Shown here: piece after piece, positions 1-42,787 of the stretch
How the letters are laid out: each line of letters begins with the position of its first letter
Position numbering within the stretch: position 1 is the stretch's first letter
From: a virus
IMG/VR virus record: IMGVR_UViG_3300037189_011503
Coordinates: 1 to 42,787 of that record
Direction: 5' to 3' (one strand)
DNA length: 42,787 nucleotides
Notes under the pieces: model-generated
The model's database searches: none
What the model was told of the DNA's origin: nothing
The model's input: only the letters and a program-made list of their open reading frames with translations
Translations under genes and position numbers: made by a program

Positions 1-87
1 CCATGGGCAGCGATTTTGGTTATGCGGGCAGCCCGGTCGGCTCGGCGGCCGAAAGCATGGTAAGGCTGGGTAAGCAGATCGCCCAAG
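1..87. repeat. Terminal direct repeat, left copy
   Basis: These 87 bases are identical to 42701-42787. The giant reading frame that is open at the right end continues in phase here, so the two ends join into a circle of 42,700 bp. An exact short overlap of this kind is usual where an assembler closes a circular or circularly permuted genome. It could instead be a true short terminal repeat, but it lies inside a coding region, which makes a packaging-end repeat less likely. Confidence 0.95.
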
Positions 88-263
88 GTGAGGCGGATCG
101 CGGCCTAGCCCGGGCGGCGGTCGACACGGCGGGGCCGGTCCTGCACCTGCCAAGCCGGCAAGCATGGATCACGGCGGAGGGTCTGTATCTTTGGGCGGAG
201 GGTCGGGAGATCACTCCCTTCGAGATGTTTGTGACCCGCGACCCGAAAAAGTTCCGTGACTAG
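1..263 (+). CDS. C-terminal end of the giant polyvalent internal protein (continued from 34816-42787)
   Basis: This is the last part of the 2715-residue reading frame that begins at 34816, crosses the circular junction and stops at 261-263. The in-frame ATG at 3 corresponds to an internal methionine at 42703, so it is not a real start. The tail has no motif I recognise and ends with a short charged segment (DPKKFRD). See the entry at 34816 for domains. Confidence 0.88.
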   Translation, partial: MGSDFGYAGSPVGSAAESMVRLGKQIAQGEADRGLARAAVDTAGPVLHLPSRQAWITAEGLYLWAEGREITPFEMFVTRDPKKFRD

Positions 264-267
264 ACTG

Positions 268-282
268 TTGTGGTAATCCCAA
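268..282. promoter_or_regulatory. Motif TTGNNNTAATCCCAA, copy 1, before the tailspike gene
   Basis: The site reads TTGTGGTAATCCCAA in the 66-bp gap between the end of the giant gene and the tailspike gene. Related copies are at 4945-4959 and 8872-8886. It has the same TTG-N9-CAA spacing as the repressor-type dyads described at 12312. A weak promoter-like pair (TTGTGG at 268, TGTATA at 292, 18-bp spacing) overlaps it. Its role as an operator is inferred. Confidence 0.4.
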
Positions 283-329
283 GCCAAATGTTGTATATGG
301 CCCAAATCTCAAGCCCAAGGGGTTGATTG

Positions 330-3032
330 ATGACTGTTGCGAGCGCGACCGCCAAGACTGGCCCCTATGCTGGAAACGGTTCCCAGACCGTCTTTCCTTA
401 TACCTTCAAGGTGTTTGACCAGGCCGAGCTTCAGGTCGTGCTGACCAGCGCGGGCGGCATTGAGACCATCCAAACCCTAACCACGCATTACACGGTGAGC
501 GGCGTCGGGCAGGACGCGGGCGGGAACGTGACCATGGTGGCAGCGCCTTCTGCTGGCTCGTCCCTGACGATCGTGCGGGATGTGGCGTTTGTCCAGAATA
601 CGGACCTTCGCAACCAGGGCGGGTTTTACCCAGAGGTGCATGAGCGGGTGTTTGACCGGCTGACTATGCAGACCCAGCAATTAAAGCGAGGGGTAGATAG
701 TTCGCTGCGCTTGCCGGTTTCTGCTGCGGTAAACATTTCGACGGTTTTGCCTGTGCCAGAGGCTAATAAAATCATTGGTTGGAATGGTAATGGTTCCGGC
801 TTGCAAAATTTGGACAGCGCCACCTTAGCCACGATTGTTGCCTATGGCACTGCGCGGGCTAATTTGTTTTCGGGCAATGGGGTTCAGACTCAATTTTCCT
901 TGTCGGATAACCCCGGCAATCAGGCGGTACTGGATGTCTCGATCAGTGGCGTGACGCAGCGCGCTGGCGTAGATTTCACATGGTCTGGCGGCACGGCGTT
1001 AAATTTTTTGACGGCGCCTCCTGCTGGCACGAATAACATCCTGGCGCGATATTTCCAAGGGCTGCCAGGAATTATTACGGAGGCAGAAGATGTTATGTTT
1101 TTGCCTTCTGGAGCAGGCGCAGTAACCCGCACGGCAGAATCCAAAATGCGCGACATCATCAATGTCGCAGATTACGTTCCGCTCGGCACCGTCACCGCAA
1201 CGACCGATTGCCAGCCCTTCATTCGCGCTGCCATCAACGAAGCGGTGGCGCGCGGGGGCGGCATTATCTACATTCCGCCCGGTGAATACCGCATTACCAC
1301 TATGGAATTGGGCGGGCATTTCAATCTGACAGACACGAGCGACATTGCGTTTATCGGCTATGGTGCGCTGCTAAAATCAACCTTTTCTTCCGCGCCAGCA
1401 AGCACGAATGCAATGTTTTTGCTTGACGGCTTCCGGCGCCATTCCTTCGAGGGAATTCGTATTGAGGGGCTGTTTGCACGGTCCCTGTCTGTAGTCAGCG
1501 ACTACAGCATCGGTGGTTTTGTTTTGCAGTCCAGCAATCGGGATGCTGACAACCTGAGCCTTCGCAATGTTGAAGTGAAAAACGCGTACTTCTATAAAAT
1601 TACACGAGCGGTGGCGGTTCCAACCACATACCGCGCCAGAAACATCTTGATTAAAAATGGGCTATATGAGAACGGCTATTACGGGATTAACTGCCAAGAA
1701 AACGGCGATAATTTGACCGCGCGAAACTTCCTCACTAAAAATTTGCTGCGCTCTTATTTTGTTTATGGCGTCAGCAATCATGACGTGTCCTACAGTTCAT
1801 ATGGGCAAGACGCTTTTACGGATTGCGTCATTTCGGCCTTTAAAATTAACACTCAAAATATCTCGGTGAACGCCTTTATTTTTGGCGCCACCACGATAAA
1901 CGCTCATTTGGCTATTGAAAGCTTGCACGATCCTGTAGCGCAGCCTGTCCCTGCAACTATTAAAGATGTTCGAGTGAACATCAACGATATCAATTCAACC
2001 ACACCGACATCAAGTGGTTCGGTTCGGTTTGGGTATTTCCAAAACGCTACGGCTCAGACAACTTGTGCAACCGCGCTTTTCGACAACATCATCTTAACCG
2101 GCGCGGTAACTGGATACATTGATTTTACGGTATCCCAGCCTGCCAATTCAGGGCGTTTGGACATTTCCAACCTTTCCTACAATTTAGTGGGCACGGCCTA
2201 TCTTGGCAGCAAGGGGTTTTATTCGCAGATCGCGCCTGGGGTTAGACTTAATGACGCCTCAGCGTTGCAAGTGCGCGGCGGAGGTAATACCTCGCTATTT
2301 GGTACGGTTGTTTTTAGTGATTTTGCTGACGTGCAGCTTGGGTATATTGACGGCGGGGCAGGCGGGTCGTCTTGGCGATATGTCCAGAATGTCGGAAAGC
2401 CATTTGAAATTACCTATGGCGTCGGGTCGCCTTACGCCACGGGGACTTTGGTAGCGCAGATCGTTCCCTTCACGGCGGCATCTTTTGGCGTGAAGTTTTA
2501 TGAAGGTGGGAACAATACCGCGCCAAACGCAGCAAACACAGTTATGAGAATTGGTCAGGCGAACGCCACCGGACGATCAATTAACGCGACAGGAACCCTT
2601 AACGCTTCGGGTGCTGACTATGCGGAATATGAGCGCAACAACGGCCTTTCAATCGCCCGTGGTAGCATTGTCGGCTTCAAAGCTGACGGCACCTTGACGC
2701 TTACTTATTCTGAAGCGGTGCGGTTTGGCGTGAAGTCCACAAACCCTTCTTTTGTTGGTGGCGATGATTGGGCCTGCGCGGAAAGCATGAGCGAGGAAGA
2801 ATACAATGCTGCCCGCGCCGAGGTGGATCGGGTGGCCTACTCCGGCAAGGTTCCGGCCAACGTCACGGGCGCCGCGCCTGGCGATTACATTATCGCGGCA
2901 GAAGGTGAAGGCGGTGTCATTGCTGGTCAGGTGGTTTCTAGCCCGACATTCAAAGAATATCGGCGCGCGGTTGGCCGCGTGAACCGTATTTTGGAAGATG
3001 GCCGGGCGGAAATCGCGGTTATTGTTCATTAA
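330..3032 (+). CDS. Tailspike / receptor-binding protein with pectate-lyase-like fold and self-cleaving C-terminal chaperone domain
   Basis: This 900-residue protein is probably the host-binding and polysaccharide-degrading tailspike, acting as a trimer on the virion tail. The first ~125 residues resemble the particle-attachment domain of podoviral tail fibres (YAGNGSQTVFPYTFKVFDQAE ending in a VFDRLTMQTQQLKR stretch). A second short module follows near residue 190. From ~280 a pectate lyase-type start is visible (DYVPLGTVTATTDCQPFIRA, then GGGIIYIPPGEY), leading into repetitive beta-helix sequence. Residues ~755-900 (GADYAEYERN, then a GVIAGQVVS region) match the Peptidase_G2 type of intramolecular chaperone that cleaves itself off. 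ATG 330 is preferred over TTG 327 because AAGGGG lies 7 bases upstream. The central part is visibly more AT-rich than neighbouring genes, which suggests exchange of the receptor-binding module. Confidence 0.85.
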   Translation: MTVASATAKTGPYAGNGSQTVFPYTFKVFDQAELQVVLTSAGGIETIQTLTTHYTVSGVGQDAGGNVTMVAAPSAGSSLTIVRDVAFVQNTDLRNQGGFYPEVHERVFDRLTMQTQQLKRGVDSSLRLPVSAAVNISTVLPVPEANKIIGWNGNGSGLQNLDSATLATIVAYGTARANLFSGNGVQTQFSLSDNPGNQAVLDVSISGVTQRAGVDFTWSGGTALNFLTAPPAGTNNILARYFQGLPGIITEAEDVMFLPSGAGAVTRTAESKMRDIINVADYVPLGTVTATTDCQPFIRAAINEAVARGGGIIYIPPGEYRITTMELGGHFNLTDTSDIAFIGYGALLKSTFSSAPASTNAMFLLDGFRRHSFEGIRIEGLFARSLSVVSDYSIGGFVLQSSNRDADNLSLRNVEVKNAYFYKITRAVAVPTTYRARNILIKNGLYENGYYGINCQENGDNLTARNFLTKNLLRSYFVYGVSNHDVSYSSYGQDAFTDCVISAFKINTQNISVNAFIFGATTINAHLAIESLHDPVAQPVPATIKDVRVNINDINSTTPTSSGSVRFGYFQNATAQTTCATALFDNIILTGAVTGYIDFTVSQPANSGRLDISNLSYNLVGTAYLGSKGFYSQIAPGVRLNDASALQVRGGGNTSLFGTVVFSDFADVQLGYIDGGAGGSSWRYVQNVGKPFEITYGVGSPYATGTLVAQIVPFTAASFGVKFYEGGNNTAPNAANTVMRIGQANATGRSINATGTLNASGADYAEYERNNGLSIARGSIVGFKADGTLTLTYSEAVRFGVKSTNPSFVGGDDWACAESMSEEEYNAARAEVDRVAYSGKVPANVTGAAPGDYIIAAEGEGGVIAGQVVSSPTFKEYRRAVGRVNRILEDGRAEIAVIVH

Positions 3033-3041
3033 GGAGTTGAT

Positions 3042-3623
3042 ATGCAGCAGGTTTCCGCGTCTTTATTTGAAAGCAACATGGACCTAAGCAACAAGGTTGT
3101 CATTCTTCCTGACGGCTCGGTTGTCTCGGCTGATCTGGCGGATGCGGCGGTTACTGCTGCTAAGATTGCGGCGGGCGTGCCGATTCAAAGTGTCAGCGCC
3201 ACAAGCGGCGCGGTCGCCACGGGGACGGCGATCATACCTCGCGATGACACAATCCCGCAGATTAGTGAGGGAACCGAGTTTCTTTCTCGCGCAATCACGC
3301 CGCTATCTGCCACGAATGTCCTTCAGGTGGATGTGGTGCTATTCGCTTCGGCGTCTGTCACTTCTGACATTGTTGCCGCGCTGTTTCGCGATAGTGGTGC
3401 GAATGCTTTAGCGGTCGGTTCGTCCTATGGTTCAACTGCCCTTGGCATTGTCTGTGTGTCGTTTCGTTATCGTGTCGTCGCTGGTTCTGTCTCGCCAACG
3501 ACTTTCACAGTAAGGGCTGGGCCAATATCTGCCGGCACGCTAACGGTGAACGGTTCGGGTGGTGGGCGTTACTACGGCAACGTGTTCTCATCCTCAATCA
3601 CCATCACGGAGATCAAGGCATGA
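3042..3623 (+). CDS. Accessory tail / putative receptor-binding head protein
   Basis: A 193-residue protein directly downstream of the tailspike with a good ribosome binding site (AAGGAG). The N-terminal third carries the SVVSADLADAAVTAAKIA pattern common in short tail-fibre stalks. The C-terminal ~120 residues are rich in beta-prone Ser/Thr/Val stretches (for example FTVRAGPISAGTLTVNG), as in small adhesin head domains. No enzymatic motif is visible. The position, 9 bp after the tailspike stop, suggests it is a partner or a second receptor-binding tip. The exact family is unknown to me. Confidence 0.6.
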   Translation: MQQVSASLFESNMDLSNKVVILPDGSVVSADLADAAVTAAKIAAGVPIQSVSATSGAVATGTAIIPRDDTIPQISEGTEFLSRAITPLSATNVLQVDVVLFASASVTSDIVAALFRDSGANALAVGSSYGSTALGIVCVSFRYRVVAGSVSPTTFTVRAGPISAGTLTVNGSGGGRYYGNVFSSSITITEIKA

Positions 3624-3904
3624 TGTCTGGATTTAACCCTGGGCCGCGCGAGCTTTATCAAGGATCAGAGCCTCATGTCTTGCATGTCCACGCGCAAGAA
3701 ATCGGCGCGCTCAAGGCGGAGGTTTCAAACCTGAAAGGGCAGCTTTCGGATATTGACGCAAAGCTATCCCAGCTTGTGGATGCAGCCAACATGGGCAAGG
3801 GCGCTTGGTGGATGACCGTCAAGCTTGGGGGCGTCCTAGTCACAATCAGCGCCGGAGCGGCCTGGCTGTGGCAGAGTTTTTCGTCGGCCATCATTTGGCG
3901 GTAA
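3620..3904 (+). CDS. Small coiled-coil membrane protein, putative holin (XhlA-like layout)
   Basis: A 94-residue protein overlapping the previous stop codon (ATGA), with a second ATG at 3623. Residues ~25-55 form an amphipathic, coiled-coil-like segment (EIGALKAEVSNLKGQLSDID). Residues ~66-90 are hydrophobic (VKLGGVLVTISAGAAWLW), giving one C-terminal membrane helix. This cytoplasmic coiled coil plus single membrane helix resembles XhlA-type holin-associated proteins. It lies immediately before the hydrolase and spanin genes, so a holin or holin-accessory role is likely. It could instead be a tail-linked membrane protein. Confidence 0.55.
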   Translation: MMSGFNPGPRELYQGSEPHVLHVHAQEIGALKAEVSNLKGQLSDIDAKLSQLVDAANMGKGAWWMTVKLGGVLVTISAGAAWLWQSFSSAIIWR

Positions 3905-3913
3905 GGAGCAAAT

Positions 3914-4555
3914 ATGAAAGCAATGCAATCGCGCGGGTATCGGAATAAGAACCCGGGCAACATTGATTATCACAAGAGCAACGCTTGGCAGGGGCAGGTC
4001 GGCATTGAGGCGACCGGCAACCCGCCGCGGTTTGCTGTTTTCCAAACTCACGAGCACGGCATTCGTGCCTTGGCGGCGCTGCTCACCATTTATCAGGACC
4101 GGCACAAGCTGCGCACGGTGCGCGGCATAATCAACCGCTGGGCTCCGAGCGTCGAGAACAACACGAGCGCCTATATGATGATCGTCGCCATGGCGATTGG
4201 CAAGGGGCCGGATGACGAGCTTGATCTCCACACCTATGCGGATCTCCGCCCCTTGGTGCAGGCGATCATCACGCACGAGCTTGGCGGTAATCCTTACCAG
4301 CCTGCGGTGATTGACGAGGGGCTGCGCCTGGCCGGTGTGCCTCGGCCTGTCCACACAGCGCGCGAGGCTGCGACAACCAGCACAGGCAAGGGCGCGATCA
4401 CGGTGGCGGCGGCGGCTTCTGCTGCGGCTACGGCGGCTCCTGCGCTACAAAGCCTGTCTGCCCTACCTCAATGGGTCGGCGTGGCGCTGGTGGTGGCTGT
4501 GGCGGTCGTGGCGGTGGCTTGGGTTTTAACGCAGCGGGCGAGGCGGCCGGTATGA
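3914..4555 (+). CDS. Peptidoglycan hydrolase, structural protein P5-like, with C-terminal membrane anchor
   Basis: A 213-residue protein whose first ~145 residues carry the conserved pattern RGYRNKNPGN, then RFAVFQTHEHGIRAL, then RWAPSVENNTSAY and AIITHELGG. This pattern is found in phage structural protein P5-like proteins, thought to be cell-wall-degrading transglycosylases. I cannot assign the catalytic residues with confidence. A low-complexity Ala/Thr linker (~155-180) leads to one strongly hydrophobic helix (VGVALVVAVAVVAVAWVL) followed by basic residues, so it may be tethered to the inner membrane. SD AAGGAG lies just upstream. The downstream overlap with the spanin gene places it in the lysis cassette as the endolysin. 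Confidence 0.75.
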   Translation: MKAMQSRGYRNKNPGNIDYHKSNAWQGQVGIEATGNPPRFAVFQTHEHGIRALAALLTIYQDRHKLRTVRGIINRWAPSVENNTSAYMMIVAMAIGKGPDDELDLHTYADLRPLVQAIITHELGGNPYQPAVIDEGLRLAGVPRPVHTAREAATTSTGKGAITVAAAASAAATAAPALQSLSALPQWVGVALVVAVAVVAVAWVLTQRARRPV

Positions 4556-4776
4556 TCGCTTTGATCTGGGGGCGGGTTCTGGCCTGGGTGATGGCAGCGG
4601 TGGCGGTGTTCGGCGCGCTGCTGGCCATCTGGTTCAACGGTCGCAAGTCAGGCGGCGAGCGAGTGCGTGCCAATGCCTCGGCTCAAGAGCAGGAATTAAG
4701 GAGGGAAGGCGATGAAGCTGCTGCTGATGCTGGCCGCGACGGCGCTGCTGATCGGCTGCGCTCCGGTCGTTTCTAA
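4552..4776 (+). CDS. Inner-membrane spanin (Rz-like)
   Basis: A 74-residue protein starting in an ATGA overlap with the hydrolase gene. An N-terminal hydrophobic helix (VLAWVMAAVAVFGALLAIWF) is followed by a highly charged periplasmic helical part (SAQEQELRREGDEAAADAGR). This is the usual layout of an inner spanin, although it is short for the family. The outer spanin gene begins inside it in another frame, the classic Rz/Rz1 arrangement. Its expected role is to join the inner and outer membranes and destroy the outer membrane at the end of lysis. Confidence 0.75.
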   Translation: MIALIWGRVLAWVMAAVAVFGALLAIWFNGRKSGGERVRANASAQEQELRREGDEAAADAGRDGAADRLRSGRF

Positions 4777-4918
4777 CCGGCCTTGCCCGAGGGTGACGGA
4801 GTTTCCGCCGGAGCTTCAGAGGCAGGCCGCCCTGGAGCTTGATCGCACAGCGGTGCTGGCTCAGATGATGAATGCCATGGCCGCCGATCGGGCTTTCAAC
4901 CGCGCGATCTGCGAGTGA
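4712..4918 (+). CDS. Outer-membrane spanin lipoprotein (Rz1-like)
   Basis: A 68-residue lipoprotein. The N-terminus has a lysine, a hydrophobic stretch and a lipobox, LLIGC, with Cys16 as the lipidated residue. The mature part has a proline-containing stretch (RPCPRVTEFPPEL), as in other Rz1 proteins. It starts 65 bp before the end of the inner spanin gene in a different frame, with AAGGAGGG upstream. It should act together with the inner spanin at the outer membrane. Confidence 0.82.
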   Translation: MKLLLMLAATALLIGCAPVVSNRPCPRVTEFPPELQRQAALELDRTAVLAQMMNAMAADRAFNRAICE

Positions 4919-4944
4919 ACGAGGCCGGAACGGGCTAAGATAAA

Positions 4945-4959
4945 TTGGGATAATCCCAA
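4945..4959. promoter_or_regulatory. Motif TTGNNNTAATCCCAA, copy 2 (TTGGGATAATCCCAA), between spanin and integrase ends
   Basis: A near-perfect 15-bp palindrome with arms TTGGGA and TCCCAA in the 109-bp gap between the converging spanin and integrase genes. It is flanked by an inverted pair of GGGCTAAG (4932-4939 on +, 5031-5038 on -). The gap is the natural place for the phage attachment site next to the integrase, but no core sequence can be recognised without the host junctions. A weak hairpin (GCGAA/TTCGC, 5007-5024) is also present. Confidence 0.45.
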
Positions 4960-5027
4960 AATGCAACCCACTGGCGTTGCTGGTGATTTACCTAACAGGT
5001 GGATATGCGAATTGTTTTGTTCGCCAA

Positions 5028-5951
5028 TCACTTAGCCCTTTTCTTTTCCGCGTTTTCCAAGCGAAAGATTGCGGCCGTCGCGCGCCGCTTTTGGTCGGCT
5101 CCGCGTGTGTAGAGCTCGACCATGGCCAAGGTCTTATGCCCGGTGATCGCGGCGATCTCGTGCGTCGAGCATCCGGCTTCAGCGAGGCGGCTGGCGGCGG
5201 TCTTGCGGAGGCCATGGAAGGTCACGCCGGCAAGGGGCTTGATGGCGTTCGTGGCGGCGGAGAATCGCGTCGAGAGCACGCGGGCTGATCGCCATGGCGT
5301 GCCCTTCTGCGTGACCAGCATCGTGACCGCCTGGCGATCCCATGTGTCGAGCTCGGCGCGTAGGTTGCGGTGGGCTGGCACCCATAGCCGGGCGCCGGTC
5401 TTCTGCTGCACCACGGCGATGCCGGCGCCGTCATAGTCGGCCCATGTCATGCGCACCACGTCGCTTGCCCGCTGCCCGGTGTAGAGGGCCAGCACGGCGG
5501 CGCGGCGGAGGTTGTCGGGCAGGGCGGTGAGGGCTTTCACCTGCAGCGCGGTCCATGGCTGGCGCTCTCCGCCAGGGAGCTTCTTCATGCCATGCAGGAC
5601 GTTGTAATCGAGGAGGTCGTCCTCGACGGCGAACTCAAGCACCACGCGGGCGATCTTCATGACCGAGTTGGCGGTGGCGGGCGTCCTGATGGCAAGGGCG
5701 TCCCGGATTGACCGGATGTGCCGGCGCTTGATCTCTGTGATCGGCACCTCTTGAAGCCCGGCCAGGCAATCCAGGTGATGGCGATAGGCGGCCTGGGTGG
5801 TGGGCTTGAGGTTGGCAAAGGCGGCGGACTTCTTATAGGCGACGACCAGCCTGCCAAAGGTCCAGGCGGCCGGGGCTGGCCGCTTGGAGTAGGAGTAGGT
5901 CTTAAGGCTTCCGTCTGCGAGCCTTCGCGTCACGCGCTTTTCTGATGGCAT
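5028..5951 (-). CDS. int: Tyrosine-recombinase integrase
   Basis: A 307-residue site-specific recombinase that should integrate the phage into the host chromosome. The N-terminal half has a SAM-like core-binding domain (~30-120: TFGRLVVAYKKS, TTQAAYRHHL). The catalytic domain carries Arg161 (YTGQRASDVVRM), Lys184 (QQKTG), His246 and Arg249 (FHGLRK), His272 (TGHKT) and the nucleophile Tyr281 (ELYTRG). All active-site residues are present. The reading frame can be extended upstream to 6014, but ATG 5951 gives a normal N-terminus. The gene overlaps the AlpA-like gene by 50 bp, so the two are probably made from one mRNA and balanced against each other. Confidence 0.93.
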   Translation of the reverse strand: MPSEKRVTRRLADGSLKTYSYSKRPAPAAWTFGRLVVAYKKSAAFANLKPTTQAAYRHHLDCLAGLQEVPITEIKRRHIRSIRDALAIRTPATANSVMKIARVVLEFAVEDDLLDYNVLHGMKKLPGGERQPWTALQVKALTALPDNLRRAAVLALYTGQRASDVVRMTWADYDGAGIAVVQQKTGARLWVPAHRNLRAELDTWDRQAVTMLVTQKGTPWRSARVLSTRFSAATNAIKPLAGVTFHGLRKTAASRLAEAGCSTHEIAAITGHKTLAMVELYTRGADQKRRATAAIFRLENAEKKRAK

Positions 5952-6156
5952 CGACTGCTCTCTCTGTAGCCTCGTCGGCTGTGGCACGGTGCGCCTGCTG
6001 GCTGTGTGAGGCAAGCCATGAGTCCAGCATTGTCACGGGATACAGGACGCATCGGCCTATTTTGAGGGGCTTGGGTCCATGGCGGCGGAGGCTCATGCGG
6101 GACAACCCGAGGTAGGTTGCCGCATCGCGCTCTCTGAGGGCGGCGCGGTCAGTCAT
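5902..6156 (-). CDS. AlpA/Xis-like helix-turn-helix excisionase or integration regulator
   Basis: An 84-residue DNA-binding protein. The N-terminal 45 residues fit an AlpA/MerR-type winged helix (RERDAATYLGLSRMSLRRHG, then PLKIGRCVLYPVTMLDSWLAS). A long basic tail follows (VDAIRKARDAKARRRKP). Position next to the integrase, overlapping it by 50 bp, suggests an excisionase or recombination directionality factor. ATG 6156 has AAAGGAG 8 bp upstream. A second in-frame ATG at 6177 also has its own AAAGGAG, so two products differing by 7 residues are possible. Confidence 0.75.
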   Translation of the reverse strand: MTDRAALRERDAATYLGLSRMSLRRHGPKPLKIGRCVLYPVTMLDSWLASHSQQAHRATADEATERAVDAIRKARDAKARRRKP

Positions 6157-6209
6157 TGGGCTGTCTCCTTTACGCATCGCCTTCTCCTTTCGCCAGCGCG
6201 CGGATGGGG

Positions 6210-6608
6210 TCACTCATCCCCTTCCCCCTTCGCCAGCGCGTCAATATCGGCGGCTGTTATGATCTTGGGTTTTTCACCTGCCATTTCTTGCAAGTCCTGC
6301 AAAATGGCAAAGCGCCACGCTTCCGGTGTGTTTGGTCGAATGATAGTAGATTGATATTTTTCAATCATCGCCCGCGCCGCTTCTTCCAGCGCGTCCTTGC
6401 GCGCTGTGGCAAGCTCGGCGCGAAGGTGGGTGATTTCAGCGATAGCGGCTTTCATTTCGCACCGGCCAATGCCCGAGCAGCATGAATTGGCGGCGCTTGG
6501 CCCAGAGGGATAATGGCAAAGCGCCTTTGCTGCGGCTTTAATTTTAGCGCGAATTTCGTCACTTAGCGGCACCCCAGGCTTGCCGGGCCAGCCGTTGGTT
6601 TTGCTCAT
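6210..6608 (-). CDS. Hypothetical early protein with coiled-coil segment
   Basis: A 132-residue protein I do not recognise. The middle contains several Cys (LCHYPSGPSAANSCCSGIGRC), possibly a metal site. A helical, heptad-like stretch follows (MKAAIAEITHLRAELATARK). The C-terminus is acidic. The start at 6608 has AGGAG 7 bp upstream and overlaps the stop of the upstream gene (ATGA). It belongs to the leftward operon that ends with the integrase, so a role in lysogeny control or host takeover is possible but not shown. Confidence 0.65.
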   Translation of the reverse strand: MSKTNGWPGKPGVPLSDEIRAKIKAAAKALCHYPSGPSAANSCCSGIGRCEMKAAIAEITHLRAELATARKDALEEAARAMIEKYQSTIIRPNTPEAWRFAILQDLQEMAGEKPKIITAADIDALAKGEGDE

Positions 6609-6868
6609 TGTGTTTCTCCTAGTGCGGCGCGCAACTTCTGCAAATCTTCTGCCAAATCGTGCTTGTCTTGAAAGTATGGGGTCGCGTATGCCGCCCAAAA
6701 CTCGACGGCATCAATCCCAAGGCGCAACGCCTCCCGCAGCCGGGCGTTCTCGGCCAGCAACGCATCACGCTCGGCGGCGATGGAGCGGAGGGCCGTGGCA
6801 ACGTCATGCAACTTCCAAAAACCTCCGTACTCTGTCGCCAGCCGTTCCGCTTCTTCCGTGGTGATCAT
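6605..6868 (-). CDS. Hypothetical helical early protein
   Basis: An 87-residue, mostly helical protein with a leucine-rich coiled coil (IAAERDALLAENARLREAL). Such small coiled-coil proteins are common in early phage operons and have no assigned function. ATG 6868 overlaps the upstream stop as ATGA, which favours it over the in-frame GTG at 6883. The stop overlaps the next start in the same way, so four consecutive small genes here are probably translated as a coupled set. Confidence 0.65.
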   Translation of the reverse strand: MITTEEAERLATEYGGFWKLHDVATALRSIAAERDALLAENARLREALRLGIDAVEFWAAYATPYFQDKHDLAEDLQKLRAALGETQ

Positions 6869-7032
6869 GTCCTTGTGTTCCACTTCCCCAACACAGCGCG
6901 AGACACTGACGCCTGCGAGACATCAAAGCTCCTGGCCAGCGTGTGCTGGGACACGTTGCCTGCGGCGTAGGCGCGCCGAATTGCGCGGGCCATCTCGAGC
7001 GTAATTTTGACTTTGGGTTTTGGTTTCTTCAT
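6865..7032 (-). CDS. Small helix-turn-helix protein (resolvase/Hin-type HTH)
   Basis: A 55-residue protein made almost only of one helix-turn-helix: KITLEMARAIRRAYAAGNVS, then QHTLARSFDVSQASVSRAVLG. The pattern (T-L-A-R-x-F-x-V-S-x-x-x-V-S-R) is that of Hin/MarR-like DNA-binding helices. GGAGG lies 8 bp before ATG 7032. It is likely a small transcription regulator of the integrase-side operon. The target site is unknown. Confidence 0.7.
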   Translation of the reverse strand: MKKPKPKVKITLEMARAIRRAYAAGNVSQHTLARSFDVSQASVSRAVLGKWNTRT

Positions 7033-7085
7033 CGGCTCATCCTCCAGGCGCCCCGCGCGACACACATTGCGCGGGGCTTGGGTTG

Positions 7086-7913
7086 TCAGATCAGGTCCAT
7101 CTCGTCAGAGGCGCCGGCGGGCTCGGGCTCTGGCGCGGGCGGTGGGAGAGGCTCCTCAATCTCGACCGCCTGGGCGTCAATCACGGCCGATGCGCGCGTG
7201 CGGCGGCGCGCTGTGGTGGGTTCCTCCTGCGCTGGCGTCGAGGCGGGCTCCTCCTTGTAGAGATCATCATCAGCCTCGACCGCCCGGTGAAACTCCTCGT
7301 CCTTGTCGGTCGAGCTTGGCAGGTACTTGGACAAGCGGCGGATGACGGTCTTTTTGGCCATCTCATCCCACCACTGAGTCCACGGCCCGGCGCCTTTGGA
7401 TCGGGACACGGCCCGCACGCGCTCGATCTCTGCGACGGTCATGATGGCGCGCTGCTTGCCGCCGTCCTTCAACGTGGCGACGGCATAGACCAGGATGGGC
7501 TTGCCGCGATCGGCGCCGAGGCATGGCTTGTGCGAGATGCGCTCGTCGTCGCCGAGCTCATAGGTGAAAGTGTCGTTTTGATAGACGACATGGGCGGCGA
7601 TGGTGCTGATCTCGCCGCTGTTGCGGGCCTTCTTCAGCAGCCCTGCGACCATCGGCATATATTGCGCCGCGGTGCCAAACTTCACGAGCGCAGCCTCGCG
7701 CCCGTCCAGCACCAGGCCATCCTGGGCGGCCTTCATAATCGCGCCGTAAATGCTGCGGCGATCGCAATCAACGATGTCCGGGTTCATTTGCAGCGCGGTC
7801 TGCGCCGTGCGGATGAACTTGGCGGAGGGGATGTGCGCCGGTAGGGCAGCGCGAAACTCCGGCTCCATCGTGGTGATGGTGTTGCGGATCTCTACGAGTG
7901 CGGTCTTAGACAT
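7086..7913 (-). CDS. recT: RecT-family single-strand annealing protein
   Basis: A 275-residue recombinase of the RecT family, which binds single-stranded DNA and anneals complementary strands during phage recombination. Family features include LQMNPDIVDCDRRSIYGAI near 40-60, DGREAALVKFG and AQYMPMVAGLLKKARNSGEI. The C-terminal basic segment GAGPWTQWWDEMAKKTVIRR is typical. The last ~70 residues form an acidic, proline-rich tail ending in EMDLI, reminiscent of single-strand-binding protein tails. Its start overlaps the stop of the exonuclease (TAATG), the usual partner arrangement (exonuclease plus annealing protein). Confidence 0.92.
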   Translation of the reverse strand: MSKTALVEIRNTITTMEPEFRAALPAHIPSAKFIRTAQTALQMNPDIVDCDRRSIYGAIMKAAQDGLVLDGREAALVKFGTAAQYMPMVAGLLKKARNSGEISTIAAHVVYQNDTFTYELGDDERISHKPCLGADRGKPILVYAVATLKDGGKQRAIMTVAEIERVRAVSRSKGAGPWTQWWDEMAKKTVIRRLSKYLPSSTDKDEEFHRAVEADDDLYKEEPASTPAQEEPTTARRRTRASAVIDAQAVEIEEPLPPPAPEPEPAGASDEMDLI

Positions 7914-8845
7914 TATGCGACTTCCTTCAGGTTGAGGCGGAATTGACGATAGCCAGAGCGGGCGCCGATGACGGTTCCGACCATGTCCGGCGTGATGGTG
8001 GTGCCGGCCGAGTCCTTGGTCTCGGTGGCGGTGAGGGTCCAGCCTTCGCCTGTGACCTTGCCGGCATCGCCGATCAGGGTCAGCATCTCAGAGCGGGCGG
8101 CTTCCTTGCGAGCGATCGCGTCCTTCTCGTCACGCGCGGCGGAGGCGTAGGACAAGGCGAGGCTGTGCAGGCGGTTGTTGCCGATGGCGTCAAGCGGTGC
8201 GCCAGAGCCGTTCCGGTAGATTTCCCGGATGGTGTCGGCGTCCTTGATGAAATCAACAGCGGGCGGGGTCTTGGCGTCCACGCGCTGCCAGAAGCGGCGG
8301 ATAGCGGCGCGGAGTTTTTCGCCGACCTGGCGGTCACGCGCGACCCGGATCACGCGGGGGGTGTTGCCTGCCACAAGGCAGACGATCAGCGCCCATTCGC
8401 GGTTTGCCACTTCAAGCTGGTGCTGCACCTGGATTTCGATATGTGGTGGAGCTTCGTCGTCGAGCCATTCGTCGCGATAGACCCGAAAATCGACGTTCTT
8501 GACCTCCATGAGGCCGGGGCCGTCAGCGTGAGATACGATCTCGAAGTCAAAGCTGGCGCCCATATGCTCGTCGGTATGGCGCCAGTAAGTGTTGATGCGC
8601 CGCACAGTGAGGCCCATGTCCTCGGCCACGCCATGAGCGATGGCGTCTTGAAGGCGAAGGCCCCAGGTCATGCGCTCGTTCTGCTCGATCTCGTCGGAGA
8701 CATTGCCGAGCTTGCGGTAAAAAAGCTCAAACTCGGTGACGTATGGCGAGAGGCCAAACAGGGCGGCGGACTCGGTGCTAGTCACGTCCTTGCGGCGCAA
8801 CTCCAGCCAGTGCTCGCGGCTGTCAGGGGTGATGATTACAGGCAT
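7913..8845 (-). CDS. YqaJ-type viral exonuclease
   Basis: A 310-residue protein of the YqaJ / lambda-exonuclease nuclease fold. It starts with SREHWLELRRKDVTSTESAAL, the typical YqaJ opening. Active-site residues visible are Asp100 (GASFDFE), then Glu114 and Lys116 (GLMEVKNVD), followed by HIEIQVQHQLEVANREWALI. It should digest one strand of duplex DNA to give the single strands used by RecT. ATG 8845 comes right after the stop of a 31-codon gene, with GAGG upstream. Confidence 0.9.
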   Translation of the reverse strand: MPVIITPDSREHWLELRRKDVTSTESAALFGLSPYVTEFELFYRKLGNVSDEIEQNERMTWGLRLQDAIAHGVAEDMGLTVRRINTYWRHTDEHMGASFDFEIVSHADGPGLMEVKNVDFRVYRDEWLDDEAPPHIEIQVQHQLEVANREWALIVCLVAGNTPRVIRVARDRQVGEKLRAAIRRFWQRVDAKTPPAVDFIKDADTIREIYRNGSGAPLDAIGNNRLHSLALSYASAARDEKDAIARKEAARSEMLTLIGDAGKVTGEGWTLTATETKDSAGTTITPDMVGTVIGARSGYRQFRLNLKEVA

Positions 8846-8941
8846 TTATCTGTCCTCTGTTTTCATGATGATTGCGATAATCCCAAGCACAACGGCCAAG
8901 AAAAGAACGCCGTAAGCCCAGGCAATAAGGATTACGTCCAT
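8846..8941 (-). CDS. 31-residue single-span membrane protein leading the recombination operon
   Basis: A very short gene with a strong ribosome binding site (GAGGA, 6 bp before ATG). The product is one hydrophobic helix (VLFLAVVLGIIAIIM) with a Trp/Tyr belt near the start and a charged end (KTEDR). Its stop is immediately followed by the exonuclease ATG, so the two are probably translationally coupled. It is the first gene after the promoter at 8962-8997. I do not know its function; superinfection exclusion or membrane tethering are possibilities. Motif copy 3 (8872-8886) lies inside it. Confidence 0.7.
   Translation of the reverse strand: MDVILIAWAYGVLFLAVVLGIIAIIMKTEDR
8872..8886. promoter_or_regulatory. 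Motif TTGNNNTAATCCCAA, copy 3
   Basis: Reads TTGCGATAATCCCAA, inside the 31-codon membrane protein gene and 27 bp ahead of the exonuclease start. It shares the nine bases TAATCCCAA with copies at 268 and 4945. Because it is also coding sequence, its role as a binding site is uncertain. Confidence 0.3.
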
Positions 8942-8961
8942 TGGTGTTCCTCGCGTTGTGT

Positions 8962-8997
8962 GTTGCGGTTATAGCAACGCATAGCGCGGTATGTCAA
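8962..8997 (-). promoter_or_regulatory. Leftward promoter with repressor-type dyad over the -10, before the recombination genes
   Basis: On the minus strand: -35 TTGACA (8997-8992), 18-bp spacer, -10 TATAAC (8973-8968). The dyad GTTGCGGTTATAGCAAC (8962-8978) covers the -10, so a bound repressor would block RNA polymerase. The arrangement is almost the same as at 17186-17220, including the shared TTGCTATAA. DNA upstream of the -35 is AT-rich (ATAAATTGGG around 9001), which could act as an UP element. Confidence 0.78.
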
Positions 8998-9012
8998 GGG
9001 ATAAATTGGGAT

Positions 9013-9330
9013 TTATTGGAACGTTGAGAGATCGGTTTCGCTGCGCGCGACGACCGCAATTCCTCCGGCGGTTTCAACCGCTTGCAGGAAATTGCGCTGC
9101 GCATCGCTCGTGCGTCCGGTGGCGATCTTCACCTCGACGGCTGTGAAAATCGCAATTTTTTTTCCGACCATCTCGGGCGTTACGGTGCGGCTGGTCCAGC
9201 CGATCAGGTCAGACCCGCCTGGGTTGGCGAGCCCGTAGCGTACGACCGACCCGTCCGGGTAATGAGCGACCCCTTGGTTGTTGCGGAAGACCACTGCCTT
9301 GCCGGACAGCGCCAGCATCAGCCGGCGCAT
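9013..9330 (-). CDS. VRR-NUC domain nuclease
   Basis: A 105-residue protein with the whole VRR-NUC core: Asp41 in NPGGSDLIGW, then Glu66 and Lys68 in AVEVKIATGR, then Gln78 in DAQRNFLQAV. These match the PD-(D/E)xK catalytic pattern. Stand-alone VRR-NUC proteins in phages are thought to cut branched DNA such as Holliday junctions. ATG 9330 has GAAGG upstream and follows the helicase stop by 14 bp. An earlier in-frame start (9396) would overlap the helicase and adds no conserved sequence. Confidence 0.85.
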   Translation of the reverse strand: MRRLMLALSGKAVVFRNNQGVAHYPDGSVVRYGLANPGGSDLIGWTSRTVTPEMVGKKIAIFTAVEVKIATGRTSDAQRNFLQAVETAGGIAVVARSETDLSTFQ

Positions 9331-9344
9331 GAGGTTGCCTTCCT

Positions 9345-10736
9345 TCACGTTGCCCGCCCTCGCGCCATGCGCGCAGTCATGATGTGTCCGGCCCATGCCG
9401 CCGGGTTCTTGTAGCCGCGCGCCTGCGCCAGCTTGATCAGGTCGTCGAAACCGCGCGCCTTCGACTGCTCCTCCATCTTAACGCGGCGGACCATGGCTGG
9501 ATCGACCTCGTGAAGTTCGCCGTCCACCTCCTCCACCTTTCGGCCCGCCTGCTCATAGACGTGACCGCAAGCCGAGCAGACCGGCGCCGGGCGATGCGTG
9601 GCAAAGCATTTCGGGCATTGCTTGATGGCGAAGTGCGGCTCGTCGTCGCTGTCCTTGGCCTTCTTCCGCTTCTCCCTGTCGGCAAGCGTCCAGTCCCGAT
9701 CGTCGTCGGGTAGCCCGTGCGTGGCGATGTTGTTGGCGTGATCCAGGATCAGCGCGTGCTGCTTGCCTGGAAAGGTGCGCAGCGCTCGCCCTACCTGTTG
9801 CAGGTAGAGGCTCAGGCTCTTGGTCGGGCGCAGCAGGATCGCGGCCTCGATCGCCGGGAGGTCAAACCCCTCGCCGAACAGGTCCACATTGCACAAGACC
9901 TGGATCTGCCCTGCCCGGAATGCTGCCAGGGCGGCGCGGCGCTCATCGCGCGGCGTGGTGCCGTCGAGGTGGTGTGCCACGAACCCGGCAGAGCGAAACT
10001 CCTGCGCGACGTGCTGGCTGTGCTTCACGCTCACGCAAAACGCGACCGCGCGCTTGCCGGCGGCCAGGCGGCGGTAATGCGAGACAGCATCCCCTACAAT
10101 CGCGCTGGCGCCCATGACCTCGGCAAGCTCGGTCTGGATGTAGTCGCCTGCTCGAGAGTGAACATTCCCGAGGTCGGGATGGGAGGGCGCGAAGGCGCGA
10201 TATGGCGAAAGGAACCCATTCTCAATCAACCACCGCACGCTCGGCCCCCGCACCATGCGGCTGAAGTGCTGGCCGAGCCCGGTGCCGTCGAGCCTCCAGG
10301 GGGTCGCGGTCAGCCCGACATGCTTGGCGCTGGGGTAGGCGTCCATCACGCGGGTCCAGCCTGCGGCCGCGACGTGATGGCACTCGTCCCAGACCACCAG
10401 CGCGGGCGCACGCACCTTGTCGAGGCGGTTCTTGAGGGTGTCGATGCTGGCGATCTGGACCGGCGCCAGAGGGTCGGGCCGCGCGCCGGCGGCGATGATC
10501 CCGTAGGAGATCCCGACCTGGGCGAAGGTACTGGCTGCCTGCTCGATTAGCTCGGCGCGGTGGCAGATGAAAAACGAGCGATGACCGCGGCTGGCGGCGG
10601 TGCCGAGCATGCTCGCGGTGAGGGCTGTCTTGCCTGCTCCAGTGGGGGCTTGGATCAGCACGCGCGGCACGTCTCGCAGGTGGGCGCGAGCCCGGGCGAT
10701 AATTTCGTCCTGATAAGGGCGGATCTTAAAAGTCAT
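9345..10736 (-). CDS. Superfamily 2 DEAD/DEAH-type DNA helicase
   Basis: A 463-residue helicase. Residues 1-37 give the Q-like motif (FKIRPYQDEII) and Walker A APTGAGKT (30-37). DECH (117-120) is motif II, and LTATPWRLDG is motif III-like. The C-terminal RecA domain shows GEGFDLPAIEAAILLRPT and QQVGRALRTFPGK (motif VI). A four-Cys cluster (CPKCFATHRPAPVCSACG) near 390-410 is a likely zinc ribbon. It resembles the restriction-type SF2 helicases encoded beside VRR-NUC in phages, probably working in replication or recombination. The start is in ATGA overlap with the 34-codon gene. Confidence 0.88.
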   Translation of the reverse strand: MTFKIRPYQDEIIARARAHLRDVPRVLIQAPTGAGKTALTASMLGTAASRGHRSFFICHRAELIEQAASTFAQVGISYGIIAAGARPDPLAPVQIASIDTLKNRLDKVRAPALVVWDECHHVAAAGWTRVMDAYPSAKHVGLTATPWRLDGTGLGQHFSRMVRGPSVRWLIENGFLSPYRAFAPSHPDLGNVHSRAGDYIQTELAEVMGASAIVGDAVSHYRRLAAGKRAVAFCVSVKHSQHVAQEFRSAGFVAHHLDGTTPRDERRAALAAFRAGQIQVLCNVDLFGEGFDLPAIEAAILLRPTKSLSLYLQQVGRALRTFPGKQHALILDHANNIATHGLPDDDRDWTLADREKRKKAKDSDDEPHFAIKQCPKCFATHRPAPVCSACGHVYEQAGRKVEEVDGELHEVDPAMVRRVKMEEQSKARGFDDLIKLAQARGYKNPAAWAGHIMTARMARGRAT

Positions 10737-10837
10737 GGCCACCACATCCAGGCCATGACCATGACCGCGATGAAGCACCACATGGCGCCGGCGAACATGA
10801 TCCAGGCGATCACCATCATGGGGTCTGAGTCGCGCAT
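10733..10837 (-). CDS. 34-residue Met/Trp-rich membrane protein
   Basis: A short ORF fitted exactly between two genes: its ATG overlaps the upstream stop by one base (TGATG) and its stop overlaps the helicase start (ATGA). The product is nearly all hydrophobic after MRDSDP (for example AWIMFAGAMWCFIAVMV), with many Met and four Trp residues, and should form one membrane helix. The tight coupling on both sides makes real translation likely. Its function is unknown to me. Confidence 0.65.
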   Translation of the reverse strand: MRDSDPMMVIAWIMFAGAMWCFIAVMVMAWMWWP

Positions 10838-11070
10838 CAGAGCAGCGCCCCTTGCACCGCCTCAGGCTGCGGGCGGCTCTGGATGTGGTCAGCGCAGTAC
10901 CACTTGCCGAGCTTGGCGTAGCCCTCCTCGCGCCTGCCATCCAGGATCAGCGCGAGGCCTATGCCCGGAAAGCACCCGACCGCTTGGATCGCGTCGGCGC
11001 CGCACACGTCGCAGGTGTTGCGCCACTTAATCGCGCCGGTTGATCGGCTCTTGAAAAGCTGGACCGGCAT
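10837..11070 (-). CDS. Small putative zinc-binding protein
   Basis: A 77-residue protein with one CxxC (Cys20, Cys23: NTCDVCGA) and a distant CxxH (Cys59, His62: WYCADH), enough for a single zinc site. No catalytic motif is visible. It sits in a one-base overlap (TGATG) with both the methyltransferase before it and the 34-codon gene after it. It may be a small DNA- or protein-binding accessory factor. The assignment of zinc binding is an inference from the residues. Confidence 0.68.
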   Translation of the reverse strand: MPVQLFKSRSTGAIKWRNTCDVCGADAIQAVGCFPGIGLALILDGRREEGYAKLGKWYCADHIQSRPQPEAVQGALL

Positions 11071-12068
11071 CACGCGACTCCCGCGAATAAGGGGGCGTCA
11101 TCCTTGATGCGCTCGCGGGCAAGCCGCGCGTATTCAGGATTGAGTTCGCATAGGATCGCGTCACGGTTCAGCCGGTCAGCAACCAGCCCGGTTGTGCCTG
11201 CGCCGCTGAATGGGTCTAAGACCGTATCGCCGGGGCGGCTGCCTGCCTTGATGCAGCGCTCCGCCAAGTCTGGCGGCATGGTGGCAAAGTGCGCGCCGCT
11301 ATAGGGCTGCGTGGCGATGGTCCAGACGTTGCGGGCGTTGCGGGTTAGCCCTGTCGGGTTTCCCGTCCGTGCCCGACTGCCGCCATCGGCGCACATCGGG
11401 TCGGAAACCTTGCGCGCGTCTGTCCTGTTGTGCCGGTCGTCGCCGGGGAAGTCCGCAGGCTCCGCAATCGCCGCCGCGTCGTAGAAATAGCTAGCCCGCT
11501 TGCTCAGCAGAAACACATGCTCATGGGCAGACGTGGGCCGGTCCCGCACGCTTTCCGGCATGGGGTTGGGCTTGTGCCAGATAATATCCGACCGCAGCCA
11601 CCAACCATCGGCGCGAAGGGCGAAGGCGACCATCCAGGGAATGCCGAGGAGGTCCTTGTATTTCACTCCATCAGCGGCAAGACGCGATCCAGGCCGGTCG
11701 CCACGTCCTACCGCGCCATCAGATGACCCTACCTTTGCAGATTGCGCTAACCCATAGACGTTGCCATACGCCGCGCAATTCTTCCCGCCCGGCCCCGATC
11801 CACCCTTGGCCTCGCTGCGCGCATAGCTATCCCCGAGGTTCAGCCAAAGCGTCCCGTCATCGCGCAGCACCCGACGCACTTCCCGAAACACGTCAACCAG
11901 CCGCGCAACATAGGCGTCAGGCGTTTCCTCGAGCCCAATCTGCCCGGCAACACCATAATCCCGGAGCCCGTAATAGGGTGGGCTGGTCACGCATGTCTGC
12001 GCCGCGCCATCGGGCAAGGTGCGCAAGGTGGTAAGGCAATCGCCAATCAGGATGGTGTTAGATGCCAT
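11070..12068 (-). CDS. DNA methyltransferase, N4-cytosine/N6-adenine type (beta class)
   Basis: A 332-residue enzyme that should transfer a methyl group from S-adenosylmethionine to an exocyclic amino group in DNA. Motif IV is TSPPYYGLRDYG (28-39); the Ser in TSPPY is more common in N4-cytosine enzymes, but some N6-adenine ones have it too. Motif I, DPFSGAGTTG (285-294), comes near the C-terminus, giving the beta-class order. The central ~100-250 region is the likely target-recognition part. No restriction nuclease is next to it, so it is an orphan methylase for self-protection or regulation. ATG 12068 overlaps the cro-like stop (TGATG). Confidence 0.88.
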   Translation of the reverse strand: MASNTILIGDCLTTLRTLPDGAAQTCVTSPPYYGLRDYGVAGQIGLEETPDAYVARLVDVFREVRRVLRDDGTLWLNLGDSYARSEAKGGSGPGGKNCAAYGNVYGLAQSAKVGSSDGAVGRGDRPGSRLAADGVKYKDLLGIPWMVAFALRADGWWLRSDIIWHKPNPMPESVRDRPTSAHEHVFLLSKRASYFYDAAAIAEPADFPGDDRHNRTDARKVSDPMCADGGSRARTGNPTGLTRNARNVWTIATQPYSGAHFATMPPDLAERCIKAGSRPGDTVLDPFSGAGTTGLVADRLNRDAILCELNPEYARLARERIKDDAPLFAGVA

Positions 12069-12268
12069 CACGCCACCAGGTCGGTATGCGACAATGCAAC
12101 CTTGCGCCGCTTGGCTTCATCCAGCAGGCGGCGGTGATACTTCGCCGGCACGTTGGTCCAACGTGTGACCGTGCTCTTGTCGATTCCCAACAGGCGAGCG
12201 ACCTCGGCCTGCGATCCAAATGCCTGAGCGAGGCGGCTTACTACCTCGGTCTTGCGCTTATCCTCCAT
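12068..12268 (-). CDS. Cro/YdaS-like helix-turn-helix regulator
   Basis: A 66-residue DNA-binding protein with one HTH: VVSRLAQAFGSQAEVARLLGIDKSTVTRW. The G-S-Q-A-x-V-A-x-L-L-G pattern is that of YdaS/Cro antitoxin-like regulators. It is divergent to the CI-like repressor gene at 12412 with a shared 143-bp control region, and is first gene of the leftward operon that includes the methyltransferase and helicase. Together these make it the likely Cro that favours lytic growth. Confidence 0.8.
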   Translation of the reverse strand: MEDKRKTEVVSRLAQAFGSQAEVARLLGIDKSTVTRWTNVPAKYHRRLLDEAKRRKVALSHTDLVA

Positions 12269-12297
12269 TGATTCCCCCGGAGATTGCTATGGCCCCC

Positions 12298-12327
12298 ATT
12301 ATCACATTGCCGTTGGGTTTTTGTCAA
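12298..12327 (-). promoter_or_regulatory. Leftward early promoter of the cro-like operon
   Basis: On the minus strand: -35 TTGACA (12327-12322), 18-bp spacer, -10 GATAAT (12303-12298), about 30 bp before ATG 12268. The -35 lies within dyad O1 (12312-12328), so repressor binding would block this promoter. Confidence 0.65.
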
Positions 12328-12328
12328 T
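12312..12328. promoter_or_regulatory. Operator-like dyad O1
   Basis: Reads GTTGGGTTTTTGTCAAT, matching the GTTG-N9-CAAC dyad at 16 of the 17 framework positions with the last base changed. It overlaps the -35 of the leftward promoter. It is also centred in a larger dyad, CATTG-N15-CAATG (12305-12329). Confidence 0.55.
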
Positions 12329-12347
12329 GGGCTTCGTGGTGTTTTCA

Positions 12348-12364
12348 GTTGCGTTTTGTGCAAC
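12348..12364. promoter_or_regulatory. Operator-like dyad O2
   Basis: Reads GTTGCGTTTTGTGCAAC, a perfect 5-bp-arm dyad (GTTGC/GCAAC, 7-bp centre). It sits 36 bp from O1 and overlaps a possible -35 (TTGCGT, 12349) of the repressor gene, whose -10 may be TGTAAT at 12374-12379 (19-bp spacing, weak). Repressor self-regulation from this site is inferred. Confidence 0.6.
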
Positions 12365-12411
12365 GGTGCGTAGTGTAATTTTTCCCGTGATGGCTTGGAT
12401 TCACAATTAAG

Positions 12412-12981
12412 ATGGATACGATCTGGTTTCAGTCGCGGATAAAAACTCTCGGCAAAAGCCAGCGGGCGCTGGCGCATGTGCTTGGAATCGACCCTGCGCA
12501 AGTCACAAACCTTTTGAAGGGGCGCAGGCGCATGCAGTTACCAGAGGCCGCGGCCGTCGCCGCGTTCCTGAATGTCTCAGTCGAAGATGTGCTTCAGCAT
12601 GCCGGTCTTGCTGTAAGCGGTGGGGCCCGGCGCGTGAAGCTTGCCGGGTACGTCGATGAGCACGGGGAGATCCACCTATCCGACCGGCCCGAGGGCGAGG
12701 TCGATGCGCCGGCACTGTCGCCGGATGGCACGATCGCCGTGCGCATGAAGGGCGACCAGATGCTCATGCGCAATGGGGTCTTGTTTTTCGCGCCGGGCGT
12801 CGGCGTGAACCCGGACGCGATTGGCCGCCTGTCAGTGGCGCGGGTCGGCGGCGGGCCATGGCTGGTCCGCACGATCTCGCCCGGCATGGAGCCTGGTCGC
12901 TATGACCTAGCTGGACCTGCCGGTGATATCGTCGAGGCCAAGCTCTCGGCGGCGTCCCCGGTGCTCTGGATCAGGCCTTAA
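12412..12981 (+). CDS. CI-like phage repressor with inactive S24-like C-terminal domain
   Basis: A 189-residue regulator. Residues ~5-62 form an XRE helix-turn-helix (KSQRALAHVLGIDPAQVTNL). The C-terminal half resembles the LexA/CI S24 fold. Where the serine nucleophile is expected (GDSM), the sequence is MKGDQML, with Gln116. The usual Lys in the VKR-like strand is also not seen (WLVRTISPG). It is therefore probably unable to cleave itself. It most likely maintains lysogeny by binding the GTTG-N9-CAAC sites. There is no strong ribosome binding site before ATG 12412 (AATTAAG only), so translation may be weak or leaderless. Confidence 0.8.
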   Translation: MDTIWFQSRIKTLGKSQRALAHVLGIDPAQVTNLLKGRRRMQLPEAAAVAAFLNVSVEDVLQHAGLAVSGGARRVKLAGYVDEHGEIHLSDRPEGEVDAPALSPDGTIAVRMKGDQMLMRNGVLFFAPGVGVNPDAIGRLSVARVGGGPWLVRTISPGMEPGRYDLAGPAGDIVEAKLSAASPVLWIRP

Positions 12982-15707
12982 ATCGCGTCCATCTCCATCT
13001 GGCCCGGCACCTCTGACGGCGCTTCAAAGTGGCGCCATGGCAGCAGTGTGCCGCGCGCCTTCAGCCCGGGAGCAAAATGCGTCACGTTCAAGCGCTGCGC
13101 TCCGTCGATCTCGCGCAATGGCCGGGACCAGTCCGCCTCCCATTGCGTGCCGCGCAATATCTCGCGCCCGAACCGCGCGCCCGTGGCGGCGATGGCTACC
13201 CCCTCCGGCGTGACCTTGATCCCAAGCGGCGCAAGTTGGCGCTTGGCATCGCTCGGCTCGATGACGTGGGTGTCCTGCATGCCCCGCGCGCTCTGGATGA
13301 GCTCTGCCACGGTGGCCTGCTTGTTGGCCCCGCCGCTCGTCACCATGAGGCGGGAGGTGAGGATGCGCTCGAGCAAGCGCTCGCGGTCTGGCCTGGCGGC
13401 GATGGCTGTGTGGTCGTGCCAATCGTACCGCCGCACGAATCCGACCGCCTCGTCGAAGGTGATCTTCCTCGTCGTGTGCAGGCTGACATAGCCCGCGATT
13501 AGCGTCCCGATCTGGTCTGCGGCGCGCCGGTCCTTGAGCTCCTGGGCGGCGGCGTCCACGCATGTCGCCACATTGGCGAGCAAGGCGTCGATGTTGGCCC
13601 AAGTGCGCAGGAATAGCGCGCTGGCGAAGGTCGGCGTGAACCACGCCCGGATGTCGGCCATCAGCGCCTTGAATGCCTCCTCCGCCTTCTCGTCCACCCG
13701 CTTCCTGAGCACGAGCTTGGTGATCCGTGTCTCATCCGCATGCTGCTTGATGCTGTGCTCGATCGAGGAAAAGCAAAACGCAGACCGCACGGTAAAACTC
13801 ATGGCCTCGCCGCTGGCTGTGCCCTTGCTTACGGTGGACCCGCTCGAGGCAAGCCGGGCCAGATCCAGGATGCCGGTGATCCGCATCTGGGCGCGCTCGC
13901 TCTCTGCCTCAGCTTCGTCCAGCACGATCGGCATGGCGTCGGCGCCAAGCGTTTGCCGGATGCCGGCCTCGGTGGTCGAGCCCTCAAAGCGCTGCGCAAA
14001 GACCCCAATCAAGCGCCACACCACGTCCAGCAGCACGGTCGTCTTGCCGGACCCCGCCCCGCCCGAGATCCAGATATGCGGCCGCCAATGCAAGGCGCCG
14101 CACACCGGGGCGATGGCGATCCATCCCGCCAAGGCGACGGCGGAGAGGGGGTTTTCCCAATTTAGCCTGGCGCAGAGGTCCGCGACCCGCTTAGCTTCCG
14201 TCGCGCCGGCGGGCTCAACGTCGAGGTTCACATTCCTCATCGGTCGCGTGGCTGGGTAGATGTAGGTCTGGCTCGCCTCATAAAGGTCAATTTGGCGCTG
14301 CCGAGAAAGCGCGAATTGCCCAAGGTGGAACACGGGCTCGCTGCCATCGGTCCAAGCGCCGCGCCCGCGCAGCCGGTCGGGGTGATAAGTCCCGGCCCTG
14401 TGCGCTGAGTTCATGAGGGCATTCGCCGCGGCAAGCTCGCCATTGCGGCCGCTCCCAAATTCGCGCTCCCAATAATCAAGGGGCGCAAGCTGGATGAGGT
14501 TCTTCCAGGTGTGGCTTGAGGCGGACAAGGCCACAAGCTGCCTCGTGCCCCGCGGCATGTAGTAGTAATACCCACCATCAAACCCGAGCACCTGATAGTA
14601 GGCGTCGAGGTCGCGCGGCTTGGTGGGCTCCCCCTCGATCGGTGGTGGTGGCGGTGGCGCGTCGTCTTGCGGCTCCGGCTGCTCCGGCTCTGGTGGCTCT
14701 GGCGGCGGCGGCTCAGGCGGTGGTGGCGCGTCGGGCTGGTAGGGCAGGGCATTTGCCCGCAACCACGCCACGGCGTCAGACACGCCCCAGCCCTCGGCTT
14801 CAGCGTCGGCGGCGTCCCAGCCCTTCGCGCGGGTCTCCTCCGGCTCGGCGATCTTGATCACGCAGCCAAGCGCGGCAAGGCGCCCGGCGATGTCGCGGGC
14901 GGCGTTCATGCCCGGTTTGTCGGCGTCTGGCCAGATCACAACGCTCCGCCCGGCCAAAGGCGTCCAGTCCACATGCTTCACGCCTTGGGTGCCGCCCGGC
15001 CATGAGCAGACCGAAAGCGGCGGCAAGAGGCGCGCGGCTGCATCGGCGGCCTTCTCGCCCTCGACGATGATGATCTGCCCGGTGGCGATCGGCGCGCGGG
15101 GCCAATACAAGGGCCGTGGCGCTGGGAATGGCACGGTCGCCCATGCCTCGCTGCCATCCGCCAAGCGCACATAGCGCACGGTCGGTGTGACCTTCTTCCC
15201 ATCATCGAACTCGACCCGCATCACATAGCCGATCAATTCGCCGGCAAGATCCCGATACGGAAACACCATGCTCGGCCGCATGCGCCAAATGCGCTCCTTG
15301 CGTGGGTTCCAGACCTCGATCTCGGCCCCCGGCTGAAACATCTCATGGCTGTCTGGCATCTCCGCCGGCTCGATCCCGGCGTAGGGGTCGAATTGCTCGA
15401 CCGCGGCGCGCTCAGGGTCGCGCCTGGTGGGCTTCCATTCATCCGCCCCGGTCAGCGTGCGCGCGGCTTGGCCGATCGAGACCCCGTCAATGCGGGCGAT
15501 GAAGTCCACCACGTCGCCATGCTCGCCGCACCCGTAGCAGTGGTAGAACCCCTTTGCGTCGGAGACCGTGAGGCTGGGGCTCTTTTCGTTGTGGAACGGG
15601 CAGAGGCCCTTAAACTCGCCCTTGCCGGCCTTCTCGAGCCGGACCCGGCGGCCGACGACGGCGGAGATCTGGTGCTCGCGAGCAAGCGCCTCGAAGTCGA
15701 TCTTCAT
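12978..15707 (-). CDS. Primase-helicase fusion (CHC2 zinc finger, TOPRIM, DUF927-like ATPase)
   Basis: A 909-residue replication protein. The N-terminal zinc finger has Cys36, His39, Cys57 and Cys60 (CPFH, then CYGC), as in DnaG. TOPRIM follows at ~215-300 (IIIVEGEKAADA, then VVIWPDADKPG). A long Pro/Glu linker spans ~325-365. The ATPase has Walker A GGAGSGKTT near residue 550 and IVLDEAEAES as the Walker B region, close to the DUF927 superfamily 3-like helicases. It should make RNA primers and unwind the fork. The start overlaps the upstream regulator's stop (ATGA). The 3' end overlaps the end of the convergent repressor gene by 4 bp. Confidence 0.9.
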   Translation of the reverse strand: MKIDFEALAREHQISAVVGRRVRLEKAGKGEFKGLCPFHNEKSPSLTVSDAKGFYHCYGCGEHGDVVDFIARIDGVSIGQAARTLTGADEWKPTRRDPERAAVEQFDPYAGIEPAEMPDSHEMFQPGAEIEVWNPRKERIWRMRPSMVFPYRDLAGELIGYVMRVEFDDGKKVTPTVRYVRLADGSEAWATVPFPAPRPLYWPRAPIATGQIIIVEGEKAADAAARLLPPLSVCSWPGGTQGVKHVDWTPLAGRSVVIWPDADKPGMNAARDIAGRLAALGCVIKIAEPEETRAKGWDAADAEAEGWGVSDAVAWLRANALPYQPDAPPPPEPPPPEPPEPEQPEPQDDAPPPPPPIEGEPTKPRDLDAYYQVLGFDGGYYYYMPRGTRQLVALSASSHTWKNLIQLAPLDYWEREFGSGRNGELAAANALMNSAHRAGTYHPDRLRGRGAWTDGSEPVFHLGQFALSRQRQIDLYEASQTYIYPATRPMRNVNLDVEPAGATEAKRVADLCARLNWENPLSAVALAGWIAIAPVCGALHWRPHIWISGGAGSGKTTVLLDVVWRLIGVFAQRFEGSTTEAGIRQTLGADAMPIVLDEAEAESERAQMRITGILDLARLASSGSTVSKGTASGEAMSFTVRSAFCFSSIEHSIKQHADETRITKLVLRKRVDEKAEEAFKALMADIRAWFTPTFASALFLRTWANIDALLANVATCVDAAAQELKDRRAADQIGTLIAGYVSLHTTRKITFDEAVGFVRRYDWHDHTAIAARPDRERLLERILTSRLMVTSGGANKQATVAELIQSARGMQDTHVIEPSDAKRQLAPLGIKVTPEGVAIAATGARFGREILRGTQWEADWSRPLREIDGAQRLNVTHFAPGLKARGTLLPWRHFEAPSEVPGQMEMDAI

Positions 15708-16117
15708 GCTGCCTGCACCGTTTGCGCCTGGATGTCGGCCTTAGCCGCCTTCATGGCGTACCAGACCAGCTTCGACGCCCCGATGCGCTCGTAGCGGCAC
15801 CATGACTCTTGGGATATTCCCAAGACCCGCGCCACGACCCCTTGTGTCGCGCCGGTCGCAATGCGCCAGGCTGTGACCTCGTAGCCTTTCTTAAACGAGG
15901 CCCTGTGCCCAATCGGTCGGCCGCTTGCCTTCAATTTCTCACGGGGCTTCAGGCTCTGAAGAGCCATGAGGTTGCCGGTTTTGACGCGACCGCGCTCCCA
16001 ATTACAAACGGTCCCAGCGGTCACGCCTAGCGCAATAGCCACGTCGCGCTGGGATAGGTTGCGCTCGACCCGGGCCGCGCGAAAGGCAGCGCCGGGGAGG
16101 GTCGTGGGGGTGGTCAT
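15704..16117 (-). CDS. Two-HTH transcription regulator
   Basis: A 137-residue protein with two XRE-like helix-turn-helix units: RNLSQRDVAIALGVTAGTVC (~19-38) and TQGVVARVLGISQESWCRYE (~91-110). A basic segment lies between them (KPREKLKASGRPIGHRASFK). Two units in one chain suggest binding to two half-sites or to a long site. It sits directly upstream of the primase-helicase and overlaps it, so it may control replication genes. A palindrome TTGGGATATTCCCAA (15809-15823) lies inside the coding part for the second recognition helix. Confidence 0.72.
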   Translation of the reverse strand: MTTPTTLPGAAFRAARVERNLSQRDVAIALGVTAGTVCNWERGRVKTGNLMALQSLKPREKLKASGRPIGHRASFKKGYEVTAWRIATGATQGVVARVLGISQESWCRYERIGASKLVWYAMKAAKADIQAQTVQAA

Positions 16118-16554
16118 TTGCCGCCCCCTTCCGCGCGCTCCAGAGCGTCGATGACGGATTCCATCATGTCTTGGGCCCCCTTCAAGTTGCAGTACGTACC
16201 GCCTTGCAGGTGCGCGCTCCGCTTGGTCAGGCGCAGGCGCATCAGGCGCTCCGTGACCTTCAGCAGGCGGCCAATGATGACCACGCCATGCGCGGTCTGG
16301 TTGCGCTCCATGATGTGCGGGAAGGCATGAGCAAGCGCCGCGATGGGCGCCGCAAGCCCGGCGATATCAATCTGGTTCGCATCGGTGACCCTAGTGTCGT
16401 CCTCCCATACCCGGAAGGCGTCATAAAGCGACTCGGTGGCCTGGTGGATCGAGGTGTTGGCCTCCTCCAGCGCAGCCTCGGCTTCGTCGCGGTCGTGGTG
16501 CTCGTATTCAGGGCTGCGCGGGTCGGTCGTGTTCAGGTTGTCAGGGTAGGGCAT
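16114..16554 (-). CDS. Hypothetical early protein
   Basis: A 146-residue soluble, helix-rich protein I do not recognise. The N-terminal ~40 residues are acidic with a helical stretch (RDEAEAALEEANTSIHQATE). The C-terminal half is more basic (RLLKVTERLMRLRLTKRSAH). ATG 16554 overlaps the upstream stop (TAATG) and its own stop overlaps the next gene (ATGA). A longer in-frame extension upstream is out of frame with the real upstream gene and is not coding. Its place in the replication operon is the only clue. Confidence 0.65.
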   Translation of the reverse strand: MPYPDNLNTTDPRSPEYEHHDRDEAEAALEEANTSIHQATESLYDAFRVWEDDTRVTDANQIDIAGLAAPIAALAHAFPHIMERNQTAHGVVIIGRLLKVTERLMRLRLTKRSAHLQGGTYCNLKGAQDMMESVIDALERAEGGGK

Positions 16555-16931
16555 TACGCGATCTCCATGGCTAAGGAAGCGGCGGCAATGCCCTCGTTGA
16601 TCACAAAGCCAGTCAGGTAGGGCATTCCGGCAGGGATTCCCGTGTCGCGGCTGGTGCGCTGCGTGATGCGCCAGCCCATCCATTCGGCGGTGGTCTTGGC
16701 GATGGCATCCGCCAGGCTTGCGCCGTAATGCATCTGGCTGTTCACCCCATCGGCAAAGTGGCGCCCGTAGCGGCTGTCCAGAAAAGCGCGGACCGAGTCG
16801 GGATCTGCGCTGGTCGCGTCGTGGATCGCAGTGAAGGCGATCGGCCAGCCTTGCTGCGCGTGCTGGTCCATGGTGCCCCAAAAACCCCAGTCTTGGTTTT
16901 CGGTGGCGCGGATCGTGGTTGTGTCAGTCAT
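16554..16931 (-). CDS. Hypothetical early protein
   Basis: A 125-residue protein of unknown function. It is rich in aromatic and polar residues at the start (QDWGFWGTMDQHAQQGWPI) and has a helical middle (LADAIAKTTAEWMGWRI). It lacks Cys clusters, signal peptide and membrane helices. AAGGAG lies 7 bp before ATG 16931. The 11-bp gap to the upstream gene and one-base overlap with the downstream one place it in the replication operon. Confidence 0.68.
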   Translation of the reverse strand: MTDTTTIRATENQDWGFWGTMDQHAQQGWPIAFTAIHDATSADPDSVRAFLDSRYGRHFADGVNSQMHYGASLADAIAKTTAEWMGWRITQRTSRDTGIPAGMPYLTGFVINEGIAAASLAMEIA

Positions 16932-16942
16932 GGCGCGGCTCC

Positions 16943-17155
16943 TTATACTGCAGCTTGAGGCAAGCGAAGCTTGAAAAGCTCCAGCGCCTCAGTGATCAAA
17001 AATTCGCTTACGCCCGAAGCGGCATAGAATGAATCTGCGAAAGTCTTGGCGCAGGCGAGCGCTTCTGGGTTGCGAAGGCCTAGCGTCAAAGAATGCCCGA
17101 CCATAATCGCCATCAATTCGTCCAGGGTTTTAGCGTTGATCACATATTGGCTCAT
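16943..17155 (-). CDS. Hypothetical first gene of the replication operon
   Basis: A 70-residue, mostly helical protein without a family I recognise (KTLDELMAIMVGHSLTLG, then FLITEALELFKLRL). GGAGGAG lies 8 bp upstream of ATG 17155, a very strong ribosome site. It is the first gene after the promoter at 17186-17220, so it should be expressed early and well. It may be an anti-host or regulatory protein, but nothing in the sequence proves this. Confidence 0.68.
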   Translation of the reverse strand: MSQYVINAKTLDELMAIMVGHSLTLGLRNPEALACAKTFADSFYAASGVSEFLITEALELFKLRLPQAAV

Positions 17156-17185
17156 CTGTTTGGCTCCTCCGGCTTGATTGCCGTT

Positions 17186-17220
17186 GTTGGGTTTATAGCA
17201 ACGCCCATCCCGGCAGTCAA
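17186..17220 (-). promoter_or_regulatory. Leftward promoter with repressor-type dyad over the -10, before the replication genes
   Basis: On the minus strand: -35 TTGACT (17220-17215), 17-bp spacer, -10 TATAAA (17197-17192). The dyad GTTGGGTTTATAGCAAC (17186-17202) covers the -10. The sequence is a close copy of the promoter at 8962-8997 (shared TAGCAACGC and TCAAGGG), with an AT-rich stretch upstream of the -35. Confidence 0.8.
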
Positions 17221-17534
17221 GGGTTATTTTATAAATATCTTCACCGCGCCAAGCCAGCAGGAAGGTAACGGGGTTAGGCGAATGTTACGAGATTACCTAA
17301 TAAAATCAAACGGTTAGCAAAAAAAGCGACGGTTACGCTCCGGATTTGAAGATATATATAGAGATAGGGGTAGGTATAGACATATATATATAATAATAAT
17401 AATAATCTATATATGTTTGTTGTTGTTGTTACCCTCCCCCTATTCCCTTGATCTGAAAAGAAAATATCGAGGTTACGCGAGGTGTCACTTCGTACCCTAT
17501 TGCAGGGGTGGCGGGGAATTGCTATTTGCGCAAT
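17221..17534. other. AT-rich intergenic region, candidate replication origin
   Basis: With 17156-17220 this makes the only gene-free stretch over 300 bp. It holds TA-rich runs, a TAA microsatellite (17391-17406), a GTT microsatellite (17415-17431), and imperfect inverted G/C-rich arms (17364-17376 with 17430-17443) around the AT-rich core. GTTACG occurs at 17284, 17332 and 17472, two of them as GGTTACGC, which may be iterons. Such a set fits an origin with a DNA unwinding element. It lies between the leftward replication operon and the rightward packaging operon. I could not find a convincing rightward promoter. Confidence 0.45.
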
Positions 17535-18923
17535 ATGGCAACCAAAGAACCCAAGGCCAAGCGTGGCCGCCCGTTTGGTTTCATCGAGGAGATCGGTGGT
17601 GCTTTCCTCCCTAGCGCGCAACATTTGCCCAATTTCCCGCCCTACAAATTAGCCAGGGTTGCTGACCTAATTCCGTACGCCCGAAACTCCCGGACTCACT
17701 CCGAGGAGCAGGTGGCGCAGATCGCGGCGTCAATTCGGGAATTCGGCTTTACAAATCCCGTGCTGGTGGATGGCGAGCGTGGCGTCATTGCTGGCCATGG
17801 GCGGCTGCTGGCGGCGCGCAAGCTGGGGCTCGATGAAATCCCGGTGATTGAATTGGCGCACCTCACCGAGGCGCAGCGCCGGGCTTATGTGATCGCGGAC
17901 AATAAGCTGGCGCTCAATGCCGGGTGGGATCTGGACCTGCTCAAGGTTGAGCTCGGCGGCTTGCAGGCTGACGGGTTTGACCTGGGCCTGACCGGCTTTT
18001 CGGGCGATGAATTGGCCGGGCTGTTTGCGGATTCAACGGATGGCCTAACCGACCCGGACGAGGTGCCGGAGGTGCCTGTCGATCCGGTGAGCGTCCTGGG
18101 CGATGTGTGGTTGCTGGGTCGGCATCGGATTGTCTGCGGCGACTGCACTGATGCGCTGGTGGTCGACAAGGCGCTGGCCGGCGTGAAGCCGCACCTCATG
18201 GTGACCGATCCGCCGTATGGGGTGAAGTACGACCCAAAGTGGCGCCTGGAGGCTGGCGTGGGCTCGTCTGGGGCGGCCACCGGCAAGGTGCTGAACGACG
18301 ACCGGGCCGATTGGCGCGAGGCGTGGGCGCTGTTCCCGGGGGCCGTGGCGTATGTGTGGCACGCGGGTACGTTTGCCGGCGCTGTTGCGGAAAGCCTGGC
18401 CGCTTGCAAATTCAAGGTCCGCGCGCAGATCGTGTGGGTGAAAACCCGCCACGTCCTTTCGCGCGGCCATTACCATCACCAGCACGAGCCCTGCTTTTAC
18501 GGCGTGCGCGAGGGTCAAGATGAAAGTTGGCATTTTGTTCCTGAGCATGAGGTGGCCGTCTATTCGGTGAAGGATGGCAAAACCGGCGAATGGAACGGCG
18601 GGCGAAAGCAGTCGACGGTCTGGTTTATTGAGCACCTCAAATCCGGCACCGGCCACGGCACGCAGAAGCCGGTCGAGTGCATGAAGCGCCCAATCGAAAA
18701 CAACAGCAGCCCTGGTCAGGCGGTCTATGAGCCGTTTTCTGGCTCGGGCACGACTATCATCGCCGCGGAGATGACCGGGCGCTCCTGCCACGCGATCGAG
18801 CTAAACCCGGCCTATGTGGATGTGGCTGTGAAGCGGTGGCAGGATTTCACCGGGCAGCAGGCCACGCTTGAGGCTGATGGCCGGGCGTTTGACGTCATGG
18901 AGGTTTCCCGCAATGGCTCGTGA
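17535..18923 (+). CDS. ParB-like N-terminal domain fused to DNA methyltransferase
   Basis: A 462-residue fusion. Residues ~36-125 form a ParB/Sulfiredoxin-like domain (IPYARNSRTHSEEQVAQIAA, then VIAGHGRLLAARKLG). The C-terminal methyltransferase carries motif IV DPPYG (225-229) and motif I EPFSGSGTT (399-407), in the beta-class order, with D-P-P-Y pointing to N6-adenine. Such fusions are often next to phage terminases; the domain might read or mark DNA before packaging. The start is not certain: ATG 17535 gives a natural N-terminus but has a weak ribosome site. GTG 17508 and TTG 17526 (GGGGA 8 bp upstream) are alternatives. Confidence 0.85.
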   Translation: MATKEPKAKRGRPFGFIEEIGGAFLPSAQHLPNFPPYKLARVADLIPYARNSRTHSEEQVAQIAASIREFGFTNPVLVDGERGVIAGHGRLLAARKLGLDEIPVIELAHLTEAQRRAYVIADNKLALNAGWDLDLLKVELGGLQADGFDLGLTGFSGDELAGLFADSTDGLTDPDEVPEVPVDPVSVLGDVWLLGRHRIVCGDCTDALVVDKALAGVKPHLMVTDPPYGVKYDPKWRLEAGVGSSGAATGKVLNDDRADWREAWALFPGAVAYVWHAGTFAGAVAESLAACKFKVRAQIVWVKTRHVLSRGHYHHQHEPCFYGVREGQDESWHFVPEHEVAVYSVKDGKTGEWNGGRKQSTVWFIEHLKSGTGHGTQKPVECMKRPIENNSSPGQAVYEPFSGSGTTIIAAEMTGRSCHAIELNPAYVDVAVKRWQDFTGQQATLEADGRAFDVMEVSRNGS

Positions 18924-19266
18924 GCTATTCGCCCCGACCGACGAGCAGCGCGGCATCGTGAAGGCGTTTGCAGCCTATGGCGTCCAGCAGGACGAGATTG
19001 CCAAGTATCTTGATATCGATCCTAAAACGCTGCGGAAGCATTTTCGGCGCGAGCTCGATGTGGGCAGCATCGAGGCCACGACCAAGGTGGCGCAAAGCCT
19101 TTTCAAGGCGGCCACCGGCGGAAATATCAGCGCGGCCATTTTCTGGATGAAGGCGCGCGGTGGATGGCGCGAAAAACAGGAAATTGATGTAACTACTCAA
19201 GGCAGCCTGACCATCCAGGTCGTGACGGGCATTGACCGCAACCCGGGCGATGATGCCGACAAATGA
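18913..19266 (+). CDS. terS: Terminase small subunit
   Basis: A 117-residue protein with an N-terminal HTH (IVKAFAAYGVQQDEIAKYLD, then DPKTLRKHFRRELD) and a helical middle (KVAQSLFKAATGGNISAAIF). The final FWMKARGGWREKQEI is a common small-terminase pattern. It should recognise the packaging site on concatemeric DNA and stimulate the large subunit. ATG 18913 has GGAGG upstream, overlaps the methyltransferase end by 11 bp, and its stop overlaps the TerL start (ATGA). Confidence 0.82.
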   Translation: MARELFAPTDEQRGIVKAFAAYGVQQDEIAKYLDIDPKTLRKHFRRELDVGSIEATTKVAQSLFKAATGGNISAAIFWMKARGGWREKQEIDVTTQGSLTIQVVTGIDRNPGDDADK

Positions 19267-20573
19267 CCGGCCAGGTCATCGACACGGGCTACACTCCTCG
19301 CTGGTTCCAGCGCGAGATCCATTCTCGGCTGAAGCGGTTTTCTGTGCTGGTCCTTCACCGCCGCGCCGGGAAAACCGTGCTGGCGGTCAACCAATTGATT
19401 CACTCCGCCTTGACCGCCAAGCGGCCTGATGCGCGCTTTGGCTACATCGCGCCTTACCTGAAGCAGTCCAAGTCGATCGCGTGGGACTACCTCAAGGGCT
19501 ACACCAAAGCCGTTCCGGGCATGCGCTACAACGAATCCGAGCTTGCGGCGGATTTCCCCAATGGCGCGCGGGTGAGGTTGTTCGGCGCCGATAACCCCGA
19601 CGCCATGCGCGGCCTGTACTTCGACGGCGTGGTGCCGGACGAGGTGGCGGACATGCGGCCCGAGACCTGGGGCGAGGTCATCCGGCCGGCGCTGGCTGAC
19701 CGCAAGGGCTGGTGCCTGTTCATCGGCACGCCCAAGGGCATGAACCAGTTTTACGAGCTATTCCAGCAGGGGCAGACAGACCCGGCCTGGTACAGCGCGA
19801 TCTACCGGGCAGACGAGACCGGCGCGATCGATGCGGAGGAGCTTGAGCTCGCCCGGCGCGCGATGTCGGATGCGCAATTCCGACAAGAGTTCCTGTGTGA
19901 TTTCGCTGCGGCAACGGACAACACTCTGATCACGATCGACGTGGTGACGGCTGCGGCTGCGCGCGTGGTGCCGGTGCGAGACCTTGCCGGCCTGCCGCGC
20001 ATCCTTGGGGTGGACGTGGCGCGGTTTGGTGATGACCGCTCGGTGATCCAGAAGCGGCAGGGGTTTGCCGCGCATCCGCCCCAGGTAATCAAAGGGGCGG
20101 ACAATATGCACCTGGTCGGTCTAGTGGCGCAGGAGGCCGTGGCGTGGAAGGCGAACGCGATCTTCATCGACGCGGGCCGGGGCGAGGGCGTGATTGATCG
20201 GCTGCGCCAGCTTGGCTTCCAGGTGGTCGAGGTCAATTTCGGCGCGCGTGCCACGCATTCGCGGTTCGTGAACAAGCGGGCGGAGATGTGGTCGGACATG
20301 GCGGCCTGGCTTGCTGGTGGCGGCTCGATCCCGAACGAGCCCGAGCTCAAGACCGACCTCTGCGTCCCGACCTACAGCTACGACGCGGCCAATCGTTTCA
20401 AGCTCGAGAGCAAAGACGAGATCAAGGCGCGCGGGCTGCGCAGCCCTGACCTGGGCGATGCGCTGGCCCTGACCTTTGCCTTCCCGGTGGCCATGACCGA
20501 GGTCTATCTGCCGGGCGAGGCGGGCCAGAAACGCGGCGCGATGGCCGTGCATGACTACAATCCATTCGAGTAA
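19263..20573 (+). CDS. terL: Terminase large subunit
   Basis: A 436-residue packaging motor. The ATPase has Walker A HRRAGKT (32-38) and Walker B GVVPDE (122-127, catalytic Glu127). The RNase H-like nuclease domain has Asp251 (GVDVARFGDD), Asp303 (IFIDAGRGEG) and Asp396/Asp399 (SPDLGDALAL). All parts expected for DNA translocation and cutting at the portal are present, and its length is typical. It is followed by a promoter region at 20576-20624 and the portal operon. Confidence 0.94.
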   Translation: MTGQVIDTGYTPRWFQREIHSRLKRFSVLVLHRRAGKTVLAVNQLIHSALTAKRPDARFGYIAPYLKQSKSIAWDYLKGYTKAVPGMRYNESELAADFPNGARVRLFGADNPDAMRGLYFDGVVPDEVADMRPETWGEVIRPALADRKGWCLFIGTPKGMNQFYELFQQGQTDPAWYSAIYRADETGAIDAEELELARRAMSDAQFRQEFLCDFAAATDNTLITIDVVTAAAARVVPVRDLAGLPRILGVDVARFGDDRSVIQKRQGFAAHPPQVIKGADNMHLVGLVAQEAVAWKANAIFIDAGRGEGVIDRLRQLGFQVVEVNFGARATHSRFVNKRAEMWSDMAAWLAGGGSIPNEPELKTDLCVPTYSYDAANRFKLESKDEIKARGLRSPDLGDALALTFAFPVAMTEVYLPGEAGQKRGAMAVHDYNPFE

Positions 20574-20575
20574 TC

Positions 20576-20592
20576 GTTGGTAAAAATACAAC
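20576..20592. promoter_or_regulatory. Operator-like dyad O5 upstream of the portal operon
   Basis: Reads GTTGGTAAAAATACAAC, an exact match to GTTG-N9-CAAC, in the 78-bp gap after terL. It ends 3 bp before the -35 of the promoter at 20596-20624. At that position a bound protein might repress or activate. Confidence 0.5.
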
Positions 20593-20595
20593 GTA

Positions 20596-20624
20596 TTGCA
20601 GTATTCTCAATGATTTGCTATAGG
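20596..20624 (+). promoter_or_regulatory. Rightward promoter for portal and head-tail genes
   Basis: -35 TTGCAG (20596-20601), 17-bp spacer, -10 TATAGG (20619-20624), preceded by TTGC as in the two leftward promoters (TTGCTATA). It is 28 bp before the small gene at 20652. Overall it is a moderate sigma70-type match. Confidence 0.55.
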
Positions 20625-20651
20625 CTAGTCTTCCCCTTTGAGGGTGTTTGA

Positions 20652-20879
20652 ATGTGCCGAGTTTCTAAACCGCCGCCGCCACCTGCGCCCCCGCCTCCCT
20701 CGCCGGAGCCTCCGCGCGCCGTGGATGAGGCTGTGTCTCGTGCCCGGTCAGATGAGCGCCGGCGTACTCGCTCGGCTGCGGGCTACTCCAGCACGATCGC
20801 AAGCGGCATGGCGCCAGCCTCTGCCGAAACGGCGGACCAGACCCTGCTTGGCGGCGGTAACCGCCTGCTTGGCCAGTAA
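20652..20879 (+). CDS. Small proline-rich virion-associated protein
   Basis: A 75-residue protein that begins with a proline run (SKPPPPPAPPPPSPEPPR) and then has a basic stretch (RARSDERRRTRSAAGYSS). It ends in a LLGGGNRLLG tail. This layout (Cys near the start, poly-Pro, RR-x-R, GYSSTI, LLG) is common for a small gene beside the portal in podoviruses, with no firm function. GAGGG is 7 bp upstream. Its stop overlaps the portal start (TAATG). Confidence 0.68.
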   Translation: MCRVSKPPPPPAPPPPSPEPPRAVDEAVSRARSDERRRTRSAAGYSSTIASGMAPASAETADQTLLGGGNRLLGQ

Positions 20880-22567
20880 TGCTCGAGCCCGGCGCTCCCA
20901 AGAAACACTTTGAGCGGCGCCTGAGTGCGCTGCGCGATGAGCGTTTTGGGTGGATCAGTCACTGGACTGACCTGTCGGACCATATCATCCCGCGCCGTGG
21001 CCGGTTCCTGACGCATCAGTCGCAGGATTCAAACAAGGGCGACAAGCGCAACTCCAAGATCATCGACCCGACCGGCGCGCTCGCGTCTCGCACGCTGGCA
21101 TCAGGCATGATGGCTGGCATCACCTCGCCGGCGCGGCCCTGGTTTAAGCTGCAACCGCCGGACCTGGAGATGATGGAATACGGCCCGGTGCGGTCCTGGC
21201 TCGATCAGGTCCAGCAGCGGCTCATGACGGTCTTCGCGCGGTCAAACGTCTATAACGTCCTGCCTGTGGTCTACGAGGAGCTTGGCGTCTTCGGCACGGG
21301 CGCGATGGTCGTGCTGGACGATGATGAGGACATCATCCGCGCTTATCCGCTCACGATCGGCGAATACATGATCGGCAACTCGCGGCGCCTGGTGGTCGAT
21401 ACGCTCTACCGTGAATTGCAGATGACCGTGAGTCAGGTTGTCAGCGAGTACGGGCTCGAGCGCTGCACGCCTGCGACCCAGTCGCTTTATCGGCAAGGCG
21501 CGCTCGACACATGGGTCAACCTGGTCCACGCCTGCGAGCCGAACGACAAGCGCATCGCCAACACGCCCGGCGCGCGTGGCATGCCGTACCGCTCCGTGCA
21601 TTTCGAGACGGGCGCGCAAGAGGACCAGTTCCTACGCGTGTCGGGCTATGAGGAGTTCCCGGCCATGTGCCCGCGCTGGCACATCACCGGCACGGATGTC
21701 TATGGCCGCAGCCCGGGGATGGAGGCGCTGCCGGACATCAAGCAGCTTCAGGTCATGGCCAAGCGCAAGGCGCAGGCGATCGACAAGATGGTGAACCCGC
21801 CCATGGTGGCGCCGGCGTCCCTTCGTCAGCAGGCGGCTTCTATCCTGCCGGGCTCGATCACCTACCTCGACATCAGTGCGGCGCAGGCTGGGCAGCCTGC
21901 TTTTCGCCCGGCTTATGAGGTCAACCCTCGCGTCCAGGAGCTCATGATCGACATCCAGAACAAGCAGGCGGATGTCAAAAGCGCGTTCTATGCTGACCTG
22001 TTCCTCATGCTGGCGAACAGTGACCGGCGCCAGATCACGGCGCGCGAGATCGATGAGCGCCACGAGGAAAAGCTCCTTATGCTCGGCCCGGTGCTCGAGC
22101 GTCTGCACGATGAGCTCCTCGACCCGTTGATTGATCGCACGGTCGCGATCATGGCGCGCAAGCAACTTCTGCCGCCCGCGCCTCCTGAGCTTCAGGGTGT
22201 CGAGCTTCGCGTCGAGTATATCTCGATGCTGGCCCAGGCGCAGCGTGCGGTGGGCACGTCTTCGATCCGCGATTACGCGACCTTTGCGATCGGCCTGGCT
22301 GGGGCAAAGCCTGATGTGCTGGACAAAGTCGATTTCGACAAGATGGTCGATAATTACGGGATGATGATCGGCGTCCCGTCTGACGTGATCCGCACCAAAG
22401 AACAGGTAAGTGAGATCCGTGCTGAGAAAGCAAAGCAGGCGCAGCAACAGCAGGCGATGCAGATGGCCGGCGCTGCCGCACAGACCGCCGAGACTATGGC
22501 GAACACACCAATCGGCGACCAAAACGGACTCGAAAGGGTGATGGAAGGCATGGGGATGCCGGTATGA
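20879..22567 (+). CDS. Portal (head-to-tail connector) protein
   Basis: A 562-residue member of the podoviral head-to-tail connector family. The N-terminus matches family sequence (ERRLSALRDERFGWISHWTD, then IIPRRGRFL), followed by LASGMMAGITSPARPWFKL. A long mid region includes YGRSPGMEALPDIKQLQVMA. The C-terminus is helical and Gln/Ala-rich (KAKQAQQQQAMQMAGAAAQT). It should form the dodecameric ring at one vertex through which DNA enters and leaves. Confidence 0.93.
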   Translation: MLEPGAPKKHFERRLSALRDERFGWISHWTDLSDHIIPRRGRFLTHQSQDSNKGDKRNSKIIDPTGALASRTLASGMMAGITSPARPWFKLQPPDLEMMEYGPVRSWLDQVQQRLMTVFARSNVYNVLPVVYEELGVFGTGAMVVLDDDEDIIRAYPLTIGEYMIGNSRRLVVDTLYRELQMTVSQVVSEYGLERCTPATQSLYRQGALDTWVNLVHACEPNDKRIANTPGARGMPYRSVHFETGAQEDQFLRVSGYEEFPAMCPRWHITGTDVYGRSPGMEALPDIKQLQVMAKRKAQAIDKMVNPPMVAPASLRQQAASILPGSITYLDISAAQAGQPAFRPAYEVNPRVQELMIDIQNKQADVKSAFYADLFLMLANSDRRQITAREIDERHEEKLLMLGPVLERLHDELLDPLIDRTVAIMARKQLLPPAPPELQGVELRVEYISMLAQAQRAVGTSSIRDYATFAIGLAGAKPDVLDKVDFDKMVDNYGMMIGVPSDVIRTKEQVSEIRAEKAKQAQQQQAMQMAGAAAQTAETMANTPIGDQNGLERVMEGMGMPV

Positions 22568-22806
22568 AGAAGATTGTTCAAGTTCCATCTGTGGCTGTGG
22601 TGGCTCAGGTGGTGGCCAGCCGGGAGGTTCCGTCTCCTGCCTTTCGGCTGGCCAATCGCTTACGTGTCGAGCGTGCTCCGCGTAAGGTCGCCGTCCCGGT
22701 CTTTCCTCCCGCCGACGCTGCGATAACCTTGCCCGGCGCTCCTCTGGGGGTTTTGGAGGGGCGCCGGGTCTTTTCACATTCTGGCAACCGGAGGGTCGGC
22801 GCATGA
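22564..22806 (+). CDS. Doubtful small ORF containing a terminator
   Basis: An 80-codon ORF starting in ATGA overlap with the portal gene. Its product (basic and Val/Ala/Pro-rich) matches nothing I know. A strong rho-independent terminator lies inside its 3' third (22732-22774), and the next gene has its own good ribosome site. It may be a non-coding spacer that happens to be open, or a real small gene whose mRNA is partly stopped. The start coupling favours real translation of at least the first part. Confidence 0.35.
   Translation: MKKIVQVPSVAVVAQVVASREVPSPAFRLANRLRVERAPRKVAVPVFPPADAAITLPGAPLGVLEGRRVFSHSGNRRVGA
22732..22774 (+). terminator. Rho-independent terminator downstream of the portal gene
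   Basis: The left arm CCCGGCGCTCCTC (22732-22744) pairs with the right arm GAGGGGCGCCGGG (22756-22768), one G-U pair and a loop of about 11 bases, followed by TCTTTT. It would partly stop transcription between portal and the scaffold/capsid genes and so adjust their relative amounts. The stem is unusually stable. Confidence 0.75.
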
Positions 22807-22925
22807 GAGCCGCTCTCTGGCGCTTGCTGTCGTCCTGGTGCTGGTCCGTGAGCGATGCGTTTCATTGGTTGGGCGATCAGGCTGAATGCCGCGCCAAACG
22901 TGCGCTGCGGAAGCGCCGCGCATGA
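22803..22925 (+). CDS. 40-residue basic, Trp-rich protein upstream of the Bbp19-like gene
   Basis: A short gene with GGAGGG 7 bp before ATG and ATGA overlaps with the neighbours on both sides. The product begins with an amphipathic, Trp-rich part (ALWRLLSSWCWSVSDAFHWL) and ends with a very basic tail (KRALRKRRA). Small proteins of this style sit before Bbp19-like genes in related podoviruses. It could associate with membranes or with DNA; the role is unknown. Confidence 0.62.
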   Translation: MRAALWRLLSSWCWSVSDAFHWLGDQAECRAKRALRKRRA

Positions 22926-23245
22926 GCGCTGCCCGCCGCAAGCACGAGCCTTTTGACGCTTCCGATCCTGGGCAGGTGTCGGCGCGCGTCAATGCAGACA
23001 AGCGGCGGCGCGAGCGTGAGGTCGATGACCTGCGCGCGGTCGTGGCCACGCCGGAGGGCCGCCGCGTCATGTGGCGGATGCTCGAGCATTGCGGTGTGTT
23101 TCGCTCCACCTTCACCGGCCACGGTGCGCGCGATGCCTTCAACGAGGGCGCCCGCAATGTGGGCCTGTTTGTCATGGGCGAATTGGCTGAGGCCGAGCCC
23201 GAAGTGATCACAACGATGCTTAAGGAAAGCAAAAAAGATGTCTGA
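22922..23245 (+). CDS. Bbp19-like virion/assembly protein
   Basis: A 107-residue protein with the pattern characteristic of the Bbp19 family: VVATPEGRRVMWRMLEHCGV, then FRSTFTGHGARDAFNEGARN and VGLFVMGELAEAEPEVI. The family is named after a gene of Bordetella phage BPP-1 and is found beside scaffold and capsid genes, but its exact task is not established. The stop overlaps the scaffold start by 8 bp, so the two are likely coupled. Confidence 0.8.
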   Translation: MSAARRKHEPFDASDPGQVSARVNADKRRREREVDDLRAVVATPEGRRVMWRMLEHCGVFRSTFTGHGARDAFNEGARNVGLFVMGELAEAEPEVITTMLKESKKDV

Positions 23246-23894
23246 ATCCGTCAACACCGCACAGGCTTCCACCGACGCGGGTGCCGGACAGGCTGCGGCC
23301 GACACGAGCACGCCGGCGCCCGACGCGCCTGTCTCCGCTTTGTCTGCCGCTGGCGCTGCCGAACCCAAGGCAGACGCTGCTGCACCGGCCCAAGCCGAGG
23401 CCCCTAAGCCTGCGGCCGTGCCGGAAAAGTACGAGCTCAAGGCCCCCGAAGGCATGGCGCTCGATGCTTCCGCGATTGAGGCGGCAACCCCGATTTTTAA
23501 AGACTTGGGGCTGACCTCTGACCAAGCGCAGAGGCTCTCCGATGTCTATGCATCGCAGATGGCACGGATGGCGCAGCAGCAGCGCGAAACTTGGACCAAG
23601 CAGCATGAGGGCTGGGTCTCTGACATGAAAGCGGATGCGGAATTTGGCGGCGATAAGTTTGCCTCATCCGTGTCCACCATGTCGCACGTCATCGACAAGG
23701 TGATGGGCAATGAGGCCGATGCCTTCAAGCAGATGCTAGATCTGACCGGGGCGGGTAACCACCCCCAGATGGCGAGGCTTCTGTACCGCGTCGGTAAGGC
23801 GATTGGCGAGGACGGTCTGGTGCGTGGCGGCCCTGCGGGTGCCATGACCGAGAACGACCTGGCTAAGAGCCTCTTTCCAACCATGAAATCTTGA
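23238..23894 (+). CDS. Capsid scaffold protein
   Basis: A 218-residue protein. Residues 1-60 are an Ala/Pro/Asp-rich flexible region (TSTPAPDAPVSALSAAGAAE). From ~65 there is YELKAPEGMALDASAIEAAT, a marker of podoviral scaffolds. The middle is helical (RMAQQQRETWTKQHEGWVSD), and the C-terminus is AMTENDLAKSLFPTMKS. It lies directly before the major capsid gene, as usual. It should guide capsid shell assembly and then leave the procapsid. Confidence 0.85.
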   Translation: MSESVNTAQASTDAGAGQAAADTSTPAPDAPVSALSAAGAAEPKADAAAPAQAEAPKPAAVPEKYELKAPEGMALDASAIEAATPIFKDLGLTSDQAQRLSDVYASQMARMAQQQRETWTKQHEGWVSDMKADAEFGGDKFASSVSTMSHVIDKVMGNEADAFKQMLDLTGAGNHPQMARLLYRVGKAIGEDGLVRGGPAGAMTENDLAKSLFPTMKS

Positions 23895-23904
23895 GGTGTG
23901 AATT

Positions 23905-24900
23905 ATGACGCTTTTGAGTGCAAACAACCCGACCCTGATCGACGTCGCAGCGCGGCTCGATCCGAACAGCAACATTGACAAGATCGTCGAGCTTTTGGCT
24001 GCGACGAACCCTGTCTTGCAGGACATGACCTTCATGGAAGGCAACCTGCCGACCGGGCACAAGACCACGGTGCGCACCGGCCTGCCGGGCGTGACCTGGC
24101 GCAAGCTCTACGGCGGCGTGCAGCCCAGCAAGTCCTCCACCGCTCAGGTGACGGATTCGGCTGGTATGCTCGAGGCCTATGCCGAGGTGGACAAGGCGCT
24201 TGCCGATCTGAACGGCAACGCGGCCGCCTTCCGCCTGTCTGAAGACCGCGCCTTCATCGAGGCGATGTCGCAAGAGATGGCGCAGACCCTGTTCTATGGC
24301 AACGAAGGGACCGAGCCTGAAGCCTTCACCGGCTTCGCGCCGCGGTATAATTCGCTGTCTGCGCAGAATGCGGACAACATCATCGATGCCGGCGGCTCTG
24401 GCTCCGACAACACGTCGATCTGGCTGGTCGTTTGGGGTCCGAACACCTGCCATGGGATTTATCCCAAGGGCTCGACCGGCGGCGTGCAGATGCGCGACCT
24501 TGGCGAGGTCACGGTGGAAAACGTGGACGGCAATCAGGGCCGTGCGCAGATGTACCGCTCTCACTATCGCTGGGATTGCGGCCTCACCGTGCGAGACTGG
24601 CGTTACATCGTGCGCATCGCCAATGTCGATGTGTCCGACCTGACCACGGTCTCTAACACGAAGAACATCATCAATTGGATGATCCAGGCTGCCGAGCGCA
24701 TTCCAAATCTGGGTGCGGGTCGGGCTGCGTTCTACGTCAACCGCAACATCCGCGAGAAGCTGCGCCTTGGCATCCTTGAGAAGGTGGCGAGCAATCTCAC
24801 CTTTGAAACGGTGACGGGCAAGCGCGTTCTTTCGTTCGATGAGATCCCGGTGATGCGTACCGACGCGATCCTCAACAACGAATCCCGCGTCGTGGCGTGA
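23905..24900 (+). CDS. Major capsid protein
   Basis: A 331-residue capsid subunit. It opens with LSANNPTLIDVAARLDPNSN and contains GLPGVTWRKLYGGVQPSKSS and SIWLVVWGPNTCHGIYPKG, patterns of BPP-1-like podoviral capsids with the HK97 fold. GAGGTG is 7 bp upstream of ATG 23905. Position after the scaffold and before a cement protein supports the call. No leader peptidase site or protease gene is seen, consistent with scaffold-only assembly. Confidence 0.9.
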   Translation: MTLLSANNPTLIDVAARLDPNSNIDKIVELLAATNPVLQDMTFMEGNLPTGHKTTVRTGLPGVTWRKLYGGVQPSKSSTAQVTDSAGMLEAYAEVDKALADLNGNAAAFRLSEDRAFIEAMSQEMAQTLFYGNEGTEPEAFTGFAPRYNSLSAQNADNIIDAGGSGSDNTSIWLVVWGPNTCHGIYPKGSTGGVQMRDLGEVTVENVDGNQGRAQMYRSHYRWDCGLTVRDWRYIVRIANVDVSDLTTVSNTKNIINWMIQAAERIPNLGAGRAAFYVNRNIREKLRLGILEKVASNLTFETVTGKRVLSFDEIPVMRTDAILNNESRVVA

Positions 24901-24923
24901 TCAGGTAAGAAAGGAACATCCTT

Positions 24924-25406
24924 ATGGCTATTCTTGACAAGCGCACCGAGTTTGCTGACGCGGTGGCGCTCAACACGGGGGCCGCTGGCACCTACAACAT
25001 TGGCGACCAGATTGACCTTGGCCTGGCCGGTCGGGGCATCGGCGAGCCGGGCGATCAGCTTTACCTGGTTCTCCAGGTAGCGACCGGCATCGGCGCTGGC
25101 TCTGCCGGCACGGTGCAGTTCTCGCTGGCCAGCGATGACAGCGCCACGCTGGCCACCAATGCCACGCAGTCCATTCACCTCCAGACGCGCGCCTTTGCCA
25201 CCGGCACGGGCACGGCGGCTGGCGCGCTGAAGGCCGGCACGATCTTGGGCGTGTTTGCGCTTCCGATCGAAGGCGTGGTGTACGAGCGCTATCTTGGCAT
25301 CCAGCAGGTGACCGGCGCGGTTGCGATCACGGCTGGCGCGGTGGATGCGTACTTGACCCCGGCCCCGCCGGCTTGGAAGGCGTATGACGCGCCGTTCCAT
25401 CTCTAA
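24924..25406 (+). CDS. Capsid cement protein, Bbp16-like
   Basis: A 160-residue protein opening with ILDKRTEFADAVALNTGAAG. Glycine/alanine-rich beta-type sequence follows (LYLVLQVATGIGAGSAGTVQ, FSLASDDSATLATNA), and later GVFALPIEGVVYERYLGIQQ. This matches the Bbp16 cement/decoration family, which stabilises the shell after expansion. It is 23 bp after the capsid gene with AAGGAAC upstream. Confidence 0.83.
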   Translation: MAILDKRTEFADAVALNTGAAGTYNIGDQIDLGLAGRGIGEPGDQLYLVLQVATGIGAGSAGTVQFSLASDDSATLATNATQSIHLQTRAFATGTGTAAGALKAGTILGVFALPIEGVVYERYLGIQQVTGAVAITAGAVDAYLTPAPPAWKAYDAPFHL

Positions 25407-25429
25407 TCGGTAAGTAAGGAGGGCGGTGC

Positions 25430-25663
25430 ATGAAAGTCCGAGTCACACAGGTTGCGTTCTGGGACGGTTCGCGCCGCCGTGTGGGCCAGGTGCTCGAGGT
25501 GCCAGACGGCACTAAGGGCTCCTGGTTCGAGGTGGTGGAGGGGCAACCCTCCGCTGCGTCTTCTGAGCGGCAGAAACGGGCCAAGCCTGCGCCGATCGCT
25601 CTGTCCGAAATTGGGAAAGAGCCGCCGGTTGGGCCGCTTGATCCGCCTGCGATTGAGATTTGA
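25430..25663 (+). CDS. Hypothetical small head protein
   Basis: A 77-residue protein with a likely small beta-barrel N-terminus (KVRVTQVAFWDGSRRRVGQV, then LEVPDGTKGSWFEVV) and a proline-rich C-terminal tail. Proteins with the MKVRV start and a W-F-E-V ending are common among phage head genes, without known function. AAGGAGGG gives a strong ribosome site. It may bind capsid or DNA ends. Confidence 0.62.
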   Translation: MKVRVTQVAFWDGSRRRVGQVLEVPDGTKGSWFEVVEGQPSAASSERQKRAKPAPIALSEIGKEPPVGPLDPPAIEI

Positions 25664-25673
25664 GGAGGCATAG

Positions 25674-26039
25674 ATGCCAACGATTTCAGCGGTGGTTGAT
25701 GGGCGCAAGCCTACCGATGTTGCTTTCCCAGGCGAAAGCGCAGCCTTCACATGGTTTCCGCTTGCCAATGGCGATGATGGCGCTCCGGCGCAATATGGCG
25801 CCTACACCGATCGCAGCGTCCAGTTTTCCGGCACGTTCGGCACGGGTGGGACGGTGGTGCTTGAGGGTAGCAACGATGGGACGAATTGGCAGACGCTGAC
25901 TGACCCACAGGGGAACGTGATCAGCAAGACCAGCGCGTCCATCGAAGCGATCACTGAGGCGACCCGGTTTGTGCGCCCGCGCGTGACGGCCGGCGACGGC
26001 ACCACGGCCATTCGGGCCATTCTGTTTGTGCGAGGGTAA
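25674..26039 (+). CDS. Hypothetical virion protein with discoidin-like pattern
   Basis: A 121-residue beta-rich protein. The central stretch GTVVLEGSNDGTNWQTLTDP, followed by SIEAITEATRFVRPRVTAGD, looks like carbohydrate-binding or decoration folds found in virion proteins. I do not recognise an exact family. GAGGAGG stands 8 bp before ATG 25674. It sits among head and tail genes and is probably a minor structural part. Confidence 0.6.
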   Translation: MPTISAVVDGRKPTDVAFPGESAAFTWFPLANGDDGAPAQYGAYTDRSVQFSGTFGTGGTVVLEGSNDGTNWQTLTDPQGNVISKTSASIEAITEATRFVRPRVTAGDGTTAIRAILFVRG

Positions 26040-26043
26040 GGCA

Positions 26044-26538
26044 ATGGCTGAGATCACCAGCATGCAGACGGCGCTGGTCGAGGTTCGTAAGGGCCTGCGG
26101 ATCTTCAAGGCGCTTGAGTTCATCGAGCAGGCCGGCGCCAAGATTGAGGCTTCCCAGCAAAATGAGGCAGAGCTCCTGACCTCTATTGCCTCGCTGCGCG
26201 TGAAGCATGCCGAGACTATGGCGGCGTGCGAGGTCGAGCTTACGGCGCAAGCCTCGCGCCTGGCCGATGCAAAAGCTCAGGCGGTTCAGGCCGAGGCGGT
26301 GGCAACCCGCGAGGCCGAGAAGATCCTTGCCGATGCCGAGTCTAAGGCGAAATTGCGCACCGCGGCGGCCAATGACGCGGTGATCCAGGCAGAGGCGGTT
26401 GTCGAGCGCGCGAGGGCGGAGGCGATTGAGGCTGAAGCTGCGCGCGACCTGGCTAAGGCCGAGCTTGCGGATATTGACGCGCGGCGCAAGGCGCTGTCGC
26501 AGGAGGTTGCGGCGCTACTGGCTCGGATGGGCGGCTAA
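26044..26538 (+). CDS. Long coiled-coil virion protein
   Basis: A 164-residue protein that is nearly all alpha-helix with Ala/Glu/Lys heptads from ~35 to 160 (ASRLADAKAQAVQAEAVATR, AEAVVERARAEAIEAEAARD). The N-terminus is not part of this coil (MQTALVEVRKGLRIFKALEF). GAGGG and AAGG are close upstream. Coiled-coil rods of this kind may act as spacers in head or tail assembly. Function unknown. Confidence 0.65.
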   Translation: MAEITSMQTALVEVRKGLRIFKALEFIEQAGAKIEASQQNEAELLTSIASLRVKHAETMAACEVELTAQASRLADAKAQAVQAEAVATREAEKILADAESKAKLRTAAANDAVIQAEAVVERARAEAIEAEAARDLAKAELADIDARRKALSQEVAALLARMGG

Positions 26539-26541
26539 CCT

Positions 26542-28104
26542 ATGTCGGATTACGCGGAGGCCAATCCCGGCACGGGCGGCCCGAAATTCGCCACTGACAA
26601 TATTAGTGGCTTAGATCATCCGTATGCCAAGCTGGAGTTTGGCGCAGACGGGTCCGCGACTCCTGTGTCGGCAGCCAATCCTTTGCCGGTGACAGACGCC
26701 AATCAGCCGGACGTGCGAACGACGCATCCCACTTTTGGCGACCGTGGCGCGGTGGTGCGCCAGGCCCCGGCGGATATTTTCAGCGTAGGTTTTTCCGAGT
26801 CCGGGGCTAGCTTGCTGGCGCCGGCATTGACGCAGCGGCGCTTGGGCACGGGCGTCACGGTTTCGCAATCATCCAGTAACCTTGTCATTGCGGCAGGCAC
26901 CACGGCGAACAGCGAGTTTTTGGCGCGGTCGGTTGCGAGTTTCCGGGGCGCGTTCATTCAACGGCACAAGACGATCCTATCGCAGCGCATCGCTAATAAC
27001 AATTTCGTGGTGATGTTGGCCGACATGATTGGCGAGGGTTTGGCCTGCACAATCAACAGCGCCACGTCCATCACAGTCACCAAAGTCGCGCACGGCTTTA
27101 CAGCGGCCAATGTCGGGCAGTTTATGTTCGTCGGCGCCATTAACGGCGCGGCGGGCGTCCCAGGGCGCTATGCTATCGCTTCGATCCCGAGCGTGGATAC
27201 GATCACCTTCACAGTCGCGGGCTGGCCCGCTTCCGGTTCTTGCACGGTAGACCTGTTCGGGTGGAATTGGATACGCACCTATTATGCGGGGACTAACGCT
27301 CTTGTTGCAAACGTGGACGCGCAGCGGCGAGGCTGGAATAGTAACGACACGGCAGCCACTATCAATTCAACCGCTTCGCCCGGCCATGTGATGAACGTGG
27401 CGGCGGACGGACGCAATATCTATTGGTCTGACGCTTTGGTCGCATCCTCCACAGTGCCAACTGTGACCACACGCGCCAGTCGGGTTGAAAACATCCCCGA
27501 TGATGATGTCGAATTGTATCTGTATGTATGGTCGTTCAATAGCGCCGCGCCGCCAGCGTCGGGCACAACCTGGACGATTGGCTTCCTGAGCATCGAGGAC
27601 AACGCTAACGTCCCGACCTATATTGCGGGCGCCCGCCCGAATGGCGCGGCGGCTCCGTTCCCTGTGAGCGTACAAGGCCAAGCTAACGTCGGCGGCACCG
27701 TTTCTGTCAATCTCAACGCGGGTTCTGTACTTGCTAATGACGTGGGCCAGCAATACCGCGCCAGTGCCACAGGCGCCGCTTCTGGCGCGCATATTGTATC
27801 GGCTGCCTCCGTCAACGCCACGATAGTCAAGAATACTCCGGGGCGTGTGCTGGGCTGGTGTTTGGCTAACACGAATTTGGCATATCGGTATGTGAAGCTG
27901 CACAACCAAACGACGACGCCGACTGCCGGGACAGGCGTGGTTCGCACGATTGCGATACCGCCAAACGATTCAGTGACGTTCACGATTGAGGGCGGCATAG
28001 CCTTTACCACGGGCATCGGCCTAACAATCGTTACCGGCGCGGCGGACGCGGACGCGACGGCGGTTGGGCTGAATGATGTCGTGGGCGATCTGTTCTTTGC
28101 ATGA
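26542..28104 (+). CDS. Large beta-rich virion protein
   Basis: A 520-residue protein of unknown family. Residues ~170-235 contain a repeat similar to FCCH domains (ATSITVTKVAHGFTAANVGQ, then DTITFTVAG), also seen twice in the tail nozzle protein. The C-terminal ~110 residues (RVLGWCLANTNLAYRYVKLH, then IPPNDSVTFTIEGG and GLTIVTGAAD) resemble small tail or head-fibre domains. It probably makes a surface or head-tail structure. It starts 3 bp after the upstream stop with only a weak ribosome site, so coupling is likely. Confidence 0.7.
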   Translation: MSDYAEANPGTGGPKFATDNISGLDHPYAKLEFGADGSATPVSAANPLPVTDANQPDVRTTHPTFGDRGAVVRQAPADIFSVGFSESGASLLAPALTQRRLGTGVTVSQSSSNLVIAAGTTANSEFLARSVASFRGAFIQRHKTILSQRIANNNFVVMLADMIGEGLACTINSATSITVTKVAHGFTAANVGQFMFVGAINGAAGVPGRYAIASIPSVDTITFTVAGWPASGSCTVDLFGWNWIRTYYAGTNALVANVDAQRRGWNSNDTAATINSTASPGHVMNVAADGRNIYWSDALVASSTVPTVTTRASRVENIPDDDVELYLYVWSFNSAAPPASGTTWTIGFLSIEDNANVPTYIAGARPNGAAAPFPVSVQGQANVGGTVSVNLNAGSVLANDVGQQYRASATGAASGAHIVSAASVNATIVKNTPGRVLGWCLANTNLAYRYVKLHNQTTTPTAGTGVVRTIAIPPNDSVTFTIEGGIAFTTGIGLTIVTGAADADATAVGLNDVVGDLFFA

Positions 28105-28113
28105 GGGCTGGCG

Positions 28114-28317
28114 ATGTATTTCATTCGGATGCTGCAAGCCCTTTGGCTTGATGTCATTAGCTATGCGGCCGATCAGGTTGTCCTAGTGACTGACCCGGTT
28201 GGCGAGCAGCTTATTGACGAAGGTAAGGGCGAGGCGGTCGAGACGCCGGCGGTCTTTGTTGAGCACGAGCAGCGCCTGGCGACTGAGGGCTATCAGGAGC
28301 CCGAGGGCGGCTCATGA
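28114..28317 (+). CDS. Hypothetical small virion-region protein
   Basis: A 67-residue acidic protein; residues 1-30 are hydrophobic (FIRMLQALWLDVISYAADQV) and the rest is charged. It is not recognised. GAGGG lies upstream and its stop overlaps the next start (ATGA). Position between a virion protein and the tail adaptor suggests an accessory role in tail assembly. Confidence 0.55.
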   Translation: MYFIRMLQALWLDVISYAADQVVLVTDPVGEQLIDEGKGEAVETPAVFVEHEQRLATEGYQEPEGGS

Positions 28318-28433
28318 TTACCACGCATTACCTTTTTTTCTTTTTCAATGCCGGGGGCGGAGAGCCGCCACCACCTGTCATTGATGGGGGTGATTTCATC
28401 ATTCGGGTCCGTCGCCGGCGACGGAGGGGGTAG
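28314..28433 (+). CDS. 39-residue protein with Pro-rich middle and Arg-rich end
   Basis: A short gene starting in ATGA overlap. It has a Phe-rich start (HYLFFFFN), a GGGEPPPPVIDGG middle and a VRRRRRRG end. Similar tiny genes with poly-Arg tails lie before tail adaptor genes in some podoviruses. The positive tail might bind DNA or RNA. The next gene's ribosome site (GGAGGGGG) overlaps its end. Confidence 0.5.
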   Translation: MITTHYLFFFFNAGGGEPPPPVIDGGDFIIRVRRRRRRG

Positions 28434-28435
28434 GT

Positions 28436-29056
28436 ATGTCTTCGCAAGTGCAAATCTGCAATATGGCTTTAGGCTACCTAAATCACGGCATCCGCATAGC
28501 GGCGCTGGATGAAGGTAGTAACGAATCGGACCAATGCCAGCTCTATTATGACCACGCGCTGCGCTCTGCTTTGCGCGCTGCGCCTTGGGCTTTTGCCAAG
28601 CGCTACGCATCTCTTGCGAACCTAAGCAATCCGGTCTTGACGGAGTGGGCTTTCATGTACGCCTATCCGATCGATGGCATCATCATTCGGGCTATCCTGC
28701 CGCGCGTTGCATCGACGCCGCCGAACCGCTGGGAAATTGCCTCGACCACCTCAAACCAGAAGGTGATCCTGTGCAGCGTACCAGACGCTGTTGCCTGCTA
28801 TACTGCAAGCATTACGGACCCGAGCCTTTTTGACCCGCAATTCGTGAGCGCCTTTGCGTGGCAGCTTGCCGGTGAATTGGCAATCGTCCTGACCGGCAAT
28901 CCTGGGCTGAAGCAGATGGCGGACGCGCAATTCGGGCGCGCGGTCAACCTGGCGATGGTCAGCAATGGGGCGGAGGAGGTCGGGCCGCCGGCGATCGAGG
29001 CTGAATGGATACGGGCGCGGGAAGATGCGCCCTATGCGCGGGGAGTGTGGGAATGA
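28436..29056 (+). CDS. Tail tubular protein A (gp11-like adaptor)
   Basis: A 206-residue protein of the T7 gp11-like adaptor family. Typical sequence: QVQICNMALGYLNHGIRIAA, then ESDQCQLYYDHALRSALRAA and PWAFAKR, a W-x-F-A-x-x-R signature of this family. The adaptor ring joins the portal to the nozzle. GGAGGGGG is right upstream. The stop overlaps the start of the nozzle gene. Confidence 0.87.
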   Translation: MSSQVQICNMALGYLNHGIRIAALDEGSNESDQCQLYYDHALRSALRAAPWAFAKRYASLANLSNPVLTEWAFMYAYPIDGIIIRAILPRVASTPPNRWEIASTTSNQKVILCSVPDAVACYTASITDPSLFDPQFVSAFAWQLAGELAIVLTGNPGLKQMADAQFGRAVNLAMVSNGAEEVGPPAIEAEWIRAREDAPYARGVWE

Positions 29057-31608
29057 GTTCGATCCTGCGCCCATCTTTTGCCGGCGGTGAATTGTCGCCT
29101 TCGCTTTATGCGCGGGTCGATTTAGCCAAGTATCAAAGCGGCCTGGCGCTGGCGCGCAATTTCTTTGTGCAAGCCCATGGCGGCGCGTCTAACCGGGCGG
29201 GTTTGCGCTATGCGGGCGAGGTCAAGGCTTCCGCCACGGCGGGCCGGCTGGTCCCGTTCCAGTTCAACACCACCGACACTTACGTCCTGGAGTTCGGGCA
29301 GGAGATCATGCGCGTCATCAAGAATGGCGGCTATGTGCTTGAGGCTGACAAGGCAATCTCGGGCATCACCCAGGCCAGCCCTGGCGTCTTCACGACCACG
29401 GCAGCGCATGGGTTCTCGACGGGCGAGGAGGTCTATCTCGAGGACATTGTCGGCATGACGCCGCTGAACAAGCGTAGCGCGATCGTGACGGTCTTGAGTG
29501 CAACGACCTACTCCCTGACCGGGCGCGATGGCGTGGCGATCAGCACTGCGGCATATCCGGCTTATGTGTCGGGCGGGAACGTGGCGCGCATTTATCAGAT
29601 TGCGACCCCCTACGTGGCGGCGGACCTGCCGCTGCTGAAGTTCGTGCAAAGCGCGGACGTGATGACCCTGACCCATCCGTCCTATGCGCCGCGCGACCTG
29701 ACCCGCACGGGGGACGCGGCATGGACTCTGACGGCCATCACTTTTGCGCCTGCTATTGCGGCGCCAGGCGCTCCGACTGTCACGCCCCGCACCACGGGCT
29801 CGACGACCTATTCCTATGTGGTGACGGCGATCGGGGCGGGGGGCGAGGAGTCCTTAGCCTCGGCGGCCACCGCGATTGCAAACGGCAACGCGGCGGCGAG
29901 CAACGATGTGAGCTGGCCTGCGGTCGCGGGCGCGGTGTCGTATGTGGTCTATAAGCAGGGCAGCGCGCTTTATGGCTTTGCTGGGCGCGCGACCGGCACG
30001 ACCTTCTGGGACAACAACATCAAGCCGGACGAGAGCGACACGCCGCAAGTGGCGGCTAATCCCTTCCCGAGCGCGGGCAATTATCCCGGCTGCGTGACCT
30101 ATCACGAGGAGCGCAAGATCTACGGGCGGACCAATGCCAAGCGCCAGACGCTTTTCTTCAGCCAGCCTGGCGCCTACAATAATTTCGGCACCTCGACCCC
30201 CACCAAAGATGATGATGCGATTGAATCGTCCTTGGTGTCGCGGCAGGTGCATGAAATCCGCGCGCTGCTGTCGCTTGGCAGCTTGGTGGTGATGACCTCT
30301 GGCGGCGAATGGCTGGCCAAGCCTGGGGGGCAGTCTGACGCGATTACCCCTTACTCGCTGGTGGTGAGGCCGCAAAGCTATCGGGGCGTGTCGGACGTGC
30401 CGCCGATCGTGGTCGGCAACATGGCGCTTTACGTCCAGGACCGCGGGCAGATCGTGCGCGATCTTGGCTACAAATACGAGGTGGACAGCTACACGGGCGA
30501 TGACCTGACGCTGCTGTGCCGGCATCTGTTTGAAGGGAGGACGGTGAAAGAATGGGGATACTCGCAGGCACCTTACTCGATCGTGTGGTGCGTCATGTCG
30601 GATGGCGCGCTGCTTTCGCTCACCTACCTGCGCGAGCACGAGGTTTGGGCATGGTCCCGCCACGATACGGACGGGGATTTCGAGAGCGTGGCGGTGGTGT
30701 CGGAAGGCTCGGAAGACGTGGCTTATTTCATTGTGCGGCGCGTCATCAACGGGCAGGTGCGGCGCTACGTCGAGCGCATGGCATCGCGCCAAGTGTACAA
30801 TGTGCAGGATTCCTTCTTCGTCGATGCGGGCTTGAGCTTCGACAATCCAGTTGCGATCTTGGCCATTACCTCGGCGAATCCGGCGGCGGTGACGACGACG
30901 ACCCCGCATGGCCTGACGACCGGCGACCTGGTGGACATTGAAGGCGCGCAATCTTTCAACCCGCTCTATCCCCTGACCTCGGACGACCGACTGGTGGCAC
31001 ATGCCACGGCGGGGCAGCGCTATCAGGTGACGGTGACAGGGGCCAATGCCTTCACCCTGCGCGACTACCTGACGGGCGCAGCGGTCAATGGCTTGGCTTG
31101 GGTGGCGTGGGGGCGCGGCGGCAACGTGCGCAAGGCTTTGACTGTGTTCCAGGGGCTAGAGCATCTAAACGGAAAGGCAGTCTCGATCCTCGCCAATGGC
31201 GACGTGCAGCCGGCGCAGACCGTGGTCAACGGCTCCGTGACGCTGGTGAGGGCCGCCTCGCGCGTGCATGTGGGTCTGCCGTATTTCTGTGACCTGAAGA
31301 CGCTGGCGATCGATGCTGGGCCGGGTTCGGGTGGCACCATCCAGGGGCGCAAGAAGGTGATCCCGTATGTGACGGTGCGGATGGAGCGCACGCGCGGCCT
31401 GTCTGCCGGGCCAAGGGAAGACAAGCAGGTCGAGATGAAGCAGGGGCCTGGCGCTTATAACACCCCGACCGGGCTTTACACTGGAGACTACAAGCTCTCA
31501 GTGCCGGGCGATTGGTCAACCGGCGGGCAGTTGTTCTTCCGGCAATCTTACCCCCTGCCGGCGACCATCCTGGGCTTGATCCCGGAGGTGCAGCTTGGCC
31601 AGCACTGA
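29053..31608 (+). CDS. Tail nozzle protein (gp12/TTPB-like) with two FCCH-like modules
   Basis: An 851-residue protein. It opens with SILRPSFAGGELSPSLYARV and NFFVQAHGGASNRAGLRYAG, the standard beginning of podoviral tail nozzle proteins. Two FCCH-like inserts are seen at ~102-175 (PGVFTTTAAHGFSTGEEVYL) and ~600-680 (AAVTTTTPHGLTTGDLVDIE). Between them is a fibronectin-like stretch (APTVTPRTTGSTTYSYVVTA). It should form the hexameric tube tip that carries the tailspike. The start is in ATGA overlap with the adaptor. Confidence 0.88.
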   Translation: MSSILRPSFAGGELSPSLYARVDLAKYQSGLALARNFFVQAHGGASNRAGLRYAGEVKASATAGRLVPFQFNTTDTYVLEFGQEIMRVIKNGGYVLEADKAISGITQASPGVFTTTAAHGFSTGEEVYLEDIVGMTPLNKRSAIVTVLSATTYSLTGRDGVAISTAAYPAYVSGGNVARIYQIATPYVAADLPLLKFVQSADVMTLTHPSYAPRDLTRTGDAAWTLTAITFAPAIAAPGAPTVTPRTTGSTTYSYVVTAIGAGGEESLASAATAIANGNAAASNDVSWPAVAGAVSYVVYKQGSALYGFAGRATGTTFWDNNIKPDESDTPQVAANPFPSAGNYPGCVTYHEERKIYGRTNAKRQTLFFSQPGAYNNFGTSTPTKDDDAIESSLVSRQVHEIRALLSLGSLVVMTSGGEWLAKPGGQSDAITPYSLVVRPQSYRGVSDVPPIVVGNMALYVQDRGQIVRDLGYKYEVDSYTGDDLTLLCRHLFEGRTVKEWGYSQAPYSIVWCVMSDGALLSLTYLREHEVWAWSRHDTDGDFESVAVVSEGSEDVAYFIVRRVINGQVRRYVERMASRQVYNVQDSFFVDAGLSFDNPVAILAITSANPAAVTTTTPHGLTTGDLVDIEGAQSFNPLYPLTSDDRLVAHATAGQRYQVTVTGANAFTLRDYLTGAAVNGLAWVAWGRGGNVRKALTVFQGLEHLNGKAVSILANGDVQPAQTVVNGSVTLVRAASRVHVGLPYFCDLKTLAIDAGPGSGGTIQGRKKVIPYVTVRMERTRGLSAGPREDKQVEMKQGPGAYNTPTGLYTGDYKLSVPGDWSTGGQLFFRQSYPLPATILGLIPEVQLGQH

Positions 31609-32065
31609 GATACGCGCGGCGCGTATGGAAGACGTGCCAGGCATTGCTGCGCGCATGCGTGAGGCTGATCGGCGCGAGTTGTGGGCGAGCTCCCTTTCGA
31701 CGCCAGAAGATGCCCTAGCGCGGTCGCTTGAGCATTCCGCAATGGCATGGACGGCAGAGATTGATGGCGAGCCCGAGATTATGTTTGGGGTAGCGCCGAT
31801 GTCGCTTTTGGGACATAATGGGTCGGCCTGGTTACTTGCTACTCCAGAGCTTGTGAAAATCGCAAGGTTCTTTGTGGTCAAGAGTCGGATCTATGTCCGG
31901 CGCATGCTGGAGGTGTTCCCGGTGGTGATCAATTTTGTGGACCAGCGCAATGCGGTGTCGCTCCGATGGCTGCGGTGGCTTGGCGCAAGGTTTGGTGCGC
32001 CTCAGCCCTATGGCGTTCTGGGCCTGCCCTTTGTCCCGTTTGAGATGAGGCGCGGCGATGTGTGA
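31595..32065 (+). CDS. gp13-like internal virion protein (acetyltransferase-fold)
   Basis: A 156-residue protein resembling T7 gp13-like proteins with a GNAT-type fold (EIRAARMEDVPGIAARMREA, ending with RWLRWLGARFGAPQPYGVLG). Start is TTG 31595 with GGAGG 6 bp upstream; the next ATG (31625) would cut off the first conserved strand. In T7, gp13 is needed for virion assembly though it is hardly kept in the particle. No obvious acetyl-CoA signature is visible. Confidence 0.75.
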   Translation: MASTEIRAARMEDVPGIAARMREADRRELWASSLSTPEDALARSLEHSAMAWTAEIDGEPEIMFGVAPMSLLGHNGSAWLLATPELVKIARFFVVKSRIYVRRMLEVFPVVINFVDQRNAVSLRWLRWLGARFGAPQPYGVLGLPFVPFEMRRGDV

Positions 32066-32582
32066 GCTTGCAACGATTGCTGTGGCGGCGACGATGGCGT
32101 CTAGCGCTATTGGCGCGTTCGGCCAGATTCAGGCCGGCCAGGCGGCAAAGCAGGCGGGCGATTACAATGCGGCCATCGCGCGCAACAACCAGATCATAGC
32201 CGAGCGCGCGGCGGTCGATGCTGAGACGCGCGGCGATATTGCTGCCGATGAGCAGCGCCGCAAGACAGCCCGGATTGCGGGGGCGCAGCGCGCGGCCTTT
32301 GGGTCTTCCGGGTTGGCGATTGATAGCGCGACCTCGATGGACATTCTGGGCGACACGGCGGCCTTTGGTGAGCTCGATGCCTTGACTATCAAAAGCAACG
32401 CACAGCGCGAGGCTTACGGCTACCGCGTCCAAGGGATGAATTACCAGGCGGAAGAAGCTATGTCTCGCGTGCGCGGGAAGAACGCGAACACCGCGGCGCA
32501 GATCAGCGCGGCGTCCACCTTGATCGGCGGGGCTGCATCCGGCGGCGATCGGTGGATGTCATACAACCGGCCGGTGCGCTGA
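32058..32582 (+). CDS. gp14-like internal virion protein
   Basis: A 174-residue protein: a short hydrophobic/Ala-rich N-terminus (TIAVAATMASSAIGAFGQIQ), then helical QAKQ-type sequence (QAKQAGDYNAAIARNNQ is close to its QAAKQAGDYNAAIARNNQII), and AFGSSGLAIDSATSMDILGD. These are the usual marks of T7 gp14-type internal core proteins. On infection it should be ejected and form the outer-membrane part of the DNA channel. It overlaps the gp13-like gene by 8 bp. Confidence 0.85.
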   Translation: MCELATIAVAATMASSAIGAFGQIQAGQAAKQAGDYNAAIARNNQIIAERAAVDAETRGDIAADEQRRKTARIAGAQRAAFGSSGLAIDSATSMDILGDTAAFGELDALTIKSNAQREAYGYRVQGMNYQAEEAMSRVRGKNANTAAQISAASTLIGGAASGGDRWMSYNRPVR

Positions 32583-32584
32583 CC

Positions 32585-34819
32585 GTGCCGCGGGTTCCAT
32601 CCTATCCAGGTCAGACGGTGATGCCGCAAGCGGTGCCGCAACCGTTCCAGCGCATCCAGGCATCGCCGGCTGATTTCGGGGGGCAGATCGGGGAAGCCGT
32701 CGCCCAAGGCGGCGCGCGTGTGGCCAATGCCACAGACCGCCTTGCCGGGCGCGCAATCGAGATGAAGCGCGAGGATGATGCGCTGAAGGTCGAGCAGGCT
32801 TTTGCCGGCTGGTCGGATCGCGAGCGCATGTTCCTGCATGACCCCGAGCGCGGCATTTATACCCGGCGCGGCAGCAATGCGGTCACGGCCTATGATGAGT
32901 CGTCGAAGTGGTGGGACGAGTCCGCCAAGACGACCATCGAGGGGCTGGAGAACCCGAACCAGCAGCGGTTGATGCAGTCCATGCTGGCGCGGCGGCGCGA
33001 TGCTGCGCTTGACGGGGTGGCCCGGCACGCTGCGCGCGAGCGCCAGACCGCCATGGGCGAGACCTGGACCGCAAGGCTGCGGGGCATTGAGCAAGACGCG
33101 GCGGCTTCCTTCAACGATGAAGGTAAGATCAACGCCCTGTTGCAGGAAGCCGATGGCGGCACGGTGTTCTGGGGGCGGAGGCAGGGGCTGTCAGAGGACG
33201 GCATCGCCTTGTCGCGGCGCGCGGCGCGGTCGTCTATCCGGGCTTCTGTGGTTCAACGTATGGCGGAAACGGACCCCATTGCGGCCAAAGATTACCTAGA
33301 CAAACACCGGGAGGAGATTGACGGCACCACGCAGGCGCAGCTTGATCGGTCCCTGCGGGCAGGCGTGACGCAGCGCACAGCTTTGAACGCGGTGAATGAG
33401 GTTATGCCTCGGCCCGGCGAGCCGATTGCTCCGGGGAATGATTTTGACAGCCTTGCCAATGCGGTCGAGCGCGAAGAAAGCCGCGGGCGGCCCGGGGCGG
33501 TTTCGCGGGTTGGCGCGCGTGGCGTCATGCAGCTTATGCCAGGCACGGCGCGCATGATGCACGACCGGCTGTTTCCTGGTCAGCCGTATAATGAAGCTCG
33601 GCTTACCTCGGCTAAGCCGGAAGATGTGGCCTATAACCGGACCCTTGGGCGGGCTTACCTGAATGACATGCTCGTACGGTATGGCGGCAACCGCACGCTC
33701 GCGCTGGCGGCCTATAACGCCGGGCCGGGCCGGGTGGATACATGGCTTGGGAGCCTGGGCGATCCTCGGGAAGGCGCAATTTCTGATGGGGAATGGGCGG
33801 CAAGAATTCCCTTTGCTGAGACCCGCAATTATGTAGGCAAGGTTCTCGGCGGTGAGACAGGGCGCGAGGAGCGCGTCCAGGGCTCCCTGATGCAACGACG
33901 CGAGGAGCTACGGCGCAACCTGGCCGGACAGCCTCCTGAGGTGCTGGAGCGGGCCGAGGCGCTTCTGGCGAATGAGTTCTCGCAGCGGCGCGCGGCGGAG
34001 GATGACCTGCGCAACACGGTTCTGCGTGAAGTGCGCGAGTCGGTCTATCGCGATCGCAATTTCAACACCCTGACACCGGACCAGCTTGCGGTGCTGGATG
34101 AGAACCCGATCGAGAAGGACCGGCTCGAGCGCTATGTTGCGCAGCGCGGGCAGGTCCAGACCGACCAGGGCACCTATGCGCGTTTGTCCATGATGGAGCC
34201 GGACGAGTTTGATTCTGTGGATCTGATGGACCCTCAGTTTCGCACGAACCTGTCCGAGACGGATTGGAAGCGGTTTGTCGATCAGCAGCGGGCGCTGCGC
34301 AATTCGACCGACCGGAGTGCGGCGAGTGCGGAGCGGGCGGGGCAGCGCAACCGGACGCAGGTTGTGGCGACCGCTTTGCGGGAGGCAGGGATTGACCCAA
34401 CGCCAGCAGACACGAACCGAACAGCAAGCGCGCGTGTCGCCTCATTTAACCGGGCGTTTGATGACCGGCTGGCGGCATGGCAGGCGGAAAACCGCGGCAA
34501 GCGTCCGACTGGGCAGGATCTTCAGCGCATTGCCGATGAGCTTTTGATCCAGGGCAAGGTGCAAGGCTCAGGGTGGTTGATTGACGATAGCCGTCGCGCG
34601 TTTGAATTGCGCGACCAGACCGAGCGCGATCGGTTCCGCCTTAATGACCTTTCGGACCCCGTGCAGCGGGCGCGGGTGTCGCGCGTGACCGGGATGCCTC
34701 CTGAGCAGGTGGAAAGCGCGGCACGCTCCCTGACGGCAAACAGGATCGACGTGACGGTTGAGAACCTGGCGAGGGTCTGGCGCCTTGCCCAAGAAGAACG
34801 CGAAAGGGCGGCTCGATGA
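32585..34819 (+). CDS. Internal virion protein with lytic transglycosylase domain
   Basis: A 744-residue protein. The N-terminus (RVPSYPGQTVMPQAVP) is typical of podoviral ejection proteins of this group. An SLT-type lytic transglycosylase sits at ~290-395: EREESRGRPG with the catalytic Glu near 297-298, GVMQLMPGTA near 313, and AYNAGPGRV near 376. The remainder is helical. It should open the cell wall locally during DNA ejection. GTG 32585 is chosen from the usual RVPSY start; ATG 32552 is an alternative. Its stop overlaps the giant gene start (ATGA). Confidence 0.85.
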   Translation: MPRVPSYPGQTVMPQAVPQPFQRIQASPADFGGQIGEAVAQGGARVANATDRLAGRAIEMKREDDALKVEQAFAGWSDRERMFLHDPERGIYTRRGSNAVTAYDESSKWWDESAKTTIEGLENPNQQRLMQSMLARRRDAALDGVARHAARERQTAMGETWTARLRGIEQDAAASFNDEGKINALLQEADGGTVFWGRRQGLSEDGIALSRRAARSSIRASVVQRMAETDPIAAKDYLDKHREEIDGTTQAQLDRSLRAGVTQRTALNAVNEVMPRPGEPIAPGNDFDSLANAVEREESRGRPGAVSRVGARGVMQLMPGTARMMHDRLFPGQPYNEARLTSAKPEDVAYNRTLGRAYLNDMLVRYGGNRTLALAAYNAGPGRVDTWLGSLGDPREGAISDGEWAARIPFAETRNYVGKVLGGETGREERVQGSLMQRREELRRNLAGQPPEVLERAEALLANEFSQRRAAEDDLRNTVLREVRESVYRDRNFNTLTPDQLAVLDENPIEKDRLERYVAQRGQVQTDQGTYARLSMMEPDEFDSVDLMDPQFRTNLSETDWKRFVDQQRALRNSTDRSAASAERAGQRNRTQVVATALREAGIDPTPADTNRTASARVASFNRAFDDRLAAWQAENRGKRPTGQDLQRIADELLIQGKVQGSGWLIDDSRRAFELRDQTERDRFRLNDLSDPVQRARVSRVTGMPPEQVESAARSLTANRIDVTVENLARVWRLAQEERERAAR

Positions 34820-37800
34820 GTGATGTTTTTGGTGCGGCGGCAACGAGGCTCAAGTCCGAGCTTCAGCAGGGGGCTGATGTTCGCCCGCCGACCGAAAACG
34901 ACCTTGCCAGCGCTGCCCGCCGGGTTCGCCAAGAGCAAGACGCCGCGCGCCTGCGCGAGTCGGCAACGGCCGCGCAAGGCTCTAATCCTGACACGGCAGC
35001 GCGGGCCTTGCGCCTTGGCCAAGAGACCGGCCTGCCGCCGGCGGTGGTCGAGCGCAACATGCCAGAGGTCGAGCGCCAGGCTGAATTGAGCCGGATCGAA
35101 GGTGTCTCGTATGACGAGTACATGGCCAATTATTTCGCCAATGCGGAAAACTACCGGATCGCCCGCGATGACATTGACACGCTAGGCGGGATCAGCAAGG
35201 CGCTAAGATTCACGGGAAACATCGCCCGGGCGGTTCCTGGTGGCGCGGTCGGCGGCGCGGGCTCTGCGGTGTCTGGTGCGGGTTCATTCTATGACGCCTT
35301 GACGCGCAATTATGTGGGCCGCCCGATCGATGCGGCCATGGGCGCGCTCGGGCTTGGGAGCCTTCAGGATTACAACCGCGAGGTTCCGTGGTGGATGGTG
35401 CCATCGGAAATCTTTCGGCGTGGCGGCGGCGCGATCAAAGAGATTGGCCGGGCGATTGACCCGCCGGTTGCCGAGCAGAACATCGCGACGGACATTGCCG
35501 GCGGTGTTGGTCAGCTTGGGTTCCAGATCGCGGCGGCGATCGTGTCAGGCGGCACGGTGACGCTACCGATGCTTCTGGCCCAGGGCGCCGATCAGCAAGC
35601 GGAGCGGTTGGAGCGTCAAGGCAAATACGGCACGGCTCAGGGTGATGCGGCGATCATCGCGGGTTCGGCGGTCACAGGCCTGACGGAAAAGCTCGGGCTT
35701 GATTTCATTATGCGCAAGCTGCCGCAAGCGGCCCGCGATGGGATCATGCGCCGCTTGCAGGACGTGGCGGTGAGCGCCGGGGCGGAGGCTGCGCAGGAGG
35801 TCATCGAGGGCATCCTGCAAAACGTGGTTGAGTACGCCTTCTACAACCCCGACGCGGAAATCTTTCAGGACTTCAGCCGCGAGGCGATTGCTGCGGGCGG
35901 TGCGGCCGCGATCGTGCGGTCTATCCTTCTGGCGGCTTCAGGCGGTCGAGCTTCGGCCCGGCGCCGGGAAGACGGCGAGCGCGCGGTCCAGGAGAGCGAG
36001 GCGCTTAAGCAGGTCAACGCCCTGGCCGAGGAGTCCAAGCTGCGCGAGCGCAACCCGGACAAGTTCCGCGAGTTCGTGCGCGGCCTGGTGGAGCCCGATC
36101 GGTCGGTCGAGATTGATGCCGAGACCGCGGTGACGCTGTTCCAGTCCGAGCCTGACCTGACGCAATTCCTCTCGCCGGAGGAAGCCGAGCGGGTGGCTGG
36201 CGAGGTCGCCCTGGCCCGTGAGATTGGGTCTGACGTGCGCATGCCCTTGGGCACCTTTGTCAGCGCGTTTGTGGGCCATCCGCAATTCGACACACTGGCG
36301 GAGAACGTGCGCCTGACGGAAGACGGCCCGACTGCGCGCGAGGCGTCCATGACGCCGGAAAGGCTCGAGCGCGAGGTCGGCCTGTTGCGAGAGGAGGTCG
36401 GCACGGTCGCGCGCCAGCAGGAGGCGACCCGGCAGATTTACGACGACATCTTCGCCAAGCTGAAGGCGGCGGGGCAGGACGACCTGTCTTCGACCAAATA
36501 CGCAGCGATCTTTACCGCGCGCCTGCGGACTCGTGCGGAGCGCCTAGGGCGGGATGCTCTGGAGCTCTACGCCGAGAATGCGCCGATCATTCAGCGCCAG
36601 TTCCAGGGGCCGCGCATCCGCCTGGCTCGCCTGGGTGTTCCTGCCGAGCCTGAGTATGTGTCGAAGGTCATGCCTTCGGGGCTGAAGCGAACGCTCGAGG
36701 ACGCGCGCAAGGGCGTGAAGCTGCGCACCCGTAGCATGACCTCGTTTTTGGTCAGCCTGGGCGGCATGCGGGACGATGGCGGCGAGCTCAAGGCGATCAT
36801 GGGCAGCTATCGCGCCATGCCCGGCCTGGTGAACAATCAGACCCGGCGCCGGACCCCTGACGGCAGGGGGTGGATGGGCGGCATGGCGCTGGATATGGCC
36901 CATATCGCGGCGATCGAGGAAGGCTATATGTCGGAGGACTCGACGCTCGACGAGTTCCTTGAGGTGCTGTCGGATGATGTGAACAAGCGCGTCATCAATT
37001 ACGGCGCGAATGAAGATTTCGAGGGGCAGGAGCGCCAATCGGCGGCGCAAGAGCTAGAGCGCGAGCTTGAGGCGCTGGGCATGTCCGTGCGTGATCCCGA
37101 CGATAAGATCGCGCAAGCGCTGGGCATTGATCCCGAGATGGCGACGGCGACCCTGGAAGACCTGGAGGCGCTGGATCGCATGCGGTTCCGTGGCGCCGAG
37201 GCTCCGGCGCTTGGGCCGGCGGAAGATCCGAATACCCGGACGCTGGATCAGGGCGCCATCCCAGACCCGCGCGAAACGCTGCGCCAATACTCAGGCGGCA
37301 CCAGTGTCACGCAGGACGGGTTTCTTGATCTGTCGGATCAGGCGGATGACCTTCTTGACGCTGTCCGTGATGCGCAATCCACCTCCATGGCGGAAAAGGT
37401 TGCTGATGATTGGGTAGTTGCGCGCGGCAAGAAAACCAACCTAGAGCACTTGGTCGCCTTTGATCGGGATGGCGGGCTGATCGCTGTCGGGCGCGGGGAA
37501 AAGCATCGCGTCTCATTCCCCAGAACCATATTGAAGGCCGGGTTTGATAAGGCAATCGGCTACGCAACGCACAATCACCCCGGCAACGGCGGGTTTAGCG
37601 TTGCTGATCTTGGTGCATCTATTGAGTACGGCACGGACATCACGGCAATGGGGCATGGTGGCGCCATTGTCAGCGGAAGGGCCGGCCCTACCTTAATGGG
37701 GAAAGACCTGCCGATTGGGTTTGCTGGTAACGTCACGGCGGAAGTGGAAGCTCCTGTCCGCGCGTATATCCAGGGGCTGGTTAATGAAGGCCGGATTTCA

Positions 37801-40800
37801 GTCAATCAAGCCATAATGGCGCACTCCCATGTAGTAGATATTTTCAGGCACCGCTATGGGCTTATTGACCTGCGATCAAATGGCCTGCAGTTTATCACTA
37901 ACGCAGGGTTTGATATTGAGGCAATTATCCGCGCTGTAGATGAAAGGGTAGCAGATGTCCTTGTACGAAATAAACTCAACGTCCCCGCTGTCCGAGATTT
38001 TGCAGGAGATCAAGCGCCTGGAGGCTCTTTCCGACCCGAACCGGGGCGAGGTAGAGCAGTTGGCGTACCTCAAGGCAATAGCGCAGGAGCGCGACGGTCA
38101 GGAAGAAATTTACCGGGAACCGACCCCCGCCAGCTAGCGCTCCTTGAGGGGGGCGACGGGCGGATTTTGAATCAGCCTGTCTGGCATGGTTCGCCGCATG
38201 TGTTTGATCGGTTTTCGCTCAGCAAGATTGGCACAGGCGAAGGCGCGCAGGCGTTTGGGTGGGGCCTGTATTTTGCGAGCAGCGAGGCTGTGGCGCGGTC
38301 GTATCGGGATGCTCTTTCAACCCGGACGCCATTGTATAAAGGCAAGCCGCTGGGTGAAGTTGATATTGCCGATGAATTGCAGTTTGCGATTATTTCAAAC
38401 ATAATGAATTACGGCGATGATCCTTTTTCTGCAGCCGATAGATTTTTCAAAAACATGCCCAGCCAAGAATTGTTGGAGATGGGCGTCACACCATATTCGT
38501 GGGCTGAAGTGCGCGCTGCGCGAGACGCGGTGAGCAAAGACTTCTCATTTGATAAAAGTGATGGACGGCTCTACAAGGTAGATATCCCAGAAGACAATGA
38601 ATATCTGCTTTGGGACAGGCCATTAAGCGAGCAGCCTGAAGGTGTGCGCGAAAAAATAAAGGGCTTGTTGCGGTCGGATTTAACTGAAGACGATAAAGCG
38701 CTTTATGAGCTTTTGGATGGGCTTAGTGCTGATTTTGATGAGGCCGTTGATTTTGCCATGGAGCAAACGGGCCAAGTGTTCTATCGGCAGCTATCTGCCC
38801 GCTTGAAAGGCGACAAGGCCGCCTCATTGGCTTTGCACGATGCTGGTATTCCCGGCCTTAAGTATCTTGATGGGAGCACTCGCGCAACGGCAGACGGCGA
38901 AATTCTTGGCGTTGAAAACCGAGATGGCCAATGGTTTGCGCGGATTAAAAAATATGGCAATGCGCTAATCGCTGGGGCTCCCACAGACATCATAACAAAG
39001 AGCAAAGGTTACAAAACAGAAGAAGAAGCAAGGGCGTGGGCAGAGGGGCAAATCAAGGCAGGCTCTTTTAACTACGTTCTGTTTGATGAGAACCGCGTTG
39101 CAATCATGGAGTTTTTCCAGCGCCAAGAGACTGGCCCGCGTGGCTCGATCCAGTTTCTGCCCAATGGCCAGACGATCATCAACCTGACAGAAAAGGCGGA
39201 CCTGTCCACCTTCCTGCACGAGATGTCGCACGGCTGGCTTGAGGAAATGAAGGCGGATGCGCAGAGCCCTGGAGCGCCCGCGCAGATCGTCGAGGATTGG
39301 CAGCGCATCGCGGCCTATCTGGGCATCGACCCGGGTGTGGATTTCATCCCGACCGAGGCGCATGAGACCTTCGCCCGCACGGGTGAGGCGTACTTTATGG
39401 AGGGCAAGGCCCCGAGCCTGGAGCTTTCCGGCGCGTTCGAGCGGTTCAAGGCATGGATGGTGCGCATCTATCGCACGCTCACCGAGCTTCGCGTCCCGAT
39501 CAATGACGAGATCAGGGGCGTGTTTGACCGGATGCTGGCGACGGACGACGAGATCGAGGCGGCCAAGAACCAGTTCAAGTTCCAGGGTCTGTTCGCGCTG
39601 GCCAAGGACGCCGGCATGACCGATGCCGAGTTCCGCAAGTACCAAGACCTGGCCGCCAAAGCGCGTTTGCAGGCCGAGCAGCAAGTGCTGGCCATGCTCC
39701 AGGCGGATGAGCGCAAGGCGCAGCGGGAGGAGTACCGCGAGGCGCGCGAGGGCATCACGGCCGAGGTCGAGGCGCAGGTCAGGAGCGAGCCGGTCTATCA
39801 GGCGATCACGATGCTGGCCAAGGGCGAGATGCCGGACGGCACCACGCTTGACACGCCGATGAAGCTCGACCGCGCCATGCTGCGGGAGGCCTATGGCAGG
39901 CGCATTGCGAATGTGCTGCCGCGTGGCGTGACGGGCGACAAGGGTGTATCGCCTGACCTGGTGGCGCCCATGTTCGGCTTCACCTCCGGCGATGAGATGA
40001 TCCAGGCCATGCGTGCCGCGCCGTCGCAGGCGCGCGAGGTCCAGCGCCGGGTGCAGGAGCGGCTGAAGGAGCAATTCCCCAACCCGGTCGATGATGGCCG
40101 GGCGGCGGAGGAGGCTATCGCCGCGCTGCACAACGATGCGCAGATGCAGGTGCTGGAGGCTGAGTTCAAGGCGCTGCAACGCTTGGGCGCCGGCAAGCTG
40201 GTCGATGCCGCGGTGCGCCGGAGCGCGGGGCAGGGCGAGCAGGCGGCGGATGCCACGGGGCCAGAGGCGCGGGCCGAGGCAGCTATGGGAGCGCAACGTC
40301 GGGCGTCTGAGGCGCGGTTGGGTCGGGAGAAGGTTAGGGTAGCGGTGGACTCGCTGCGGGCTGACAGGAAGGCGATCGAGCGGGCGGCGGATGCGGTCAT
40401 TGGGGAGACCAAGGTCAACGACCTGCTGAACACCCAGAAGTGGCGCCGTGCCGAGCGGGCGTCTGCCAATGCGGTGATCGATGCTGTGGCGGGGCGCGAT
40501 TGGCCGGCGGCGGCCTGGCACCAGAGGCAGCGCATTATCAATGCGCACATGGTCCGGCGGTCCATGGAGGCGCGCAAGGATATCGAGAAGGCGATCGCCC
40601 GGTTCGACAAATACATGAGCCGGAAGCCTGGCCCGATTGACCCGGACTATCTTGACAAGGTTCGCACGATCCTGGGCGCGTATCAGTTCGGGCCTCAATT
40701 GTCCGACCGGCGCCGCACGCTGCTGGAGATGAAGGCGCTGCTGTCCTGGCGCGATGCGCTGGCGGAGGACGAGCAGGCGAGGCTCGATATCCCGGCAGAG

Positions 40801-42787
40801 ATCACGGCGGCGGACGAGAAGACGCATTACCGCGACATGACGGTCAGCGAGTTTATGACGCTGCGCGACACGGTCGAGAACATCGCGACGGTGGGCCGGA
40901 CGAAAAACCGGCTGCTGCGCGATGCGGCGGAGCGCGACCTTAACCGGACGGCAACGCTGGTCAGCGATGCGATCCTAGCCAATGTCAAGACGGTGGCGCG
41001 GCGCAGCCGGGAGTCGATCGAGAAGGGCGTGACCTATGGCATGACCCAGTTCAAGGATCAGTTCTTCGCCTCGCACCGCAAGATCGAGAGCCTAGTGCGC
41101 GAGTTCGACGGGTTCCAGAATCTCGGGCCGGTGTGGCGGGCCCTGTTCAAGCCCTTGCAGGATGCGCAGAACCTCGAGACCCGCATGTCTATCGATGCGG
41201 CGGAGGCGATCCGCAAGCTGTTCGAGCAATACCCAAAGGACGCGCGCCGCACTTGGCGGACCAAGACGACCTATTACCCGGAGATTGGCCAGAGCCTGAG
41301 CAAGGCGACGGTGATGTCGCTCGCGCTGAATTGGGGCAACGAGGGCAACCGCGAGGCGATACGTAAGGGGTTCAAGTGGTCGGACGATCAGGTGAGGGCG
41401 GTGCTGAACCAGACCTTGACCGAGAGCGATTGGCAGTTCGTGCAGGCGACCTGGGATTACATCGACTCCTTCTGGCCCCAGCTTGCCGCGCTTGAGAAGC
41501 GGGTGAAGGGCATTGAGCCGGTGAAGGTCGAGGCAAGCCCGGTGCGCACGCCGTTCGGGGAATTGCGTGGCGGCTATTACCCGCTCAAGTATGACCCCGA
41601 CCTGTCGGAGAGGGCTTTCTCGTTCCAGGTGGACAAGATGGCGCAGAACCTCATGTCGGGCGCTGTGGCCAAGGCATCGACCCGGGCAGGCGCTGCGCTT
41701 GAGCGTGTCGGCTCGGGTGGCATGCCGGTGCGGCTTGAGCTCGATGTGATGTTCGAGCATGTGGCTGAGCTCATCCACGACATCAGCCACCGCGAGTCGA
41801 TCCTTGACGTGATGCGCCTGATCGAGCATCCCGAGGTCAAGGGCGCGGTTCTGGAGACCAAAGGGCCGCAGTTCCACCGCGCCATGAAGGATTGGGTGCG
41901 GGACGTGGCGGCGGGCGATGTGCCGGCCCTGACCTGGTTCGACAAGGTGGTGCAGCACCTGCGCGGCGGCATGTCGATCGCGGCGATGGGCTGGAAGCTA
42001 ACGACCGCGCTGGTCCAGGTGACGGGCTTCCTTCAGTCGGCGGCCATGGTTCCCAAGGGGCAGCTACTGAAATCGGTGGCGGGCTTCTACAGCAACCCCC
42101 TTACCATGTCGCGCAAGGTGGATTTTGTCTTCGAGCGATCGGTCGAGATGCGCACGCGGTCCAAGAGCCTTGACCGGGACATCCGCGATGCGCTGCGCAA
42201 GCTCGGCCCTGAAGGCAAGAGGGATGCCGTCAAGCGGTCGTTTTTCTACTTGACCGGGCTCATGGACATGGGGGTCGCGGTCCCGACCTGGCTGGCGTCT
42301 TATGAGGTCGGCATGGATGAATTCCAGGGGGACGAGGCCAAGGCGATCGAGTACGCCGATCAGGTGGTTCGCACCACGCAGAGCTCGGGCTTGCAGAAGG
42401 ATCTGGCCAGCATTCAACGGGGCGACCCGCGCATGAAGATGTTCACGGCGTTCTATTCCTATTTTTCCGCCACCTATAACCTTATGGTTGAGCAGGGGCG
42501 GGGCTTCCGTGGCGCAAAGGACATGCCGCGGTTCGTGGCGAATATGGCGCTGCTGACCATTCTACCGGCGGTCCTGTCTGAGCTTCTGATGGGCAGGGGG
42601 CCGGACGAGGACAAAGAGGAAGATTGGCTAACCTGGGCCGGGAAAAAAAGTCTGATGTTTGCCCTGACCGGCTTCGTTGGGGTGCGTGATATCGTGAACG
42701 CCATGGGCAGCGATTTTGGTTATGCGGGCAGCCCGGTCGGCTCGGCGGCCGAAAGCATGGTAAGGCTGGGTAAGCAGATCGCCCAAG
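34816..42787 (+). CDS. Giant polyvalent internal virion protein, 2715 residues on the circle, C-terminus at 1-263
   Basis: The frame is open from ATG 34816 to the window end and closes at 263. It probably is ejected with the DNA, like other podoviral giant proteins. Parts seen: N-terminal helical and weakly hydrophobic region (~130-360); a JAB/MPN-like module with H919-N-H921, S928 and D931, the His-to-Ser gap one residue shorter than usual; an ADP-ribosyltransferase-like module (W1123-H-G-S, then GWGLYFA at 1148-1154); a zincin-like module H1468-E-x-x-H1472 with Glu1524 as possible third ligand; long helical regions; and a conserved C-terminal part near 2540 (MKMFTAFYSYFSATYN), like LPD38-type polyvalent domains. 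These enzymes may disable host defences. Between 37955 and 38137 this frame has atypical codons; see the overlapping ORF. Confidence 0.88.
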   Translation, partial: MSDVFGAAATRLKSELQQGADVRPPTENDLASAARRVRQEQDAARLRESATAAQGSNPDTAARALRLGQETGLPPAVVERNMPEVERQAELSRIEGVSYDEYMANYFANAENYRIARDDIDTLGGISKALRFTGNIARAVPGGAVGGAGSAVSGAGSFYDALTRNYVGRPIDAAMGALGLGSLQDYNREVPWWMVPSEIFRRGGGAIKEIGRAIDPPVAEQNIATDIAGGVGQLGFQIAAAIVSGGTVTLPMLLAQGADQQAERLERQGKYGTAQGDAAIIAGSAVTGLTEKLGLDFIMRKLPQAARDGIMRRLQDVAVSAGAEAAQEVIEGILQNVVEYAFYNPDAEIFQDFSREAIAAGGAAAIVRSILLAASGGRASARRREDGERAVQESEALKQVNALAEESKLRERNPDKFREFVRGLVEPDRSVEIDAETAVTLFQSEPDLTQFLSPEEAERVAGEVALAREIGSDVRMPLGTFVSAFVGHPQFDTLAENVRLTEDGPTAREASMTPERLEREVGLLREEVGTVARQQEATRQIYDDIFAKLKAAGQDDLSSTKYAAIFTARLRTRAERLGRDALELYAENAPIIQRQFQGPRIRLARLGVPAEPEYVSKVMPSGLKRTLEDARKGVKLRTRSMTSFLVSLGGMRDDGGELKAIMGSYRAMPGLVNNQTRRRTPDGRGWMGGMALDMAHIAAIEEGYMSEDSTLDEFLEVLSDDVNKRVINYGANEDFEGQERQSAAQELERELEALGMSVRDPDDKIAQALGIDPEMATATLEDLEALDRMRFRGAEAPALGPAEDPNTRTLDQGAIPDPRETLRQYSGGTSVTQDGFLDLSDQADDLLDAVRDAQSTSMAEKVADDWVVARGKKTNLEHLVAFDRDGGLIAVGRGEKHRVSFPRTILKAGFDKAIGYATHNHPGNGGFSVADLGASIEYGTDITAMGHGGAIVSGRAGPTLMGKDLPIGFAGNVTAEVEAPVRAYIQGLVNEGRISVNQAIMAHSHVVDIFRHRYGLIDLRSNGLQFITNAGFDIEAIIRAVDERVADVLVRNKLNVPAVRDFAGDQAPGGSFRPEPGRGRAVGVPQGNSAGARRSGRNLPGTDPRQLALLEGGDGRILNQPVWHGSPHVFDRFSLSKIGTGEGAQAFGWGLYFASSEAVARSYRDALSTRTPLYKGKPLGEVDIADELQFAIISNIMNYGDDPFSAADRFFKNMPSQELLEMGVTPYSWAEVRAARDAVSKDFSFDKSDGRLYKVDIPEDNEYLLWDRPLSEQPEGVREKIKGLLRSDLTEDDKALYELLDGLSADFDEAVDFAMEQTGQVFYRQLSARLKGDKAASLALHDAGIPGLKYLDGSTRATADGEILGVENRDGQWFARIKKYGNALIAGAPTDIITKSKGYKTEEEARAWAEGQIKAGSFNYVLFDENRVAIMEFFQRQETGPRGSIQFLPNGQTIINLTEKADLSTFLHEMSHGWLEEMKADAQSPGAPAQIVEDWQRIAAYLGIDPGVDFIPTEAHETFARTGEAYFMEGKAPSLELSGAFERFKAWMVRIYRTLTELRVPINDEIRGVFDRMLATDDEIEAAKNQFKFQGLFALAKDAGMTDAEFRKYQDLAAKARLQAEQQVLAMLQADERKAQREEYREAREGITAEVEAQVRSEPVYQAITMLAKGEMPDGTTLDTPMKLDRAMLREAYGRRIANVLPRGVTGDKGVSPDLVAPMFGFTSGDEMIQAMRAAPSQAREVQRRVQERLKEQFPNPVDDGRAAEEAIAALHNDAQMQVLEAEFKALQRLGAGKLVDAAVRRSAGQGEQAADATGPEARAEAAMGAQRRASEARLGREKVRVAVDSLRADRKAIERAADAVIGETKVNDLLNTQKWRRAERASANAVIDAVAGRDWPAAAWHQRQRIINAHMVRRSMEARKDIEKAIARFDKYMSRKPGPIDPDYLDKVRTILGAYQFGPQLSDRRRTLLEMKALLSWRDALAEDEQARLDIPAEITAADEKTHYRDMTVSEFMTLRDTVENIATVGRTKNRLLRDAAERDLNRTATLVSDAILANVKTVARRSRESIEKGVTYGMTQFKDQFFASHRKIESLVREFDGFQNLGPVWRALFKPLQDAQNLETRMSIDAAEAIRKLFEQYPKDARRTWRTKTTYYPEIGQSLSKATVMSLALNWGNEGNREAIRKGFKWSDDQVRAVLNQTLTESDWQFVQATWDYIDSFWPQLAALEKRVKGIEPVKVEASPVRTPFGELRGGYYPLKYDPDLSERAFSFQVDKMAQNLMSGAVAKASTRAGAALERVGSGGMPVRLELDVMFEHVAELIHDISHRESILDVMRLIEHPEVKGAVLETKGPQFHRAMKDWVRDVAAGDVPALTWFDKVVQHLRGGMSIAAMGWKLTTALVQVTGFLQSAAMVPKGQLLKSVAGFYSNPLTMSRKVDFVFERSVEMRTRSKSLDRDIRDALRKLGPEGKRDAVKRSFFYLTGLMDMGVAVPTWLASYEVGMDEFQGDEAKAIEYADQVVRTTQSSGLQKDLASIQRGDPRMKMFTAFYSYFSATYNLMVEQGRGFRGAKDMPRFVANMALLTILPAVLSELLMGRGPDEDKEEDWLTWAGKKSLMFALTGFVGVRDIVNAMGSDFGYAGSPVGSAAESMVRLGKQIAQ
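37955..38137 (+). CDS. Out-of-frame 60-residue ORF inside the giant gene
   Basis: An ATG with AAAGGG 6 bp upstream opens a 60-codon frame that is +1 to the giant frame. The product looks like a real soluble helical protein (SLYEINSTSPLSEILQEIKR, then NRGEVEQLAYLKAIAQERDG). About three quarters of its codons end in G or C, while in the giant frame over the same bases only about 40% do, giving an unusual Gly/Arg/Pro-rich linker. So this frame is, or was, the selected one. It may be an overprinted gene, a remnant of a separate gene between two modules that later fused, or a pair of compensating frameshifts. Function unknown; a position between JAB and ADP-ribosyltransferase modules would suit an immunity or regulator role, which is speculative. 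Confidence 0.5.
   Translation: MSLYEINSTSPLSEILQEIKRLEALSDPNRGEVEQLAYLKAIAQERDGQEEIYREPTPAS
42701..42787. repeat. Terminal direct repeat, right copy
   Basis: Identical to 1-87. The ends coincide inside the giant gene and the frame is kept across the join, so this is overlap of a closed circle of 42,700 bp. Confidence 0.95.

Follow-up and report, generated by a model that had tools for sequence, protein, structure and literature searches.

A conserved 34-codon frame ahead of a phage helicase gene and the RDSDP family of predicted small membrane proteins

A minus-strand open reading frame (ORF) of 34 residues (10733-10837; translation MRDSDPMMVIAWIMFAGAMWCFIAVMVMAWMWWP) in the window, a 42,787-base virus record, raises the questions of whether so short a frame is a gene and what its product might do. 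The initial annotation had it fitted exactly between two genes, and this can be read directly from the sequence: at the start, the TGA stop of the 78-amino-acid P0003 gene shares one base with the ATG of the ORF in a TGATG overlap (CTCTGATGCGC), and at the end an ATGA overlap joins the ORF to the start of the helicase gene (CCATGACT). The features considered are collected in Table 1. The virus is probably a temperate, epsilon15-like podovirus, given that a CI-like repressor gene and a Cro-like helix-turn-helix (HTH) gene lie on opposite strands; among the best matches to its head-tail/portal-type protein are those in epsilon15-like podoviruses (approximately 51% identity over 90%), with Cobetia phage Carin1 (49%) listed first. 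Its host is perhaps alphaproteobacterial, as one of the related loci (L017) sits in a metagenome-assembled genome (MAG) called Azospirillum.

Table 1. Features of the window around the 34-codon ORF, in coordinate order
Feature	Coordinates	Strand	Basis or remark
RecT annealing protein	7086..7913	-	profile match
YqaJ/RecE-like exonuclease	7913..8845	-	profile match
VRR-NUC nuclease, true start probably internal	9013..9396	-	profile match
DEAD/DEAH DNA helicase, 463 aa	9345..10736	-	PHROG 16; ResIII and Helicase_C
ATGA overlap with helicase start	10733..10736	-	equal 4-nt overlap with next gene in 5/5 members
RDSDP-family gene (very probable), 34-aa predicted single-span membrane protein	10733..10837	-	ORF, homologues, selection, helix model
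Codons 2-6, RDSDP	10820..10834	-	same in 5/5 members, codons differ
P0003, 78-aa cysteine-motif protein	10837..11073	-	homologue in all five small-gene records; no family match
N6/N4 DNA methyltransferase	11070..12071	-	family match
Small HTH regulator, Cro-like	12068..12268	-	top Pfam hit P22_Cro at 27.8 bits (cut-off 30.2 not reached)
Promoter-like site TTGACA-18-GATAAT	12298..12327	-	11/12 matches; upstream of HTH gene
CI-like repressor, divergent from operon	12412..12981	+	weak profile matches

Homologues of the ORF and selection on its frame

Relatives were gathered by searching viral contigs and genome contigs with the helicase as query; plasmid records were searched with that query only. 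Homologues of the 34-residue protein, 34-37 residues long, were found in four other records, and the frame, whose conservation the initial annotation had proposed as a check, is unbroken in all four. These are L002 (helicase 98% identical; two residues of the small protein changed relative to the window), L017 (helicase 82%; small protein MRHRDSDPTVMLGWALIVVGTTVLVATVMLARAILR), L027 (helicase 77%; small protein MTPRDSDPLIGLAIALAASGIGWSLLIAAALAMWGGP), and L110 (helicase 84% over 356 residues; an L027-type small protein with one change). In L017, L027, and L110 the starts were assigned by homology, the frames staying open farther upstream. Since the five known members include two nearly identical pairs, they represent approximately three lineages.

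The constant features of the family are the motif RDSDP, which lies within the first 8 residues of all five members, and one hydrophobic span, likewise present in all five (Kyte-Doolittle maxima of 2.13-2.36, the window protein having the top 19-residue mean of 2.36). The initial description of the product as a Met/Trp-rich membrane protein thus holds in part: the hydrophobic single span is general, while the richness in Met and Trp (8 and 5 of 34 residues, counted on the window translation) is seen only in the window and the relative closest to it and is not a family trait, as the spans of L017, L027, and L110 are rich in Ala, Leu, Val, and Ile.

Among 183 sequences (1.3 Mb, overlapping sequences counted too) translated in six frames, the pattern [RK][DE][ST][DE]P together with a hydrophobic stretch was matched only by these five records. 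Two degenerate patterns run against viral contigs returned known members only; a match of L016 to the pattern AWIMFAGA, found besides that of the L002 contig, was rejected as a chance match. When three members were used as queries, no match at E 10 was found in 50,697 phage records. The test is an insensitive one: against four loci, the window and L017 score only approximately 24 bits. The small gene is absent from 7.4 kb around the helicase of L109 (74% identical), where an unrelated 53-residue ORF precedes the helicase, and it is therefore apparently dispensable there. It is likewise absent from the region searched around the helicase of L111 (62%), and the RDSDP motif was not found in the last 2.6 kb of the L003 contig.

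Both close pairs allow the mode of change in the frame to be followed. The window and L002 differ at 11 bases, 7 of them at third positions, which amounts to 6 synonymous and 2 nonsynonymous codons; simulation gave a mean of 8.3 nonsynonymous codons, and none of 50,000 random simulations was as low as 2. L027 and L110 differ at 7 bases (6 at third positions), giving 6 synonymous codons and 1 nonsynonymous codon against a simulated mean of 4.7 nonsynonymous (P 0.004). Summed over both pairs, 12 changed codons are synonymous versus 3 nonsynonymous. In the overlapping frame, which would extend the downstream protein, the same differences amount to 2 synonymous and 8 nonsynonymous codons in the first pair and to 0 and 6 in the second. 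Further, RDSDP is encoded by differing codons across the members. Mainly synonymous change, together with a motif kept through differing codons, indicates that selection keeps the small frame and above all its N-terminus. When single bases of the ORF were permuted with the start and stop codons held, 96 of 100,000 shuffles were still open with a hydrophobic mean of at least 2.0. With the frame kept in four other records and under purifying selection in both close pairs, the ORF is well beyond chance and the 34-residue frame is very probably a real gene. Although it falls under the usual length cut-offs, this 34-codon ORF thus shows the behaviour of a gene under selection in a number of related phages.

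Gene order around the small gene

The small gene belongs to a minus-strand run that comprises the Cro-like gene, the N6/N4 methyltransferase, P0003, the small gene, the helicase, and VRR-NUC, followed by a second small hydrophobic ORF, YqaJ, and RecT. In the promoter-like site ahead of this run, TG precedes the second hexamer; a search of both strands of 5000-12700 at a threshold of 9/12 gave 2 sites in all, versus 1.4 expected from shuffles. If the site is a promoter shut by the repressor, the small gene would be expressed early in lytic growth and be silent in the lysogen, and such timing would argue for action in early infection. The small ORF directly before the YqaJ exonuclease (8846-8941, minus strand; 31 residues, MDVILIAWAYGVLFLAVVLGIIAIIMKTEDR) also has a single span. 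Its counterpart in L002 (6796-6891) differs at 5 codons, each of them nonsynonymously, and a sequence TTGACA-18-TATAAC was seen by eye just upstream of the window ORF.

P0003 has conserved Cys and His residues (C..C, C, YC..H). It has no match in PHROGs or Pfam and none at E 1 among the 50,697 phage records, and no homologue was found in the possibly fragmentary records G002, G003, and G005. In viral contigs, P0003 was matched in 3 records, none of them new. Of 385 genomes of the class, 1 had a match, namely the previously known MAG; that same MAG was the only one of 23 genomes of the order to carry the helicase at E 1e-100.

The neighbours of the small gene change on both sides. A C5 methyltransferase gene sits between P0003 and the small gene in L002, L027, and L110, and is absent from this place in L017. 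Before and over the small-gene start of L017, 25 of 26 bases (GAAGCCTTGGGAAAATC, a single mismatch, CAATGAGA) are identical to those closing the L002 methyltransferase gene at its 3' end, as if the methyltransferase had been lost in L017; a shared ribosome-binding stretch is a possible alternative. On the other side, the small gene of L110 is followed by a PAPS-reductase-like gene (2168-3004; Pfam score 22.1, just below the 22.5 cut-off) with ATGA overlaps at both of its ends, and only then by the helicase. The coupling to the helicase proposed in the initial annotation therefore describes four of the five members, in which the small gene stands directly before the helicase, but not L110. As the gene stays intact while its neighbours change, it is a unit of its own and not part of the helicase. 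The locus shows whole genes set on either side of the small gene with the stop/start overlaps re-made.

The wider distribution was surveyed at 146 distinct helicase loci that had enough upstream DNA, those with an identical 500-base stretch being counted once; they were drawn from the best 80 of each match list, so that distant relatives are partly covered. Left out were L133 (too little upstream DNA), L003 and L108 (contig starts inside the helicase), L098, L105, and L162 (match begins inside the protein), L012, L013, and L019-L023 (distant matches), and L107, L174, and L175 (further copies of contigs already counted). An RDSDP ORF lies directly upstream of the helicase at 4 of the 146 loci (window, L002, L017, and L027) and one gene farther upstream in L110, and on this count the idea that it generally accompanies phage helicases was rejected. 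Any small hydrophobic ORF stands directly before the helicase at 7 of the 146 loci, those of L011, L048, and L109 being without a common motif; in a control, such an ORF preceded 3 of 210 other long ORFs. The ORF of L011 (41 residues, MIELPVWAFVALL...) lies upstream of 4992 and stops a short way ahead of a gene distantly related to the helicase. Additionally, the Walker A motif of the L017 helicase (494-2920) is itself split (GAGK / T) by an intein-like insert; the insert begins with Cys and ends with THN before Thr, which we take to be signs of an intein.

Predicted protein and its candidate roles

An AlphaFold2 model of the window protein, built from four sequences, is a single helix that extends from residue 6 to residue 32 (mean pLDDT 89.8), a result that for so short a hydrophobic peptide means little beyond the word helix. 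Charges in the small proteins are few; the basic C-terminus of the L017 member would suggest, as a guess, that the C-terminus is inside and RDSDP outside. A scan of four members, L110's being left out of the alignment, against Pfam, NCBIfam, and PHROGs brought nothing beyond weak matches and no convincing curated family. The best were PHROG 4810 (function unknown; E 0.0053) and DUF6458 (E 0.014), each matched by one of the four members; for PHROG 4810 this was a member other than the window protein, which has no match in Pfam or NCBIfam.

With RDSDP constant and the span drifting, the motif is indicated as the site of function. The reading tentatively preferred here, a little short of an even prospect, is that of an early single-span inner-membrane protein of 34-37 residues that acts, independently of the helicase, on a target in the envelope or membrane of the host. 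The operon from Cro to RecT would be expressed early, and ribosomes crossing the overlapping stop and start codons would make the small protein. Its hydrophobic span would mainly need to sit in the membrane, and RDSDP, just outside the span, would make a specific contact. The outcome might be that a second phage is blocked or that a host membrane protein is altered, exclusion or takeover being suggested by analogy to other phages. A bolder version, which we regard as doubtful, would have the RDSDP tag, kept at the surface of the membrane by an anchor of nearly free sequence, as the whole active part, binding one host membrane protein early; if true, this would be a previously unnamed early phage micropeptide family with a five-residue constant tag as its active part.

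Alternatively, the protein could be a membrane anchor or partner of the helicase or the recombination proteins that keeps the processing of phage DNA at the inner membrane. Its usual place directly before the helicase, within a replication and recombination run, would fit such a role, as would its detection only in records whose helicase shares 77% identity or more with that of the window. However, another gene separates the two in L110, the small gene is absent near the L109 helicase despite 74% identity, and RDSDP is very short for a docking site, making a tethering role unlikely.

The small size and hydrophobicity of the protein are also what would be expected of a membrane-active toxin or lysis-type peptide (holin, pinholin, or type I toxin-like), and the PHROG that the window protein matches best, an Rz-like spanin (PHROG 22892), is one that it resembles in having one hydrophobic segment. 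That match, however, reaches only E 0.46, and the gene lies in the early run, apart from the probable lysis genes on the plus strand (approximately 3914-4918). With no significant profile match to a holin or spanin and a location outside the lysis genes, this role is rather improbable. In that plus-strand region, the product of 3914-4555 matches PHROG 873, described as endolysin, and may be a virion enzyme, since the kind given for PHROG 873 is 'head and packaging' and tail-transglycosylase families rank behind it. Two overlapping small ORFs there (4471-4776 and 4712-4918), of which the second begins in the manner of a lipoprotein (MKLLLMLAATALLIGCAP), resemble by eye an Rz/Rz1 spanin pair; neither has a Pfam match.

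It is improbable, too, that the ORF is chiefly a leader or coupler, whose translation would carry ribosomes into the next start while the peptide itself does little. The ATGA overlap that closes the ORF on the next gene in every member would suit this, and in L027 and L110 the last codons form a G-rich stretch ahead of the next start; yet L017 is without such a stretch, and a coupler would need neither a conserved N-terminus, here kept through differing codons, nor the mainly synonymous change of the frame. A chance ORF inside a 5' extension of the helicase frame, which in the window is open upstream to 10940, is highly improbable, as both conservation and selection speak for the small frame, and the extension would precede two unrelated proteins in L027 versus L110.

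Comparison with known small phage membrane proteins

The RDSDP proteins are a new small orphan family of a familiar kind. The limited part of the literature that was covered, which includes PMC11323111 and is too small for absence from print to be claimed, holds no description of such a family.

Phage T4 encodes Imm and Sp, small early membrane proteins that serve superinfection exclusion or host takeover. Set beside them, the RDSDP protein would be shorter and would differ in having one span and an N-terminal RDSDP. Like Imm and Sp, the membrane protein preferred here would be very small and membrane-spanning, apparently early, and patchily distributed among related phages.

What the first reader, a model, noticed from the sequence alone, without database searches (positions are those of the whole stretch)
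37955..38137. Out-of-frame ORF with better coding signal than the giant gene that contains it
Seen: an ATG with SD AAAGGG, 60 codons and a stop, +1 to the giant frame. Its third-base GC is near 75% by my count, against about 40% for the giant frame in the same stretch, where the giant protein is a Gly/Arg/Pro linker. It lies exactly between the JAB-like and ADP-ribosyltransferase-like modules. Either a small gene is overprinted, or two genes flanking a small gene were fused, or the giant frame is read through two frameshifts. Each would be new for a polyvalent protein; a small partner (regulator or immunity) encoded at the toxin-like module border is a testable idea.
Basis: partly seen in the sequence, partly recalled or inferred. 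Interest (0 to 1): 0.8.

Follow-up and report, generated by a model that had tools for sequence, protein, structure and literature searches.

The report
Hidden gene inside a giant phage gene
A 60-residue protein is encoded out of frame inside a giant phage gene, directly after the part for a toxin-like JAB enzyme domain; the same arrangement is conserved in many distantly related phages, so it is a real, overlooked gene that probably makes a dedicated partner (perhaps the antidote) of that domain.

Summary
An ATG-started 60-codon ORF at 37955-38137, +1 to the giant frame, has GC3 of 77% against 38% for the giant frame in the same bases. Its length alone is not significant (P about 0.2), but comparison with relatives is decisive. 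An ORF in the same +1 frame follows this type of JAB domain in every giant polyvalent gene found that carries it, including phages Atu_ph08, PBC5 and 45A6. In 13 related giants the giant frame's synonymous divergence falls from 0.52-0.54 to 0.14 over the ORF. There the small frame has dN/dS 0.26, against 1.2-2.2 in control frames. Searching by the small protein alone returns only loci with the JAB domain upstream. In two phage head (MuF-JAB) operons the same kind of gene is a separate cistron overlapping the JAB stop by 4-20 nt. A relative of the window keeps JAB+ORF60 as one block while both neighbouring modules differ. Best reading: a JAB/small-partner cassette in which the giant frame was later read through the partner gene; the partner is most likely an immunity-like inhibitor of JAB (inferred). 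The frameshift-artefact and chance readings fail. No family library names the small protein. Homology between the window's subtype and the commoner subtype is only suggestive.

The parts
37943..37948 (+). Shine-Dalgarno-like AAAGGG, 6 nt before the ATG of the embedded gene
   Evidence: sequence. Duplex energy -4.5 kcal/mol; 24% of other out-of-frame ATGs in the giant score as well, so weak alone. Nearly all relatives have a comparable or stronger SD (-3.7 to -8.8), except L100 with a TTG start
37955..38137 (+). Embedded small gene (60 aa, predicted two-helix protein), +1 to the giant frame
34816..42786 (+). Giant polyvalent-protein gene containing it (runs off the window end). LPD22 at residues 47-139; phrog_9880 matches residues 1433-2651
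37402..37962 (+). JAB (RadC/JAMM-like) domain of the giant, with E...HNHP...S..D invariant in all aligned relatives. Its profile match ends 8 nt into the small gene
37963..38177 (+). Gly/Arg/Pro-rich linker of the giant: the giant-frame reading of the small gene, ending in the junction motif DGRILNQ
37249..38175 (+). JAB + small-gene cassette: block conserved at 95% in contig IMGVR_UViG_3300042691_018047 although both flanking modules differ
38179..39110 (+). ART-PolyVal module in the window, replaced by a PBECR5 nuclease-like module in the relative

Best explanation
ORF 37955-38137 is a real protein-coding gene, expressed from its own ribosome-binding site inside the giant polyvalent-protein gene (gene status shown by comparative evidence; translation itself inferred). 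It encodes a small helical-hairpin protein that is the dedicated partner of the JAB domain encoded just upstream (linkage shown; physical interaction inferred). The JAB domain and the small gene form one recombination cassette. The ancestral form was probably a JAB-terminated gene whose stop overlapped the start of the small gene, as in MuF-JAB head operons. When JAB was built into multidomain giants, the JAB frame was extended through the small gene into the next module, giving the Gly/Arg/Pro linker, while the small gene stayed under selection in its own frame. Most likely function (inferred): an immunity-like inhibitor that keeps the JAB enzyme inactive in the phage-producing cell, so that JAB acts only after the giant protein is delivered without it into the next cell. 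Rough likelihoods: real gene 0.95; JAB-specific partner 0.8; inhibitor or immunity 0.5.
For: (1) An ORF in the same +1 frame follows JAB in all 16 loci of a JAB-first search and in phages 45A6, Atu_ph08 and PBC5. (2) A search by the small protein alone (A8) returned 18 loci, all with JAB directly upstream: 17 embedded in giants and 1 overlapping a MuF-JAB gene by 20 nt. tblastn of one small ORF against 50,697 phage records hit only the corresponding ORFs of PBC5 (8e-7), 45A6 and Atu_ph08. (3) Selection in 13 distinct Agrobacterium-type giants: giant pS 0.54 upstream, 0.14 in the overlap, 0.52 downstream; small-frame dN/dS 0.26 against 1.18, 2.23 and 2.12 in control frames; pos3:pos1 changes 28:60 inside against 541:131 outside, Fisher 7e-20. 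(4) Window against its 95% relative: 4 of 5 substitutions in ORF60 are synonymous there and non-synonymous in the giant, whereas pos1/2/3 changes elsewhere in the giant are 53/18/251; P about 0.003 by my binomial. (5) In the window's own subtype small-frame similarity exceeds giant-frame and third-frame similarity in all six pairs by shuffle z. (6) Of 79 other polyvalent loci found through the query that includes ART, only the two with this JAB domain have the small ORF, and a giant with a canonical-looking RadC motif (L036) has none. (7) Cassette exchange keeps JAB+ORF60 together. (8) The small-protein subtype follows the JAB clade (97/99 branch). (9) Free-standing form after MuF-JAB in L112 (ATGA overlap) and L123. 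Jamet et al. [quoted passage not shown] (10) JAB keeps the metal-binding motif throughout.
Against: No expression or interaction data. The window's subtype rests on few sequences: one close and three distant relatives, 28-38% identical. Homology between the two small-protein subtypes is not established (hhalign probability 2-3%, P about 0.01-0.02). Small-protein homologs occur in three Hyphomicrobiales genomes with no JAB nearby, so the partner may not always be JAB. Two MuF-JAB loci (L084, L110) lack a recognisable member. The window's SD is only moderate. No structure or family match says 'immunity'.
Confidence: 0.65

Rival explanations
1. The embedded gene is real and tied to JAB, but it is not an inhibitor: it is a cofactor, chaperone or packaging adaptor needed to fold, load or eject the JAB-bearing protein.
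For: All linkage and selection evidence applies equally. The free-standing form sits in the head-gene operon next to an HK97-gp10-like gene. A two-helix hairpin suits an adaptor as well as an inhibitor.
Against: It follows the JAB domain across different architectures (MuF-JAB, DarB-like giants, the window's giant), not the MuF or head context. MuF toxins generally carry a presumed immunity ORF at this position (PMC5576092).
Confidence: 0.3
2. A real gene in other phages, but in this window only a fossil: the cassette was captured and only the giant frame is used now.
For: Only one close relative is known; the window's SD is moderate.
Against: 4 of 5 substitutions between the window and L003 are silent in ORF60 and change the giant, and the ORF is intact with start, SD and stop in both.
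Confidence: 0.06
3. Programmed +1 frameshifting at the end of JAB makes a JAB-small fusion.
For: The small frame is always +1 to JAB in giants.
Against: A stop lies in the small frame one codon before the window's ATG, leaving a 3-nt window. Nearly every relative has its own ATG with an SD. Free-standing L112 is in the other frame with an ATGA overlap.
Confidence: 0.03
4. Sequencing or assembly frameshifts: the true giant protein contains the helical segment in frame.
For: The giant frame has poor codon usage in this stretch.
Against: Both frames are open at the same place in isolate phages and many independent assemblies, and the small ORF ends at its own stop codon in all of them.
Confidence: 0.01

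Closest known systems
MuF polymorphic toxins of temperate phages with a downstream small (presumed immunity) ORF (Jamet et al. 2017, PMC5576092)
   Same: The free-standing relatives (L112, L123) have this layout: MuF-type head protein with a C-terminal enzymatic domain, followed at once by a small ORF; presumed toxin/immunity logic.
   Different: That paper's text does not mention JAB or RadC. Here the small gene is embedded out of frame inside a longer gene, because the JAB frame continues into further domains. Immunity is untested.
Polyvalent proteins with RadC/JAB and ART domains (Iyer et al. 2017, PMC5512222)
   Same: The host gene is a polyvalent protein: LPD22, ART-PolyVal, JAB-like domain.
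   Different: The word 'overlap' does not occur in that paper's text, and the passages read report no partner gene hidden in another frame. The window's JAB domain matches no Pfam model.
[quoted passage not shown] 2012, PMC3482391)
   Same: JAB-fold domain as presumed toxin (suggested there to be a nuclease) with an adjacent immunity gene.
   Different: Different architecture, and a partner that is a 50-75 residue helical protein with no match to any named family.
Rz/Rz1 spanin genes of phage lambda (embedded gene; PMC5295617)
   Same: A small gene embedded out of frame in a partner's gene, both products acting together (embedding details from general knowledge).
   Different: Unrelated proteins and function; Rz is a small lysis protein, not a multidomain injected protein.

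Membership tests
Protein-coding overlapping (embedded) gene | Conserved ORF in the alternative frame across divergent relatives | tested here: met
Protein-coding overlapping (embedded) gene | Purifying selection in the alternative frame and suppressed synonymous change in the host frame | tested here: met
   (Agrobacterium-type set); for the window pair, few substitutions
Protein-coding overlapping (embedded) gene | Product is translated | not testable with these tools
   only start codon and SD evidence
RadC/JAMM (JAB) domain, for the upstream domain | E...HxHP...S..D motif | tested here: met
   invariant in 16 aligned sequences
RadC/JAMM (JAB) domain, for the upstream domain | JAB fold | tested here: inconclusive
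   confident model (pLDDT 90). Best sensible PDB matches are P. furiosus JAMM1 (prob 0.96) and RadC 2qlc (0.75), but E 0.04-0.08. The MuF-JAB relatives hit Pfam RadC below threshold
MuF polymorphic toxin-immunity module | MuF N-terminal domain on the toxin | tested here: not met
   no MuF match in the window's giant; met only in relatives L112, L110, L084
MuF polymorphic toxin-immunity module | Small ORF immediately downstream of the toxin domain | tested here: met
   position met, but embedded in another frame
MuF polymorphic toxin-immunity module | Small protein neutralises the toxin domain | not testable with these tools
   needs a bench assay
IDEP-type small proteins (PBC5, Atu_ph08, L112) | Detectable sequence homology of the window's ORF60 | tested here: inconclusive
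   hhalign P 0.01-0.02, probability 2-3%. Same position, frame and size

The most novel reading that the evidence does not exclude
Polyvalent phage proteins carry 'enzyme plus hidden antidote' cassettes: an injected JAB effector domain whose immunity protein is encoded out of frame within the same gene, the giant's linker being the overprinted newcomer. Such modules move by recombination with their antidote built in, which suggests searching other polyvalent and polymorphic toxin genes for embedded immunity genes.
Probability: 0.45. Interest if true: 0.85.

Novelty: new variant of a known kind. Interest (0 to 1): 0.76.

Why it matters
A conserved gene has been missed in every annotated record examined here (PBC5, Atu_ph08, 45A6) because annotation does not look inside giant genes. 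It reveals a partner for the JAB/RadC-like domain of polyvalent proteins, whose activity is debated (peptidase or nuclease). It gives a direct test: co-expression of domain and partner. It also shows a way for toxin-like modules to be fused into multidomain proteins without losing their neighbouring partner gene, and offers a practical signature (a drop in synonymous change at module borders) for finding more hidden genes.

Tried and rejected
ORF-length statistics: not significant alone. Family libraries: no credible match for the small protein in Pfam, PHROGs or NCBIfam; the PADLOC query failed on a wrong coordinate and was not repeated. tblastn of ORF60 itself against phages: nothing; of an STSP-type relative against phages and an IDEP-type relative against plasmids: nothing. 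Fold search of the small protein: no significant match. The genome-contig scan gave 3 loci; searches of about 400 genomes per order gave few further members and a phylum-wide sample none beyond the centre. Small-protein hits next to guaA and sugar-epimerase genes (L142, L140) were kept as unexplained free-standing homologs. PBC5 'orf25' over the same bases is on the opposite strand and is not this gene. Searches with L112's, L123's and L088's JAB found no further contigs beyond their own. Joining the two subtypes into one family was tried and not firmly achieved.

Full report
OBSERVATION. The ORF is as described: 37955-38137 on the + strand, ATG, 60 codons, TAG, +1 to the giant ORF 34816-42786, with AAAGGG six bases upstream. 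The small frame has a stop one codon before the ATG. Codon-position GC is 0.59/0.38/0.77 in the small frame and 0.77/0.59/0.38 in the giant frame over the same bases. The open frame alone proves little: with the giant protein kept and synonymous codons re-drawn, the +1 frame stays open in 20-24% of trials. The block 37.5-39.1 kb has low GC3 in the giant frame anyway.

CLOSE RELATIVE. One IMG/VR contig (L002/L003) is 95% identical over the JAB+ORF60 block 37249-38175. It has an extra ART-PolyVal module before the block and a PBECR5 nuclease-like module where the window has its ART-PolyVal module. The block ends 38 bases after the ORF60 stop, so JAB and ORF60 persist as a unit while their neighbours change. 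Of five substitutions in ORF60, the one in codon 2 is silent in the giant; the other four are silent in ORF60 and change the giant. Elsewhere in the aligned giant, changes at codon positions 1/2/3 are 53/18/251. By my binomial, four or more of five at position 1 has P about 0.003. About 6.7 third-position changes would be expected over the ORF; one was seen.

THE SAME GENE IN OTHER PHAGES. A distant giant (L059; JAB 31% identical) carries, in the same +1 frame right after JAB, an ORF with the motif STSPxSEI and a strong SD. tblastn with the window's JAB found the phages Atu_ph08 and 45A6, again with a +1 ORF after JAB. A search of viral contigs with a JAB alignment gave 16 loci; all have a +1 ORF in the same place. 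PBC5 has it too. None is annotated in the records examined; PBC5 orf25 is on the other strand.

REVERSE SEARCH. Searching viral contigs with the small protein alone (A8) gave 18 loci. In 17 the ORF is embedded in a giant frame with JAB directly upstream; in the eighteenth (L123) it is a separate gene overlapping the end of a MuF-JAB-like gene by 20 nt. tblastn of one small ORF against 50,697 phage records hit only the corresponding ORFs of PBC5 (8e-7), 45A6 and Atu_ph08. Of 79 other polyvalent loci recovered through the query that includes the ART module, only the two bearing this JAB domain (L059, L067) carry the small ORF. L036, with a canonical-looking RadC motif, has none.

SELECTION. In 13 distinct Agrobacterium-type giants, differences at giant codon positions 1/2/3 are .180/.093/.414 upstream.190/.045/.104 in the overlap and .089/.040/.383 downstream. 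Giant pS is 0.54, 0.14 and 0.52; small-frame dN/dS is 0.26 against 1.18, 2.23 and 2.12 in control frames or places; Fisher P on parsimony changes is 7e-20. For the window's own subtype, small-frame peptides are more alike than giant-frame peptides in all six pairs by shuffle z, e.g. 8.3 against 3.2 for window-L088. Codon usage favours the small frame over the giant frame in 12 of 13 loci, with one tie. By the usual criterion the small frame is the older one and the giant's linker is the overprint.

ORIGIN. In L112 (a Hyphomicrobiales genome) a MuF head protein with C-terminal JAB is followed by a separate family member with an ATGA overlap, then an HK97-gp10-like gene. L123 has the 20-nt version. 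L111 has two tandem embedded copies. The simplest history is that the pair 'JAB gene + small gene' is ancestral and that fusion of JAB to downstream modules drove the JAB frame through the small gene; the direction is inferred from codon usage and not proven.

TWO SUBTYPES. The window's subtype (STSPxSEI) and the commoner one (IDPPSPFDTL...QARxIIxEK) share place, frame and size, but sequence homology is only suggestive. The JAB tree splits the same way at a 97/99 branch, though long branches make details unsure.

STRUCTURE. The JAB domain folds confidently (pLDDT 90) with weak but sensible matches to JAMM1 and RadC; E...HNHP...S..D is invariant. ORF60 is predicted as two helices, residues 12-23 and 30-53, pLDDT about 91 in residues 11-40, with no significant PDB match.

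FUNCTION. Small ORFs directly after MuF toxins are presumed immunity genes (PMC5576092). JAB domains occur as toxin domains with immunity genes (PMC3482391), and RadC-type JAB domains occur in polyvalent proteins (PMC5512222). Hence the preferred model: an antidote for JAB in the producing cell, left behind when the giant protein is injected. Linkage to JAB is shown; inhibition is inferred. Cofactor or adaptor is the main rival. Three genomes carry free-standing homologs with no JAB nearby, which any model must explain.

NOVELTY. No family library names the small protein and paper searches found no description. Embedded genes and toxin-immunity pairs are each known kinds; a conserved partner gene hidden inside polyvalent protein genes is a new variant.

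Noticed in passing
window 37237-37255 and 38160-38180; L002 4280-4300: Module junctions of the giant share a short motif (TRTLDQ|, DGRVLQQ|, DGRILNQ|; DNA like CGGRTTTTGMAKCAG) at which unrelated modules have been exchanged between two close relatives; it may be a recombination site or a processing site.
   Followed up: partly
window 1-87 and 42701-42787: The relative's contig aligns through both window ends with an 87-base overlap, indicating a direct terminal repeat, so the record is probably circularly closed and the giant gene is cut by the ends.
   Followed up: no
L111 2111-2458: A JAB gene with two tandem embedded copies of the small gene, both +1 to the JAB frame.
   Followed up: partly
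L117, L118, L119 (L140-L142): Free-standing homologs of the small protein without JAB nearby: near sugar-epimerase genes, just downstream of guaA (a plausible island insertion site), and upstream of a ParB/DNA-methylase gene.
   Followed up: partly
L084 2949-3089: Dorea phage DO134P1: MuF-JAB gene followed by an overlapping 46-residue acidic ORF not recognisably related to the family; possibly an analogous partner.
   Followed up: no
window 39240-39280: HEMSHGW zinc-peptidase-like motif in the giant, just after the exchanged ART module, as described for other polyvalent proteins.
   Followed up: no
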